Below are positions 1-64,000 of a stretch of DNA of 64,000 bases, one piece after another. Origin of the DNA: Chthoniobacter flavus (GTDB lineage: Bacteria > Verrucomicrobiota > Verrucomicrobiia > Chthoniobacterales > Chthoniobacteraceae); NCBI GenBank assembly GCA_945861435.1, contig CAMAUX010000013.1:1-64000 (forward strand). Reading direction: 5' to 3'. Made by a program: the position numbers and the translations under genes. Under the pieces are notes generated by a model. That model had not been told where the DNA came from. It made no database searches and saw only the letters and a list, made by a program, of their open reading frames with translations. Each line of letters opens with the position of its first letter. Position 1 is the stretch's first letter.

Positions 1-514
1 TGTTGGGGCGAGTTGCCCGTGCACCGGTGCTATTGATCTCCCAAGCCTGGGGTGGAATCCAAAAGCACAGCCCCCTCATCGAGAGAATTTTGGAGTGGGA
101 AATCCCCGCTTCGCCGAAGTTGGATCCAGACCCGCCAAACCCCGCTTCGTGCCACGCGATTAAAGCCGCGTTTTAGCCCGAACTTCCGTTTTCGGGTTCA
201 ACCCGATCGCCCGCCGCAGCAACCCGCAAAAAAATCGCCCCTCTTCAAACCCTCCACCACTCCACAATCCCCCGCCCACCACGACCACGCACCCGGGTGC
301 TGGACCTGCTGGAACGGCACCTCGCCACGCCCCGGCAATCCCTCCTCGCCCTCAATCGAGGTCCCTGCCGATCACCACAGAAAGATGCGAGCCCAGCTCA
401 TAGACGTGGCGTCTCGCCCTATTGCGCAATCCTCAGTAAGTGCCACTCCGAGATAAACGTCCCCTCGCCCACCAAATCTCCCAGCGCAAGCTACCCCGCA
501 GCCCAATCGCCCGC

Positions 515-1156
515 TCAGCGCGAAGCGCCCGCTTCGCCACCAACCTGCGGCGATGGTTCCGCCAGTGCCGCCCGTAATTCCGAACCCTGCGCCTGCATGG
601 CTTCAGCGAGATCCCGCGCCCGCCGGACGCTCTCGAGAGACTGGGCTGTCGCCTCTCCCACCGGGGCATCCCTGAGCAGTTCCAATAATGCAGCCTGCTC
701 ACCACAAAGCCTCTTCAGCGTCCTGAGCGCTTCCCGGGCCCGCGCACTGCGCCCTCCCATCTGCTGCAACTGTCGCTGGTAAACCTGCGCCCGCCGCCCG
801 TACACAGCTGCCTCTTCCTCACGCCCCTCCGCCACCAGTTGATCCCCTGCTCTCTTCACATCCGCAGCCAGCTTGGCGGTCGCAGCCTCGAGAGCATCCG
901 CCCCCTCAATCCGGCCGGGCACACCTGCAGTCCACGTTGTACACGCCGTGAGCTCCATCTCCCAGGTGCGCAGCGCCGCCGGCAGTGTGGCTTGAAAACC
1001 AGCCTCCCAGTCGATCGACGCTCCCACACCGACTCTGGAACCCCCCCCCCCAAACCACCCGCGCGCCAGCACGGATTCGAGGCACGCAGCGCCGCCAAAC
1101 CCAACGACGAACCACAGCGCATACCGACCAACATGTGCGAACCAAACCGGTCTCAT
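515..1156 (-). CDS. hypothetical protein, N-terminal membrane segment and Ala/Glu/Arg-rich probable coiled coil
   Basis: 213 aa ORF, MRPVWFAHVGRYALWFVVGFGGAACLES..., heptad-like AEGREEEAAVYGRRAQVYQRQLQQ; contains a G11 homopolymer, so the frame is uncertain. Confidence 0.45.
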   Translation of the reverse strand: MRPVWFAHVGRYALWFVVGFGGAACLESVLARGWFGGGGSRVGVGASIDWEAGFQATLPAALRTWEMELTACTTWTAGVPGRIEGADALEAATAKLAADVKRAGDQLVAEGREEEAAVYGRRAQVYQRQLQQMGGRSARAREALRTLKRLCGEQAALLELLRDAPVGEATAQSLESVRRARDLAEAMQAQGSELRAALAEPSPQVGGEAGASR

Positions 1157-1184
1157 GTCCTGTGGATCACGAACCCCATCAGCA

Positions 1185-4100
1185 TCACTCCAAACGCAGG
1201 TAGTCGAATCCCACCAGCAGCGAGGGCCGCGCCGATGAATTGTGCCCCGTGATGGTCACCTCCAGAGTGTGCGCCCCCGCCTGCATCTCAAACTCACCCA
1301 GCGCGAGCTCCGGCGTGTTCACCACAGAACGGTCATACAGGTCCAACTCCCCGAGCGCACAAGGCTTCCCGTCGATCTTCAATGAAACCTGCGCGTAATC
1401 CGGCGCCTTCGTGAACACAGCCATCAACCTCTGCCGCCCAGCCTTCGCCACCGGGAACTTCAGCGTGAGCCGGTCTCCCACCTTGCCGCCCACCCACCAC
1501 AGATGCTGATTGCCAGTCCATGCCCCCGCGCTGAAACCACCCATCGCTTGCGGACGCGCACTGCCGCCCGTCACCACGGGCTCGAGGGTCTCGCCCTCCA
1601 AAGCATCCTTCACCACCTTCCCTCCCTTTCCTCCGCCCACCCCGGCTCCTTTGGACCCCGTCGCACCCGTGGCTCCGCTCTGAAGGTAGGCGACGAGATC
1701 CACCACCTGCTCGGGTTGCAGAGCATCGAAGAGCCCTTCAGGCATCGTGGACACCTTCGACACCTCACGATTTCTCACGCCCGCCTTGTCGATCGTGAAC
1801 TCCACTCCGCCCGGCATCGCCAGACGGTAAACCGCACCCGTTTCCTGCTTCACAATCCCCGTCATCACGCGCCCGTCGGCCATGGTGAAGATGTTGAGCT
1901 GATAGTCCTTTCCAATGAGCGCATTCGGATCGAGGACGTTATCGAGCACGTAGTCCAGGTTCCCGCGGTTTGAGCCCGTGAGATCCGGGCCCACATCCTG
2001 CCCCTCACCGAAGAGCCTGTGGCAGAGTCCACACGTCGCCCCGAATGTCGCACGTCCCTTTTCCAAGCTCGCCGCCTTGAGCTTCGCGGGCGTCAGCAGA
2101 GCCTGATACTTCGCACGCTGCTGAGGCAGATCCGCCCGACTGACGTTCGCTGTCCCCACCACCTGCGCGATCAGCGCGTCCACCTCCTTGTCCTGCAACG
2201 CCTGCAACTGCCGCACAAGGAAGGGCGAGATCACCGTCGCAGCCACCCGCTTGGATTCCACCGCCTTCAGGAGCACGCGCCCACCCGCCGAGGAAGAGGC
2301 AAGCGTATTGATCGCGTCCCCCTGCTCAGTCCCCGAGAACCCACCACCCAAAAGCGCTCCGAGCACCGAGGGCGCTTCCGGAGCCGCCAGAACCGCGAGC
2401 GCTTGAATCGCCTTGCGCCTCAATGGAGACGGCGTCTCCTTTCCACCCACGACGCCCAGCACCGCGGCTGCCGAGCCTTGATCACCCGCCTGCAGCAGCA
2501 CCGCGAGAGCTTGCTCACGCTCCGCCGTCGGCCGCGCGCCATCGCCCAGCACGGTCCGGAATTCACCCAGCGCCCCGGCATCCCCGAAGAGCGCAGACAG
2601 CTCGCGCACCAACTGCACCGCCTTCGGCGTCGCACCCTCTCTGAGCCGCGCCTCCAATGCGGACCACTCAGCCGGAGCCTTGAGCTTTCCTGCCGTCCGC
2701 GCCGCCCCGACAATCAGCGTCAGCGAAGTCTCGCGCCTGGCCGCGTCCGGCTCCTTCGCCAGATCGCCCAGCATCGAGATCCTCCCTGCCTCATCGGAGG
2801 AGAGGCGGCGGTAGACGAGCTCCGTCACCTTCGGGATTTTTGAACCACGCGCCAACTCGAGGCCGGCTGCAAAGTCCGCACCCACCAACGGCTCAATCCC
2901 GTACCAGATGAGAAGCGGGATGCACGGGTCGTCCTTGTCCTCACCATGTCGGAGGAGTGCCGATGCGAGTGCGCGCCTGCCTTCCAGCGGCAGGCGTTGC
3001 AGCGAGGAAGCCAGCTCGCGACGCACCACGGCCGAGCCCTCCCCGGAACCCAGCTTCCCAAGATCCGCCGCAAACTCCCCTGCCTTCACATTGCCGCCCA
3101 CCACAAACCGCACCGCCCATGCACGCACCTCCGGAGCACCGTCAGAAAGAAACTCCCGCGCGCCCGCCGCATCGATCGCGTTAACCGCCCCCATGCACCA
3201 CAGCGCGCGCAAACGCCGGGCGACTGGCTCGGCCTTGTCCTTCACCACGGAACGGAGCACGGTGCGCGCCACCTCGTCCAAACGCTGTCCGCCTGCGCCA
3301 CTGCTGCGTTCCATGAGAATGCGCCGTGCCATGCGAGAGAACCACTCGTTCTCCATCTGCACCACGCGCCGGGCGAGATCCGCATCGCTCTCGGCCGCGA
3401 GATTCCCTTTCCATGCCTTCCATCCCACCGAACTCACCCGGTACATGCGGCCATTGCTTCGATCCCACAATTCCACCGCACCGCTCCCGCGATGGCATAC
3501 CTGCTTGTCGCTCCAATCGCTCACATAAAGCGCCCCGTCCGGCCCCACCTTCTGCGTCACCGGAACGAAATTCATGTCGTTTGCCCGGAGGAAATCGCTC
3601 CCGTGCCTGCCCACAAAGGTGCTCCCCTGCACATCAAGGAAGTCGCTCACCAAACGATGCCCGTGCAGGTTTCCGAAAATCAGCGTGTCGCGGTAGGTGG
3701 CCGGGAACAGGCTTGCCTGATAGATCGCCAGCCCACAGTGCGCATGACCGCCCCCGAGCGCGTTGGTGTCCGCGTTCACCACCCCGGCCCCCGTCGTCTT
3801 GTCAAAACTCACGTCGGGCCGCTGATTGCCCGCGTAGTGCGCATGGTTGGCGATGGTCTTGATGTCCTCGTACGTCTGCGCGTTGAAGTGCTGCCCCGCC
3901 TGCCTCTGATACCGACCGCCAGGCACAATGTGGAAAAGGTGCGGAATCACGCACGCCGTCACAAAAAACTCCCCGCCCCGGTCGTAGTCGAGCCCCCATG
4001 GATTGCTCGTCCCATGCGCAAACACCTCGAACACACGCCGCACCGGATGGTACCGCCACACTCCCGCATTGATGGGCTCGCGCTCCGCATCCGGCACGCC

Positions 4101-5885
4101 GGGCCTGCCCACCTTGCTGTGCGTGAACACGCCGTGGCACCCGTAAAGCCAGCCATCCGGCCCCCAGACAAAACTGTTGAGCGTCTCGTGCGTGTCCTGC
4201 GAACCCCATCCATCCAAAACCGCATACGCCGTGAACTTGAGCCCCGGCACCTTCTGCCACCCGGCAAACGACGCATCCTCCGCGTCCGGCTTGTCGTCAT
4301 GATCCCGGTCCGGGATGAACATCAAATACGGAGCCGCCCCCACCCATACGCCTCCAAACCCCACCTCGATGCCGCTCGCAAGACTGATCCCCTCGCAGAA
4401 CACCTTGCGCGTCTCATACGTTCCGTCGCCGTCCTTGTCCTCGAAGATCAAGATCCGGTCGAGCCCCGCGCCCGGCTGGCGCGGCTGCGGATAGCTCATC
4501 CCCTCCACCACCCAGATGCGCCCGCGCTCATCAAAGGTGAACGCGATCGGCTGCACCAACTCTGGTTCCGCGGCCACCAGATCCGCCTTGAACCCACCCG
4601 GCAACTGCATGGCCTTGAGCGCCTCCTTCGGCGAAAGTCCGTGCGCATAATCCTGCTGCTTCGTGAGCGCAGGCCCGTACAGCGGCTTGGGCGCAAGCTG
4701 CTGCGCCTCGGCGGCTGACACCGTCGCGCGCACCTGCGTGAGAATGAACACCCCCGCCTTGTTGGCACTGACAATGTCCGGCAGACCATCTCCGCTCACG
4801 TCCCCCACCTGCACGTCCACGCCCACCCCGCTCTCCGCGTCCACAAGGTGCGGAACAAAATCCACGCCACCTTTGCCATCGCGCACCGTCTCGTACCAGT
4901 ACACCACGCGCGCACCGCGCTCGTCGGGATCGTGCCCGTTGTGCGCCCAGTACCGCTTGCCCGTCACCACGTCCAGAATCCCATCCCCATTCATGTCCGC
5001 CAACGCAGCGGCGTGCGGCTGCGAAAACACGATCCCATAAGGACTCTCAGCCGGAGTCTCCCCCGCAAGCATGCGCCGACTCCAACCCTCCGCGGCCCCC
5101 GGCTTTCCCTGCAAAAACACCGCGGTGCCGTAACGATGCGCCGCGAGACTCGAGAACACATCCCGTGTGCCGTTTCCATCAAAGTCGTAAGCGAACATCT
5201 GCGCGCCGCCGCCGATGCCAGTCAGCGGATGCTGAATCCACGGGCCGGAAGCCGTGTGCTCCCACCAGCCTCGCGCTTCCAACAGGTCCGGCTTCCCGTC
5301 GCCATTCACATCCCCCACCCCAAGCCCGTGCGTGAACTTCTGCGCCTTGCGATCATCGCTCACCGCCACGAAATTCCATGGCTGAGTCGGCTTGCTCCAG
5401 TCCGGCTCGTAATAGCCGAAACGACCGAAGAGGCTGCACACAAGCTCTGGCTTCCCATCGCCCGTGATGTCCGTGAACACAGGCGACTCATTGTCCACCA
5501 CATCCGCCACCACATGCACCGTCCACGGCTTGTCGTCGGAGGTGCCCGGGTTCAGATAAAGCCGCGCCTCTTTTCCGGGAAAACCCAGCACAAGGATGTC
5601 GCTCCGACCATCCCCGTTGAAGTCCCACACGTAGGCGAAGAAGTTGTCCGAGTAGCCGTTGATGTTGAAAACCTTCGGCTCATAAAACGCATGCCGCTTC
5701 TCAAACGCCGGTCCCTCCCACCAGAAGGGCCCGGCAACGACGTCCGGCTTTCCATCTCCATTGATGTCCCCAATCGCCACTCCCTCCGAATAAAACTCAC
5801 CGTGGAGTTGCTGACGTTTCCACGTGATCTGCGTCTCGGCTTGCAGGGACGCAACGGCAAGCAGCCACAAAAAGGAGGATTTCAT
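1185..5885 (-). CDS. PVC-type haem-binding membrane-bound dehydrogenase with N-terminal FG-GAP/VCBS repeats, HEAT-like region, cytochrome c and C-terminal carbohydrate-binding-like domain
   Basis: Start at MKSSFLWLLAVASLQA (signal peptide); repeated D-x-N/D-G-D-G motifs (DINGDGKPDVV, DFNGDGRSDIL, DVNGDGKPDLL); LPGGFKADLVAAEPELVQPIAFTFDERGRIWVVE; CxxCH in CGLCHRLFGEG; C-terminal LTLKFPVAKAGRQRLMAVFTKAPDYAQV. Confidence 0.9.
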   Translation of the reverse strand: MKSSFLWLLAVASLQAETQITWKRQQLHGEFYSEGVAIGDINGDGKPDVVAGPFWWEGPAFEKRHAFYEPKVFNINGYSDNFFAYVWDFNGDGRSDILVLGFPGKEARLYLNPGTSDDKPWTVHVVADVVDNESPVFTDITGDGKPELVCSLFGRFGYYEPDWSKPTQPWNFVAVSDDRKAQKFTHGLGVGDVNGDGKPDLLEARGWWEHTASGPWIQHPLTGIGGGAQMFAYDFDGNGTRDVFSSLAAHRYGTAVFLQGKPGAAEGWSRRMLAGETPAESPYGIVFSQPHAAALADMNGDGILDVVTGKRYWAHNGHDPDERGARVVYWYETVRDGKGGVDFVPHLVDAESGVGVDVQVGDVSGDGLPDIVSANKAGVFILTQVRATVSAAEAQQLAPKPLYGPALTKQQDYAHGLSPKEALKAMQLPGGFKADLVAAEPELVQPIAFTFDERGRIWVVEGMSYPQPRQPGAGLDRILIFEDKDGDGTYETRKVFCEGISLASGIEVGFGGVWVGAAPYLMFIPDRDHDDKPDAEDASFAGWQKVPGLKFTAYAVLDGWGSQDTHETLNSFVWGPDGWLYGCHGVFTHSKVGRPGVPDAEREPINAGVWRYHPVRRVFEVFAHGTSNPWGLDYDRGGEFFVTACVIPHLFHIVPGGRYQRQAGQHFNAQTYEDIKTIANHAHYAGNQRPDVSFDKTTGAGVVNADTNALGGGHAHCGLAIYQASLFPATYRDTLIFGNLHGHRLVSDFLDVQGSTFVGRHGSDFLRANDMNFVPVTQKVGPDGALYVSDWSDKQVCHRGSGAVELWDRSNGRMYRVSSVGWKAWKGNLAAESDADLARRVVQMENEWFSRMARRILMERSSGAGGQRLDEVARTVLRSVVKDKAEPVARRLRALWCMGAVNAIDAAGAREFLSDGAPEVRAWAVRFVVGGNVKAGEFAADLGKLGSGEGSAVVRRELASSLQRLPLEGRRALASALLRHGEDKDDPCIPLLIWYGIEPLVGADFAAGLELARGSKIPKVTELVYRRLSSDEAGRISMLGDLAKEPDAARRETSLTLIVGAARTAGKLKAPAEWSALEARLREGATPKAVQLVRELSALFGDAGALGEFRTVLGDGARPTAEREQALAVLLQAGDQGSAAAVLGVVGGKETPSPLRRKAIQALAVLAAPEAPSVLGALLGGGFSGTEQGDAINTLASSSAGGRVLLKAVESKRVAATVISPFLVRQLQALQDKEVDALIAQVVGTANVSRADLPQQRAKYQALLTPAKLKAASLEKGRATFGATCGLCHRLFGEGQDVGPDLTGSNRGNLDYVLDNVLDPNALIGKDYQLNIFTMADGRVMTGIVKQETGAVYRLAMPGGVEFTIDKAGVRNREVSKVSTMPEGLFDALQPEQVVDLVAYLQSGATGATGSKGAGVGGGKGGKVVKDALEGETLEPVVTGGSARPQAMGGFSAGAWTGNQHLWWVGGKVGDRLTLKFPVAKAGRQRLMAVFTKAPDYAQVSLKIDGKPCALGELDLYDRSVVNTPELALGEFEMQAGAHTLEVTITGHNSSARPSLLVGFDYLRLE

Positions 5886-6014
5886 AACAAGGGGGTGGCT
5901 CCGCTCGGAGAATTCAGCGGAATGCCCGCAACGATGCTCGATACGCTGTCGGCCATAAAGGAATTGTTTGGATTCAGCTCGCCCCAAAACCCGTTCCCAC
6001 AGCACTCCGACAGC

Positions 6015-6734
6015 TCAAAACGCGCCCGTTTTCAAAAACGACAGCACCCGCGCGATGACCGCCTTGTCGCTCATCAGAAAGGGATGCGAAACGTGCATCA
6101 CCAAATGCTGCCGCTCCCCCGCCACGTGCGTGCGCTCCACCGAAACCTTGCCGTCATCGGGACCGGGAATGAGCAAGCTATTGATCCAGTTGATCGAACG
6201 ATCCCCCGCAATCACTCCAAGCTCAAAGCGCACCGCCCCCAGCCGTGATGGCCCCTCCTCCACCCCAGTCCCCAACCCGCCACCCGCAGGCCCGTTCAAC
6301 TTTCGGAACAGCCACCAGTCTCCGAAACTGTCCACCACCTCGCTTCCCTGATTGGGAGGACCCAGCATCACCACGCGCCCAAGCCGCGGCTCCTTGTGGC
6401 TGGCGAAGTACGCCCGCACAAGGATCCCGCCCATCGAATGCGTCACGAAGTGAACCCGCGCGCATCCTTTCAACTGCGGGTTTGCCAGCGCAGCCGGCAC
6501 GACACTCCCGGCGAGTTCCTCCGCCGTAGCCGTCCGCGAAGGATAATCCACATTGAGCACCTCATACCCCGCGCCACGCAACGCCACCTCCATCGGACGC
6601 ATGCTGCGCTCCGTGCGGCAGAGCCCGTGCAACAGGATCACGCCCTCACCGGCCCGAGCCCACGCCGACACCACGCAAAGCACCAGAGCACAGAACACGG
6701 ACCGGCAACGCCTGCGCCGTGCTCTGCTGCCCAT
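6015..6734 (-). CDS. alpha/beta-fold lipase/esterase
   Basis: GVILLHGLCRTERSM oxyanion region and nucleophile-elbow motif THSMGG; N-terminal signal-like segment. Confidence 0.8.
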   Translation of the reverse strand: MGSRARRRRCRSVFCALVLCVVSAWARAGEGVILLHGLCRTERSMRPMEVALRGAGYEVLNVDYPSRTATAEELAGSVVPAALANPQLKGCARVHFVTHSMGGILVRAYFASHKEPRLGRVVMLGPPNQGSEVVDSFGDWWLFRKLNGPAGGGLGTGVEEGPSRLGAVRFELGVIAGDRSINWINSLLIPGPDDGKVSVERTHVAGERQHLVMHVSHPFLMSDKAVIARVLSFLKTGAF

Positions 6735-6760
6735 GGGCCCCGAATCAATCCCGCATCCAC

Positions 6761-9379
6761 TCAGCGGGCGTCCGCACGATCTCCGGGCTTCTCGCCGGAA
6801 AGAATCTGCAACTCATGGATCGACCAGTAGGTCCCAGCCGTCTTCCCGGTCTGCGTGATGCGGATGGCCTTCGCCACCGAAGGCTTGAAGCCAATCTCAG
6901 TCACGCCGCCCTTGCCCTCCCCTTTGGCCGCAGGCTCCCACTTGGCTCCATCCTTGGAAACCTCCACAGTGAAACCGCGCGGGAAATCTCCCGGTGACGT
7001 CCCGGCATCGAGCACCAAACCCGCCACCGACGTGGCCTGCGGCAGGTCGATCTGCACCCACATTCCCGGAGCCTGTGCTGTGTGCGTGTCGTAGCGCGTA
7101 TCCATCTTCCCGTCGATGGCATTGGCCAGCGCAGCGGGATTGTGACTGGCAGTGAGCTTCCAATCACGTCGGTTGGAAACTGTGGCGGGCCCGAACTGCG
7201 TGAGTTCCTCCACCGTGAACGGCGTCGTGCGATCCTTGAGCTTCGCACGCACCGCGGCCACTTCCTTGGACGAGATGGTGTCGGACTTGTTGCCAAAACT
7301 GTTGCGCACATAAGACCCCACCGAGGCGATCCACTGGTCGTTGTTGCTCTCCATCGCCACCATCTGCGCCTCATAAGCCTTGCCGTTCACCGGACCCGCA
7401 AGCCCCTTGAGCAGCACCGCAATAAACGCATCCTTCACTCCGTTCACCGTCCGCGACGCCGCAAGCGCCGGTGCCAGCGTCTCCCCCGGACGCCCATCAA
7501 CCGGCGTTCCGCGCCCATCCGGATTGTGACAGGTGAAGCACAGCTCGTTGAAGATGTCGTTTCCACGCGTCAGCAGCCCCTTCTGATCGCCGCTGAATTC
7601 CTTCCCCCAGCTGCGCTTGGGCGCCAGAATCTGCATCGCAATCTCCCGCATCCCGGGATGCCCGGTCGCTCCCGCGATGCTCGCCTGCACCAGTGACTTC
7701 GCCTTCTCCGGGTTGATCAGACGCGCCGAGCACAGCGCCTGCAAAGCCACGCTGCCGTCTGCATCCTTCGCCAACGCCGCGATGTCCTCAATCAGGCTCT
7801 GATCGCCCGCCCGATAAAGGCTCTCCGCCACACGCACCGCAGTCGCGCGCACCCGTGCGTCCTGATCCTTCATCCGGCCCCGCACCAGCGCAGCATCGAG
7901 ACCCCCCATCCCCTCCAGCGTCCAGAGCGCGTGGATGCGAGCCAGCGGGTTGGCACCCTGCTCAGCCAGCTTCACCAGCGCAGGCTTCACCGCGGCATCC
8001 TGCTTGAGCACCAGCAGCTTCTGCGCGGTGTCACGCCACCAGCCGTTGGGATGCTCCAGCGCAGCCACGAGTTCCGCAGAAGACGCCTTGTAGAGAGAAG
8101 GCTGAGGTCCCGGCTTGAAGTCATCGTGCACGAGTCGGTAGATGCGGCCGCGTGCCACCGACCGGTCGAGGTCGTACTGCTTCACCACCTTGCGCAGGTA
8201 GCTGCCCTCCTTCACCCAGTTCCCCTCCTGGATGATCCCGCGGTACATGTCCACAAGGTACAGCGTCCCGTCAGGTGCGGTGTTCATGTTCACGATCCGA
8301 AAAAGCGGATCCGTCGAGCGGATGAACTCCGACTTGTCGTAGGCATTACTCAAATAGGTGAGCCCGTCGCGCACCTCAGCCACCGTGCGCCGCACCAGAC
8401 GCCCCACCGGCTCGGAAAAGAGCAACTGCCCGCGAAGGTCCGCTGGCAGACGATCCCCACGGAACACCTCCGCCCCGCACGTTGCCGTGAAATGGTTGAG
8501 CGTCTTGTCCTCCGGACGAAACCGACGATCCCCACCCTGCACGTCGGCGAGACCCACCGCAGGCCATACCTCCGCGTAATCCTCCGAAAACTGCTTATCC
8601 ACATTGAAGCCCCCGTAGAGAATGTGCGTCTGGAAATTGAGCGGCCCGCGTTCCCCACCCGCGTTCACGATCCACAGCTTGCCCACGTCATCCTGTGTGA
8701 GCCCCCACTGGCCGCCATTGGAGGGGATGGTCTCTTTGATCGGAGGCTTGCCACCCGGCTGCCACCGCAGGCGCCAGTTGTTGTAGGTCATGTAGAGCCA
8801 GTTGTCCGCCGCCCAAATCAGCCCGCTCTGCTGGTGCTCCATGTTCCCACCGCGCGGCCCGCCCTCAAACCACAGCGTCTTCTGATCCGCCACACCATCC
8901 CCGTCCGTGTCCTTATAAAGGAAGATGTCCTGCGTGTCGGTCTCGTTGACAAGCAACTCTCCCGGTCCGAGAGGAAGGATCATCCGCGGCAGAAGCAGCT
9001 TGTCCACAAACACACTGTGCTTGTCGAAGTTCCCATCCCCCTTGCTCGACCAGTGCAGCGACACCCGGCTCGTCGGCGCATGCTCGTCCGTGCCATCCGC
9101 GTCCTGCATGTACGTGCGCATCTCCGCCACGAACATCCGCCCATTCCCATCAAAGGTCGCCACCACAGGTTCCTGCACGTGCGGTTCCGCCAGCACCACT
9201 TCCAGATGATACCCCTTGGGCACCTGCACCGTCTTGAGCGTGTCCTCCGGTGACAGCGCCTTCACCGAAGGCATCTTGGCAAACTCTTCCACCGCAGGCT
9301 TCGGTGCTTCAGCGGCAAACAACGGGGAACTCAGCGCGAGTGCGATCGGGGCAGCAAGGATGGGCTTGGGGATTTTCAT
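6761..9379 (-). CDS. PVC-type haem-binding membrane-bound dehydrogenase with cytochrome c and C-terminal F5/8-type (discoidin-like) domain
   Basis: Start at MKIPKPILAAPIALAL; VPKGYHLEVVLAEPHVQEPVVATFDGNGRMFVAEM; CFTCHNPDGRG; C-terminal NAIDGKMDTRYDTHTAQAPGMWVQIDLPQA...WSIHELQIL. Confidence 0.9.
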   Translation of the reverse strand: MKIPKPILAAPIALALSSPLFAAEAPKPAVEEFAKMPSVKALSPEDTLKTVQVPKGYHLEVVLAEPHVQEPVVATFDGNGRMFVAEMRTYMQDADGTDEHAPTSRVSLHWSSKGDGNFDKHSVFVDKLLLPRMILPLGPGELLVNETDTQDIFLYKDTDGDGVADQKTLWFEGGPRGGNMEHQQSGLIWAADNWLYMTYNNWRLRWQPGGKPPIKETIPSNGGQWGLTQDDVGKLWIVNAGGERGPLNFQTHILYGGFNVDKQFSEDYAEVWPAVGLADVQGGDRRFRPEDKTLNHFTATCGAEVFRGDRLPADLRGQLLFSEPVGRLVRRTVAEVRDGLTYLSNAYDKSEFIRSTDPLFRIVNMNTAPDGTLYLVDMYRGIIQEGNWVKEGSYLRKVVKQYDLDRSVARGRIYRLVHDDFKPGPQPSLYKASSAELVAALEHPNGWWRDTAQKLLVLKQDAAVKPALVKLAEQGANPLARIHALWTLEGMGGLDAALVRGRMKDQDARVRATAVRVAESLYRAGDQSLIEDIAALAKDADGSVALQALCSARLINPEKAKSLVQASIAGATGHPGMREIAMQILAPKRSWGKEFSGDQKGLLTRGNDIFNELCFTCHNPDGRGTPVDGRPGETLAPALAASRTVNGVKDAFIAVLLKGLAGPVNGKAYEAQMVAMESNNDQWIASVGSYVRNSFGNKSDTISSKEVAAVRAKLKDRTTPFTVEELTQFGPATVSNRRDWKLTASHNPAALANAIDGKMDTRYDTHTAQAPGMWVQIDLPQATSVAGLVLDAGTSPGDFPRGFTVEVSKDGAKWEPAAKGEGKGGVTEIGFKPSVAKAIRITQTGKTAGTYWSIHELQILSGEKPGDRADAR

Positions 9380-9486
9380 GGGAGGATAGTTTCCGCGCCC
9401 CTCCATCATCGGGGGGCGCTAATGGCAACCGATGAAACCAGACTTTATTAGATACTGACACCCTCAAAAACACGCCAACCGCCCCC

Positions 9487-12400
9487 TCACCCACGCACCG
9501 CCGCAGCCATCCCAGCGGCCGTGCTCCGCCCCCGCATCCACTGCCGGATCCGATCCAGCAACAGATACACGACCGGCGTGGTGTAGAGGGTCAGCACCTG
9601 ACTCACCACCAAGCCCCCCACCACCGCAACCCCCAGCGGCCGCCGCAATTCCGAACCCACCCCGCTCCCAAGCATCAACGGCAGCGCGCCAAGCAATGCC
9701 GCAAAAGTGGTCATCAGGATCGGCCGCAACCGTTGCTGGCACGCGCGCTGAATCGCCTCCTCCGGCCCAAGCCCCTCCACGCGCTCTGCCTGCAGCGCGA
9801 AGTCCACCATCATGATCGCGTTCTTCTTCACGATGCCGATGAGGAGAAAGATCCCGATCATCGCCATCACATCGAGCTCCATGTGGCACACACTCAGCGC
9901 CAGCAGAGCGCCCGCCCCCGCCGAGGGCAGCGTCGAAAGAATCGTGAGCGGATGCAGCAGGCTCTCGTAGAGAATTCCCAGCGTGAGATAAATCACCAGC
10001 AGCGCCGCCACGATGAGTACCGGCATCGAATCCATCGACGCCTTGAACGCACCCGCAGTTCCCGCAAACGAACGCTGCATCCCCTCGGGAATCCCCAGTT
10101 CATCCACCGCCGCACTGATCACCTCCGTCGCCTCCGAGAACGACACGCCCGGCGCCACATTGTAAGAGAACGTGAGCGCCGCAAACACCCCTTGGTGACT
10201 GATGGAAAGCGATGCCGGCCGCGCCTCCCACCGCGCAAGTTCATCCAGCGGGATCAGAGCCCCCGAACTGCTGCGCAGCGTCACCTGCTCAAAGGCCCCG
10301 GAATCCTTCGCCTGCGCCGCCTCCAGCACCACACGGTACTGGTTGAGCGGTGCGTAGATCGTCGACACGATCCGCTGACCGAACGAACTGTTGAGCGCCG
10401 CGTCCACCTCCTGCACGCTCACCCCGGTGCGCGCACACGCCTCCCGATCCACCACTAGGCGCGAAACCGTCGCCCGGTCCTCAAAGTCGCTATTCACATC
10501 GGTGAGCTGCTTGAGCCCGAGCAGCGCCGCCTTCACCCGCGGCTCCCATTCCCTCAACAACTCAAGATCCCCCGCCTGCAGCGTGTACTGGTAGAGCGCA
10601 CGGCTGCTGCGCCCACCGATGCGCAGGTCCTGCGAAGGCATCAGAAAAAGCGACGCTCCGGGGATCTTCGAAAGTTTCCCGCGGAACCGCCCAAGCACCA
10701 CGTCGAGCGAGTCCCGCTCCGCCGCGGGCTTGAGCCCAACATAAACAGTTGCGCTGTTCTTGGCCCCGCCCATGTGCGATCCCGACCCCGTGTTGGCGTT
10801 CACCGAGTCCACCGCCGGATCCGCCTGCACGATGCGCGCAATCTCCACGAGCCGCTCCTTCATCGCCTGAAAGGAGATGTTCTGGTCCGCGCTGATCCTG
10901 CCCAGCAGCAGCCCGGTGTCTTGTTGCGGGAAAAAGCCCTTCGGCATCACCACATACATCCTCGCCGTGAATGCCACCACCCCAGCCAGCGCCAGCAGCG
11001 TCAGCCACCGATGCCGCAACGCGAGCCCCAGCGTCTGCGCATAAAACCCCTGCACCATCTCAAACACCCGGTCCGCCGCGCGTCCAAAAAAACCCGGCGG
11101 CCCGTGCCTGCGACCGCCGAGCAACTGCGAGCACATCATGGGAGTGAGTGTCAGCGACACCACCAACGACACCGCGATCGCCGCGGAGAGCACCACCGCG
11201 AACTCCCGAAACAGCAGTCCGGTAAGTCCACCCATCAACAGGATCGGCAAAAACACCGCCACCAGCGACACGCTCATCGAGATCACCGTGAACGTCACCT
11301 CCCGCGTCCCACGCCGAACCGCCTCCACCAAAGGCAACCCGGCCTCTTGATGACGCATCACGTTTTCCAAAACCACCACCGCATCATCCACCACAAACCC
11401 TGTGCTGATCGTCAGCGCCATCAGCGAGAGATTATCAAGGCTGTGACCGCACAGGTACATCACCCCAAAAGTCCCAAGCAACGACACCGGCACCGCCACC
11501 CCGGGAATCAACGTCGCACGCACCCGCCGCAGGAAAGCGAACACCACCAGCACCACCAACCCTGTCGCCAGAAGCAACGAGCGCTGCACCTCGCTCACAG
11601 ACGCCCGGATCGTGTGCGTGCGCTCGCTCGTGATCCGCAGGTCCATCGTCGGAGGCACCATCGCCTGCAACCGCGGCATCAACGCCTTCACCGCATCCAC
11701 CACCTCGATGATGTTCGCCCCGGACTGGCGGAACACCGCGAACCCCACCGAGGGCTTGCCATTCGTACTCCCAAAATTGAAGGCGTCCTGCACCGACTCA
11801 GTCACGTCCCCCAACTCCCCGAGCCGCACCGCAGCACCTCCGCGATAGCTCACAATCACATCCCCGTACTCCTTGGCCGTCGTGATCTGGTCAGTCGCGC
11901 CCACCTGCCACCGACGCACCCCGTCCTCCACCACCCCCTTGGGCCGGTTCACGTTCGCACTCACAATCGCTCGCCTCGCATCCTCCATCGTCAAACCCGC
12001 GCGCGTCAGCGCAGGCATGTCCAGCGTCGCACGAATCGCCCGCAACGAACTCCCACCCACACTCACCAAACCCACCCCGTCCACCTGCGAAATCTTCTGC
12101 GCCACCACCGTCGCCGCCACATCGTAAATCTGCCCAGGCGTCGCCACATCCGACGTCAGCGCCATGATCATCACCGGCGAGTCGGCAGAATTCGCCTTCC
12201 GATAACTCGGCACACTCGGCATCCCGCTCGGCAAAAGCGTGCGCGCCGCGTTGATCGCCGCCTGCACGTCCCGCGCCGCGCTGTCCGGATCCCGGCTGAT
12301 ATCGAACTGCAATCCGATCCGCGTCGCCCCCATCGACGAATACGACGTCATCTCCGTCACCCCGGCAATACGCCCCAGCGTGCGCTCAAGCGGCGTCGCC

Positions 12401-12588
12401 ACCGTCGCCGCCATCGTCTCCGGACTCGCCCCCGGCAGCACCGCTGACACCGAGATCGCCGGGAAATCCACCTGCGGCAGCGGCGATACCGGAAGGTGGA
12501 AATAGGCCATCGCGCCGGCAAGCGCCACCGCCAGCGCCGCAAGCGTCACCCCCACCGGACGCCGGATGAAAACGTCCACGAGGCTCAT
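9487..12588 (-). CDS. RND-family multidrug efflux inner-membrane transporter (MdtC-like)
   Basis: 1033 aa; [69 protein letters not shown]. Confidence 0.93.
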
Positions 12589-15500
12589 GGTTGCGAAACG
12601 ACAACGTCCTCCGTACTGCGCACCGGGACGATCCGCACACGCCCCCTCCGCGCGAGCCCGTCGAAAAAGAGATAGATCACGGGCGTCGAGAAAAGAGTCA
12701 GCAACTGACTCACCAGCAGCCCACCCACCATCGTCAGCCCGAGCGGATGCCGCAGTTCCGAACCCTCACCGCTCCCGACCATCAACGGCAGTGCCCCCAA
12801 CAACGCCGCCAGCGTCGTCATCAGGATCGGCCGCAGACGCAGCAGCGAAGCCTCGAAAATCGCGTCTCGCGGCGATGCCCCCCTCTCGCGTTCGGCCTCC
12901 AGCGCGAAGTCGATCATCATGATCGCGTTCTTTTTCACGATGCCGATCAGGAGCACGATCCCGATCACCGCCATCACGCCAAGCTCCGAACCCGCCAGCT
13001 TGAGCGCCAGCAGCGCCCCCACTCCCGCGCTCGGCAGCGTCGAGAGAATCGTCACCGGGTGGATGAAGCTCTCGTAGAGGATCCCCAGCACGATGTACAT
13101 CACCACCACCGCCGCAAGAATCAGAAGCAACTGATTACCCAGCGCCCCCTCAAACGCCCGCGCCGCCCCCTCGAATCCCGTCTCAATCGAAGCCGGCATC
13201 CCCAGCTCCTTCTCCGCCCGTCGGATCGCCCCGGTCGCATCCCCCAGTGACGCACCACGCCCAAGATTGAAGCTCACCGTCACCGCCGGAAACTGATCAT
13301 CCCTCGCAATCACGAGGCTCGCAGGCGCCTCCACGATCCGGGCGATCGTCAGCAGCGGCACCTGCACCCCGCTCGCCCCGGGAACATACACATGATCAAA
13401 GGCGCCGAGCCCCCGCGTGAACTCCGGCGCATGCTCGAGCACCACACGGTACTGCCCGCTCTGCGTGAAGATCGTCGACACCAGACGCTGCCCAAACGCG
13501 TTGTAGAGTGCCGCATCGATCGCTGCCACCGTCACCCCCACACGGCCCGCGGCCTCCCGGTCGATCTCCACCCGCGCCTGCAGACCGCGCTCAAGAAGGT
13601 CATCCGCCACATCGGCAAGCAACGGCGACTCACGCAGCTTCGCCACCAACTGCGGCGTCCACTCCCGCAGCACCGCCATATCGGGAGACTGCAGCGTGAG
13701 CTGGTACTGCGTGCGGCTCACGCGATCCTCAATGGTGAGATCCTGAACCGGCTGCAAATAGAGCACCACACCGGGCAGCGTACGCCCACGATCCTGCAGC
13801 CTCCGCACCACCTCCACGGCATCCCCCTTGCGCTGCGAACGCGGTTTGAGGCGCACCAGCATGCGCCCGCTGTTGGGTGTGGAATTCACCCCGTCCACCC
13901 CGATGAACGACGACACGCCAGCCACCGCCGGATCCGCGAGCACGAGCTTCACGAGCTCCACCTGGTGCCGGCCCATCGCCGCAAAAGACACGCTCTGTTG
14001 CGCCTCTACAAACCCCTGCAGAAGCCCCGTATCCTGCACCGGAAAGAACCCCTTCCCCACACTGATATAGAGCAGCACCGTCGCCGCGACCGTCCCGAGA
14101 AACCCCAGCATCGTCCCTCTCCGGTGCTCGAGCGCCCCCTGCAACAACCGTCCGTACCCTTGGGTAAGACGGTCGAACAACCCGCCCAACCAAGTCGCAA
14201 GCGGCCCCTCGGGCCCGTGCCGCAAGAGCCGCGCGCACATCATCGGAGTCAACGTCAGCGACACCACCGCCGAAATCACAATGGAGATCGCCAGCGTGAT
14301 CGCAAACTCGCGGAACAACCGCCCCACCACATCCTGCATGAAGAGCAGCGGAATCAGCACCGCGATCAGAGAGAGCGTTAGAGAGATAATCGTGAACCCG
14401 ATCTGACGCGCCCCCTTGAGCGCCGCAACCCTCGGAGGTTCCCCCGCCTCCACATACCGCACGATGTTCTCAATCATCACGATGGCATCATCCACCACAA
14501 AGCCCGACGCGATCGTGAGCGCCATCAGCGTGAGGTTGTTCAGGCTGAACCCGCAAAACCACATCGCCCCAAAGGTCCCCACCAGCGAGAGCGGTACCGC
14601 CACCGCCGGAATCAGCGTCGCTCGCACGCTGCGCAGGAACACGAAGATCACCGCCACCACCAGCACCACAGCGAGCACCAACTCCTCCTGCACCGAATGC
14701 ACCGACGCACGGATCGTCACCGTCCGGTCCGTGAGCGGCACAAAATCCACCGAACGCGGCAGCGTCTCGCGCAGCTTCGGCAGCAGCGCATGGATGCGAT
14801 CCACCACCTCGATCACATTCGCCCCGGGCTGCCGCTGCACATTCACCACCACCGCCGACACCGTGTCCGCCCATGCCGCAAGACGCGTGTTCTCCGCGTC
14901 CTCCACCACATCCGCCACCTCGCAAACCCGCACCGGTGCTTGGTTGCGCCACGCCACCACCAATTGCCGGTAATCCTCCACCGACAGAAGCTGGTCGTTC
15001 GCATCAATCGTGCTGCTGCGCGTCGGCCCGTCAAAGCCCCCCTTCGGCTGATTCACATTGCCCGCCGTGATCGCCGCCCGCAGATCCTCCGTGCTCAGCC
15101 CCCTCGCAGCCAAGGCCACCGGGTTCGCCCGGATCCGCACCGCCGGCCGCATCCCGCCACTCAACGACACCATCCCGACCCCTCCCACCTGGGAGAGCTT
15201 CGGCACGAGACGCGTCTCCGCGAGATCCTGCACCCTCGTGAGCGGCAGACTCTTGGAAGTGAGCGCAAAGGTGAGCACCGGCGCGTCCGCCGGATTCACC
15301 TTGTTGTAAATGGGCGGCGTCGGAAGGTCCAAGGGAAGCAGGTTCGCGGCCGCATTGATCGCCGCTTGAACCCCCTGCTCCGCAACATCCAAGCGCAGCC
15401 CCAGATTAAAGCGCAGCGTGATGATCGAACTGCCCCCGCTGCTCACCGAGTACATCTGCGCAAGCCCGGGCATCTGCCCAAACTGCCTCTCCAACGGCGC

Positions 15501-15692
15501 AGTGATTGAGGAGGTGATGACGTCAGGCCCCGCGCCGGGATGCAAGGTCGTCACCTGGATCGTTGGATAATCCACCTGCGGCAGCGCAGACACCGGAAGC
15601 AACCGGTACGCAAGCGACCCCGCGAGCACCAGCGCCAGCATCAGCAGCGTGGTCGCCACCGGCCTCTCGATGAACAGGCGCGAAGGATTCAT
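12585..15692 (-). CDS. RND-family multidrug efflux inner-membrane transporter (MdtB-like)
   Basis: Start at [64 protein letters not shown]; overlaps the next RND gene by ATGA. Confidence 0.93.
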
Positions 15693-15708
15693 CACCGCGG
15701 ATTCGTAT

Positions 15709-16971
15709 TCAACCGCTCGAGGACTCCTCGTCCTTGCGCACGCGCTTTCCACCACCTCCTCCGCCACCATCGGCCTTGGCTCCACTCACCTCCACCCGCG
15801 CACCATCGCGCAGACGATCCACCCCCTGCGTCACCACCTGTTCCCCGGGCTTCAACCCCGTGCGCACCAGCGTCCGCTCTCCCGAGGTGCCGCCCAAAGT
15901 CACGAGGCGCATCGACACCGTCCGATCCGCCTGCAGCACATAAACGAAAGCCCCCTGCGCACCGCGCTGAATCGCCACCGCAGGCGCCACCGCTGCCCCG
16001 GGTTCCACGCCCACACGAAGCCGACTCACCACAAACTGGTTGGGAAACAGCGCCCCGTCCTCATTGGCAAGCTCCGCCTTCAGCCGCAGCGTGCCCGACC
16101 CGAGGTCGATCTGGTTGTCCATCGTCACCAGAGTTCCGCGCCCCAATGGAGCCTGCATCTCGCGATCCAAGGCCTCCACAGGAACCGGCTTCCCGCTCGC
16201 AAGCTCGCGTCGAACCGCAGACACCTGTTCCTGTGGCACAGAAAAAACGAGCCCGATCGGCTCCACCTGCGTCACCAGCACCAGCCCGTTCGGATCAGAC
16301 GCATGCACCATGTTGCCCGCATCCACACGCCGCAAACCCACCCGGCCCGCAATCGGCGAACGGATCCGCGCATAGTCGAGCTGCAGTTCCGCACTCGCCA
16401 CCGCCGCACGATCCGCTGCGATCGTGGCCTCCGTCTGCCGTACCATCGAAGCCTGCGTGTCCGCCTTCTGCTGCTCGAGCGACCCCTGCTTGAGCAAAGC
16501 CGCGTACCTCCCAAGATCCGCACGCGCGTTCTCCAGCAGCGCCTCATCCCGCACCAACTGTGCCCTCGCTTGGTCGAGCTGCACCTGAAACGGACGCGGA
16601 TCAATCTCCGCAAGCAAATCACCCGCCTTCACCAACTGCCCCTCCTTGAAGTGCACCTTCTGCAGTTCCCCGTCCACCCGACTGCGCACCACCACCACGT
16701 TCAGCGGTGTCACCGTCCCGGAAAGACTCACCCACTCCTCAAAATCCTCGTGCTGCACATTCCCCACCATCACCGGCACCCCACCGCGCCCCCCTCCCAT
16801 CGGACCACGCCCCGGCCGCGCTCCGCCTGCATCCTCCTGCCTTCCCCATCCCCACCACGCCCCGCCAGCCATGAGGGCAACCACAAACACCGCGCAGCCT
16901 GTGCGCAGGGCTCGGGACGGCCGGGACTGGGGTGGATCCACGCTCATCATCTTCTTATCAATGCCACCCAT
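15709..16971 (-). CDS. RND efflux periplasmic adaptor (membrane fusion protein, MdtA-like)
   Basis: [55 protein letters not shown]; upstream start at 17007 also possible. Confidence 0.92.
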
Positions 16972-17165
16972 GCGCGCCGGCCGCACCCAGCGCAGCAGCA
17001 GCACCACTCCATGGCCTCAACGGCCGGAACGGACTGCGCCACTCTTCAAGTGAATGCGGCTCGTGCGCACGCAGGCGACAAGCCCCTCACCATGAACCCG
17101 CATTCGCCACACATCAAGCCCCGCGCTCCATAGGAAAACGGTGACAGCCCACGAACCCCAACCCC

Positions 17166-18107
17166 ATGCTCCCTCAACCCCCTGTGCAATCACGTCACCA
17201 CCCCCGCTTCCCTCCTTTCGCAGGCCTCGCATTAGGGATCCTCGCAATCTCCTGTGCCTCCCTCCTCGCTCGCAAAGCTCTGGAAGGCGCCCCCGCACTC
17301 GTCGTCGCTGCACTGCGCATGACAGCCGCGTCGGCCGTCCTCGCCCCGCTCGCAATCCTGCGCCACCGACGATCCTACGCCAGCCTCCGCTCGCGCGACT
17401 TCCTCCTCGGAGTCGCCGCCGGCGTCCTGCTCGCCGCTCACTTCGCCACGTGGATCGCCTCCCTCCAGCACACCAGCGTCATCAACTCCGTGGTCCTCGT
17501 CAGCACCGCCCCTCTCTTCGTCGCGCTCGGCTCCCGATTCCTCCTGCGTGAATCGATCCCATCCCCAGCCATCGGCGGGATGCTCGCTGCGCTCGCTGGC
17601 TGCTTCCTCATCGCGTTTCAGGACGCCGGCTCCCCCCAGTCGCGACCCCACGGCATCCTCGGTGACGCACTGGCCCTCACCGGCGCAGCCACCGTGGGCG
17701 CCCATCTCCTCATCGGGCGCAACCTGCGCTCAAAGCTCCCGCTCGTGCCCTACGCAACGCTCGTATACGGCAGCGCCGCACTCACGCTCCTCCTCGCCTG
17801 CCTCGCCGCCGGCAAACCCATCCTCGGACATTCCAACGCCACCTACCTCTGGATCGCACTCCTTGGCCTGGGCCCGCAACTCCTCGGCCACTCCGCGTAC
17901 AACTGGGCACTCGCATTCCTCCCACCCACCACCGTCGCCGTCGCCATGCTCGGAGAACCCGTCGGCTCCAGCCTCCTCGCGTTCCTCGTTCTGGGCGAAA
18001 CCCCGGGCATCATCAGCATCCTCGGCGCCGCTCTCATTCTCGGAGGCATTCTCGCTTCCACCCGCAACGCCCCACCTCCACCCAACCCAATCGCCAGCGA
18101 ATCCTGA
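17166..18107 (+). CDS. DMT-superfamily transporter (EamA domains)
   Basis: 313 aa, about ten hydrophobic segments; ALRMTAASAVLAPLA, AYNWALAFLPPTTVAVAMLGEPVGSSLLAFLVLGE. Confidence 0.88.
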   Translation: MLPQPPVQSRHHPRFPPFAGLALGILAISCASLLARKALEGAPALVVAALRMTAASAVLAPLAILRHRRSYASLRSRDFLLGVAAGVLLAAHFATWIASLQHTSVINSVVLVSTAPLFVALGSRFLLRESIPSPAIGGMLAALAGCFLIAFQDAGSPQSRPHGILGDALALTGAATVGAHLLIGRNLRSKLPLVPYATLVYGSAALTLLLACLAAGKPILGHSNATYLWIALLGLGPQLLGHSAYNWALAFLPPTTVAVAMLGEPVGSSLLAFLVLGETPGIISILGAALILGGILASTRNAPPPPNPIASES

Positions 18108-18163
18108 TCCGCATTCCCTCTTCCCATTTTCCGCATCCGCAAACCATTCTCGCTCCTCACCCC

Positions 18164-18991
18164 ATGAAACCCTTCCGCACATTCCTGCTCGTCCTCTGCA
18201 TCCTCACGGCTTCTCCCCTCGTTCACGCACAGCAATCCACCGAACCCACCAACGCTGCCGAAGCCGCTGCGAAAAAGGCGGCCGCTGAAAAGCAAATCGC
18301 CGACAAGTACGCCGCTCTCGTCGCCTCCCTTCCCCCGGAGGAACAAGCATGGGAAGCCGTTCTCCAAAAGCAGCTCGGCGGCTTCTACCTGCCCATCCAC
18401 ATGCGCGAAAAAATCCAGGGCAAATCCAACGCATGGGACTTCGTACGCGACGACCCAAAGCTCCCCCGCATCCTCCTCATCGGCGACTCCGTCTCGCGCG
18501 GTTACACACAAGCCGTCCGCGACGCGCTCAAGGGCAAAGCCAACGTCCACCGCGCACCCGCCAACTGCGGCCCCACCGCCTCCGGCATCAAGAACCTCGA
18601 CGTGTGGCTGGGCGACGGCCGCTGGGACCTCATCCATTTCAACTTCGGCATCCACGACCGCGCCACCCCCGTCGCCGATTACATCGCCCGCATGGAGGAA
18701 CTCGTAACCAGAATAAACGCGCGCACCGAGCGCCTCCTCTGGGCCAGCACCACCCCCATTCCCGACGACGCGGCCAAAAAGCAAAGCGCCGCCTCCATCG
18801 TGGAACGCAACCAAGCCGCCGCCGCCCTCATGCAGAAACTCGGCATCCCGACCGACGACCTCTTCGCAGCCATCACCCCGCGCCTCGCCACGCTGCAGAA
18901 CCCGAACGATGTGCACTTCAACGCAGAGGGCTATGTCTTCCTCGGAACCGAAGTCGCCAAGGCCATCGAGCAGGCGCTCGCCCGCAAGTAA
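18164..18991 (+). CDS. secreted SGNH/GDSL-family hydrolase
   Basis: Signal peptide MKPFRTFLLVLCILTASPLVHAQ; LPRILLIGDSVSRGYTQAV; FNFGIHD; DVHFNAEGYVFLG. Confidence 0.88.
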   Translation: MKPFRTFLLVLCILTASPLVHAQQSTEPTNAAEAAAKKAAAEKQIADKYAALVASLPPEEQAWEAVLQKQLGGFYLPIHMREKIQGKSNAWDFVRDDPKLPRILLIGDSVSRGYTQAVRDALKGKANVHRAPANCGPTASGIKNLDVWLGDGRWDLIHFNFGIHDRATPVADYIARMEELVTRINARTERLLWASTTPIPDDAAKKQSAASIVERNQAAAALMQKLGIPTDDLFAAITPRLATLQNPNDVHFNAEGYVFLGTEVAKAIEQALARK

Positions 18992-19064
18992 CCGACGAGG
19001 TCCCCATCACCGGCCCGGCCCCGCAACCTTGCCAACGCGGAACTGAAAGTTCACACAGAGCATC

Positions 19065-21404
19065 GTGAAAAAGATGCTCTCCCTCCTCATCTGGCTCGGC
19101 GTGGCGCTCCTTGGCGCATTCGCCTACATGACCCTCGCCCTCAAACAGGGGGAGACGCTCAACTCCGGCTACATCCTGCTCGCGGCCCTCTGCACCTACG
19201 CCATCGGCTACCGCTTCTACTCCAAATGGATCGCCGCCACCGCACTCGCTCTCGATGACCGCCGCGCCACCCCCTGCGAGGTCCACGACGACGGCAAGGA
19301 TTTCGTAAAAACCAACAAGTGGATCGTCTTCGGACACCACTTCGCCGCCATCTCGGGGCCCGGCCCCTTGGTCGGACCGGTCCTCGCCGCTCAGTTCGGC
19401 TACCTGCCCGGCACCCTCTGGATCCTCATCGGCGTCGTGCTCGGCGGCGCGGTTCAGGACTTCATCATCCTCACCGCCTCCATGCGCCGCAACGGCCGTT
19501 CGCTCGCCCAGATGCTGCGCGACGAACTCAACCCGGCTGCCGGGATGATCGGCGTCATCGCCATCATCTCCATCATGATCATTCTCCTGGCAGTGCTAGC
19601 ACTCGTGGTCGTGAACGCTCTCGCCGAGAGCCCATGGGGCGTGTTCACCGTCGCCGCCACCGTCCCCATCGCTCTGCTCATGGGCGGTTACCTGCGCTGG
19701 ATCCGCGTGGGCAAAGTGCTCGAGGGCTCACTGCTCGGCGTCGTCCTCCTCCTCCTCGCCGTCTGGGGCGGCCAGTACGTGCACGCCTCGCCGGAACTCT
19801 CCAAGGTGTTCACCATCACCGCGGCCCCGCTCGCCTGGACCATCATCGTCTACGCGCTCGCCGCAAGCGTCCTCCCCGTATGGCTCCTGCTCGCCCCACG
19901 CGATTACCTCTCCACCTTCATGAAGCTGGGCACCATCTTCGCCCTCGCCCTCGGTGTCTTCGTCGTCCTCCCGGACCTCCGCATGCCAGCCCTCACCCAG
20001 TTCGTCGACGGCTCAGGTCCCGTCGTCCCCGGCAAGCTCTTCCCCTTCTGCTTCATCACCATCGCCTGCGGCGCCATCAGCGGCTTCCACACCCTCATCT
20101 CCAGCGGCATCACGCCCAAGATCATCACCCGCGAAACCTACGCACGTCCCGTCGGCTACGGTGCCATGTGCCTCGAATCCCTCGTCGCCATCATGGCGCT
20201 CGTCGCCGCCTGCACCCTCGAACCCGGCGTCTACCTCAGCATGAACATCAAGGCTCCGGGAGCCGATGCAGCTGCCGTCGCCGCGGCCACCGTCGCACAG
20301 GTCAACGCCTACGGCCCCGTCTACGCCGTCACCGTCGACCAGATGCACTCCCTCGCCGACCTCGTGAAAGAGACCTCCCTCTTCGGTCGCACCGGCGGCG
20401 CCGCCACCCTCGCCGTCGGCATGGCCAATATCTTCGCCAAGGTCTTCGGCGATGGCCTCCTCGGCATCTGGTACCACTTCGCCCTCATGTTCGAGGCCCT
20501 CTTCATCCTCACCACCTTGGATGCAGGCACGCGCGTCGGCCGCTACCTTCTCCAAGACGCCCTCGGTCACCTTTGGAAACCCCTCGGGAAAACCGACAGC
20601 CTCGCAGCCAACCTCTTCGCCAGCACACTCGTCGTCGCCGCATGGGGCTACTTCCTCCTCAAAGCCGTCTACGATCCAGACGGCGGCATCAAAGCCCTCT
20701 GGCCCATCTTCGGCATCGCCAACCAACTCCTCGCCTCCGTCGCCCTCTGTCTCGCCACCACAGTCCTCCTGAAGACCGGCCTCGCCCGCATCCCCAAGCC
20801 GCGCCCCGCGCTCGCACTCGTCGCCCTGCTCCCGCTCGCATGGCTGCTCACGGTCACCGTCACCGCCAGCCTCCAGAAAATCAGTCACCCAGACCCCAAG
20901 ATCGGCTTCCTTGCAGGCGCCGCAGCCGCCGAGAAGAAAGTCCCGGCCCTCGAAAAGACCCTCGCCACCGCCGAATCCACGCAGGATGCAGCCGCCATCG
21001 CCACAGCGCGCAAGACGCTGCGCTCAGCACAGGCGCAACACTTCAACCTGCGCCTCGACGCCATCATCACCGGAGCCTTCCTCTGCCTCGTCTCCCTCAT
21101 CCTCGCTCTCAGCCTCCGCGAATGGCTGCGCCTGCTCCGCGGCACCATCCCCCCAAAGCTCGCAGAGACCGAGCCCGTCTGGATTGACGCCGAACCCGCC
21201 ACCACCGGCGGACCCGTCAGCGCAATGGGCGCCATCGCTCTCGGGCTCAGCCTTCTCAAGGAAGTCTCCGGTGAAGCCGCCGTGGAGCGCGCCACCATCC
21301 AAGCCTGCAACTGCGCACCCGAAAACGCCCCCCCTTCCGCACGCCGCAACGTATTCCTCTCCACCACCGAAGCGCGTTACCGCGGCATCAACCGCTGCTG
21401 CTAA
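19065..21404 (+). CDS. cstA: CstA-family carbon starvation / peptide transporter
   Basis: GTG start; HHFAAISGPGPLVGPVLAAQFGYLPGTLWILIGVVLGGAVQDF, GFHTLISSGITPKIITRE; 779 aa polytopic. Confidence 0.93.
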   Translation: MKKMLSLLIWLGVALLGAFAYMTLALKQGETLNSGYILLAALCTYAIGYRFYSKWIAATALALDDRRATPCEVHDDGKDFVKTNKWIVFGHHFAAISGPGPLVGPVLAAQFGYLPGTLWILIGVVLGGAVQDFIILTASMRRNGRSLAQMLRDELNPAAGMIGVIAIISIMIILLAVLALVVVNALAESPWGVFTVAATVPIALLMGGYLRWIRVGKVLEGSLLGVVLLLLAVWGGQYVHASPELSKVFTITAAPLAWTIIVYALAASVLPVWLLLAPRDYLSTFMKLGTIFALALGVFVVLPDLRMPALTQFVDGSGPVVPGKLFPFCFITIACGAISGFHTLISSGITPKIITRETYARPVGYGAMCLESLVAIMALVAACTLEPGVYLSMNIKAPGADAAAVAAATVAQVNAYGPVYAVTVDQMHSLADLVKETSLFGRTGGAATLAVGMANIFAKVFGDGLLGIWYHFALMFEALFILTTLDAGTRVGRYLLQDALGHLWKPLGKTDSLAANLFASTLVVAAWGYFLLKAVYDPDGGIKALWPIFGIANQLLASVALCLATTVLLKTGLARIPKPRPALALVALLPLAWLLTVTVTASLQKISHPDPKIGFLAGAAAAEKKVPALEKTLATAESTQDAAAIATARKTLRSAQAQHFNLRLDAIITGAFLCLVSLILALSLREWLRLLRGTIPPKLAETEPVWIDAEPATTGGPVSAMGAIALGLSLLKEVSGEAAVERATIQACNCAPENAPPSARRNVFLSTTEARYRGINRCC

Positions 21405-21443
21405 CCTGCGCGAGGCTACGCCCCACCAGCTCCCTCCCTCACC

Positions 21444-21992
21444 GTGAATCCCCCCGCCGGCGAAGCCGCCATCCTCGCTCTCGAGCGCCCGCATCCCGTG
21501 CTCTGGACGCTATACTTCATCCGTAGCCTCCTGACCGGCCCCTTGTTTTTCCTCACGCTTCCCCTTCTCTATTTCCGCTACCAAACCCTCCGCTACCGCT
21601 TCGACCGCGAGGGAATCCACATGACGGTCGGCCTCCTTTTCCGGAGCGAGGTCAACATCACCTACGCACGCATCCAGGACATCCACCTCAGCTCCGGAAT
21701 CCTCCAGCGCTGGCTCGGCCTCGCCGACCTCCAGATCCAGACCGCCTCCGGCACCGCCGGCGCAGAACTCACCATCGAGGGTTTCAAGGAATTCGAGGCC
21801 ATCCGCGACTTCCTCTACGCAAGGATGCGCGATGCCCGCGAAAAAACCACGCACACTCCGCCCCCGCTCCCCCACGCGTCCGGCGACGACGCCGTGACCC
21901 TCCTCCTCGCCATCCGCGACGAACTCCGCCAGACACGCGAACTCCTCCAAACCCGCTCCGGCAAAGCATCCCAGCCCGGCCCGCATGTCTGA
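21444..21992 (+). CDS. PH domain-containing membrane protein (bacterial PH, YdbS-like)
   Basis: GTG start; paired TM region then YRFDREGIHMTVGLLFRSEVNITYARIQDIHLSSGILQRWLGLADLQIQTASG. Confidence 0.8.
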   Translation: MNPPAGEAAILALERPHPVLWTLYFIRSLLTGPLFFLTLPLLYFRYQTLRYRFDREGIHMTVGLLFRSEVNITYARIQDIHLSSGILQRWLGLADLQIQTASGTAGAELTIEGFKEFEAIRDFLYARMRDAREKTTHTPPPLPHASGDDAVTLLLAIRDELRQTRELLQTRSGKASQPGPHV

Positions 21993-22719
21993 CCCCCTCC
22001 GCAATCTCGCCACGCGCATCCTGCGCATCCCGCACGACCCCTCTCCTCCACCGGGCGACGAAGCCAGTGCGCGCATCTTCCGCGCAGCACCCGCTTACCT
22101 CCGATACCGCATCGTCCTTTTGTTCATCGGCCTCCTCCTGACGCTCGGCTTCGGCGGGATCCTTCTCGGTGCATTGAACCTCGCCCTCGCAACCGACCGC
22201 TCCGCCCCCGACTCCCTGCGCACAGTGGTCCTCGTCATCTCTTTGCTGCTGTTGCTCTGCATCCTCCTGCACGCCCTCTTCTCCTCCGCCCTGCTCCGGC
22301 TCGACTTCGAAAAACGCTGGTACCTCGTCACCAACCGCAGCCTGCGCATCCGCGAAGGCCTGATCAACGTGCGCGAGATGACCGTGATGTTCGCCAACAT
22401 CCAGAACGTCTCCATCATGCAGGGTCCCATCCAGCGCGCCCTCGGCATCGCCGATCTCAAGGTGGAGACGGCCGGCGGCGGCGGCACCCAGTCCGACCAG
22501 AAGCAACTCGGCCCCAACCTCCACACCGCATGGTTCCGCGGCATCGACAATGCATCCGAGGTCCGGCAACTCATCCAAGACCGCCTCCGCGCATTGAAGG
22601 ACTCCGGCCTCGGCCACCACGAGGAATCTCTCCACACCCCCTCGCCCGATTTTCTCGACGCGCTCCGCGCCGTCCACGCCGAAGCCCGCGCGCTCCGCGA
22701 ATCGGCGGCGGCGTTCTAA
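21985..22719 (+). CDS. PH domain-containing membrane protein (bacterial PH, YdbS-like)
   Basis: Overlaps the previous gene by 8 bp; WYLVTNRSLRIREGLINVREMTVMFANIQNVSIMQGPIQRALGIADLKVETAGG. Confidence 0.82.
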   Translation: MSDPLRNLATRILRIPHDPSPPPGDEASARIFRAAPAYLRYRIVLLFIGLLLTLGFGGILLGALNLALATDRSAPDSLRTVVLVISLLLLLCILLHALFSSALLRLDFEKRWYLVTNRSLRIREGLINVREMTVMFANIQNVSIMQGPIQRALGIADLKVETAGGGGTQSDQKQLGPNLHTAWFRGIDNASEVRQLIQDRLRALKDSGLGHHEESLHTPSPDFLDALRAVHAEARALRESAAAF

Positions 22720-22823
22720 TCGATCAGAGCATCCATCGTCCGATCGGGCCGCTGCGATCGCACACGCCCCGCCTGCCCCCCCCTGCCCCCGCCTGCCGTG
22801 CCGCCCAAATCCGCAACTCACGC

Positions 22824-23405
22824 TCAGACGACCCCTCGCATCCACTTGGGCAGGGGTGCGTTCACACTGATCCGCTTTCCCGCCTCGAAAACCGCGACTT
22901 TGCGGAAGGGCACCCGCAGATCCTCGTTGTCGAAGATCCACACATGCTGCACCCCACGGATCGCCGCCCGCCAATTGGCCAGGATGCGCGGGTGACGAGT
23001 GATCAACTTTTCCGAGGACACATCGTGTACCCCCTGCGATCCGCGCATCGCCACGCGCTCCTCAGAAATCTCCGGACCCGAGATGCCGATGAAACAAAGA
23101 ACCACCGTGTATCCGCGGTCTTCAGCGCCCTTCAAGAAGGAGAGATTGTCACCGACCGGATCCGAAAAGACCGTTTCAAAAACGAAGCTCTCCCCCTGGT
23201 TCACCAACTCTTGTCGCAGACTCCCCGCCACGCGAGCCGCAGTGTACGAATCCATCTCCAGCTCCCTTGCGAGCACGTCCACGTTGACGAAGCGGAGCCC
23301 AGCCGGCTTGAGGTGCGCATGGTAAAACGTGGTCTTCCCAGCCCCGTTGGGCCCCGCCACCGCAACCACCACAGGCCGTCCGTCCAGCAGCGCCCACCTC
23401 ATCAC
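22824..23405 (-). CDS. zeta-toxin-family P-loop kinase
   Basis: Walker A VVVAVAGPNGAGKTTFY, RFVNVDVLARELE, SFVFETVFSDP; start is GTG at 23405 or ATG at 23402. Confidence 0.82.
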   Translation of the reverse strand: MMRWALLDGRPVVVAVAGPNGAGKTTFYHAHLKPAGLRFVNVDVLARELEMDSYTAARVAGSLRQELVNQGESFVFETVFSDPVGDNLSFLKGAEDRGYTVVLCFIGISGPEISEERVAMRGSQGVHDVSSEKLITRHPRILANWRAAIRGVQHVWIFDNEDLRVPFRKVAVFEAGKRISVNAPLPKWMRGVV

Positions 23406-23794
23406 TTGCCGGCCTTCGCACCCTTGCCCGTCTTCACCACTTCAAACCTCCGATTCACAAACCGACCCACGCTGCGTTTGCCATCGGCACACGTCCGCAC
23501 CAGCAAGCCCGGCGTCTCAGCAGCCTCATAGTGTGGAAATGACAGCGCCTCGAGGTGATCGGCCACACGCCGACGCCCCTCCGGCGTGTCCACCGTCTCC
23601 AGACACTCCGACAACGCCCTCGCACCACCGGCCCGCGAAAGCGCCATCACCTGCACCCCTTGGAGCAAGGGTTCCACGGCTCGACCGAGCTTCGCCCAGA
23701 ACTCGATCTGGCCGGCGATGGAGCGCTCTGCCACCTCGCCCGTGAGCCGCGCATCCAGCACCAAACCATCGGAAAGCTTCACGGGCTGACTCAT
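23402..23794 (-). CDS. ParD-like antitoxin
   Basis: MSQPVKLSDGLVLDARLTGEVAERSIAGQIEFWAKLGRAVEPLL resembles the ParD_like antitoxin family; directly upstream of and overlapping the zeta kinase. Confidence 0.78.
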   Translation of the reverse strand: MSQPVKLSDGLVLDARLTGEVAERSIAGQIEFWAKLGRAVEPLLQGVQVMALSRAGGARALSECLETVDTPEGRRRVADHLEALSFPHYEAAETPGLLVRTCADGKRSVGRFVNRRFEVVKTGKGAKAGK

Positions 23795-23803
23795 ACTCGT
23801 CAC

Positions 23804-23820
23804 GGTAGCAAAACGCTACC
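23804..23820. promoter_or_regulatory. palindromic operator-like site upstream of the toxin-antitoxin operon
   Basis: Perfect inverted repeat GGTAGC-AAAAC-GCTACC ending 10 bp upstream of the antitoxin ATG. Confidence 0.6.
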
Positions 23821-23926
23821 CGCAGTCAACCCGCCACAACCCACAGCGACCAAGCTCATCCCCCACGCGCCCCCTCCCTCATAGATGCCTTGCCTCACGC
23901 CCCCTTTGCCCGAATGCTCACCCCCG

Positions 23927-24838
23927 ATGCTTAGCTGCTCCACCTGCTGGAACTCCGGCCGTCACACCGACGGCGAAGCCATGCTGCTCGAACTGCGCGA
24001 ACTCGGCTTCGAATTCGTCGAACTCTCCCATGGCATCCGCCTCTCCCTCGTCGACGGCATCCAGCGCGCCTTCGACAAGGGACTGGTCCGCTTCTCCAGC
24101 CTCCACAACTTCTGCCCGCTGCCGGTGGAGATCACCCGCGCCTCCCCAGACTGTTACAAATTCTCCGCCGACGACTCACGCGAACGCGACCGCGCTGTCC
24201 GCCTCAGCTGCCAGACCATCGACTTCGCCGTGCGTCTGGGCGCTCCCCGCGTCGTCCTGCATCTCGGCCGCACCAGCCTCCCGGATTACACCGACCAACT
24301 CGTGCGCATGGCCGAAGCGGGCGGCATCCACTCTCGCGACTACGTGAAGCTCAAGCTCCAGTGCGTGCGCCGCCGCGAAACGGAAGCAGAGGCAGCACTC
24401 GAACGCTCCAAGGAATGCCTCGAGAAAATCATCGAGTACGCAGCCGAACACAACGTCTCCCTCGGCTTCGAGAGCCGCCACAAAATCGAGGAGATCCCCA
24501 GCGAACGCGAGATGCTCCGCCTGCTGCGCGAATTCGTCTACCCGCACGTCGGCTACTGGCACGACTTCGGCCATGTGCAGGTCAAACACAACCTCGGCTT
24601 CCTCGACCATCCACAGTGGCTCGCACAGGTCGCCCCGCGCCTCATCGGCTGCCATCTCCACGACACCGTCTGGCCCGGCAATGACCATGTCTCCCCTTTC
24701 TGCGGCGGCATCGACTACCACAGCCTCATCCCACTGCTCCCCAAGGACACCCTCTACGTCTTCGAGATCAGCCCAAAGCGCGCCCGCGAAGAAATCGTCG
24801 CCGCCCGCGAAAAATGGGTCTCCACCTTCGGCGCCTGA
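23927..24838 (+). CDS. sugar phosphate isomerase/epimerase (TIM barrel, AP-endonuclease 2-like)
   Basis: MLSCSTCWNSGRHTDGEAMLLELRELGFEFVELSHGI; GFESRHKIEEIPSEREML; YWHDFGHVQ. Confidence 0.82.
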   Translation: MLSCSTCWNSGRHTDGEAMLLELRELGFEFVELSHGIRLSLVDGIQRAFDKGLVRFSSLHNFCPLPVEITRASPDCYKFSADDSRERDRAVRLSCQTIDFAVRLGAPRVVLHLGRTSLPDYTDQLVRMAEAGGIHSRDYVKLKLQCVRRRETEAEAALERSKECLEKIIEYAAEHNVSLGFESRHKIEEIPSEREMLRLLREFVYPHVGYWHDFGHVQVKHNLGFLDHPQWLAQVAPRLIGCHLHDTVWPGNDHVSPFCGGIDYHSLIPLLPKDTLYVFEISPKRAREEIVAAREKWVSTFGA

Positions 24839-24877
24839 TCCGGCCGCCGAACTCCTCTCCCTTCCCCCGGCCGCTTT

Positions 24878-25882
24878 GTGAGAAAACGCATCCTTCAAAT
24901 CCTCCAGGCGACCATCACGCTCGGCATCCTCTGGCTCCTGCTGCGCGATCCCCAGAAGCGCCACGAAATGGCGGAGATCCTCCGCGGCGCCCGCCCACTC
25001 TGGCTCGCCGCAGGCCTCCTGACTTACGGCATCGTGGAACTCCTTTCCGCATGGCGCTGGCACCTTCTCCTCAAGGTCCAGGACATCCACCTACCCAAAA
25101 TCCGCGTCCTCCAACTCACCATGATCGGGGTCTTCTTCAACTACCTCGTCCCAGGTGGCACCGGTGGCGACCTCGTCAAAGGCTTCTATCTCCTGAAGGA
25201 AACCACCGGACGCAGCGCCGCCGCACTCCTCTCCGTGCTGATGGACAGACTCCTCGGCCTCTTCACCCTCATCCTCATGGCCGGCGCTCTGAGCCTCGTG
25301 CGCTGGCAATGGCTCACCAGCACCCCGCAAACCGCGGGCTACGCATGGATCGGCCTCGGCATTCTTGCAGCCAGCCTCTTCGCTCTCCTGCTCTCCATCG
25401 CAGCCACCGCCTTCGGATGGGTCAACCGCCTCCCCGCTCGCATCCCCGGCCGCCGCTGGTTGATGGAAGCCTCCATGGCCTACGCCCTCTACGGCAGGGC
25501 ATGGAAAACCTGCACAGCCAGCGTCCTCCTTTCGGTAGCCATCAACGTCGGCTACTTCGGCACCTTCTACTGCGCCAACCGCGCCCTCCAATCCGCCACA
25601 GCAGAACGCCTCAGCTTCCTCGACCTCTGCAGCGTCATGCCCCTCATCAACGCCATCACCTCCCTGCCCCTGAGCTTCGGTGGAATCGGCGTCCGCGAGA
25701 AACTCTTCGACGAATTTCTCACCCACCTCTGCGGCACCTCCTCGGCCATAGCCGTGCTCACTTCGTCCACCGGCTACTTCCTTACCCTCCTCTGGGGAAT
25801 GGCCGGCGGCGCTGTCTACCTCTTCTATCGACCTTCCACCCCTGCGGCACCAGATCCCGCACCCGCGAACCCCAAGGAATGA
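24878..25882 (+). CDS. lysylphosphatidylglycerol synthase TM-region/UPF0104 flippase-like membrane protein
   Basis: GTG start; polytopic; FFNYLVPGGTGGDLVKGFYLLKETTGRSAAALLSVLMDRLLGL; LPLSFGGIGVREKLF. Confidence 0.87.
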   Translation: MRKRILQILQATITLGILWLLLRDPQKRHEMAEILRGARPLWLAAGLLTYGIVELLSAWRWHLLLKVQDIHLPKIRVLQLTMIGVFFNYLVPGGTGGDLVKGFYLLKETTGRSAAALLSVLMDRLLGLFTLILMAGALSLVRWQWLTSTPQTAGYAWIGLGILAASLFALLLSIAATAFGWVNRLPARIPGRRWLMEASMAYALYGRAWKTCTASVLLSVAINVGYFGTFYCANRALQSATAERLSFLDLCSVMPLINAITSLPLSFGGIGVREKLFDEFLTHLCGTSSAIAVLTSSTGYFLTLLWGMAGGAVYLFYRPSTPAAPDPAPANPKE

Positions 25883-26556
25883 AGCGCCCCTTCATCACCG
25901 CCAACTTCGCGCAGACATGGGATGCACGCATCTCCACGCGCAACCATACCCCGGTCGACTTCTCCTCCCCCACCGACAAACGCTGCCTGTTTGAAATTAG
26001 AGCCTCCGCAGACGCGATCCTTTGCGGCTCACGCACCATCGCCACTGACGACGCCACCCTCGCACTGCCACAACGCTCCCTGCGCGCACAGCGCATCAAA
26101 GCAGGCAAGCCACCCTGCCCTCTACGCGTCCTCATCACCAACTCCGGCAGACTCAATCCCAGCCTCAAGATCTTCAGCGAAACCTCCGCCCCGCTCCTCA
26201 TCTTCTCCACCACACGGATGCCCGCGCGCATCCGGCGCGCTCTTGAAGAAAAAGCGGACCTGCACCTCACCGACAAACCGTCCGTCGACCTCCACGCCAT
26301 GCTTGCCCATCTGCATGCGCAGCGCGGTGTGGAACGCCTGCTTTGCGAGGGGGGCCCCACTCTCCTGCGTTCCCTCCTTGAGGCCGACCTCGTCGACCAG
26401 ATCCACCTCACCCTCTGCCCGCTCCTCTTTGGCGGCCTCGAGGCCCCCGGCATCACCGGCCCAGCCGCATCGCATCTCGCGCAGAGCCGCCACTGGAGGC
26501 TCGAGTCCATGCAGGTCCACGGCGGGGAATGCTTCCTGCGCTACGGCAGGAAATAA
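25879..26556 (+). CDS. RibD C-terminal/dihydrofolate reductase-like reductase
   Basis: MKRPFITANFAQTWDARIST...DAILCGSRTIATDDATL; VERLLCEGGPTLLRSLLEADLVDQIHLTLCPLLFGG; ATGA overlap with upstream gene. Confidence 0.85.
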   Translation: MKRPFITANFAQTWDARISTRNHTPVDFSSPTDKRCLFEIRASADAILCGSRTIATDDATLALPQRSLRAQRIKAGKPPCPLRVLITNSGRLNPSLKIFSETSAPLLIFSTTRMPARIRRALEEKADLHLTDKPSVDLHAMLAHLHAQRGVERLLCEGGPTLLRSLLEADLVDQIHLTLCPLLFGGLEAPGITGPAASHLAQSRHWRLESMQVHGGECFLRYGRK

Positions 26557-26568
26557 GCCGCTCCCCCC

Positions 26569-26592
26569 TTCCAGACACTTCCTCGTCTGGAA
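26569..26592. terminator. hairpin downstream of the RibD-like gene, possible terminator or regulatory stem-loop
   Basis: Perfect inverted repeat TTCCAGAC-ACTTCCTC-GTCTGGAA; no clear T tract follows. Confidence 0.4.
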
Positions 26593-26802
26593 CAAACTTA
26601 GCCCGATTCTTTGCAAAAGCGACGATCTTCCCGCTTGCCTCCCCAGACCCCCTGCGCTTACTTCGGCTCCCGTTAGCCAGCCCCCACCGCATGCCCGTCC
26701 GCAGCGCCGACTCCCCACCGAACTCGCGCCTCATCGCCCTCCAACGCACGGCACGCTCCACCTTTTCACACCCACAAACACTCCCCTCTCCCATCCCAGA
26801 AA

Positions 26803-28116
26803 ATGCGCTCCACTCCACTCCTCAGCCTCCTCGCAATCTGCCTCCTGCGCGGCATCACCCACGCTGAACTCAACGTCCCGCCCCAAGGCTTCACCGCGCT
26901 CTTCAACGGAAAAGACCTCGACGGCTGGCGCGGCGGCTGGACCGAGGACCACCGCAAACTCCTCGCCCTCTCCGACGACGAACGCAAAACCAAGCTCGAC
27001 GCATGGACCGCCGACATGCGCGAACACTGGAAGATCGAGAACGGCGAACTCCTCAACGACGGCCACGGCAAGTACGCCACCACCGCCGCCGATTACGGCG
27101 ACTTCGAGTTGCTCCTCGAATACAACATGGCTCCCAAAGGCGATTCCGGCGTCTACCTCCGCAACGTCCCACAGGTCCAGATCTGGGATCCCCAGCATGA
27201 AGACCCGGGTGCAAAACTCGGCCGAGCCAAGGGCAGCGGCGGCCTCTGGAACAACTCCCAAGGCGCTCCAGGAAAGGATCCCCTCGTCGTCGCCGACAAA
27301 CCCTGCGGCGAATGGAACTCCCTGCGCGTGCTCATGGTCGGCGCCCGTGTCTCCGTCTGGCTCAACGACAAACCCGTCGTCGACCACGCACTGCTCGAGA
27401 ATTACTACGATCGCAAAACCCCCATCCCCGCACGCGGCCCCATCGGCCTCCAAACCCATGGCGCTCCCATCAAGTGGCGCAACGTGTTCGTGCGCCCAAT
27501 CGGCAGCGACGAGGCCAACAAAATCCTCGCCTCCAAGTCCACCGCCTCCTTCCAGAGCATCTTCAATGGCAAGGACCTCGAGGGCTGGGCCGGACCGGTA
27601 GACAATTACCAAGCCGTCGACGGCGCCATCACCTGCAAGCCCTCCAAGGGCGGAACCGTCTACCACAAGCAGGACCTCTCCGACTTCGTGGCACGCGTCG
27701 ACTTCAAGCTCCCACCCGGCGGCAACAACGGCCTCGCCATCCGCTATCCAGGCCAGGGCGACACCGCCTACGTCGGCATGTGCGAGTGCCAGGTCCTCGA
27801 CGACAACTACGACAAGGTCCGCGGCAAGATCGACCCACGCCAGGCTCATGGCTCCGCCTACGGCATGGTCGCCGCCGCACGCGGATATCAACACCCCATC
27901 GGTGAATGGAACTTCCAGGAAGTCACCGTCCAAGGCTCCACCATCAAGGTCGAACTCAACGGCACCATCATCCTCGACACCGACCTCTCCAAAATCACCG
28001 AAACCATGGGCACCCACCCCGGCAAGGACCGCACCCACGGCTTCTTCGGCTTCGCCGGCCACGGCGACCCCGTGATGTTCCGCAACATCCTCATCAAAAC
28101 CCTCTCCGCACAATGA
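26803..28116 (+). CDS. two-domain DUF1080 protein (3-keto-disaccharide hydrolase family)
   Basis: Signal peptide; duplicated FTALFNGKDLDGWRGG and QSIFNGKDLEGWAGP; GDSGVYLRNVPQVQIWDP. Confidence 0.92.
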   Translation: MRSTPLLSLLAICLLRGITHAELNVPPQGFTALFNGKDLDGWRGGWTEDHRKLLALSDDERKTKLDAWTADMREHWKIENGELLNDGHGKYATTAADYGDFELLLEYNMAPKGDSGVYLRNVPQVQIWDPQHEDPGAKLGRAKGSGGLWNNSQGAPGKDPLVVADKPCGEWNSLRVLMVGARVSVWLNDKPVVDHALLENYYDRKTPIPARGPIGLQTHGAPIKWRNVFVRPIGSDEANKILASKSTASFQSIFNGKDLEGWAGPVDNYQAVDGAITCKPSKGGTVYHKQDLSDFVARVDFKLPPGGNNGLAIRYPGQGDTAYVGMCECQVLDDNYDKVRGKIDPRQAHGSAYGMVAAARGYQHPIGEWNFQEVTVQGSTIKVELNGTIILDTDLSKITETMGTHPGKDRTHGFFGFAGHGDPVMFRNILIKTLSAQ

Positions 28117-29165
28117 GCAAACAGAAGCAGTACAACGTCGGCGTCATCGGCTACGGCTGGGCCGCCACCGCACACATCGCCGCCATCAACGCCAGCAAGC
28201 AGGCGCGCGTGACCGCCGTCTACTCCTCGCGCCCGCTGGATGATGCCGAACTCAGCGCCAAGCACGGCTCCCCCATCAAGTCCCACACGGACCTGAGCAA
28301 GCTCCTCGCCGACCCCTCCATCGACGTCGTCTCCATCACCAGCTATCCCGACCAGCACGCCGATCACTTCATTGCCGCTGCCCAGCACGGCAAACACGTC
28401 ATCCTCGAGAAGCCCATGGCCATCGAGTGGCCCGAGATCCTCCGCATGAAAAAGGCCGCGGAAAAAGCCGGGATCAAATCCTGCATCTGCTTTGAGTGCC
28501 GCTACTCCTCGCAATTCCTCGCCACCAAAGGCCTCATCGACTCCGGCCTCCTCGGCTCCCTCCACTACGGCGAAGTCGACTACTACCACGGCATCGGCCC
28601 CTGGTACGGACAGTACCGCTGGAACACCAAGCGCGAACTGGGCGGCAGCGCCCTCCTCACCGCGGGCTGCCACGCGCTCGACGCCCTCCTCCTGTGCATG
28701 GGCAGCGAGGTCGTCGAGGTCACCAGCTACTCCACACAGAGCGCCCACAAGATCTTCAAGGCCTACGAGTATCCCACCTCCTCCACCACCATCCTCAAGT
28801 TCGCCAACGGCGCCATCGGTAAAACCGCCGCCATCGTCGACTGCTTCCAGCCCTACTACTTCCACACCCACCTCGTCGGCAGCGAAGGCAGCGTCCTCGA
28901 CAATAAATTCCACAGCCAGAAACTCCCCGGCACCGACCGCCACGCGTGGAGTCAGCTCAGTCTCAAACTTCTGGATTCCGGTGACGTGAGCGACCACCCC
29001 TACTCCACCCAGTTCCAAGCCTTCTTCGACGCTCTCGACAAGGGCAAGGATGTCCCCCTCACCAGCTTCGCCAACGCCTTCACCTCGCACCGCGTCATCG
29101 CCGCCGCCGACAAGTCCGCCGCCGAAGGACGCCCGGTCAAACTCTCCGAAATCCGCACCAAATAG
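28113..29165 (+). CDS. Gfo/Idh/MocA-family NAD(P)-dependent oxidoreductase
   Basis: YNVGVIGYGWAATAHIAAINASKQ; GKHVILEKPMAIEW; ATGA overlap with DUF1080 gene. Confidence 0.92.
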   Translation: MSKQKQYNVGVIGYGWAATAHIAAINASKQARVTAVYSSRPLDDAELSAKHGSPIKSHTDLSKLLADPSIDVVSITSYPDQHADHFIAAAQHGKHVILEKPMAIEWPEILRMKKAAEKAGIKSCICFECRYSSQFLATKGLIDSGLLGSLHYGEVDYYHGIGPWYGQYRWNTKRELGGSALLTAGCHALDALLLCMGSEVVEVTSYSTQSAHKIFKAYEYPTSSTTILKFANGAIGKTAAIVDCFQPYYFHTHLVGSEGSVLDNKFHSQKLPGTDRHAWSQLSLKLLDSGDVSDHPYSTQFQAFFDALDKGKDVPLTSFANAFTSHRVIAAADKSAAEGRPVKLSEIRTK

Positions 29166-29209
29166 AATCCCAACGGGCCCTCATTCACCGCCCCCCTCCT
29201 CACCAAATC

Positions 29210-30496
29210 ATGCAACACCCCATCCTATCCCGCAGACGCTTCCTGCAGAACTCCGCTGCCTTCGCAGCGCTTGCCTCCGCGCCCGCCATCCTGCGCGGCG
29301 CGCCCAGTGACAAGATGCTCAAGATCGCCCTCGTGGGCTGTGGCGGACGCGGCTCGGGTGCGGCCAACCAAGCCCTCAGCACCTACCAGCAAGGCCCGAT
29401 CAAACTCGTCGCCATGGCGGACATGTTCGAGGAACGCCTCACCACCTCTCTCAACAACCTCAACGCCAAGCACGCCGACCGCATCGACGTGCCCAAGGAG
29501 CGCCAGTTCCTCGGCTTCGACGGCATCGACAAGGTCCTCGCCACCGACGTCGACGTCGTCCTCCTCACCACCCCTCCCGGATTCCGCCCCGAACATTTCG
29601 AAAAGGTGGTCAAGGCAGGCAAACACGCCTTCTGTGAAAAACCCATCGCCACCGATGCCCCCGGCGTGCGCCGCTTCCTCGCAGCCGCCGCCGAATCAAA
29701 GGCCAAGGGCCTCGGTGTCCAATCCGGTTTCTGCTGGCGTTCCAAGTACGCCGAACGCGAAGTCTACAAGCGAGTGCACGAGGGAATGATCGGCGACGTA
29801 CGCGCCGCCTACGGCACCTACCTCGGCGCCAGCCCCTGGGTGAAGGAGCGCAAACCCGAATGGAACGACCTCGAGTACATGCTCCGCAACTGGATGTACT
29901 ACTGCTGGCTCTCCGGCGACCACATCGTCGAGCAGGCCGTCCACACCGTCGACAAATTGTCGTGGGCCTTCGGCGACGTCGCACCCATCAGCGCCACCGG
30001 CCAGGGCGGCCGCCAGCAGCGCGTCGAAGACCAGTTCGGCCACGTCTACGATCACTTCACCATCGTCTACGAATACCCGAACAGCGCCCGCGGCATCATC
30101 GCCTGCAGACAGCAACAAGGCTGCGCCAACGACGTCTCCGACCACGTCCTCGGCACCAAGGGCTTCGTGCGCCAGACCAGCGGCCGCATGAACGTCATCG
30201 AAGCCGGCTCCGAACGCTGGAAGTTCGACGGCGAAAAGAACGACATGTACCAGACCGAGCACGACGAATTCGTCGCCTCGCTGCGTGCCGGCAAGCCCCT
30301 CAACTTCGCCGACAAAATCGCCCACTCCACCATGCTCGCCATCCTCGGGCGCATGTCCGCCTACACCGGACAAACCATCACCTGGGAGGACGCCTGCAAT
30401 TCCAAGGAAGACCTGCGCCCCCCGATGCCGCTCGATTTCGCGGCCAAGTATCCCACGCCTCCCGTCCCCATCCCGGGCCGCACCAAGTTCATCTAA
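29210..30496 (+). CDS. Gfo/Idh/MocA-family oxidoreductase with twin-arginine-type signal
   Basis: ILSRRRFLQNSAAFAALASAPAILRG; KIALVGCGGRGSGAANQAL; GKHAFCEKPIATD. Confidence 0.92.
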   Translation: MQHPILSRRRFLQNSAAFAALASAPAILRGAPSDKMLKIALVGCGGRGSGAANQALSTYQQGPIKLVAMADMFEERLTTSLNNLNAKHADRIDVPKERQFLGFDGIDKVLATDVDVVLLTTPPGFRPEHFEKVVKAGKHAFCEKPIATDAPGVRRFLAAAAESKAKGLGVQSGFCWRSKYAEREVYKRVHEGMIGDVRAAYGTYLGASPWVKERKPEWNDLEYMLRNWMYYCWLSGDHIVEQAVHTVDKLSWAFGDVAPISATGQGGRQQRVEDQFGHVYDHFTIVYEYPNSARGIIACRQQQGCANDVSDHVLGTKGFVRQTSGRMNVIEAGSERWKFDGEKNDMYQTEHDEFVASLRAGKPLNFADKIAHSTMLAILGRMSAYTGQTITWEDACNSKEDLRPPMPLDFAAKYPTPPVPIPGRTKFI

Positions 30497-30499
30497 GCA

Positions 30500-30516
30500 G
30501 GCGCGCCAAGCGCGCC
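30500..30516. terminator. hairpin directly downstream of the oxidoreductase, possible terminator
   Basis: Perfect inverted repeat GGCGCGC-CAA-GCGCGCC 4 bp after the stop codon; no T tract. Confidence 0.4.
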
Positions 30517-30558
30517 CACAGCAGCACGCAGCAGGCTGCGCCGTCGATGGCGCGCCGC

Positions 30559-30599
30559 CATGGACTTCATGGACTTCATGGACTTCATGGACTTCATGG
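30559..30599 (+). repeat. tandem 9-bp repeat array, unit ATGGACTTC
   Basis: Four exact copies of ATGGACTTC plus a partial unit, read directly. Confidence 0.97.
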
Positions 30600-30672
30600 T
30601 TGCTGTCCGCCCGCACATCGACCGGTTGTCACACCCTCCACGCCCCTGCCCCGGCATCCACTGGCAATTGAA

Positions 30673-30702
30673 CATGTCGTCCATGTCGTCCATGTCGTCC
30701 AT
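30673..30702 (-). repeat. tandem 9-bp repeat array, unit ATGGACGAC on the minus strand (CATGTCGTC on +)
   Basis: Three exact copies of CATGTCGTC plus CAT, in inverted orientation relative to 30559-30599. Confidence 0.97.
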
Positions 30703-30736
30703 CTACGCGCTTCTCCCACTCCACCGCGCTCCCCCC

Positions 30737-31504
30737 ATGAATCCCCCACTACCGCGAATCCTCCTGCGCATCGTCCTCGCCGCCCTCCTCCTTCTCGCCC
30801 CGCACACCCGCGCTACGGAGCCTGAGCGCATCGTCGTCCTCACCTTCGATGACTCCGTCGCCAGCCATGCCACCTTCGTCGCCCCGCTTCTCAAAAAGCT
30901 CGGATTTGGCGCCACCTTCTTCATCACCGAAGGCTTCGAATTCCTCGAAGACAAGGAGCATTACATGACCTGGGCGCAGATCCGCTCACTCCACGATCAG
31001 GGCTTCGAGATCGGCAACCACACCCGCCGCCACACTGGCGTCGGCAAGCAGAAACCCGCGGACCTCGAGGCCGACATCGCCTTCATCGAGGAGCGTTGCG
31101 CAGAACACGGCATCCCGCGCCCCACCAGCTTCTGCTATCCCGGCTACCAAGTCAGCGACACTGCCGTCGAGATCCTCGCGCGCCGCGGCTACCAGTTTGC
31201 ACGGGCCGGCGGAATGCAGCCCTACCTTCCATCCACCGACCATCCCCTGCGCATCCCGCAGATCTTCGACGGCAAGCCCGAGACCAACCTCACCCACTTC
31301 AAGGCCGCAGTCTCACAAGCCGGCGAAGGGCGCATCCTCGTCCTCACCTTCCACGGAGTGCCCGACATCAAGCATCCCTGGGTCAACACAGACCCCGAAA
31401 AGTTCCGTTCCTACATGGATCACCTCAAGGAACAGGGCTGCCGTGTCGTCGCCCTTCGTGACCTTAAGACACTCCTCCAACCAAACGCTGCTCCAGCGAA
31501 GTGA
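30737..31504 (+). CDS. polysaccharide deacetylase family protein, secreted
   Basis: Start MNPPLPRILLRIVLAALLLLAPHTRA; ERIVVLTFDDSVASHATFVAPLLKKLGFGATFFITEGF; IGNHTRRH. Confidence 0.9.
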   Translation: MNPPLPRILLRIVLAALLLLAPHTRATEPERIVVLTFDDSVASHATFVAPLLKKLGFGATFFITEGFEFLEDKEHYMTWAQIRSLHDQGFEIGNHTRRHTGVGKQKPADLEADIAFIEERCAEHGIPRPTSFCYPGYQVSDTAVEILARRGYQFARAGGMQPYLPSTDHPLRIPQIFDGKPETNLTHFKAAVSQAGEGRILVLTFHGVPDIKHPWVNTDPEKFRSYMDHLKEQGCRVVALRDLKTLLQPNAAPAK

Positions 31505-31556
31505 ACCGCAACGGCCAACCGATCCACCCCGCCAAACCGGCCGCGCTCCGATCGGC

Positions 31557-32354
31557 TCAGCCGCGCCAAATCCCCAGCCCGCTCACCTCCGCGTGCAGAC
31601 TGATTGCGGCCTTCTGCCGTGAGCCCTCCAAACGGCGCGGCACTCCAAAACGCAGCTGCGCCTTCGCATCCCGCTCCTTCATCAATGCCCAGAGACAGTC
31701 GGGCAGCGAACGCTCGCCAAAGTACGCGACTTCGTCAAAACGCGCACCATCCGCCTTCTGATACCCCACCCACGCGGGCACCACGGGGAAGCCGCACTCG
31801 ATCGCGGGCTGCAAAAGCGACGAACGAAACGGAAGCACCGAAGTGCCGCAGGAGCTTGTCCCCTCCGGGAACAGCACAACGAGCATGCCCGCCTCCAGCG
31901 CCAAGCGCACCGCATCGTTCACCCGGACCACATCCGCGCGACGACCCCGGTCGATGAAGAGCGTACCGGAGGCCCTCGCCACACGTCCCACCATGGGCCA
32001 TGCCGCCACTTCAGACTTGGCCACAAACACCACAGGACGCACCGCGCTGATCACGAGGATGTCGGCGAAGCTCACATGATTGCTCACCACAATCCCTGCA
32101 CCCATCGGCACGCTCCCCGTCACCTCCACGCGCACGCCCAGAACATCGAGGAGCGCACGACTCAATCGATGGAGCTCCCTCGCCCGCCCCGCTCTGGCAC
32201 GCCCGCAATCCTCCGTCGTGAACGATCCGGCGAAACTGGCCACAGCCCGCTCCGCAATCATCGAGCCCACCGTGAGCGCCTTGCGCCACGGTTCCCATGC
32301 CGCCGCCATCGATCCTCCGGCAAGGACTGGTGCCGATTCCCACACCGCATTCAT
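31557..32354 (-). CDS. 1-acyl-sn-glycerol-3-phosphate acyltransferase family (PlsC/OlsA-like)
   Basis: IVVSNHVSFADILVISAV (HX4D motif NHVSFAD); VVLFPEGTSSCGTSVLPFRSSLL. Confidence 0.9.
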   Translation of the reverse strand: MNAVWESAPVLAGGSMAAAWEPWRKALTVGSMIAERAVASFAGSFTTEDCGRARAGRARELHRLSRALLDVLGVRVEVTGSVPMGAGIVVSNHVSFADILVISAVRPVVFVAKSEVAAWPMVGRVARASGTLFIDRGRRADVVRVNDAVRLALEAGMLVVLFPEGTSSCGTSVLPFRSSLLQPAIECGFPVVPAWVGYQKADGARFDEVAYFGERSLPDCLWALMKERDAKAQLRFGVPRRLEGSRQKAAISLHAEVSGLGIWRG

Positions 32355-32356
32355 CC

Positions 32357-33202
32357 TCAGTCCAGAAATGCAGCCGACTGCTGCGGCAAAGAATCAAGGT
32401 CGAGCAGCGTGAGGAAATCGATCGTCTTGAACTGCCGGTCCAACGCCGGCGGTCCGCAGATCTTCGCCCCAAGGGACAGGTAGGCATTCAGCAACCGCGG
32501 CACCTTCACCCTGCGCGGCTCCTCATCCGTTGGCGATGCGCCCACACAGCTGAAACCCGGAAGCGGTCCCGTCTGGAAGCGACGCTCAGCGAGGTGCGCA
32601 CCGGCCAACTGCGCATACATCAGCGCGCCTTCCGCGGGATCCACAGAGTTGAGCGAACTGCACCCAAGCAGATACCTGCAGCGGTGCAGCCGCGCGTACT
32701 GGGCGATTCCCCGCCAGAGAAGGGTGAGCACCTGCAAATTGCGATGCCGCGCATCCACGCATGCCCGTCCGAGTTCCACCACCTCAGCCATCACCGGCTC
32801 AAATGGCGCCATCGCGAACTCCTGCCCGCTATAAAAACCCCGGCCATTCCTGGCCGCTGTGCCTGTCTGCATCCGGTAAGTGCCCACCACCTGCCCGTCA
32901 CATTCCACAAGCAGATGCTCGCACACAGGGTCGAACTCGTCCTCATCGCGCAGCGTGAGGTAGGACGCCTCAAGCCCCTCCTGAAGCTCCAGATTGAAAA
33001 CCATGAATCGCAGGGCCTGCACCGCCCTCACCTCCTCGGCATTGCGCGCAAGGCGCATCGTGTAGGAGTTGTTGCCACCGGCCCGGGACAAAATCCGCCG
33101 CCCGAACCGCTCGTCACGCGTGCTGGCTGTGCCAGCCATTGGAGTCTCGATCACGGGTCGGGAAATTATCAGGGACTTCCCCGCAGTGGGTGGCAGGGTC
33201 AT
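32357..33202 (-). CDS. GNAT-type N-acyltransferase, OlsB-like (ornithine/amino-acid N-acyltransferase family)
   Basis: YTMRLARNAEEVRAVQALRFMVFNLEL; DEFDPVCEHLLVECDGQVVGTYRMQT; VVELGRACVDARHRNLQVLTLLWRGIAQYARLHRCRYLLGCSSL. Confidence 0.85.
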   Translation of the reverse strand: MTLPPTAGKSLIISRPVIETPMAGTASTRDERFGRRILSRAGGNNSYTMRLARNAEEVRAVQALRFMVFNLELQEGLEASYLTLRDEDEFDPVCEHLLVECDGQVVGTYRMQTGTAARNGRGFYSGQEFAMAPFEPVMAEVVELGRACVDARHRNLQVLTLLWRGIAQYARLHRCRYLLGCSSLNSVDPAEGALMYAQLAGAHLAERRFQTGPLPGFSCVGASPTDEEPRRVKVPRLLNAYLSLGAKICGPPALDRQFKTIDFLTLLDLDSLPQQSAAFLD

Positions 33203-33356
33203 GGCATCCCCGTGAATTCGGGAAGACAGAATTGTGCATCCGCCACATCGCCCTCCAAGCCCCGCCCTACGCCTCAATCCGACATCCCCGGCCGCCGCTC
33301 ACAGGAGCCATAACCTCGCATCCCACCACCAAAGCCACATACCTGGTCCCGCCCGC

Positions 33357-33899
33357 TCAGGATGCGTACAGCTCGGGACGAAGGACACCGATGAAGGGCA
33401 GGTTGCGATATCGCTCCTGATAATCGAGCCCGTACCCCACGACGAACTCGTCCCCAATCTCAAACCCGACATAGCGCGCCTCAAAGTGCTCGGCCCTCTC
33501 CTTGCGTTTGCTCAGCAGCACACACGCCTCGACGCTGAGCGGCTTTGCCTCGCGCCGCAGCCTCTCCGCAATCGCATGCAGCGTGCGCCCGCTGTCGAGG
33601 ATGTCGTCGAGCACGAGCACGTGGCGACCATCCACGTCCGGCAGCGAAGCCTGCTCAAAAGTCACCACCCCGCTGCTCTCCGTTCCGCCGTGGTAACTCG
33701 CCACGCTCAGGCAGTCGAGTTGCAGCGGCAAGGGCACACGGCGTAGCAGGTCGGAGGCGAAGATGAGCGAGCCGTTGAGCACAGCGATCACCGTCAACTC
33801 GCGCCCCTGATAGTCCGCAGCCACCCGCGCAGCCAGCGCATCCAATCGCCGCAGGATCGTGCGCTCTTGAAAAAGGATGCGTTCGATGTCGCCGACCAT
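33357..33899 (-). CDS. hpt: hypoxanthine phosphoribosyltransferase
   Basis: VIAVLNGSLIFASDLLRR; VLVLDDILDSGRTL (PRPP-binding motif); 180 aa. Confidence 0.93.
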   Translation of the reverse strand: MVGDIERILFQERTILRRLDALAARVAADYQGRELTVIAVLNGSLIFASDLLRRVPLPLQLDCLSVASYHGGTESSGVVTFEQASLPDVDGRHVLVLDDILDSGRTLHAIAERLRREAKPLSVEACVLLSKRKERAEHFEARYVGFEIGDEFVVGYGLDYQERYRNLPFIGVLRPELYAS

Positions 33900-34000
33900 G
33901 CCCGCCCTTTAACCGTCGACACGCCATTCGCAAGCCTTTTCGCCCGCCGCACAACGCCACCCCCGATAACAAAGCCGGGGAAAATTCCTTGGCCGCCACG

Positions 34001-34026
34001 GGGTCCTCCGGATAGAGGGAGGACCC
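34001..34026. promoter_or_regulatory. perfect 9-bp stem-loop in the 5' region of the downstream isomerase gene
   Basis: GGGTCCTCC-GGATAGAG-GGAGGACCC, 25 bp before the ATG at 34052. Confidence 0.55.
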
Positions 34027-34051
34027 TGTTCAAACCAACCATCCGACTCCC

Positions 34052-35083
34052 ATGGCCAAACCCTGCTACCATCCCTCCATCGAAGGCGCCCAGCACGGCG
34101 CAAAATCCCTCGTCGAATTCCTCAATTACGCAAAGAAGGCTGGCGCCACCGGAGCGCAGCCCAGCAACTACATGCTGCAGGAAGGCGCTGGCTTCAAGAC
34201 GGCCAAAACCATCCGCGAAACTTTCGAGAAGGCCGGCATGACCCTCGATGGCGTGAGCGCCCACTGCCCTTTCTGGGTCCACACCACCGCATGGACCAAC
34301 AGCCCCACCGTGCGCCCCTTCATCCCGAAGGAACTCGCAAAGAAGAGCGCCGCCGACATCGAGGCATGGAGCGAAAAGTACATCCTCAAACTGATGGACC
34401 TCCTCGCCGAACTCGGCCTCAAGGTCCTCCCCATGTTCTGGGGCACCGCTTTCGGCTGGGAACTCGCCTCGGGCTATCCCTGGGGCTTCTGGGCCGGCCC
34501 GGGCTACGACCTGCTCGCTGAGGGCAAGGAACGCTTCGTCAAAAAAACCCGCAAGATCCGCGCACACGCCAAAAAGCTCGGCTTCAAGCTTTGCCATGAG
34601 ATCCATCCCGGCACCGCCGCCTCCACGGCGGACGATTTCAACATGCTCGTCGACATCTGCGACGGCGACGAGACCCTCGGCGTCAACGCCGACCCCTCCC
34701 ACTGCTGGGAGGGTGAGAGCTGGGAAACCCGCTTCCTCAAGGTCGGCCCCCGCATCTGGGCAGCCCACGTGAAGAACTTCGTGATCCGCCAGGGAATGCC
34801 GCTGCGCACCATGGAGCCGAATTGGGCCAAGCGCGCCATGCAGTTCACGGACCTGCCCAGCGGTGATTTGAACATGAACCGCTACGTGGAACTCCTGCTC
34901 ATGGTCGGCTATCCCAGCCGCTACTGCCAGTTGCACGGCACCCCCACGGCCCCCCTCGTCGTCGAAGCCGAAAGCGCCCACCGCGACCTCGACACCACCA
35001 GCGCCAACGGTATCGCCTTCGTGCGCGATCACCTCCTCATCTCCCCCGCCGCCGGAAGCTTCGAGGACGGCATGGGCGCCTGA
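34052..35083 (+). CDS. TIM-barrel sugar phosphate isomerase/epimerase
   Basis: GVSAHCPFWVHTTAW; LGLKVLPMFWGTAFGWELASGYPWGFW; LCHEIHPGTAA; GVNADPSHCWEGE. Confidence 0.87.
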   Translation: MAKPCYHPSIEGAQHGAKSLVEFLNYAKKAGATGAQPSNYMLQEGAGFKTAKTIRETFEKAGMTLDGVSAHCPFWVHTTAWTNSPTVRPFIPKELAKKSAADIEAWSEKYILKLMDLLAELGLKVLPMFWGTAFGWELASGYPWGFWAGPGYDLLAEGKERFVKKTRKIRAHAKKLGFKLCHEIHPGTAASTADDFNMLVDICDGDETLGVNADPSHCWEGESWETRFLKVGPRIWAAHVKNFVIRQGMPLRTMEPNWAKRAMQFTDLPSGDLNMNRYVELLLMVGYPSRYCQLHGTPTAPLVVEAESAHRDLDTTSANGIAFVRDHLLISPAAGSFEDGMGA

Positions 35084-35105
35084 GGCTTCGCTCAACCCCG
35101 TTGAA

Positions 35106-35144
35106 GGCCGCATCCGGACTACCGGGTGCGGCCTTTCCATTTTG
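35106..35144 (+). terminator. Rho-independent terminator-like hairpin
   Basis: GGCCGCATCCGG-ACTA-CCGGGTGCGGCC (12-bp stem with one G-U pair) followed by TTTCCATTTT. Confidence 0.85.
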
Positions 35145-35379
35145 CGCCCCTCAAACCGAAGCCGAGCCAGGAAACTTCCCCTGCCTGCGCCAGACCCGAC
35201 GCACGCTCCCGGGCCGCGCCGGATGGCAAGTTTGCTATTTACAACACAGGCGCTGTGGTCTTTCCTCCTCGCCCCCAAGCGCAAACTCCAGATACCGCCG
35301 TTGGTCCTTGGGCAGAGACATTCAGAGTCTCCTGCCGCCAGCGCCAAGGGAAACCCGGCGGAATAGAAGACAAGACAAC

Positions 35380-36387
35380 ATGCCCATCCGTTTAGGCCGT
35401 TTCGAAATGCCGAAGTCGCTCGTCAAAGACGAAGCCTCGGCCACCAGCACCTATGCCAAGTTCATTGCCGAGCCCTTTGAGGCCGGTTACGGACACACCG
35501 TCGGCAACTCCCTCCGCCGCGTTCTTCTGAGCTCACTCGAAGGCGCCGCAATCACCGCCGTCAAAATCCAAGGCGCTGAACACGAATTCCAGACCCTTCC
35601 CCACGTCGTCGAAGACGTCACCGACATCGTCCTCAACCTCAAGAAGATCAAGTTCAAGGCGCACGATCACGAGATCCGCAACCTCTCCATCTCCGTCAAC
35701 AAGGAAGGCGCCGTCACCGCCGCCGACATTCAGGACAGCGCCCAGTGCGAAGTTCTCAACAAGGACCAGATCATCTGCGTCCTCGACAAGAAGCAGAAGT
35801 TCGAAGCCGAACTCGAGGTCAAGGTCGGCCGCGGCTTCGCCACCGGCGACGAGAACAAGACCCCGGACCAACCCATCGGCATCATCGCCATCGACTCCAT
35901 CTTCTCCCCGGTCACCCGCGTGAAATACGCCGTTGGCACCACCCGCGTGGGCCAGCGCACCGACTACGACAAGCTCGAACTTGAAATCTGGACCGACGGC
36001 CGCATCACTCCGGAAGAAGCGCTCGTCCAGTCCTCCTCCATCCTCAAAAAGCACTTCGAGCCCTTCTACGGCTACGACGAGAACGCCGTCGCCTTCGACG
36101 AGACTCCTCAGGTGCAGAATCAGGAGAACCAGAAGCTCAAGAAGCTCCTCGCCATGTCGGTCAACGAGATCGAACTCTCCGTCCGCGCCGCCAACTGCCT
36201 CAACAACGCCAACATCACCACCGTCGGCCAACTCGCCCAGAAGTCCGAAAGCGAGATGCTCAAGTACCGCAACTTCGGGAAGAAATCCCTCAACGAGATC
36301 AAGGAAAAGCTCACCCAGCTCAACCTCTCCCTCGGCATGAAATTCGAAGGCGGACTCATCGACGGCCCCCAAGAGGCCCTCCGCTAA
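35380..36387 (+). CDS. rpoA: DNA-directed RNA polymerase subunit alpha
   Basis: MPIRLGRFEMPKSLVKDEASATSTYAKFIAEPFEAGYGHTVGNSLRRVLLSSLEGAAITAVKI; C-terminal NCLNNANITTVGQLAQKSESEMLKYRNFGKKSLNEIKEKL. Confidence 0.98.
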   Translation: MPIRLGRFEMPKSLVKDEASATSTYAKFIAEPFEAGYGHTVGNSLRRVLLSSLEGAAITAVKIQGAEHEFQTLPHVVEDVTDIVLNLKKIKFKAHDHEIRNLSISVNKEGAVTAADIQDSAQCEVLNKDQIICVLDKKQKFEAELEVKVGRGFATGDENKTPDQPIGIIAIDSIFSPVTRVKYAVGTTRVGQRTDYDKLELEIWTDGRITPEEALVQSSSILKKHFEPFYGYDENAVAFDETPQVQNQENQKLKKLLAMSVNEIELSVRAANCLNNANITTVGQLAQKSESEMLKYRNFGKKSLNEIKEKLTQLNLSLGMKFEGGLIDGPQEALR

Positions 36388-36417
36388 CAAACACCGCCTC
36401 ATCCAAAGCTCATTCCC

Positions 36418-36921
36418 ATGCGTCACCAACGTAAAACGGTCAAGCTCCAGCGCAGCCAGTCCCACCGGGACGCGCTCCTGGCAAACCAAGTGGTCAGCCT
36501 GATCCACCACAACCGAATCAAAACAACCCTCGCCAAGGCCAAGGCCGTCCGCCCTCTCGCGGAAAAGATGCTCACCCTCGGCAAGAAGAAAACCCTTCAT
36601 GCCCGGCGTCTGGCGCTCTCCGCTCTCCGCCACAACGAAGAAGCCGTGAAGCGTCTCTTCGAAGAGGTCGCACCTCGCTCCGCCACCCGCAACGGCGGCT
36701 ACACCCGCATCATCAAGCTCGGTCAGCGCAAGAGCGACTCCGCTCCCATGGCCCTCATCGAGTGGGTCGACGGCCCCGCCGTCGAAGTCGCCACTCCGGA
36801 ACCAGCCGCAAAGCCCGAGAAGAAGGCCAAAAAGGCTGATGCAGCACCCGCCGCAGAAGGATCCTCGGAGGCTGCTCCCGAAAAGAAGCCGCGCGCAAAG
36901 AAGAAGGCCGCAGCCGAATAG
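36418..36921 (+). CDS. rplQ: 50S ribosomal protein L17 with Lys/Ala-rich C-terminal extension
   Basis: MRHQRKTVKLQRSQSHRDALLANQVVSLIHHNRIKTTLAKAKAVRPLAEKMLTLGKK; tail KPEKKAKKADAAPAAEGSSEAAPEKKPRAKKKAAAE. Confidence 0.97.
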   Translation: MRHQRKTVKLQRSQSHRDALLANQVVSLIHHNRIKTTLAKAKAVRPLAEKMLTLGKKKTLHARRLALSALRHNEEAVKRLFEEVAPRSATRNGGYTRIIKLGQRKSDSAPMALIEWVDGPAVEVATPEPAAKPEKKAKKADAAPAAEGSSEAAPEKKPRAKKKAAAE

Positions 36922-36931
36922 CTAGGAACCC

Positions 36932-36949
36932 GCGGGCCTAAACGCCCGC
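36932..36949. terminator. short hairpin after rplQ
   Basis: GCGGGC-CTAAAC-GCCCGC, perfect 6-bp stem. Confidence 0.4.
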
Positions 36950-36970
36950 ACTCATCAAAAACTTCAAAGG

Positions 36971-36998
36971 GCGGGATCCACACGGATCCCGCTCTTTT
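36971..36998 (+). terminator. Rho-independent terminator of the rpoA-rplQ unit
   Basis: GCGGGATCC-ACAC-GGATCCCGC perfect 9-bp stem followed by TCTTTT. Confidence 0.88.
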
Positions 36999-37252
36999 GC
37001 TTTCCATCACTGCTTTCAGAAATAGTAAACGACGCCTTCGGCATCGACCCCATTGCCGTTCCGAGTGGGCGGCAGAGCCTCAAGCAGTTTTCCTCAACGG
37101 CCCCGGCTCTGGTGCCGGAAGTGCCAACGGCAAGCTGTGCGCGCCCCCCCCAAAAACGGCTGCAACACCTCTGCTTCGAGTCGACAAGCCCCACACCACC
37201 AAAGAGCGACTGGTTCTTCACAAGGTTTCCGCGTAAATGCAGCATCCCCCCA

Positions 37253-38686
37253 ATGCTCACCCTCAACGGCCTACCCAAATCCTCGTGCGCCGGAATCACA
37301 CGCCGCGAACTCCTGCAGATCGGCGGTGCGGGCCTCCTCGGACTCTCGCTCCCCAAACTCTTCGCAGCCCAATCCACTTCAGCCCCCTTCCGCGGCGGCC
37401 GCGCCAAGTCCGTCATCTTCCTTTTTCTCTTCGGTGGACCGAGCCAGCTCGAAACCTTTGACCTGAAACCGGATGCACCCCGCGAAATCCGGGGGCCGTT
37501 CACCCCCATCCGCTCGCGCACACCGGATCTGCTCATGTGCGAGCACCTCAGCCGTCTTGCTGGAATCTCGAACAAGTTCGGGATCATCCGCACGATGTCC
37601 CACTCGTACAACGACCACAGTGGTGCGGCCCACTATTTGCAGACAGGAAGACGCTGGCATCTGCCGGTGGGCGGCGGGTTCTCAGCCACGCCGGAAGACT
37701 GGCCCTCAATGGGCTCGATCGTCGAATACCTCAGCCAGCAGGCTCCAGGCGGCCTCGACAAACACTCCCCATCCTACGCAGTGCTTCCCAACTGGCTGGG
37801 TCGCCTCCAAGACGTCGGCCAGTACCGCCGTCCGGGGCAATACGCAGGCTGGCTGGGAAACGGCTACAACCCCATGACCACCCGCATCGACAAACGTGGG
37901 AAGTCCGACAATCCCTACTGGCGCGATTGCCCGGACCCAGAACTCAACTACACCATCGAGGGCCTCGATCCCTTGGTCCCCATGGACCGGGTGCGGGAAC
38001 GCGACGCATTGCTGCGCCAACTCGAAAGCATCCGCAGCCGGCTCGCCTCAGGCGAGGCAGACGCTCTCGACCAGCACCGCAAACGCGCCATGGCTCTCAT
38101 CGCCTCCGACACAATGGCCGCCGCCCTCGACATCCGCCGCGAACCCGAACAAATCCGGGACCGCTACGGCCGCCATCTCTTCGGCCAGAGTTGCCTGATG
38201 GCACGCCGATTCGTGGAGGCCGGAACCCGTTTCGTCACCGTTCACTACGACTGCGTCGACGGTTACAGCTGGGACTCCCACCTGACGAGCGACGACGTCC
38301 GAAACCACCTGCTGCCCACCTTCGACCAAGCCTGCGCCGCGCTGCTTTGCGATCTCGAAGAGCGCGGCCTTCTCGATGAGACCCTCGTCGTCGCCATCGG
38401 CGAAATGGGACGCACCCCCGTGGCCAACGCAAAGTGGGGCCGCGGCCACTGGAGCACCTGCTTCCCTGCACTCCTCGCCGGCGCAGGCATTCGCGGTGGC
38501 ACCGTGTACGGAAAGACCGATGCCAAGGCCGAGTACCCCACGGAGGGAACAGTCACCCCCGAGGACCTCGCAAAGACCATCTATTGGGCGCTGGGAGTGG
38601 ATCCAGAAATGTTCCTCTCCAACCGACAGGGGCGCCCAGTCCCTCTGGTGGAAAGCGGCCGCCCGCTCATCCAACTCTTCGGCTGA
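37253..38686 (+). CDS. DUF1501 domain-containing protein
   Basis: GITRRELLQIGGAGLLGLSLPKLFA; KSVIFLFLFGGPSQLETFDLKPDAPREIRGPFTPI; VVAIGEMGRTP. Confidence 0.93.
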   Translation: MLTLNGLPKSSCAGITRRELLQIGGAGLLGLSLPKLFAAQSTSAPFRGGRAKSVIFLFLFGGPSQLETFDLKPDAPREIRGPFTPIRSRTPDLLMCEHLSRLAGISNKFGIIRTMSHSYNDHSGAAHYLQTGRRWHLPVGGGFSATPEDWPSMGSIVEYLSQQAPGGLDKHSPSYAVLPNWLGRLQDVGQYRRPGQYAGWLGNGYNPMTTRIDKRGKSDNPYWRDCPDPELNYTIEGLDPLVPMDRVRERDALLRQLESIRSRLASGEADALDQHRKRAMALIASDTMAAALDIRREPEQIRDRYGRHLFGQSCLMARRFVEAGTRFVTVHYDCVDGYSWDSHLTSDDVRNHLLPTFDQACAALLCDLEERGLLDETLVVAIGEMGRTPVANAKWGRGHWSTCFPALLAGAGIRGGTVYGKTDAKAEYPTEGTVTPEDLAKTIYWALGVDPEMFLSNRQGRPVPLVESGRPLIQLFG

Positions 38687-38991
38687 GCACGACGCGAGCA
38701 TCCGCACTGCTGAAAACGCACGACAACGCGCATTCCATCCCCGGCGCGGCCGGACTTCACAACCGATCTCACCCCCCCGCTTCTCGCGCTTCGACGTGGC
38801 GGCTATCCAGCGACAAACCACCCAGAATCCACCAGGTAGTGAGCAACTGCGCAGTCGCCCCGAAACAAGCCGCGTCCAGCATTCCAAATCCTTCTCGATT
38901 GGCCTCAACTACCCACCAATAAATCCCCCCGGACCGGGTTGCCTCACCGGAAGCCCTCCGCATTCAATCTCTCAACCGCACCCATCTCGCC

Positions 38992-41900
38992 ATGAACACA
39001 CGCCTCATCGCTCTCGCCGCATTTGCTGGACTCCCCATCGCGGCCTTCGCCCAGACCATGAACTCCGCGCCGCAGAATGCGCCCCACGCAATCATGCCCG
39101 TCCCAGACGCAGCCGCCACCAAGCGCGCGCAGACCGTGGCCGCTCCGCAAAAAGGAGAGCGACTGGTCCTCATCGGCAACGGCCTCGCCGAACGCGACGT
39201 CCATTACAGCCTCATCGAGACCGAACTCCACAGCCGCTACCCTCAGGGCGATCTCTTCGTGCGCAACATGGGCCACGTCGGCGACACCCCGGGCTTCCGA
39301 CCCCACCCCTCCCGCGTCTCCCAATGGGCGTTCCCCGGAGCCGACAAATTCCACCCGGAACTCGCCACTCATCACGGCAAGGGCTTCTTCCCCATGCCCG
39401 ATGAATGGCTCGCCTTCCTCAAAGCCGACACCATCGTCGCCTTCTTCGGCTACAACGAATCCTTCGAAGGCCCAGCACGCGTCGCGAACTTCGAAGCCGA
39501 ACTCGATGCATGGGCCCAGCACACGCTGAGCAAAGCCTACAACGGCAAAGCAGCCCCCCGCCTCGTTCTCGCCTCCCCCATCGCCTTCGAGGACCAGTCC
39601 GCAAAACGCGACCTGCCCAACGGCCAGAAGGAAAACGCGAACCTCGCCCTCTACGCCAAAGCCGTCGAGTCCGTCGCCAAGAAGCACGGCCTCACCTTCA
39701 TCGACCTGTTCACATCCACCAAGGCTCTCTTCGCCTCCTCAAAAGCCCCCCTCACCACCGGCGGATTCGTCCCCAACCAGGAAGGCTACAAACGCCTCGC
39801 AGAAATCCTCGCCGACGGTCTCTACGGCAAGCAGGCGCGCGTCTCCAAAGCCGACCCCGCCCAACTCCACGAAGCCGTCCGCCAAAAGGACTGGTTCTGG
39901 AACAATGACTACAACCTCCTCAACGGCGTCCACACCCACGGCCAGCGCTACAACCCCTTCGGCCCGCAGAATTATCCCGAGGAAGTCGCCAAAACCCGCG
40001 AGATGGCGGCACTGCGCGACACCCTCATCCACGACGTCGCCGCCGGCCGCAAACGCGACCTCACCGTCGACGACAGCAAGACGCGAACACTTCCTCCCGT
40101 CCCCTCCAACTACCAACCCAGCGTCAAGAACGGCAGCGAACAGTACCTCTATGGCGACGACGCCGTGAAGAGCCTCACCGTTCCCGAGGGCTACAAAGTC
40201 GAACTCTTCGCCAGCGAAAAGGAGTTCCCCAACCTCGCCAACCCGCTCCAACTCTCCTTCGACAACAAGGGCCGCCTCTGGGTCGCCGTCGCCCCCACCT
40301 ATCCCCATTACCGTCCGGGCGACGCCATGCCCAACGACAAGATCCTCATCTACGAAGACACCGATGGCGACGGCAAGGCCGACCGCGAGACCGTATTCGC
40401 AGACCATCTCCACCTCCCCATCGGCTTCGAGTTCGCGCCCGAAGGCGTCTACCTCTCCCAGGAGCCCAACCTCGTCCTCCTGCGCGACACCAACGGCGAC
40501 GACAAAGCCGACAGCTCCGAGATCATCCTCGGCGGATTCGACACCCACGACACCCACCACGCCATCAGCGCCTACACCGCCGATCCCAGTGGCGCGTTCA
40601 TGCTTTGCGAAGGCGTGTTCCTCCACACCAACGTCGAGACCCCGTACGGCCCCGTGCGCTGCGTCGACGGCGGCTTCTTGCGCTACAGCCCCCAGCGCGG
40701 TCACCTCGAGCGCACCTCCCAACTCTCCATCCCCAACCCATGGGGCTTCGTCTTCGACCGCTGGGGTCAGGACTTCTTCCTCCACACCTCCGGCACCACC
40801 ATGAACTGGATGCTGCCGGTCTCGTTGAAGACCCCCTTCGGCGCCAAGAACCCAGCCACCATCGACCTCATCCCCAAGGGCCAGAGCGTGCGCCCCACCT
40901 CCGGCCTCGAAGTCGTCTCCTCACGCCATTTCCCGGAAAACGTCCAAGGCGACATCATCCTCTGCAACGCCATCGGATTCCTCGGCATCAAACAGCATCA
41001 GATCGAGGACGAAGACACCGGCTGGAAAACCACCTTCCGCCACGATCTGCTCAAGAGCTCCGACGGCAACTTCCGCCCCGTCGACCTCGAGTTCGCACCC
41101 GACGGCTCCCTCTACGTCATCGACTGGCACAACCCTCTCATCGGTCACATGCAACACAATGCGCGCGACCCGCTCCGGGATCACGTCCACGGCCGCATCT
41201 ACCGCATCACCTATCCCTCGCGCCCGCTCCTGAAGCCTGCGCAGATTGCCGGCGCGCCCATCGCAACCCTCCTCAACAATCTTCAGGAACCCGAACTGCG
41301 CACCCGTTACCGCACCCGCCGCGAACTGCGCGCACGCTCCGCAGCCGAGGTGCTCCCAGCCCTCAAAACCTGGGTGGCAGGTCTCAACAAAGCCGACGCC
41401 GAATACGAACACTCCGTGCTCGAAGCGCTCTGGACCACATGGGGCCTCAACCAAGTGGACGAACCCCTCCTTCGACAACTCCTCCAATCCCCGGACTTCC
41501 ACGCCCGCTGCGCCGCCGTCCGCGTCCTGCGCTACAGCACCCACCGCATCGCCGACCACGCCGCGCTGTTGGAAAAAGCCGCCGCGGATCCCCATGGCCG
41601 CGTGCGTCTCGAAGCGCTCGTCGCCGCCTCGTGGCTCCCGGATAATGAAGCCACCGCCGCCAAGAAAATTGTCGCGATCGCTGCCGCGCTACCGCTCGAT
41701 AAATGGAGTCAGGCCCCAGCAAAAACGGCGACCGAGCGTCTCGCTGGCATCGTCGGCACCGAGGCCCCGGATCATCCCGAACTCGCCGCGCCCAAGCATC
41801 TGACTCAGGAGGCAAAGACTCAGTATCTCGCCGGCCAGAAGATCTACTTCCGCGAAGGCCACTGCGTGACCTGCCACCAACCCAACGGCAAGGGCCTCGA

Positions 41901-42222
41901 CCCCGCCTTCCCCTCCATTGAAAAGAGCCCGTGGGTCGCGGGCGATCCCGAGCGCCTCATCAAGGTCGCCATGTACGGCCTCATGGGACCCCTCGAGGTC
42001 AACGGCAAGAAGTACGACGGTCAGGTCCCCATGACACCCTTCGCCGGAATGCTCAACGACGCCGAAATGGCTTCCGTGCTCACCTTCGTGCGCAACAGCT
42101 TCGGCAACAAATCCGAGCCCGTCTCCGCCTCACAGGTCCAGAAGGTCCGCGCCGCTTATCCAGGACGCACCACCTTCTTCACCGCCGAGGAAATCCTCAA
42201 AGCCCACCCGCTCACCCAGTAG
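38992..42222 (+). CDS. PVC-type haem-binding dehydrogenase with N-terminal SGNH/GDSL-like domain and C-terminal cytochrome c
   Basis: GERLVLIGNGLAERDVHYSLIETELHSRYPQGDLFVRNMGHVGDTPG; VPEGYKVELFASEKEFPNLANPLQLSFDNKGRLWVA; CVTCHQPNGKG; HNARDPLRDHVHGRIYRIT. Confidence 0.93.
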   Translation: MNTRLIALAAFAGLPIAAFAQTMNSAPQNAPHAIMPVPDAAATKRAQTVAAPQKGERLVLIGNGLAERDVHYSLIETELHSRYPQGDLFVRNMGHVGDTPGFRPHPSRVSQWAFPGADKFHPELATHHGKGFFPMPDEWLAFLKADTIVAFFGYNESFEGPARVANFEAELDAWAQHTLSKAYNGKAAPRLVLASPIAFEDQSAKRDLPNGQKENANLALYAKAVESVAKKHGLTFIDLFTSTKALFASSKAPLTTGGFVPNQEGYKRLAEILADGLYGKQARVSKADPAQLHEAVRQKDWFWNNDYNLLNGVHTHGQRYNPFGPQNYPEEVAKTREMAALRDTLIHDVAAGRKRDLTVDDSKTRTLPPVPSNYQPSVKNGSEQYLYGDDAVKSLTVPEGYKVELFASEKEFPNLANPLQLSFDNKGRLWVAVAPTYPHYRPGDAMPNDKILIYEDTDGDGKADRETVFADHLHLPIGFEFAPEGVYLSQEPNLVLLRDTNGDDKADSSEIILGGFDTHDTHHAISAYTADPSGAFMLCEGVFLHTNVETPYGPVRCVDGGFLRYSPQRGHLERTSQLSIPNPWGFVFDRWGQDFFLHTSGTTMNWMLPVSLKTPFGAKNPATIDLIPKGQSVRPTSGLEVVSSRHFPENVQGDIILCNAIGFLGIKQHQIEDEDTGWKTTFRHDLLKSSDGNFRPVDLEFAPDGSLYVIDWHNPLIGHMQHNARDPLRDHVHGRIYRITYPSRPLLKPAQIAGAPIATLLNNLQEPELRTRYRTRRELRARSAAEVLPALKTWVAGLNKADAEYEHSVLEALWTTWGLNQVDEPLLRQLLQSPDFHARCAAVRVLRYSTHRIADHAALLEKAAADPHGRVRLEALVAASWLPDNEATAAKKIVAIAAALPLDKWSQAPAKTATERLAGIVGTEAPDHPELAAPKHLTQEAKTQYLAGQKIYFREGHCVTCHQPNGKGLDPAFPSIEKSPWVAGDPERLIKVAMYGLMGPLEVNGKKYDGQVPMTPFAGMLNDAEMASVLTFVRNSFGNKSEPVSASQVQKVRAAYPGRTTFFTAEEILKAHPLTQ

Positions 42223-42255
42223 CCACGCCCCCCCTCAAACTCACCACTCCCGCAA

Positions 42256-45200
42256 ATGCGATCCGTCCTGCGAATCGTCCTGACCTCCTGCGTGCTCGCG
42301 CCCCTGGGCCTCTCCGGCGCCCCCTCCACGGACGCACCGCGCGCGGTCATGCCCGAAAAACACCGGGCGCTTTTCAAAGAACACTGCATCGCCTGCCACG
42401 GACCGGAGAAACAGAAGGGCAAGTTCCGCGTGGATGAACTCCCCCTCGAGATCACCACGATCGAGAGCGCCGAGAAGTGGCAGAAGGTCCTCAACACACT
42501 CAATGCCGGCGAAATGCCGCCCGAGGAGGAGAAGCAGCCCTCCACCGCCGCCAAGACCGACTTCCTCGACGATCTCGCCAACGTGATGGTCGCCGCACGC
42601 CGCAACCTCTCCGACCAGAACGGCACCCTCACCATGCGCCGCCTCAACCGGCGCGAATACAAGAACACCCTCCGCGCACTCCTCGGCATCGACATCAACG
42701 TGTCCGACCTCCCCGCAGACACCGGCACCGGTGGATTCGACACCTTCGGATCCAACCTCTTCATGTCGGCAAACCAGTTCGAGCAATACCAGAACCTCGG
42801 ACGCGAAGCCCTCGAGGAGGCGTTCGTTCGCCTCGCTGTGGCGGGCGAACAGCGCAGTCTCCGCTACGAAGCCGAGGACACCCTCAAGACCATCACCAAG
42901 ACCTACAACGAAAAGATCGACGCCCTCGCTCGCGCCAAACGCTGGGTCGCCGCGGTCGAGGCCGCCGCCGCACTCCCCGAAAATGCCACCGTCGTCGCGG
43001 AGACCCGAAAGGAATCCAAGGACGACGCCACCTTCCGTCGCTCATGGCAGCGCATTCACGGCGCACCGGCTCCCGAGGAATTCGGCTTCAACACCGTCGA
43101 GAATAACGCCGACAAGGCCAACGGTGCCCTCTCGTATGAAGGCACCATCGGTGCCGCCTACATGCGTCCCTATCACGAGCGCTACCTCAAGCAACCGCAC
43201 CTCGACACGGGAGCCTACCTTACCATCATGGCCGGCACGGACATCGGCAACGATACGCTCTCCATCTACGTGCCGCAAAACTGGCCCGTCGGCGAATACA
43301 CCGTCCGCGTACGCGTCGCCGCCACGCCACATGCACCCCCGGAACGCCGCTTCATCGAATTCGGCATCCATCCCCGCAACGGCCAGGTGATGAGCACCCA
43401 TGAGGTCACGGGAACCATGGACGCTCCGCAGATCATCGAAATCCCGCTCACCCTCACCAAGGGCAACACCGAACGCGACAACCGCACCCTCTTCATCCGC
43501 GAAAAGGGCAGCAACGATCACTTCACCCAAACCCGTCGCATCTTCGGCGAAGGCAAGTCCAAGAACGGCATCGGCCCGGAACTCGCCATCTGGGTCGACT
43601 GGATGGAGGTCGAACGCAAACCCGACACCGCCGCCGCGACGCCCAAATTCGGCATCGGTGCCAGCCGCCAGGTCGGCTCCGTCTCGGCGAAGGGCCTCAA
43701 CAAACTCCGCTACGAATGCGAGCAGGCCAACGAGAAGGTCTCCGCCTATCTCGCCGAACAGGTCGACGCACGCGCACGCGCCCAGGCATGGGTGAAGGAG
43801 GTCGACCAAGCCGCCGCCCGCCCCGAGAACGCAGAGGCCGCCGCGGACATCCGCAATAACTCCAAAAACGACGCCATCTTCCGCCGCTCATGGGCAAAGC
43901 TCCAAGGCGCTCCCTCCCCGGAATCCTTCGGCTTCAAAACGGAGGAGAACAACGCCGACAAGGCCAACTCCGCGCTCGGCGAGAACTGGCAGAAGTACCA
44001 CGAATACTACCTCTCAAGGCCGGCACTGGACCGTGGCGCCTACCTCGGCACTCCCACCATGCATCCCGCCGTGATGGCGCTGGGCTTCCTCCAACTCCCC
44101 GTGCCCGCGGAATGGAACAGCGGCGACTACGTCCTCCGCGTTCGCATCGCCGCTGCGAAGGAAGCTCGCCCCGAACAGCGCTTTCTCGAAGCCGGCATGC
44201 ACCCGCGCAACGGCATGGTGCGCGCCACCTTCGAGATCACCGGCACCATGGAGTCTCCACAGATCGTCGAGATGCCCTTCACTCTCTCACGCGTCCAAGA
44301 CGATCCCGGCGACCGCACCCTCTTCATCCGCGAGAAAGGCGCATGGGACAACAACGATGAGGGCGGCCGCAAACGCAGCGAAGCCCTGAAGCGCAACGGC
44401 ATCGGACCGGAGGCCGTCCTCTGGATCGACTACATGGAGATCGAGCGCCTCACCAACACCTCCCAGCCAGACAAAGCGCCCGCCATCGCCGCCCTGCGCA
44501 TCCCGCTCGACGACCAAGGCACCGCGCCCTCCAGCACAGACGTGCACGACGCCATCCAACGCTTCGCCTCCGTGGCATTCCGCGGCGCAGAGCCCCCACA
44601 GGACTACCTCGATCGCCTCACGAACATCTACGAAACAAGGCGCAAGGCGGGCGCCAAGCACAGCGCCGCACTCCGCGAAACGCTTTCCGTCGTCCTCTCC
44701 TCCCCGATGTTCCTCTACCTCGCCGAGCCCGCTCCCGAAGAAAAACGCCGCCCCCTCACCGGCCCCGAACTCGCCACGCGCCTCTCCTACTTCCTCTGGG
44801 GTGCGCCCCCAGACGATCAGCTCCTTGAACTCGCGCGCAACGGAAGCCTCGAAAAACCCAGCGTGCTCGCATCCGAAACCACGCGGCTCCTCGACGACTC
44901 GCGCTCCCGCGACTTTGTCCAAGGCCTCCTCTACCAGTGGCTCGGCATGGATCGCCTCGACTTCTTCGAGGTCAACCGTCCGAAGTACCCGCGCTTCGAC
45001 GACAGCACCCGCCTCGCCGCAAAAAAAGAGGTCTACGAAACCTTCGCCCATCTCCTGCACCACAACGCCCCGCTACGCGATCTCCTAAAATCCAACTACG
45101 CCATCCTCAATCACCTGCTCGCCGAATTCTACGGAATCCCCGGCGTCTCAGGCGACGAGTTCCGCAAGGTGCAGCTCCCAACGGACTCCCCGCGCGGCGG

Positions 45201-45804
45201 CCTCCTCGGCATGGCCGCAGTCGCACTCATGGGCGGCAACGGCGACCGCACCAGCCCCGTTGAACGCGGCGCATGGGTGCTGCGCAAAATCCTCCACGAA
45301 CCGCCTCCGCCCGCCCCCGCCAACATCCCGCAGATCACGCGCCTCGCCGGCAAAGTACTCACCACCCGCGAACGCCTGCAGATGCACCAAGAAGATGCCC
45401 AGTGCGCCAGCTGCCACCGCAAGATCGACCCCGTCGGCTTCGCCCTCGAAAACCTCGACGCCGTCGGCCAGTGGCGCACCGAAGACACCTATCAAGTCAT
45501 GGACGAAAAGGGAAAACCCGTGAAGGGCGCCTCCAAGACATGGCAGATCGAGGCCAGCGGCCAGATCCACAAAGGGCCCGCATTCAAAGACTACTTCGAG
45601 TTCCGCAACATCGTGGCTTCAAAGTCCGACGCCTTCGCGAAGGGCTTCAGCGAGGTGCTCCTCGAATACGCGCTCGGACGTCCCGTCGGTTTCCGCGACG
45701 AACCCCTCGTCACCCAAATGGTCCGCGATGCAGCACAAAACAACCTCGCGGTGCGCGGCTTCATCCACACCCTCGTCGCCAGCAAGGAATTCCACACCAA
45801 GTGA
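42256..45804 (+). CDS. DUF1592/DUF1588-type planctomycete cytochrome c protein with internal duplication
   Basis: CIACHGPEKQKGKFRVDELPLEI; MRRLNRREYKNTLRALLGIDINVSDLPADTGTGGFDTFG; CASCHRKIDPVGFALENLDAVGQWR; second copy of a roughly 250 aa module. Confidence 0.92.
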   Translation: MRSVLRIVLTSCVLAPLGLSGAPSTDAPRAVMPEKHRALFKEHCIACHGPEKQKGKFRVDELPLEITTIESAEKWQKVLNTLNAGEMPPEEEKQPSTAAKTDFLDDLANVMVAARRNLSDQNGTLTMRRLNRREYKNTLRALLGIDINVSDLPADTGTGGFDTFGSNLFMSANQFEQYQNLGREALEEAFVRLAVAGEQRSLRYEAEDTLKTITKTYNEKIDALARAKRWVAAVEAAAALPENATVVAETRKESKDDATFRRSWQRIHGAPAPEEFGFNTVENNADKANGALSYEGTIGAAYMRPYHERYLKQPHLDTGAYLTIMAGTDIGNDTLSIYVPQNWPVGEYTVRVRVAATPHAPPERRFIEFGIHPRNGQVMSTHEVTGTMDAPQIIEIPLTLTKGNTERDNRTLFIREKGSNDHFTQTRRIFGEGKSKNGIGPELAIWVDWMEVERKPDTAAATPKFGIGASRQVGSVSAKGLNKLRYECEQANEKVSAYLAEQVDARARAQAWVKEVDQAAARPENAEAAADIRNNSKNDAIFRRSWAKLQGAPSPESFGFKTEENNADKANSALGENWQKYHEYYLSRPALDRGAYLGTPTMHPAVMALGFLQLPVPAEWNSGDYVLRVRIAAAKEARPEQRFLEAGMHPRNGMVRATFEITGTMESPQIVEMPFTLSRVQDDPGDRTLFIREKGAWDNNDEGGRKRSEALKRNGIGPEAVLWIDYMEIERLTNTSQPDKAPAIAALRIPLDDQGTAPSSTDVHDAIQRFASVAFRGAEPPQDYLDRLTNIYETRRKAGAKHSAALRETLSVVLSSPMFLYLAEPAPEEKRRPLTGPELATRLSYFLWGAPPDDQLLELARNGSLEKPSVLASETTRLLDDSRSRDFVQGLLYQWLGMDRLDFFEVNRPKYPRFDDSTRLAAKKEVYETFAHLLHHNAPLRDLLKSNYAILNHLLAEFYGIPGVSGDEFRKVQLPTDSPRGGLLGMAAVALMGGNGDRTSPVERGAWVLRKILHEPPPPAPANIPQITRLAGKVLTTRERLQMHQEDAQCASCHRKIDPVGFALENLDAVGQWRTEDTYQVMDEKGKPVKGASKTWQIEASGQIHKGPAFKDYFEFRNIVASKSDAFAKGFSEVLLEYALGRPVGFRDEPLVTQMVRDAAQNNLAVRGFIHTLVASKEFHTK

Positions 45805-45918
45805 TGGCTCACCCCACGGCAACTCACCTGCCAAACATCCGCTCCTCGAACTAAACCCACGCAGCAGCGGCGCTCCATCGCCCCCAACTTACCCCACGAA
45901 CCCAGAACATCCGGCACC

Positions 45919-47205
45919 ATGAAAACCCGTCGCCAGTTCCTCCAATCCAGCACCGCACTCATCGCCCTGCCCTTCCTCGATTCGCTGGGATTCCGCTCCT
46001 TCGCTTCAACCGCTGGTTCCGCCACGCCGCCCAAGCGCCTCATCTTCCTTGGCTTCGGCTGGGGAATCACGGAGAGCACGTGGTACCCGGACATCACCAA
46101 GCCCGGCACCGATTACGCACTGCCGATCGGGATCGCACCGCTTGCCCGCCACAAAGCGGACTTCTCCGTCGTGCAGGGGCTCTGGAACAAATACTCCAAC
46201 GAGGGACACTGGGGCAGCACCATGTGGCTCACGGGCGCCAACCGCTACGCACAGCCAGGACAGAGCTTCCACAACAGCATCAGCGCCGACCAAGTGGCGG
46301 CCGCAAAGCTCGGTCTCGAAACCCGCTTCGCCTCCCTCCAACTCAATGGCAGCCAAACCGGCGACCTCAGCGGCCATGGCCCCGGCCTTTCCATGGCATG
46401 GGACGTAAGCGGCAAACCCATCGGCGGTCTCAACGGACCCGTGGCCGCTTTCCACAGGCTCTTTGCCAAGGACACCACGCCCATCGAGGAACAGAAGGCC
46501 ATGCTCGCCCAGAAACGCAGCGTCCTCGACGCCGTGCTCGGCAACGCCAAATCCCTCCAGCGCGGCCTCGCGAAGAACGACAACGCCAAACTCGAGGAAT
46601 ACTTCCAGAGCATCCGCGACATCGAAGTCCGCCTCGCCAAGGAAGAACAGTGGATGGGCGTTCCCCAGCCCGCAGCCCCCCTCCCCGAACCCAAGCCCGG
46701 AGTCAACGGACGCGAGGAGATCAAGCTCATGTACGACATCATGCTCGCCGCGATGCAGACCGACAGCACGCGCGTCATGACCTTCCGCCAACCCGTGAAC
46801 ACCCTGCTCACCGCCATGGATATCAAAGTGCACCCGCACGACATGAGCCATTACCACACCACCCTTGGTGAAAAACTCGACGCATCCCAGCGCCGCGACA
46901 TCGCCCAGAGCGAGCTCCTCGCCGGATTCCTCGACAAACTCAAGAGCACCAAGGAGGCCGACGGCTCGCGCCTCTTCGACAACGTCGCACTCGCCTACGG
47001 CAGCAACATCCGCACCGGCCACGAACTCACAAACTGCCCCACCATCCTTACCGGCGGCGCGGCAGGCCTCAAACTCGGCCACAGTATCGTCGCCCCCAAG
47101 GACACCCCCCTCTGCAACGCATGGCTCAGCCTGCTCCACGGCGTCGGCGTGAAGGCCGAACGCCACGGCGACAGCACAGGCCTCCTCAAGGAAATCCTCG
47201 CCTGA
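45919..47205 (+). CDS. DUF1552 domain-containing protein
   Basis: MKTRRQFLQSSTALIALPFLDSLGFRS; KRLIFLGFGWGITESTWYPD; adjacent to DUF1592 gene, the usual pairing. Confidence 0.9.
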   Translation: MKTRRQFLQSSTALIALPFLDSLGFRSFASTAGSATPPKRLIFLGFGWGITESTWYPDITKPGTDYALPIGIAPLARHKADFSVVQGLWNKYSNEGHWGSTMWLTGANRYAQPGQSFHNSISADQVAAAKLGLETRFASLQLNGSQTGDLSGHGPGLSMAWDVSGKPIGGLNGPVAAFHRLFAKDTTPIEEQKAMLAQKRSVLDAVLGNAKSLQRGLAKNDNAKLEEYFQSIRDIEVRLAKEEQWMGVPQPAAPLPEPKPGVNGREEIKLMYDIMLAAMQTDSTRVMTFRQPVNTLLTAMDIKVHPHDMSHYHTTLGEKLDASQRRDIAQSELLAGFLDKLKSTKEADGSRLFDNVALAYGSNIRTGHELTNCPTILTGGAAGLKLGHSIVAPKDTPLCNAWLSLLHGVGVKAERHGDSTGLLKEILA

Positions 47206-47389
47206 GCCATCGCCGCAACTCGCTCTTCAGCCCTTAAGGCTGCGCGATTCCCAGCAAAACATCCGCGATCAGCAACGCGCCGCGCGCAACCGCGGACGCA
47301 TGCGACATCGGGCCAAATCCCAAGCGCCACTGCTGAGTTCCCCTTCGCTCTGTTCCCCCGTATATCCCGCACAGTTCTGCCCCGAACCG

Positions 47390-48469
47390 ATGACACCTCC
47401 CTTTTCCCGACGCCAGTTCCTTGCGGCCGCCGCCACCACCACCGCCGCACTGCTCCATCCCCCACGCCTGCGCGCACAGCCCAAGACCGCCCCGGATTTC
47501 CACGGCTCCATCGTCGGCCATGGCTCTCTGCGCTACCGCATCGATAAACGCTGGAGCAAGGCCGATCCCCAAAAGTTCCCGGTGCGCGACTGCCACGAGA
47601 TGGTGCAGGTCGCCGATGGCCGCCTCTTCCTGCTCACCAACCATCCCCAGAACAACGTCCTCATTTACCACACCGACGGCACCCTCCTCGGACACTGGAC
47701 TCTCAAGCTCTCCGGCGCACACGGACTCACCGTCCACACCGACTCCGAAGGCCGCGAATTCCTCTATCTCACCGACACTAGCGGGCGCGTTCTCAAGACA
47801 ACCCTCGAGGGCGAAATCGAACTCGAACTCTCCCACCCATCCAAGCTCGGTGCCTACAAGGACACCGATGCCTACAGCCCCACGGAAACTGCGGTCTCCC
47901 CCTCCGGCGACATCTACGTAGCCGACGGCTACGGATCCCAGTTCATCCTTCGCTTCGATCACCAAGGCCGATTCCTCGGAAAGTTCGGCGGCAAAAGCAC
48001 CCAACCCTCCAATCCCGGCAAGTTCATGCAGGCCCATGGCGTCGCGCTCGACACCCGCGGCCCAGAACCCCTCCTCGTCTGCACCGAACGCGTCCGCAAC
48101 GAATTCAACTGGTTCACCCTCGATGGAAAACATATCCGCGGCGTCTACCTCCCAGGCGCCTATGTCAGCCGCGCTGTAATCCACGGGCGTCACCTCTACT
48201 CCGGCGTCTGCTTCGGCGCCAAACCCGACGACTACCGCATGTGGCAGAAGCGCGGCTTCGTCACCATCCTCGACGAACACGACAAGGTGGTCTCCAACCC
48301 CGGCGGCCAGAAACCCACTTACCGCGAGGGTCGCCTGCAACTGCTCCTCCAAGACCAACCGATCTTTGAGAACTGCCACGACGTCTGCGTCGACTCGAAG
48401 GACGACCTCTACGTCTGCCAGTGGAACAGCGGCAACGTCTATCCCTACAAACTCCACCGCGAGTCTTAA
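47390..48469 (+). CDS. beta-propeller (NHL/6-bladed type) secreted protein
   Basis: SRRQFLAAAATTTAALLHPPRLRA; ETAVSPSGDIYVADGYGSQFILRFDHQGRFLGKFGGKS. Confidence 0.82.
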   Translation: MTPPFSRRQFLAAAATTTAALLHPPRLRAQPKTAPDFHGSIVGHGSLRYRIDKRWSKADPQKFPVRDCHEMVQVADGRLFLLTNHPQNNVLIYHTDGTLLGHWTLKLSGAHGLTVHTDSEGREFLYLTDTSGRVLKTTLEGEIELELSHPSKLGAYKDTDAYSPTETAVSPSGDIYVADGYGSQFILRFDHQGRFLGKFGGKSTQPSNPGKFMQAHGVALDTRGPEPLLVCTERVRNEFNWFTLDGKHIRGVYLPGAYVSRAVIHGRHLYSGVCFGAKPDDYRMWQKRGFVTILDEHDKVVSNPGGQKPTYREGRLQLLLQDQPIFENCHDVCVDSKDDLYVCQWNSGNVYPYKLHRES

Positions 48470-48553
48470 GCGAAGCCTCCGCTTCGTTTGCCCAAGCCAC
48501 TTCCGAAGCCGCCAAGCAACCACACCTCCAAACCACCGCGACCACCCCTGCCC

Positions 48554-50617
48554 ATGCGCACCATCCTCACAGGCCTCTTCGTCCTCGTCGCCGCATCCAT
48601 CCTCACTGCTGCAGATACCGCCACTCCGCGCGGTGACGCACTGCTCAAGGACTACCTCCAGAACCAGACCGCCGCGCTCTCCACACACTCCGCCGCCCTC
48701 TATCCAGACCTGCCCGCATGGCAGGCCGCGCGCCCCGAACTCGAGCGCCAGGTGCGCGAGATGCTCGGACTCGACCCATGGCCGGAAAAAACCCCGCTCC
48801 ACGCCACCATCACAGGCAGCGTGGACTGTGACGGGTTCACCGTCGAGAACCTCCACTTCCAATCCCAGCCCGGCCTCTATGTCACGGCCAACCTCTACCG
48901 GCCCAAGAACCTTTCTGGCAAAGCACCCGCGGTCCTCTACCTCTGCGGCCACGGACTCGAAAAGGACAAAGCCACCGGCGTGAGCTACGGCAACAAGACT
49001 CATTACCAGCATCACGGAGCATGGTTCGCCAAGCACGGCTACGTCTGCCTCATCCTCGACACCCTCCAACTTGGCGAAATCGAGGGGCACCACCGCATCA
49101 CCTTCGACGAAGCCAAGTGGTGGTCTGTATCCCGCGGCTACACCCCCACCGGCGTCGAAGCATGGAATGCCGTCCGCGCGATCGACTACCTGCTCACCCG
49201 TCCCGAGATCGACCCGGAGCGTATCGGCGTCACGGGCCGTTCCGGAGGTGGCGGCTACACCTGGTGGATCACCGCCATCGACCAGCGCATCAAGACCGCA
49301 GTGCCTGTCGCGGGCATCACCGATCTTCACAACCACATCCTCGATCACACCATCGACGGCCACTGCGACTGCATGTTCATGCTCAACACCTACCAGTGGG
49401 ATTACTGGCAGGTCGCTGCCCTTGCCGCACCGCGCCCCGTCCTCCTTGCCAACACCGACAAGGACAACATCTTCCCGCTCGATGGCGTCGTGCGCCTGCA
49501 CAGCGAGGTGCGTCACCTCTATCACCTGCTCGGCGTGCCGCGCCACTGGGGCCTCAACATCACCGAGGGTCCCCACAAAGACACGCAGGAACTCCAGCTC
49601 CACGCCTTCGTCTGGATGGAACGCTTCCTCAAAAACAGCGAAGCACCCATCGAAAGCCTCGCCATGCCGCGGATCCCACGCGAACAACTCCGCGTCTTCC
49701 AGCACCTGCCAACCGACCAGCGCAATACCACCGTCGAGGAAAGCTTCGTCCCCGCAGCCCCGGCACCCACCCTCCCCGAAACGCCCGCCCATTGGGCATC
49801 CCAGCGCGATGCATGGCTGAACGCCCTGCGCACAATATGCTTCCGAGCCTGGCCTGCTAAAGCCCCAGATTCCGCACCGGAACTCGTCTCCACGCGCACA
49901 CTCGAAGGCATTCAACTCACGCACTACTCCCTCCAATCCCAGCCCGGCGTCTCCCTCGACCTCTACCTTCTCCACTCTCCCACCCTCAAGGAACCGGAAC
50001 TCATCACCCTCAACGTTCTGGATCAAAAAGGATGGAAGGACTTCGCCGCCATGGCTCTCACCGGCGACCCTCTTCCGCCCTCAGCGAGAGCCGACCTCGC
50101 CTCCCAACGCAGCATGCTTCTCGCACGCCCATGGGTCATGGCTTACCTCGCTCCGCGAGGGATCGGCCCCACCTCGTGGAGCCACGGATTAAAGAAGGAC
50201 ACCCAGAGCGAGCGGCGTCTCATCATGCTCGGGCAAACCACCGACTCCATGCGCGTGTGGGATGTGCGGCGCACCGTGCAAAGCGTGCGCAGCATCGCAA
50301 GGTACAAGACCACCGCTCTCTGGCTCCAGGCCGAGGGCGCCATGGCAGGCGTCACCCTTTACGCATCCCTCTTCGAACCCGACATCACCCGACTCGACCT
50401 CTGGCAGCTCCCACACTCCCACACCACTGGCCCCACCTTCCTCAACGTCCTGCGCGTTCTCGACCTGCCCGCCGCCGTCGCGCTCGCCGCCGAAAGAAGC
50501 CGGGTCCGCATTTACGACGCCGATGCAACTGCATGGACCTATCCCTCAAAAGTCGCCGCACAGCTCGGCTGGCCCACCGACCGCATCGACATCCGCACCC
50601 CGCCGCCAGCGCCCTGA
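48554..50617 (+). CDS. secreted alpha/beta hydrolase, acetyl xylan esterase-like
   Basis: LYVTANLYRPKNLSGKAPAVLYLCGHGLEKDK; DPERIGVTGRSGGGGYTWWITAIDQRIKTAVPVAGI. Confidence 0.85.
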   Translation: MRTILTGLFVLVAASILTAADTATPRGDALLKDYLQNQTAALSTHSAALYPDLPAWQAARPELERQVREMLGLDPWPEKTPLHATITGSVDCDGFTVENLHFQSQPGLYVTANLYRPKNLSGKAPAVLYLCGHGLEKDKATGVSYGNKTHYQHHGAWFAKHGYVCLILDTLQLGEIEGHHRITFDEAKWWSVSRGYTPTGVEAWNAVRAIDYLLTRPEIDPERIGVTGRSGGGGYTWWITAIDQRIKTAVPVAGITDLHNHILDHTIDGHCDCMFMLNTYQWDYWQVAALAAPRPVLLANTDKDNIFPLDGVVRLHSEVRHLYHLLGVPRHWGLNITEGPHKDTQELQLHAFVWMERFLKNSEAPIESLAMPRIPREQLRVFQHLPTDQRNTTVEESFVPAAPAPTLPETPAHWASQRDAWLNALRTICFRAWPAKAPDSAPELVSTRTLEGIQLTHYSLQSQPGVSLDLYLLHSPTLKEPELITLNVLDQKGWKDFAAMALTGDPLPPSARADLASQRSMLLARPWVMAYLAPRGIGPTSWSHGLKKDTQSERRLIMLGQTTDSMRVWDVRRTVQSVRSIARYKTTALWLQAEGAMAGVTLYASLFEPDITRLDLWQLPHSHTTGPTFLNVLRVLDLPAAVALAAERSRVRIYDADATAWTYPSKVAAQLGWPTDRIDIRTPPPAP

Positions 50618-50770
50618 ATCCTGAGCCAATCCCGCACGGCACGATACCCGCTCCCTTTCATTCCTAGTCGGACATTGCGATGAATTGCTCCCTCCACCGC
50701 ATCCAAGTGGAGACTGGTACGCTCAAACCAAACCTGCTCCACTGCGCCCCCGAACAACCCTCTTCAAACC

Positions 50771-51067
50771 ATGTTTTCACACGTTGTCATCTGGTGGACT
50801 AATCCTGAAGTGCCCAACGCAGAGGAACTCATCCTCGCCGGCGCCGAAAAATATCTGCGCCCGATCCCGTTCCTCAAAGCCTACCACATTGGCCGCATGG
50901 CCACGAGCCACCGCCCCGTGGTCGAGCAGTCCTACCAGGTCGCCATGCATGTAGCCTTCGAAGACAAGGCAGCCCAGGACGTTTACCAAGACCACCCGCT
51001 CCACCTCGACTTCGTGCGCGAATGCAAACACGCCTGGAGCCGCGTCGTCATCTACGACTTCGAATAA
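50771..51067 (+). CDS. Dabb family (stress-responsive A/B barrel) protein
   Basis: 98 aa MFSHVVIWWTNPE...VAMHVAFEDKAAQDVYQDHPLHLDFVRECKHAWSRVVIYDFE. Confidence 0.88.
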   Translation: MFSHVVIWWTNPEVPNAEELILAGAEKYLRPIPFLKAYHIGRMATSHRPVVEQSYQVAMHVAFEDKAAQDVYQDHPLHLDFVRECKHAWSRVVIYDFE

Positions 51068-51178
51068 ACCGAAGGGCAGTCACCTCCGCGTCCGCCCGGC
51101 CATCGCGCCGGGTTCACTCCCCCAAAACACTTTCGGCCCCTCATTCTCCCGCGCAGGCCGGAGGCCATCGCTCTCTAG

Positions 51179-51730
51179 TCACCTCTCGGCCGCGCGATTG
51201 AGCGCCCTTGCCGCCTTCTCAGCAATCTGCGGGAACCGCGTCAGCCCGCTGATGATCCATGCCGTACACGACCTGTCGGTGAAGCTCTCCTTCCCCAGAA
51301 CCCTGTCACCTCGCTTGCGGATCACGACGACCTTTTCCGTGATCGTGCAGGCATTCGAGGGGCCGGCGCGGTAAAACTTCAGAAGCTTGTCCAACCCGGA
51401 AAGCTCGCGTTCGCTCAACTGCACCCCCCCCAGCGGAATCTCCACCACGCGCCCGCGCGCCTTCGGGTCGGGGTCCACTTCGGAGACCCATACCTTCATC
51501 GATGGGTTCGCTTCAGGGCGGTACTCGAACCTGAACACCTCGCGCCTGTTCGGGCCCTCGCTCGTGAAGTTCACCTCCAAAGTGTCGGTCGGCGGCAGCC
51601 CGCTGAAGTGCACAAGATGCGGCGACTCTGAGCACCCCGTCAGAACCCACACCCCGGCACAAGCGACGAATCTCCAAAGCGTCTCGCGAAGACGCTTGTA
51701 AAGACTGCGTGCGGTCGGCGTTTGGGCCAT
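51179..51730 (-). CDS. hypothetical lipoprotein
   Basis: MAQTPTARSLYKRLRETLWRFVACAGVWVLTGCSES: lipobox LTGC after a hydrophobic stretch; upstream start at 51766 also open. Confidence 0.65.
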   Translation of the reverse strand: MAQTPTARSLYKRLRETLWRFVACAGVWVLTGCSESPHLVHFSGLPPTDTLEVNFTSEGPNRREVFRFEYRPEANPSMKVWVSEVDPDPKARGRVVEIPLGGVQLSERELSGLDKLLKFYRAGPSNACTITEKVVVIRKRGDRVLGKESFTDRSCTAWIISGLTRFPQIAEKAARALNRAAER

Positions 51731-51979
51731 GGAACAACTCCGGTAGAGGAACCGACGGCCGCGCATGCGCGCCTGCCGATTCGTTTAACTGCCTGCTGGA
51801 TGCAAAACTTATCAAAACCCCGGACAGATGGAAAGCGCCCTGAGCAAAACATCGTCCAACGCTGACAGCCTAAAGGATGCCAACACCCCTGATAAAAAAA
51901 CGCACCACCCCCACTCAAAAACACAAACGGGCACCCTCTATGCTCCTTAAGAGTGCGTCCCTCAAGACCCTCAAACACT

Positions 51980-52855
51980 ATGAAACCAACCAACCCAATC
52001 CCCGCGGCGGACCCCAACTCCCAGCGGCCATGGCGGCCACGCTTCATCCAGCACATCCTCGGGTGGACGTGCACACTCCTCGTCCTGATGCATGCCGCCT
52101 CGACCCTCGCCGTCGCACCCGCCGGCTACCAACTCCTCTGGTCCGATGAGTTCGATGGAAACGCCCTCGATCCCGCCAAGTGGAAACACCACTGGAGCGG
52201 ACAGCGCCGCGACGCCCTCAACGCCCCGGAGGCTGTGAGCGTCGAGGACGGTTTCCTCGTCATCAGCACCTTCACCGAGGACGGCATCCACCGCACCGGC
52301 ATGATCAGCACCGAGGGGCTCTTCGAAGCCCGCTACGGTTACTGGGAAGCTGCCATCCAGTTCCAAGACGCACCGGGCACCTTCTCCGACTTCTGGATCC
52401 ACTCCCCCACCATCGGCGAGCCCCATGACAACGTGGCCGTGGCCGGAGTCGAAATCGACGTCATCGAGCACCGCACCATCGACAACGCCGGCAACGATCT
52501 CTCCGGCAAGTCCTCCATGAACCTCCATTGGGGCGGCTATGACATCTACCACGATGGCGACGGCGATCTCACCCCCGACCTCCAACTCGGCACAGGCTTC
52601 CATGTCTACGGCTTCGAATGGACCGAGGCCGCTTACCGCTTCTACATCGATGGCAGGCTCGTCTGGAGCCACCACAAATCCATCTCCCAACGCACCCAGT
52701 ACGCCATCTTCAGCACCGAGGTGGAGAGCGAACTCTGGTCGGGCCGCATCCCCGAGGAAGGCTACGGCGACCGCCTCAACACCCGGGTGAAAATGCTCGT
52801 CGACTACGTGCGCTACTACGCCCCCGACCCCTCCACGCCCTCCCTCAAGGACTAA
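51980..52855 (+). CDS. glycoside hydrolase family 16 protein, secreted
   Basis: GYQLLWSDEFDGNALDPAKWKHHWSG; catalytic-type motif VEIDVIEHR; GFHVYGFEWTEAAYRFYIDGRLVW. Confidence 0.88.
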   Translation: MKPTNPIPAADPNSQRPWRPRFIQHILGWTCTLLVLMHAASTLAVAPAGYQLLWSDEFDGNALDPAKWKHHWSGQRRDALNAPEAVSVEDGFLVISTFTEDGIHRTGMISTEGLFEARYGYWEAAIQFQDAPGTFSDFWIHSPTIGEPHDNVAVAGVEIDVIEHRTIDNAGNDLSGKSSMNLHWGGYDIYHDGDGDLTPDLQLGTGFHVYGFEWTEAAYRFYIDGRLVWSHHKSISQRTQYAIFSTEVESELWSGRIPEEGYGDRLNTRVKMLVDYVRYYAPDPSTPSLKD

Positions 52856-55541
52856 CCGCAGCACCAGACGGCACCGCCGAACCCGCACGCAGGCTGTCGC
52901 GCTTCTCGCCCACAAGCTTCACCACCAGCGCGGTCCATCCCGTCTGGTGCGAGGCCCCAATCCCCTCGCCGGTCTCCGCGTGGAAGTATTCGTGGAAGAG
53001 CAACAGCTCCTTCCAATGCGCCACATCGCCGTAACGCGTCGCCCCGCCAAAACACGGACGGTGCCCGTTCGCATCCGGGACAAAAAGCGCGATGAGCCGG
53101 TCGCAAAGATCCAGCGCCACCTCTCTCAGGCTCGCCATCCGCCCGGAGCCCGTGGGGTACTCGATCGTGAAGCTCTCCCCGTAGAAATGCGCGTAACTCT
53201 CCAGAGCCTCGATCAGCAGGTAGTTGGTGGGAAACCAGATCGGCCCGCGCCAGTTCGAGTTGCCGCCAAACATGTCCGTCGTCGCCTCCCCGGGCGCATA
53301 CGCCACCTCGTGCCGCTGCCCCCCGTGCTCGAACGTGAAGGGCGTGTCCTCATGCGTCTTGCTGAGTGAACGCACGCCGAACTCCGAAAGAAACTCCCGC
53401 GGATCCAGCATGTAAGCCAGCGTCCTGCGCAGACGATCCGCCGTCGGAATCGCCAGCAGACAGCGCCCGGGCGTCCCGTCCGTCGCGCGCCGCACCTTGA
53501 TGTAGCGCAGAAGATCCGGCCGGTTCGTCAGAAACCAGTCCAGCCGCTTGCGGAACCCGGGCAGCGCATCAATGGTTTCCTGCTTCAGCACGCTCACCGC
53601 GCACAAAGGCAGCAGACCCACAAGGGAACGGATCCGCAGCGGGATCGGATCGCGATGGTTGATGATGAGTTGGTCGTAATAGAACCCGTCCGCCTCGTCC
53701 CAGAGCCCTGTCCCGCCCAGCGAGTTGATGGCATCGCAGATGCTCACGAAATGCTCGAAGAACTTCGAGGCGATGTCCTCGTACGCAGGCCGCACCAGCG
53801 CCAGCTCAAGGGAGATCGACAGCATCGTCAGACAGTACGACGCCATCCACGCCGTGCCGTCGGCCTGATTCAAACGCCCCCCACCAGGCAGCGGACGCGA
53901 CCGGTCAAACACCCCGATGTTATCGAGCCCAAGGAACCCGCCGCCAAACACGTGCCGGCCCTCGACGTCCTTGCGGTTCACCCACCACGTGAAATTGAGC
54001 AGCAGCTTCTGAAACGCACGCTCAAGGAAGAACACATCCCGCTCCCCGCGCGCGTCCGCCATCTTGTACACGCGCCACACCGCCCACGCATGGACGGGTG
54101 GATTCACATCCGAGAAGTTCCACTCGTAGGCCGGTAACTGCCCGTTGGGATGCATGTACCATTCCCGCAGCAGCACCAAAAGCTGCTCCTTGGCAAAGTC
54201 CGGATCCACTGCACAGAACGGAATCATGTGGAAGGCCGTGTCCCACGCCGCAAACCACGGGTACTCCCATTTGTCGGGCATCGAGAAAACATCCTTCGCG
54301 TAGAAATGTGACCAGTCGGAATTGCGTCCCTGCAGCCGAGCCTCGGAAGGTGGCCTTCCGTTGCCCGCGCGCATCCACTCCTCCACCACGTAGTAGTAAA
54401 ACTGCTTCGTCCACAAAAGCCCCGCGTAGCCCTGCCGACAGACCCTCCTCTCCTCCTCGGAGATGCCCTGCGGTATCACCCCATCGTAAAAGGCTTCACT
54501 CCCAGCGATCCGCTCCGAGAACGTCTCCTCAAAACCCTCCAGCGCGTTGAGCCCATTCGCCTCGCCCACCAAGTGCAGCCGGCAACGGATCGTCGCCGAT
54601 GCGCCGGGCGCCACCACGAGGGAAAAATGCGCGGCCGCCTTTGTACCCTCCAGCGCCGGATTCACCGCCTCCGCCTCCCCTTGAATCAGCAACCGATGGA
54701 AGGCGTCCTTCACGTAGGGCGACGGATTGTGCTCCGCGCCAAAACTGCGGTGGTTGGTCTCGTTGTCGGTGAACAGCCAGCGCGGCTCAACCGACTCGCC
54801 TGCCGCCTCCGCGTAAAAGAGAAAGTCACCCAACCCCTCGTGCTGAAGCGCCAGCCCGCCCCCCACCGCACGCATCCACGGCTTGTCCAACGGCGCCTCC
54901 GGATTATCCACCCATTCCCATGTGTTCCGGAACCAGAGGCTCGGCAGAACATGGATGGGCGCTGGTTCGGGACCATGGTTGGTCACAGTGATCCGCCAAA
55001 GCAGGTCTTCGGGGGAGCGCTTTGCCACCTCCTGAAGAACGTCAAAATAACGCCCCTCATCGAAGAGCCCCATGTCTGCAAGCTCACATTCAGGTCCGAG
55101 CCGGCCCAGACGCTGGTTTTCCTCACGCAGCGCCGTGTACGGATACCGCCCCTGCGGATACTTGTAGAGTGCCTTGGTGTAGGAATGGCTCGGCGTCGAA
55201 TCGAGGTAGTAATAGCACTCCTTCACGTCCTCACCGTGGTTGCCCTCCACCCCGCTCAACCCAAAAAGCCGCTCCTTGAGGATCGTGTCCTGTCCATTCC
55301 AGAGGGCGGGCGCAAAGCACAGCCTGCACTGCCGGTCCGTCCATCCCTGCAATCCGTCCTCCCCCCATCGGTAAGCACGCCGCCGCGCATGATCATGGGG
55401 GAAGCTCTCCCAACTATTGCCGTGGTCGGAATCATCCTCGCGCACCGTCCCCCACTGCCGTTCGCTCAGGAACGGTCCCCAGCGACGCCACCGCTTCTGT
55501 CCTCCTCTTCCCTCCGCAAGCCGATCCTTCTCCCGATGCAT
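52845..55541 (-). CDS. MGH1/GH63-like glycosidase
   Basis: Start [98 protein letters not shown]. Confidence 0.88.
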
Positions 55542-55545
55542 GAGT

Positions 55546-55564
55546 AAGGGTTTAGCAAACCCTT
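55546..55564. promoter_or_regulatory. perfect palindrome/hairpin just upstream of the MGH1/GH63-like gene start
   Basis: AAGGGTTT-AGC-AAACCCTT, ending 4 bp before the minus-strand ATG (55539-55541). Confidence 0.55.
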
Positions 55565-55647
55565 TGCCTGCGAGCAAAACCAACCTGCGATTTACCACCT
55601 CAAAACACCGGGAACTGCACAAAAAACCGCGGCGGCTCACTCTCCCG

Positions 55648-57015
55648 CTAACCCGCGAAGTCGTAGCACAGCAGCCACTCCTCGCTGCGAAGATAGAGCC
55701 GGCGGTTAGCCAGCACAGGACCAGTCCAGCAGGGATAGCCCATCCGCGGCACCTGCCAGCGGTCGATCTCCTCGAGCCTCTCCGCATTCGGCGCGAAAAG
55801 CCCCAGCAATCCCGCCTCCCCAAGCGCAATCAACCTGCCCTCCGCAAGCACGAAGGACCCGCGTCCAAACACCTTCGGAGCAGCTTCTCCCGGCTGCAGC
55901 TTCGAATGCCCCGCGTTCGGCCACCCCTCGTCCCGCTCCCAGCGCAGCGTGCCGTCCTTCCACCCCACGCACCGCAACCTCGCATCGGGCTCGTTGCGTC
56001 CGCTGAATCCGTAAAGATTTCCCCCCACGAGAACCGGCCGCGCCCAGTGCATCTCCAACTGCAGCCCGCGCCAGACTTCATCCGCGCCCCGACAGTCCGG
56101 ACGCACCCGCAACGCCACAGTTCCCGACCGGTAATAGGCCGAGGAAATCAACACGGTGTCGCCCTCCACCACCGGCGTCATCGCATTCACCGAAGCGTCG
56201 GCGCGCGAACGGAACCAGTACGAAAACCGATGCTCACCCGTCTTCGGATCGAGCACCACGAGCCCCTGCCGCGTCACACAGAAAACCAACCGCTGGCCGT
56301 GCACCGTCGCTGCCACAGGCGTGCAATAGCTCGCCTGCTTCTGAAACGCGGGATCCGCCGGACTCCAATGTACAAGCCGTTCGCCGGGCCATCCATGCAT
56401 GGGCTGCCCCTCCCATGTCCGCGCACCCACATTCTCCCAGAGCGTGCGGCCCGTCTCCGGATCGAAGGCAACAACACCTGAATTGGGCTGCCCCCCAAGG
56501 ATCACGATCAGACGACCGTCCTCCAGAATCGGAGAACTCCCCACCCCAAAAAACGCCTCCGGCACTTCAAACTCACGCCCGGTATCCCGCCGCCACAACA
56601 GCTTCCCGTCCGAAAGATTCAAACAGAGAAGCACCCCCTCCGCCCCGAAGGTATAGCAACGCCCGCCCGCAAGCAGCGGACTGCACCTCGGCCCGTTGTT
56701 GTATCCAAAGGGATCTGTGAAGTGGCTCGGATACTTGTGCTCCCACAGCCCTACTCCCGTCCCCGCATCGCACGCCTCCACCACCTCCTCGTTCCCCAAC
56801 CGATGATGAACCACCAATACACCGCCCAGAACCGACGGCGCGCTATACCCAGTCCCCACCCGCTTCTCCCAAAGCAACGGCGGCCCCTCCGCGCCGAGTT
56901 TCGCCCTCAGCCCCTTCTCCGTGGACACATTATCCCGGGTCGGTCCCAGAAATTCAGGCCAGTCGCCGGCCAGAAGCAACGAGGGTAGAGCAAGCAGGAT
57001 CCAGAGGAGGCGCAT
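55648..57015 (-). CDS. PQQ-like beta-propeller repeat protein, secreted
   Basis: MRLLWILLALPSLLLAGDWPEFLGPTRDNVSTEKGL; repeated Trp-containing blades such as GTGVGLWEHKYP, SDGKLLWRRDTG, ETGRTLWENVGA. Confidence 0.9.
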   Translation of the reverse strand: MRLLWILLALPSLLLAGDWPEFLGPTRDNVSTEKGLRAKLGAEGPPLLWEKRVGTGYSAPSVLGGVLVVHHRLGNEEVVEACDAGTGVGLWEHKYPSHFTDPFGYNNGPRCSPLLAGGRCYTFGAEGVLLCLNLSDGKLLWRRDTGREFEVPEAFFGVGSSPILEDGRLIVILGGQPNSGVVAFDPETGRTLWENVGARTWEGQPMHGWPGERLVHWSPADPAFQKQASYCTPVAATVHGQRLVFCVTRQGLVVLDPKTGEHRFSYWFRSRADASVNAMTPVVEGDTVLISSAYYRSGTVALRVRPDCRGADEVWRGLQLEMHWARPVLVGGNLYGFSGRNEPDARLRCVGWKDGTLRWERDEGWPNAGHSKLQPGEAAPKVFGRGSFVLAEGRLIALGEAGLLGLFAPNAERLEEIDRWQVPRMGYPCWTGPVLANRRLYLRSEEWLLCYDFAG

Positions 57016-57143
57016 CCGGGAAAGATGTTCCGTGCCCCCTCACCCGTCCAGCGCTGCCTTTTCCGGGGCTACAGGGCCGCCACGCAGAGCGCGCGCACCC
57101 TTGTCAGCCTCCCTCCTCCCTGCGTAGGGTGACCGTTTACCCA

Positions 57144-57524
57144 ATGAAGAAAGTCATCAGCACTCCGGAGGCCCCCGCCGCCGTGGGTCCCTACTCTCAG
57201 GCGATCGCCGCCGGCCCGCTGCTCTTCTGCGCCGGACAGATCCCCCTGTGCCCGTCCGACGGACAACTCGTCGACGGAGATGTCGCCGCCCAGACCCGTC
57301 AGGTGCTCGAAAACGTGGCCGCAGTCCTGCGCGCCAACTCCATGACCTTCACCGATGTGGTGAAGGCCACCGTGTTCATGACCAGCCTCGGCGACTTCGC
57401 CGCCATGAACGCGGTCTACGGCGAATTCTTTGGTGAACCCCACCCAGCCCGCTCCACCGTGCAGGTAAGCGCCCTGCCGCGCGGCGCCCAAGTGGAGATC
57501 GAAGTCACAGCCTACCGCCCATGA
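57144..57524 (+). CDS. RidA family protein
   Basis: STPEAPAAVGPYSQAIAAGPLLFCAGQIPL; ARSTVQVSALPRGAQVEIEVTAY. Confidence 0.93.
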   Translation: MKKVISTPEAPAAVGPYSQAIAAGPLLFCAGQIPLCPSDGQLVDGDVAAQTRQVLENVAAVLRANSMTFTDVVKATVFMTSLGDFAAMNAVYGEFFGEPHPARSTVQVSALPRGAQVEIEVTAYRP

Positions 57525-58090
57525 ACCCCGAAATCCTCGACCTCTTCCGCCAGACCAACGCCCTCCTCGAAGGCCACTTTCTCCTCCGCTCAGGGCTCCA
57601 CAGCCGCCAGTTCTTCCAGTGCGCGCTGCTCCTGCAGCACACGCCCATCGCCGCCAAAGTCTGCGCGATGCTCGCAGACAAACTCCGAGCCTTCCCCGCC
57701 GACAAGGTCATCTCCCCAGCGCTAGGCGGCGTCATCGTCGGCCATGAAGTCGCCCGATCCCTCTCACTCCCTCACATCTTTGCCGAGAAAGACGACGCCG
57801 GCCGACTCGTCCTCCGCCGCGGCTTCGAAATCGCCCGGGGCGAACGCTTCCTCGTCGCCGAGGACGTAGTCACCCGCGGCGGCCGTGTTCAGGAAACCAT
57901 CGACATCGTCCGCGCCCACGGAGGCGTGGTCGTCGCGGCCGCCTGCCTCGTCGACCGCAGCGGCGGTCAGCACCCAGACTTCGGCGCCCCCTTCATCTCG
58001 CTCACCGAAATGCAGGTCGAAACCTTCGGCCCGGACGCACTGCCCCCGGATCTTGCGGCCACTCCCGCGGTGAAGCCCGGCAGCAAGTAA
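57521..58090 (+). CDS. pyrE: orotate phosphoribosyltransferase
   Basis: LFRQTNALLEGHFLLRSGLHSRQFFQCALLLQ; RFLVAEDVVTRGGRVQETIDIV; ATGA overlap with the RidA gene. Confidence 0.92.
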   Translation: MNPEILDLFRQTNALLEGHFLLRSGLHSRQFFQCALLLQHTPIAAKVCAMLADKLRAFPADKVISPALGGVIVGHEVARSLSLPHIFAEKDDAGRLVLRRGFEIARGERFLVAEDVVTRGGRVQETIDIVRAHGGVVVAAACLVDRSGGQHPDFGAPFISLTEMQVETFGPDALPPDLAATPAVKPGSK

Positions 58091-58194
58091 GCCAGCCCCC
58101 CATCGATTCCTCCCCTCATTTTCCCGGTGCTCAGACGCCCAAGCCCCTGCTTGCACCCACCCTGCCCCAGCCTTAAACCTTTGCGCCCGCTCCC

Positions 58195-61155
<2,961 letters not shown>

Positions 61156-61177
61156 CCCCAGGCCTCCAGCGCAAACC

Positions 61178-61777
61178 TCAGCGCAGTAGTCCCATCGCCG
61201 TCATCCGCGCGTAGGCTGAGAGTGTGTTCGCGTCCCGGATTTCGCCGGACGCAATCATCCCCTCAAACTCCCCAAGCGTGAACCCGCGCACCTCCGTGAT
61301 CGCCTCACCACTGTCGTGCGCACTTCCCTGCGGACTTGGCACCACAGGACTCATCAGCAACAGATGGCTGTGCTCGTCGGTAAATCCGGCACTCGAAAAA
61401 AAGTGCCCGAGCGAAATAATCTCGCCGCTCACACCAAGCTCGTAGCCAGTTTCCTCCCTCATCTCGCGCCGCCCAGCCCCGCAGATGACTTCCCACGAAT
61501 GCTTGCCCCCCTCATCAATCTGGCCTGCTGGAAACTCCCAAAGACTCGCTTGAATCGGCACCCTCTCCTGGCGAACTAAAAGAAACCGTCCATCCTCCGT
61601 TCGTGGCACCACGACCACGGCCCCTTTTCGGTAAGCCACAGTCCACTGAAACGATTGAGAACGTACGGGCGACGTCAACTCGACCCGATGCACCTCAATG
61701 TACGGATTGGCAAACAGCACCTCCTCGCCCTGAATCCGCCAGCCTTCATCTCCGAGGATAAACCGATGGAAGGGCAT
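61178..61777 (-). CDS. NUDIX hydrolase (ADP-ribose pyrophosphatase-like)
   Basis: RFLLVRQERVPIQASLWEFPAGQIDEG; Nudix-box-like GAGRREMREETGYELG. Confidence 0.88.
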   Translation of the reverse strand: MPFHRFILGDEGWRIQGEEVLFANPYIEVHRVELTSPVRSQSFQWTVAYRKGAVVVVPRTEDGRFLLVRQERVPIQASLWEFPAGQIDEGGKHSWEVICGAGRREMREETGYELGVSGEIISLGHFFSSAGFTDEHSHLLLMSPVVPSPQGSAHDSGEAITEVRGFTLGEFEGMIASGEIRDANTLSAYARMTAMGLLR

Positions 61778-61786
61778 GATACGTCC

Positions 61787-63151
61787 TCAGGAAAGCGCCG
61801 CCTTCCAGCGTGCCATCTGCGCCGACACATTCGCCGGCGAAGGTGCGCCCGTCGCTCCGCGTGCCTCCATCGACTTGTCCACATCGAACAACTCGAAAAC
61901 ATCCGCTCCAAACGCCGCTGAAATCCCCTGGTAATCCCCCAACCCAAGCTCCGGCAGCTCGCAACCCCTCTCCGCACACAAACCCACCGCCTTCCCCACC
62001 GCCTCGTGGGCCAGTCGGAACGGCACTCCACGGTTCACCAGATAATCCGCAAGGTCCGTCGCCAGCAGATTGGGATCCGCCACCGCAGCAGCGCACGCAT
62101 CCGGACGCGCCGCCATCCCGCCCAGCATCGCACTGAAAACCGCCAGCGCCGCCTTCACCGTGTCCACCGAATCGAACACCGGTTCCTTATCCTCCTGCAT
62201 GTCACGATTGTAGGTCATCGGCAGCCCTTTGAGCGTGGTTAGCAGCGAGACCAAATTCCCAATCACACGCCCCGTCTTGCCACGCGTCAGCTCCGCCACG
62301 TCGGGATTCTTCTTCTGCGGCATCAGCGACGAACCCGTCGTGAACGCATCGCTGATCGTGATGAACTTGAACTCGCTCGACGCCCAGAGAATCACATCCT
62401 CGCTCAACCGGGAAAGATGCACCGCCACCAGCGAAAGCCCAGCCAGCAACTCCACCGCAAAGTCGCGGTCGCTCACCGCATCCATGCTGTTCTGCGTCAC
62501 TTCAGCGAACCCCAGCAAATCCGCCACCAACCGCCGATCCAGCACGATGGTGGAGCCCGCAATCGCCCCCGAACCCAGCGGACAGACGTTCATGCGCCGG
62601 CGGCAATCCTGCAGACGCTCGCGGTCTCTTTGAAACATCTCCACGTAAGCCAGCAGATGATGCGCAAAGTACACCGGTTGCGCGCGCTGCAGATGCGTGT
62701 ATCCGGGAATGATCACCTCCCCGCACCGCTCTGCCAGCCCCAACAGCGCCCTCTGCATTTCAACGAGCCCCTCCAATAACACGTCACACTCCGCGCGCAG
62801 ATAAAGCCGCAGATCCAGCGCCACTTGATCGTTCCGGCTCCTCGCCGTGTGAAGCTTGGCCCCCGCAGCCCCAATGCGCTTGGTGAGCTCTGCCTCGATA
62901 TTCATGTGGATGTCCTCCAACTCCGCCTTGAATCGGAAACTCCCACCCTCAATCTCCGCACCAATCTCCTCAAGACCCACCACGATCTGCGCGCGCTCTT
63001 GCGCCGTGATCAACCCCGCCTTCTCCAGAGCAGCCGAGTGCGCTTTGGACCCCTCTATGTCATGACGCCACAGCCGCCAGTCGAAACTAATCGACTCACT
63101 ATACTGCTGGAGAAGCTGCGCGGTTTGTTCCTTGAAACGACCTTTCCACAT
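61787..63151 (-). CDS. argH: argininosuccinate lyase
   Basis: MWKGRFKEQTAQLLQQYSESISFDWRLWRHDIEGSKAH; signature GSSLMPQKKNPD; LHTARSRNDQVALDLRLYLR. Confidence 0.96.
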   Translation of the reverse strand: MWKGRFKEQTAQLLQQYSESISFDWRLWRHDIEGSKAHSAALEKAGLITAQERAQIVVGLEEIGAEIEGGSFRFKAELEDIHMNIEAELTKRIGAAGAKLHTARSRNDQVALDLRLYLRAECDVLLEGLVEMQRALLGLAERCGEVIIPGYTHLQRAQPVYFAHHLLAYVEMFQRDRERLQDCRRRMNVCPLGSGAIAGSTIVLDRRLVADLLGFAEVTQNSMDAVSDRDFAVELLAGLSLVAVHLSRLSEDVILWASSEFKFITISDAFTTGSSLMPQKKNPDVAELTRGKTGRVIGNLVSLLTTLKGLPMTYNRDMQEDKEPVFDSVDTVKAALAVFSAMLGGMAARPDACAAAVADPNLLATDLADYLVNRGVPFRLAHEAVGKAVGLCAERGCELPELGLGDYQGISAAFGADVFELFDVDKSMEARGATGAPSPANVSAQMARWKAALS

Positions 63152-63269
63152 ATTGAGCGAAGTCTGCGGTTGATGATTGTTGAATTAAAAAAGGAGCCAC
63201 GCGCAACCAACCCATACCGCGCGTCACCCCCCCCCCATGGTCACGCCATCGCCATGGTCGTGTCGCGAT

Positions 63270-63743
63270 TCACGCCGTTCCTGCCGCCGCATTTCGCCGA
63301 CAGGACCCCGTCTGCTTGAACTCGTCGCAACTAGCCTCGATCCGAATGATCTTCTTGTCGGCCGTGAACCCCAACCGCTTGCTGATGCAGGTCTCCAAGG
63401 TGTCGATGTGCAGGTCCTCAAACTCCACGATCCGGTTGCAGTCTGAACAAATCAGATGGTTGTGGTTGGGATGATCCAGATAGTTCGGATCGTAAAACTT
63501 AAAGTCCCTCCCAAAATCCATCTCCTTCAACACCCCGCACTCCACCAAAAGCGGTAGCGTCCGATAAACCGTCGACCGCGAAACCGACTCATCAATCTTG
63601 CGCGCCATCAACAGCAGATCCTCCGCCGTATAGTGCTCCGTCGTACTAAAGGCCGCCTCGATAATGGCATCGCGCTGGCTCGTCTTGCGGAGCCCCTTTT
63701 TCGCCAGAAATTCGTAAATACGGTCGCGGACGCCGGAGTCCAT
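63270..63743 (-). CDS. Fur-family transcriptional regulator
   Basis: GLRKTSQRDAIIEAAFSTTEHYTAEDLLLMARKIDESVSRSTVYRTLPLLVECGVL; HPNHNHLICSDCNRIVEFED. Confidence 0.93.
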   Translation of the reverse strand: MDSGVRDRIYEFLAKKGLRKTSQRDAIIEAAFSTTEHYTAEDLLLMARKIDESVSRSTVYRTLPLLVECGVLKEMDFGRDFKFYDPNYLDHPNHNHLICSDCNRIVEFEDLHIDTLETCISKRLGFTADKKIIRIEASCDEFKQTGSCRRNAAAGTA

Positions 63744-63868
63744 TTGCCGATTATAGTTTGGAGTCAGGTCCTGACAAGCGGCTTGTCGCTCAACAGCCAG
63801 CGACAACCGCTCCCGGCAATGGCGCCACACAGCACAACGGCATCACCACCGCGAGGGCCCCTCCCTCA

Positions 63869-64000
63869 TCACGCGCTGCTACCCTCGATCAGCTTCTGCA
63901 GCAACGGCCGATGACAATGCTGCTCCGACTCCCCGCAGTGACAGAGCAACGTGACGTTCTGCCTCTCTCCGAGCTCTCTCAAAAGACGCAGCGTAAATTT
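63869..64000 (-). CDS. DUF488 family protein, C-terminal part only (truncated by window edge)
   Basis: Frame read from 64000 on the minus strand: KFTLRLLRELGERQNVTLLCHCGESEQHCHRPLLQKLIEGSSA*; LLCxC...CHRxxL typical of DUF488; absent from the ORF track. Confidence 0.72.
   Translation of the reverse strand, partial: KFTLRLLRELGERQNVTLLCHCGESEQHCHRPLLQKLIEGSSA

Follow-up and report, generated by a model that had tools for sequence, protein, structure and literature searches.

Facing 9-bp tandem arrays in a Chthoniobacter flavus genome look like the gene-less form of a possibly selfish genetic element

Background

The 23S rRNA IVS of Coxiella burnetii is associated with an S23p / 23S_rRNA_IVP protein, and its RNA is excised by RNase III (PMC4990558), a mode of cutting that implies a paired stem. 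The dispersed family of 9-bp-period arrays described here, met as two facing arrays in a 64,000-nucleotide stretch of a Chthoniobacter flavus genome (hereafter the window), resembles this system through its coding members only: these are small, selfish-looking elements whose gene product, a four-helix-bundle protein, shares the fold family of the IVS protein. Unlike the IVS, the array elements lie between protein genes and not in rRNA, their stems consist of 9-bp tandem units, and their protein carries an extra C-terminal suffix giving a predicted helix 4.

Avd, the accessory protein of diversity-generating retroelements (DGR), is also a four-helix-bundle protein and belongs to the same broad group. 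Avd-like domains accompany 62% of DGR reverse transcriptases (PMC8934634). The array family departs from this arrangement in that no reverse transcriptase was found in two possibly incomplete genomes, G364 and G021, despite the presence of the four-helix-bundle suffix gene (TIGR04258, hereafter 4HB-suffix gene).

REPIN-RAYT systems (PMC3116915, PMC3733652) comprise many short non-coding hairpins together with one or a few linked genes, the hairpins having a motif in common with the gene flanks. The same organization was found here, with arrays that are mostly one-armed. The array-linked gene, however, encodes a four-helix-bundle protein and not a Y1 tyrosine transposase (PF01797), and the repeats are 9-bp tandem arrays with a free NNN triplet in each unit, whereas REPINs have a fixed 20-40-bp palindrome.

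A minisatellite located inside a MITE is reported from Porphyromonas gingivalis (PMC4596501), which likewise ties tandem repeats to an inverted-repeat element. In the present family, the arrays themselves form the inverted arms and other terminal sequence was not found. Fixed terminal inverted repeats, a feature of MITEs and transposons, were absent between copies of the array family; only the 9-bp unit was common to them, and both unit and length varied. Intergenic VNTRs, or bacterial minisatellites (PMC6749651), also consist of short head-to-tail units varying in copy number; in the array family such a change was seen at a 4HB-suffix locus (L248/L249), not at the window locus. The family is unlike these VNTRs in that many unlinked sites have a unit in common, the arrays pair as inverted copies and a single gene family is linked to them.

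Results

Two facing arrays between protein genes

The window belongs to contig 13 of G000, a draft genome of 5.35 Mb, and harbored two facing period-9 arrays separated by a 73-bp spacer, or loop (30600-30672). The left arm, (ATGGACTTC)x4.6, is a forward tandem array on the + strand (30559-30599). The right arm (30673-30702) reads (ATGGACGAC)x3.3 on the - strand, equivalent to CATGTCGTC x3.3 on the + strand. Both arms were detected by TRF at period 9 with 100% matches, and their NNN triplets differed (TTC vs GAC). They were the only perfect period-9 runs of at least 27 bp in the 64 kb; none arose in 50 rounds of shuffling the triplets inside 3-kb blocks, and no comparable perfect run of any other period from 4 to 19 occurred in the window. 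Allowing up to 2 mismatches, ATGGACNNNATGGAC had 11 matches in the window, a number reached by 0 of 100 shuffles.

The locus lies between a Gfo/Idh/MocA family oxidoreductase gene (29210-30496, + strand) and a polysaccharide deacetylase gene (30737-31504, + strand), the likely start of the latter being placed at a signal-peptide-like N terminus. This copy has no ORF of its own and does not lie in 23S rRNA. The ATG at 30560 is array sequence, and the ORF called from this position reads the array as MDFMDF. Folding of the locus as RNA gave 6-7-bp helices with 2-nt internal loops between them (z = -3.8 for the + strand and -6.1 for the - strand). By fold prediction only, GCGCG at 30550-30554 pairs with CGCGC at 30706-30710 and would prolong the stem on its outer side. 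The initial annotation had described facing 9-bp arrays over about 73 bp, arms able to pair as a long imperfect stem, an intergenic position and spurious ORFs made by gene callers, and each of these descriptions agreed with the analysis.

No Rfam family matched near gathering score in 30300-31000, and no U-tract followed the arms at the window site. In deacetylase orthologues from other species (62-67% identity), the array was absent and the upstream regions were wholly different; neither an empty site nor a target duplication was seen at these distant orthologous sites, the only ones compared, where upstream regions were not comparable.

A dispersed array family

The genome-wide census of arrays rests on pattern searches. 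ATGGACNNN x3 yielded 92 matches at about 28 places in G000, and the reversed-pattern control yielded 0. One search over genome contigs used a unit having a fixed G after GTCCAT, a pattern that also drew many unrelated coding repeats. Two congeners displayed 165 and 122 matches to ATGGACNNN x3 and the third (G002) none, while several genomes of genus g5 had 1 to 30. Across most of the order the pattern was scarce or missing, and it was not found in the order's other families in this sample. The 6.8-Mb genome of G002 encoded no TIGR04258 gene either, unlike the other two congeners.

Most arrays in G000 were one-armed, and clear converging pairs were found at 3 of the about 28 sites (the window locus, L151 and L177). 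Converging as well as diverging pairs were present in G003 and G001. Between array sites, neither the spacers nor the flanks had anything general in common, and the window spacer was present at no other array site examined. The suspicion of a dispersed repeat family, as opposed to a one-off, was borne out by the 92 matches, while the conserved-looking core that the initial annotation had proposed was not recovered; its suggested search of the genome and relatives for this core with facing arrays returned facing arrays in relatives but no common core, and the facing form proved to be that of a minority in G000.

The same NNN occurred in adjacent units in 80 of 92 cases in G000 (0.37 expected from the genome's NNN usage) and in 56 of 70 in G003 (0.06 expected). 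Each array has therefore arisen by local amplification of a unit of its own, while ATGGAC is common to all sites. In G000 and G003 together, 51 arrays were classed with a crude gene caller that overcalls genes and scores the window arrays as genic; at least 32 of them were intergenic, though 78-86% of the stretches were called coding, and 14 of these 32 lay between converging genes.

Period 9 was dominant even among non-ATGGAC arrays in both G000 and G003. A second unit, TCGGACNNN x3, was dispersed in G375, G364, G001, G297 and G220; 21 of the 28 genomes tested had none. Dispersed TCGGACNNN was not always matched to the unit at the gene, since G418 and G199 had an imperfect form at the gene and no dispersed match.

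Common flanks at L152-L154 belonged to a separate REP-like repeat and were rejected as a core of the array family. This repeat, with palindromes ATCCGCTTTGCGGAT and CATGCCTCCGGCATG, adjoins 9-bp arrays at L152:1087-1250, L153:1821-1980 and L154, and a sequence like it was found at L191, in the vicinity of a Y1 (RAYT-like) transposase gene. Near Y1 transposase loci of G000, arrays of quite different 9-bp units (CCACGCCCT, CAATCAGCC, GAGCACCCT and AAGAGGACA) were observed at L191:813-914, L194:2133-2198, L195:166-221 and L196:1353-1396.

Arrays around the four-helix-bundle suffix gene

One array pair in G000 (C3, at L171) brackets a 4HB-suffix gene, and ATGGAC arrays adjoined this gene in G000, G001, G003, G021 and G025. 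Loci chosen by array pattern or place alone encoded relatives of the 4HB-suffix protein in G003 and in Phycisphaerales, Chlamydiae and Nitrospirae MAGs, and the array-linked examples came from five phyla. At L133, L118 and L179, the facing arrays fell within the gene, separating its N-terminal part from the suffix. The in-gene array at L133:378-1226 reads as collagen-like Gly-X-Y and has a weak match to Pfam Collagen. Two paralogous gene starts of G000 were preceded by an imperfect facing array without gene (L172:2070-2200) and by the array-flanked 4HB-suffix gene (L171), respectively.

TIGR04258 was encoded in 208 of the 388 genomes sampled from the phylum, and the loci tested were the best-scoring matches, not selected for arrays. 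Across 54 oriented loci, period-9 coverage peaked just 5' of the gene, in the helix 3-4 loop and just 3' of the gene, and was about 0-2% of bases outside these places. No such peaks were seen at these loci for periods 5-8 or 10-16. With a relaxed detector, a period-9 array was found in the element zones of 55 of 74 loci vs the control zones of 16 of 65 (Fisher p = 4e-9), and other periods reached at most 12 of 74 in element zones. Random 900-bp stretches of the window contained a period-9 array in 23% of cases. Because control zones contained more coding DNA than element zones, an intergenic effect may account for part of the excess.

Among 36 genomes of the host's family, 9 had both ATGGAC arrays and TIGR04258, 3 had arrays only, 2 the gene only and 22 neither (Fisher p = 1e-4). 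Dispersed ATGGAC arrays numbered 3 to 165 where the gene had ATGGAC-type arrays and 0 to 3 where it had another unit. In Bacteroidota, the gene of Prevotella nigrescens NZ_CP082843.1, which was found without array selection, was followed about 40 bp 3' of its stop codon by a palindromic period-9 array (TCCTAGTATCCCTAGGGTTCCTAGGAATACTAGGAACCC), and no array of periods 6-8 or 10-13 lay beside the gene. The record was the only one with a relative in the plasmid collection, where no relative with both flanks was found; the phage search gave no match.

Several other partners were considered and rejected. ATGGAC arrays were absent near RAYT/Y1 and GxxExxY genes, including within 1.5 kb of all six Y1 loci (PF01797) of G000, and suffix-less four-helix-bundle genes of G000 (L202, L203 and L205) had no arrays. 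Reverse transcriptase was present in 8 of 10 genomes and not found in G364, which has 14 TIGR04258 matches, or in G021, both possibly incomplete, and was not retained as an obligatory partner. A type I restriction-modification operon as general context was likewise set aside, since sequence comparison recovered it at only three related loci, plus one with a neighbouring specificity subunit. At these three loci (L241, L248 and L249), the 4HB-suffix gene has a putative C-terminal zinc-ribbon-like tail and appears to lie between hsdR-like and hsdM-like genes, a setting that, as read from sequence, looks like such an operon. The specificity subunit (Methylase_S) adjoins the 4HB-suffix gene at L207.

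Matching arms and 9-bp steps

Units varied between elements (ATGGGACTT, CTGGGACCA, TATAGGACC, AAAGGACCT, TCGGACGGA and others) at a constant period of 9. At 22 two-armed loci, the 5' unit agreed with the reverse complement of the 3' unit at 5.62 of 9 positions within a locus and at 4.22 of 9 between loci; the within-locus value was reached in 0 of 5000 permutations, in which related loci were not fully independent. Two copies in G375 (L223 and L256), 86% identical over 619 bp, had different units, each matched on both arms. Such a change of unit on both arms would point to pairing or conversion between arms and not to independent drift.

L248 and L249 (94% identical, blastn) differed over about 1.4 kb aligned by a single internal indel, corresponding to one unit of the loop array. 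This 9-bp step in copy number between close homologues accords with the amplification by slippage suggested at the outset. The TIGR04258 link, the varying units at constant period and the arm match all lie outside the window and were hence missed by the initial annotation.

Fold of the encoded protein

Proteins of the coding members matched TIGR02436 above cut-off and PF05635 just below its cut-off. The nearest solved fold was 2gsc, of the S23/IVP type (probability 1.00, E = 0.025; sequence E = 0.011). No known catalytic domain was detected in the 4HB-suffix protein. For the Chlamydiae protein, AlphaFold modeling from only three sequences (mean pLDDT 80) predicted the suffix as a fourth helix, which would place the in-gene arrays in the helix 3-4 loop.

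Discussion

The window locus may be an ORF-less ("solo") copy of the dispersed 9-bp-period array family, whose coding members carry the 4HB-suffix gene (TIGR02436 + TIGR04258), with spread through pairing and help from the protein; we hold this reading with moderate confidence, at about even chances. With facing arms and no gene, the window copy is not itself a 4HB-suffix array element and can only be a solo relative, presumably derived from a gene-bearing element. The family is dispersed at period 9 and placed around the gene, its arms match within an element, its copy number changes by a single unit and its NNN is homogenized locally.

In the mechanism that we propose, inverted 9-bp arrays would make hairpins at the 5' end, the 3' end and the helix 3-4 loop of the gene. 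The arms would pair when single-stranded, as DNA or RNA, and pairing between them would keep both alike, steps that have indirect support, while slippage would shift copy number in 9-bp steps. The 4HB-suffix protein may recognize the paired units and, by analogy with RAYT for REPINs, may help solo hairpins to spread in trans. Against this explanation stand the absence of an empty site or target duplication, the one-armed state of most G000 arrays, the differing NNN of the window arms, three genomes with arrays in which no gene was detected and a protein without known catalytic domain.

The main rival, which we judge unlikely though the strongest of those considered, is that the arrays are plain minisatellites, i.e., the outcome of a lineage-wide tendency of intergenic DNA and permissive linkers to 9-bp slippage, with no partner protein, the 4HB-suffix genes being merely hospitable. 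Local homogenization of units, the single 9-bp indel between L248 and L249, the one-armed state of most arrays and the lead that period 9 has in G000 and G003 even when the unit is not ATGGAC are all consistent with it. Since period-9 arrays of other units occur away from the gene in G000, a general tendency to 9-bp repeats contributes. Slippage nevertheless leaves unexplained the recurrence of one 6-mer, with NNN free, at about 28 sites that are not linked, the three-fold enrichment at 4HB-suffix loci over controls with no other period enriched, and opposite arms with a matching unit.

A host functional RNA or DNA hairpin selected at gene ends, as terminator, 3'-end stabilizer or protein-binding platform, is improbable. 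The stem is stable and the arrays are largely intergenic (at least 32 of 51 by the crude gene caller, among which 14 are flanked by genes that converge), as such a function would have it, but one-armed arrays cannot form a stem, and the window site has neither an Rfam family nor a U-tract after the arms. The one orthologous gene compared, that of the deacetylase, occurs without the array, and unit and site content vary between congeners, G002 of the same genus having none.

Movement of the arrays as non-autonomous copies, driven by a conventional transposase that the genome encodes (RAYT/Y1 or IS), is more improbable still: Y1 transposases are present in G000 and the REP-like palindromic repeat adjoins arrays at L152-L154, but none of the 6 Y1 loci is near an ATGGAC array, and the array ends vary by site with no common terminal sequence beyond the unit. 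Although the reading frame from 30560 runs on without a stop into the deacetylase, a Met-Asp-Phe coding repeat in a real protein can practically be dismissed: the orthologues begin at the signal peptide with the repeat absent, and the arrays are open in all frames and lie between genes in both orientations.

Going back to the solo copy of a 4HB-suffix array family, the window locus looks like the gene-less form of a possibly selfish genetic element. The broader proposal is that several phyla harbor selfish or mobile DNA of a new kind, in which 9-bp-unit hairpins would be maintained and spread by a small four-helix-bundle protein in the absence of any transposase, recombinase or reverse transcriptase, their units drifting freely while the arms match; this is speculative, and we rate it as rather unlikely. 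The literature searched, with few subscription journals and no bioRxiv, held no description of the family, which is weak evidence of novelty. What novelty there is would reside in the family and its gene, the window copy being a small solo member.

Conclusions

For the 4HB-suffix proteins, which have no assigned function and which 208 of the 388 genomes sampled from the phylum encode, the link to arrays provides the first testable idea of a target. If these proteins mobilize the arrays, the system would resemble that of REPINs but involve no known transposase. That the arms match although the sequence of the unit is free would offer a natural test of the concerted evolution of inverted repeats.
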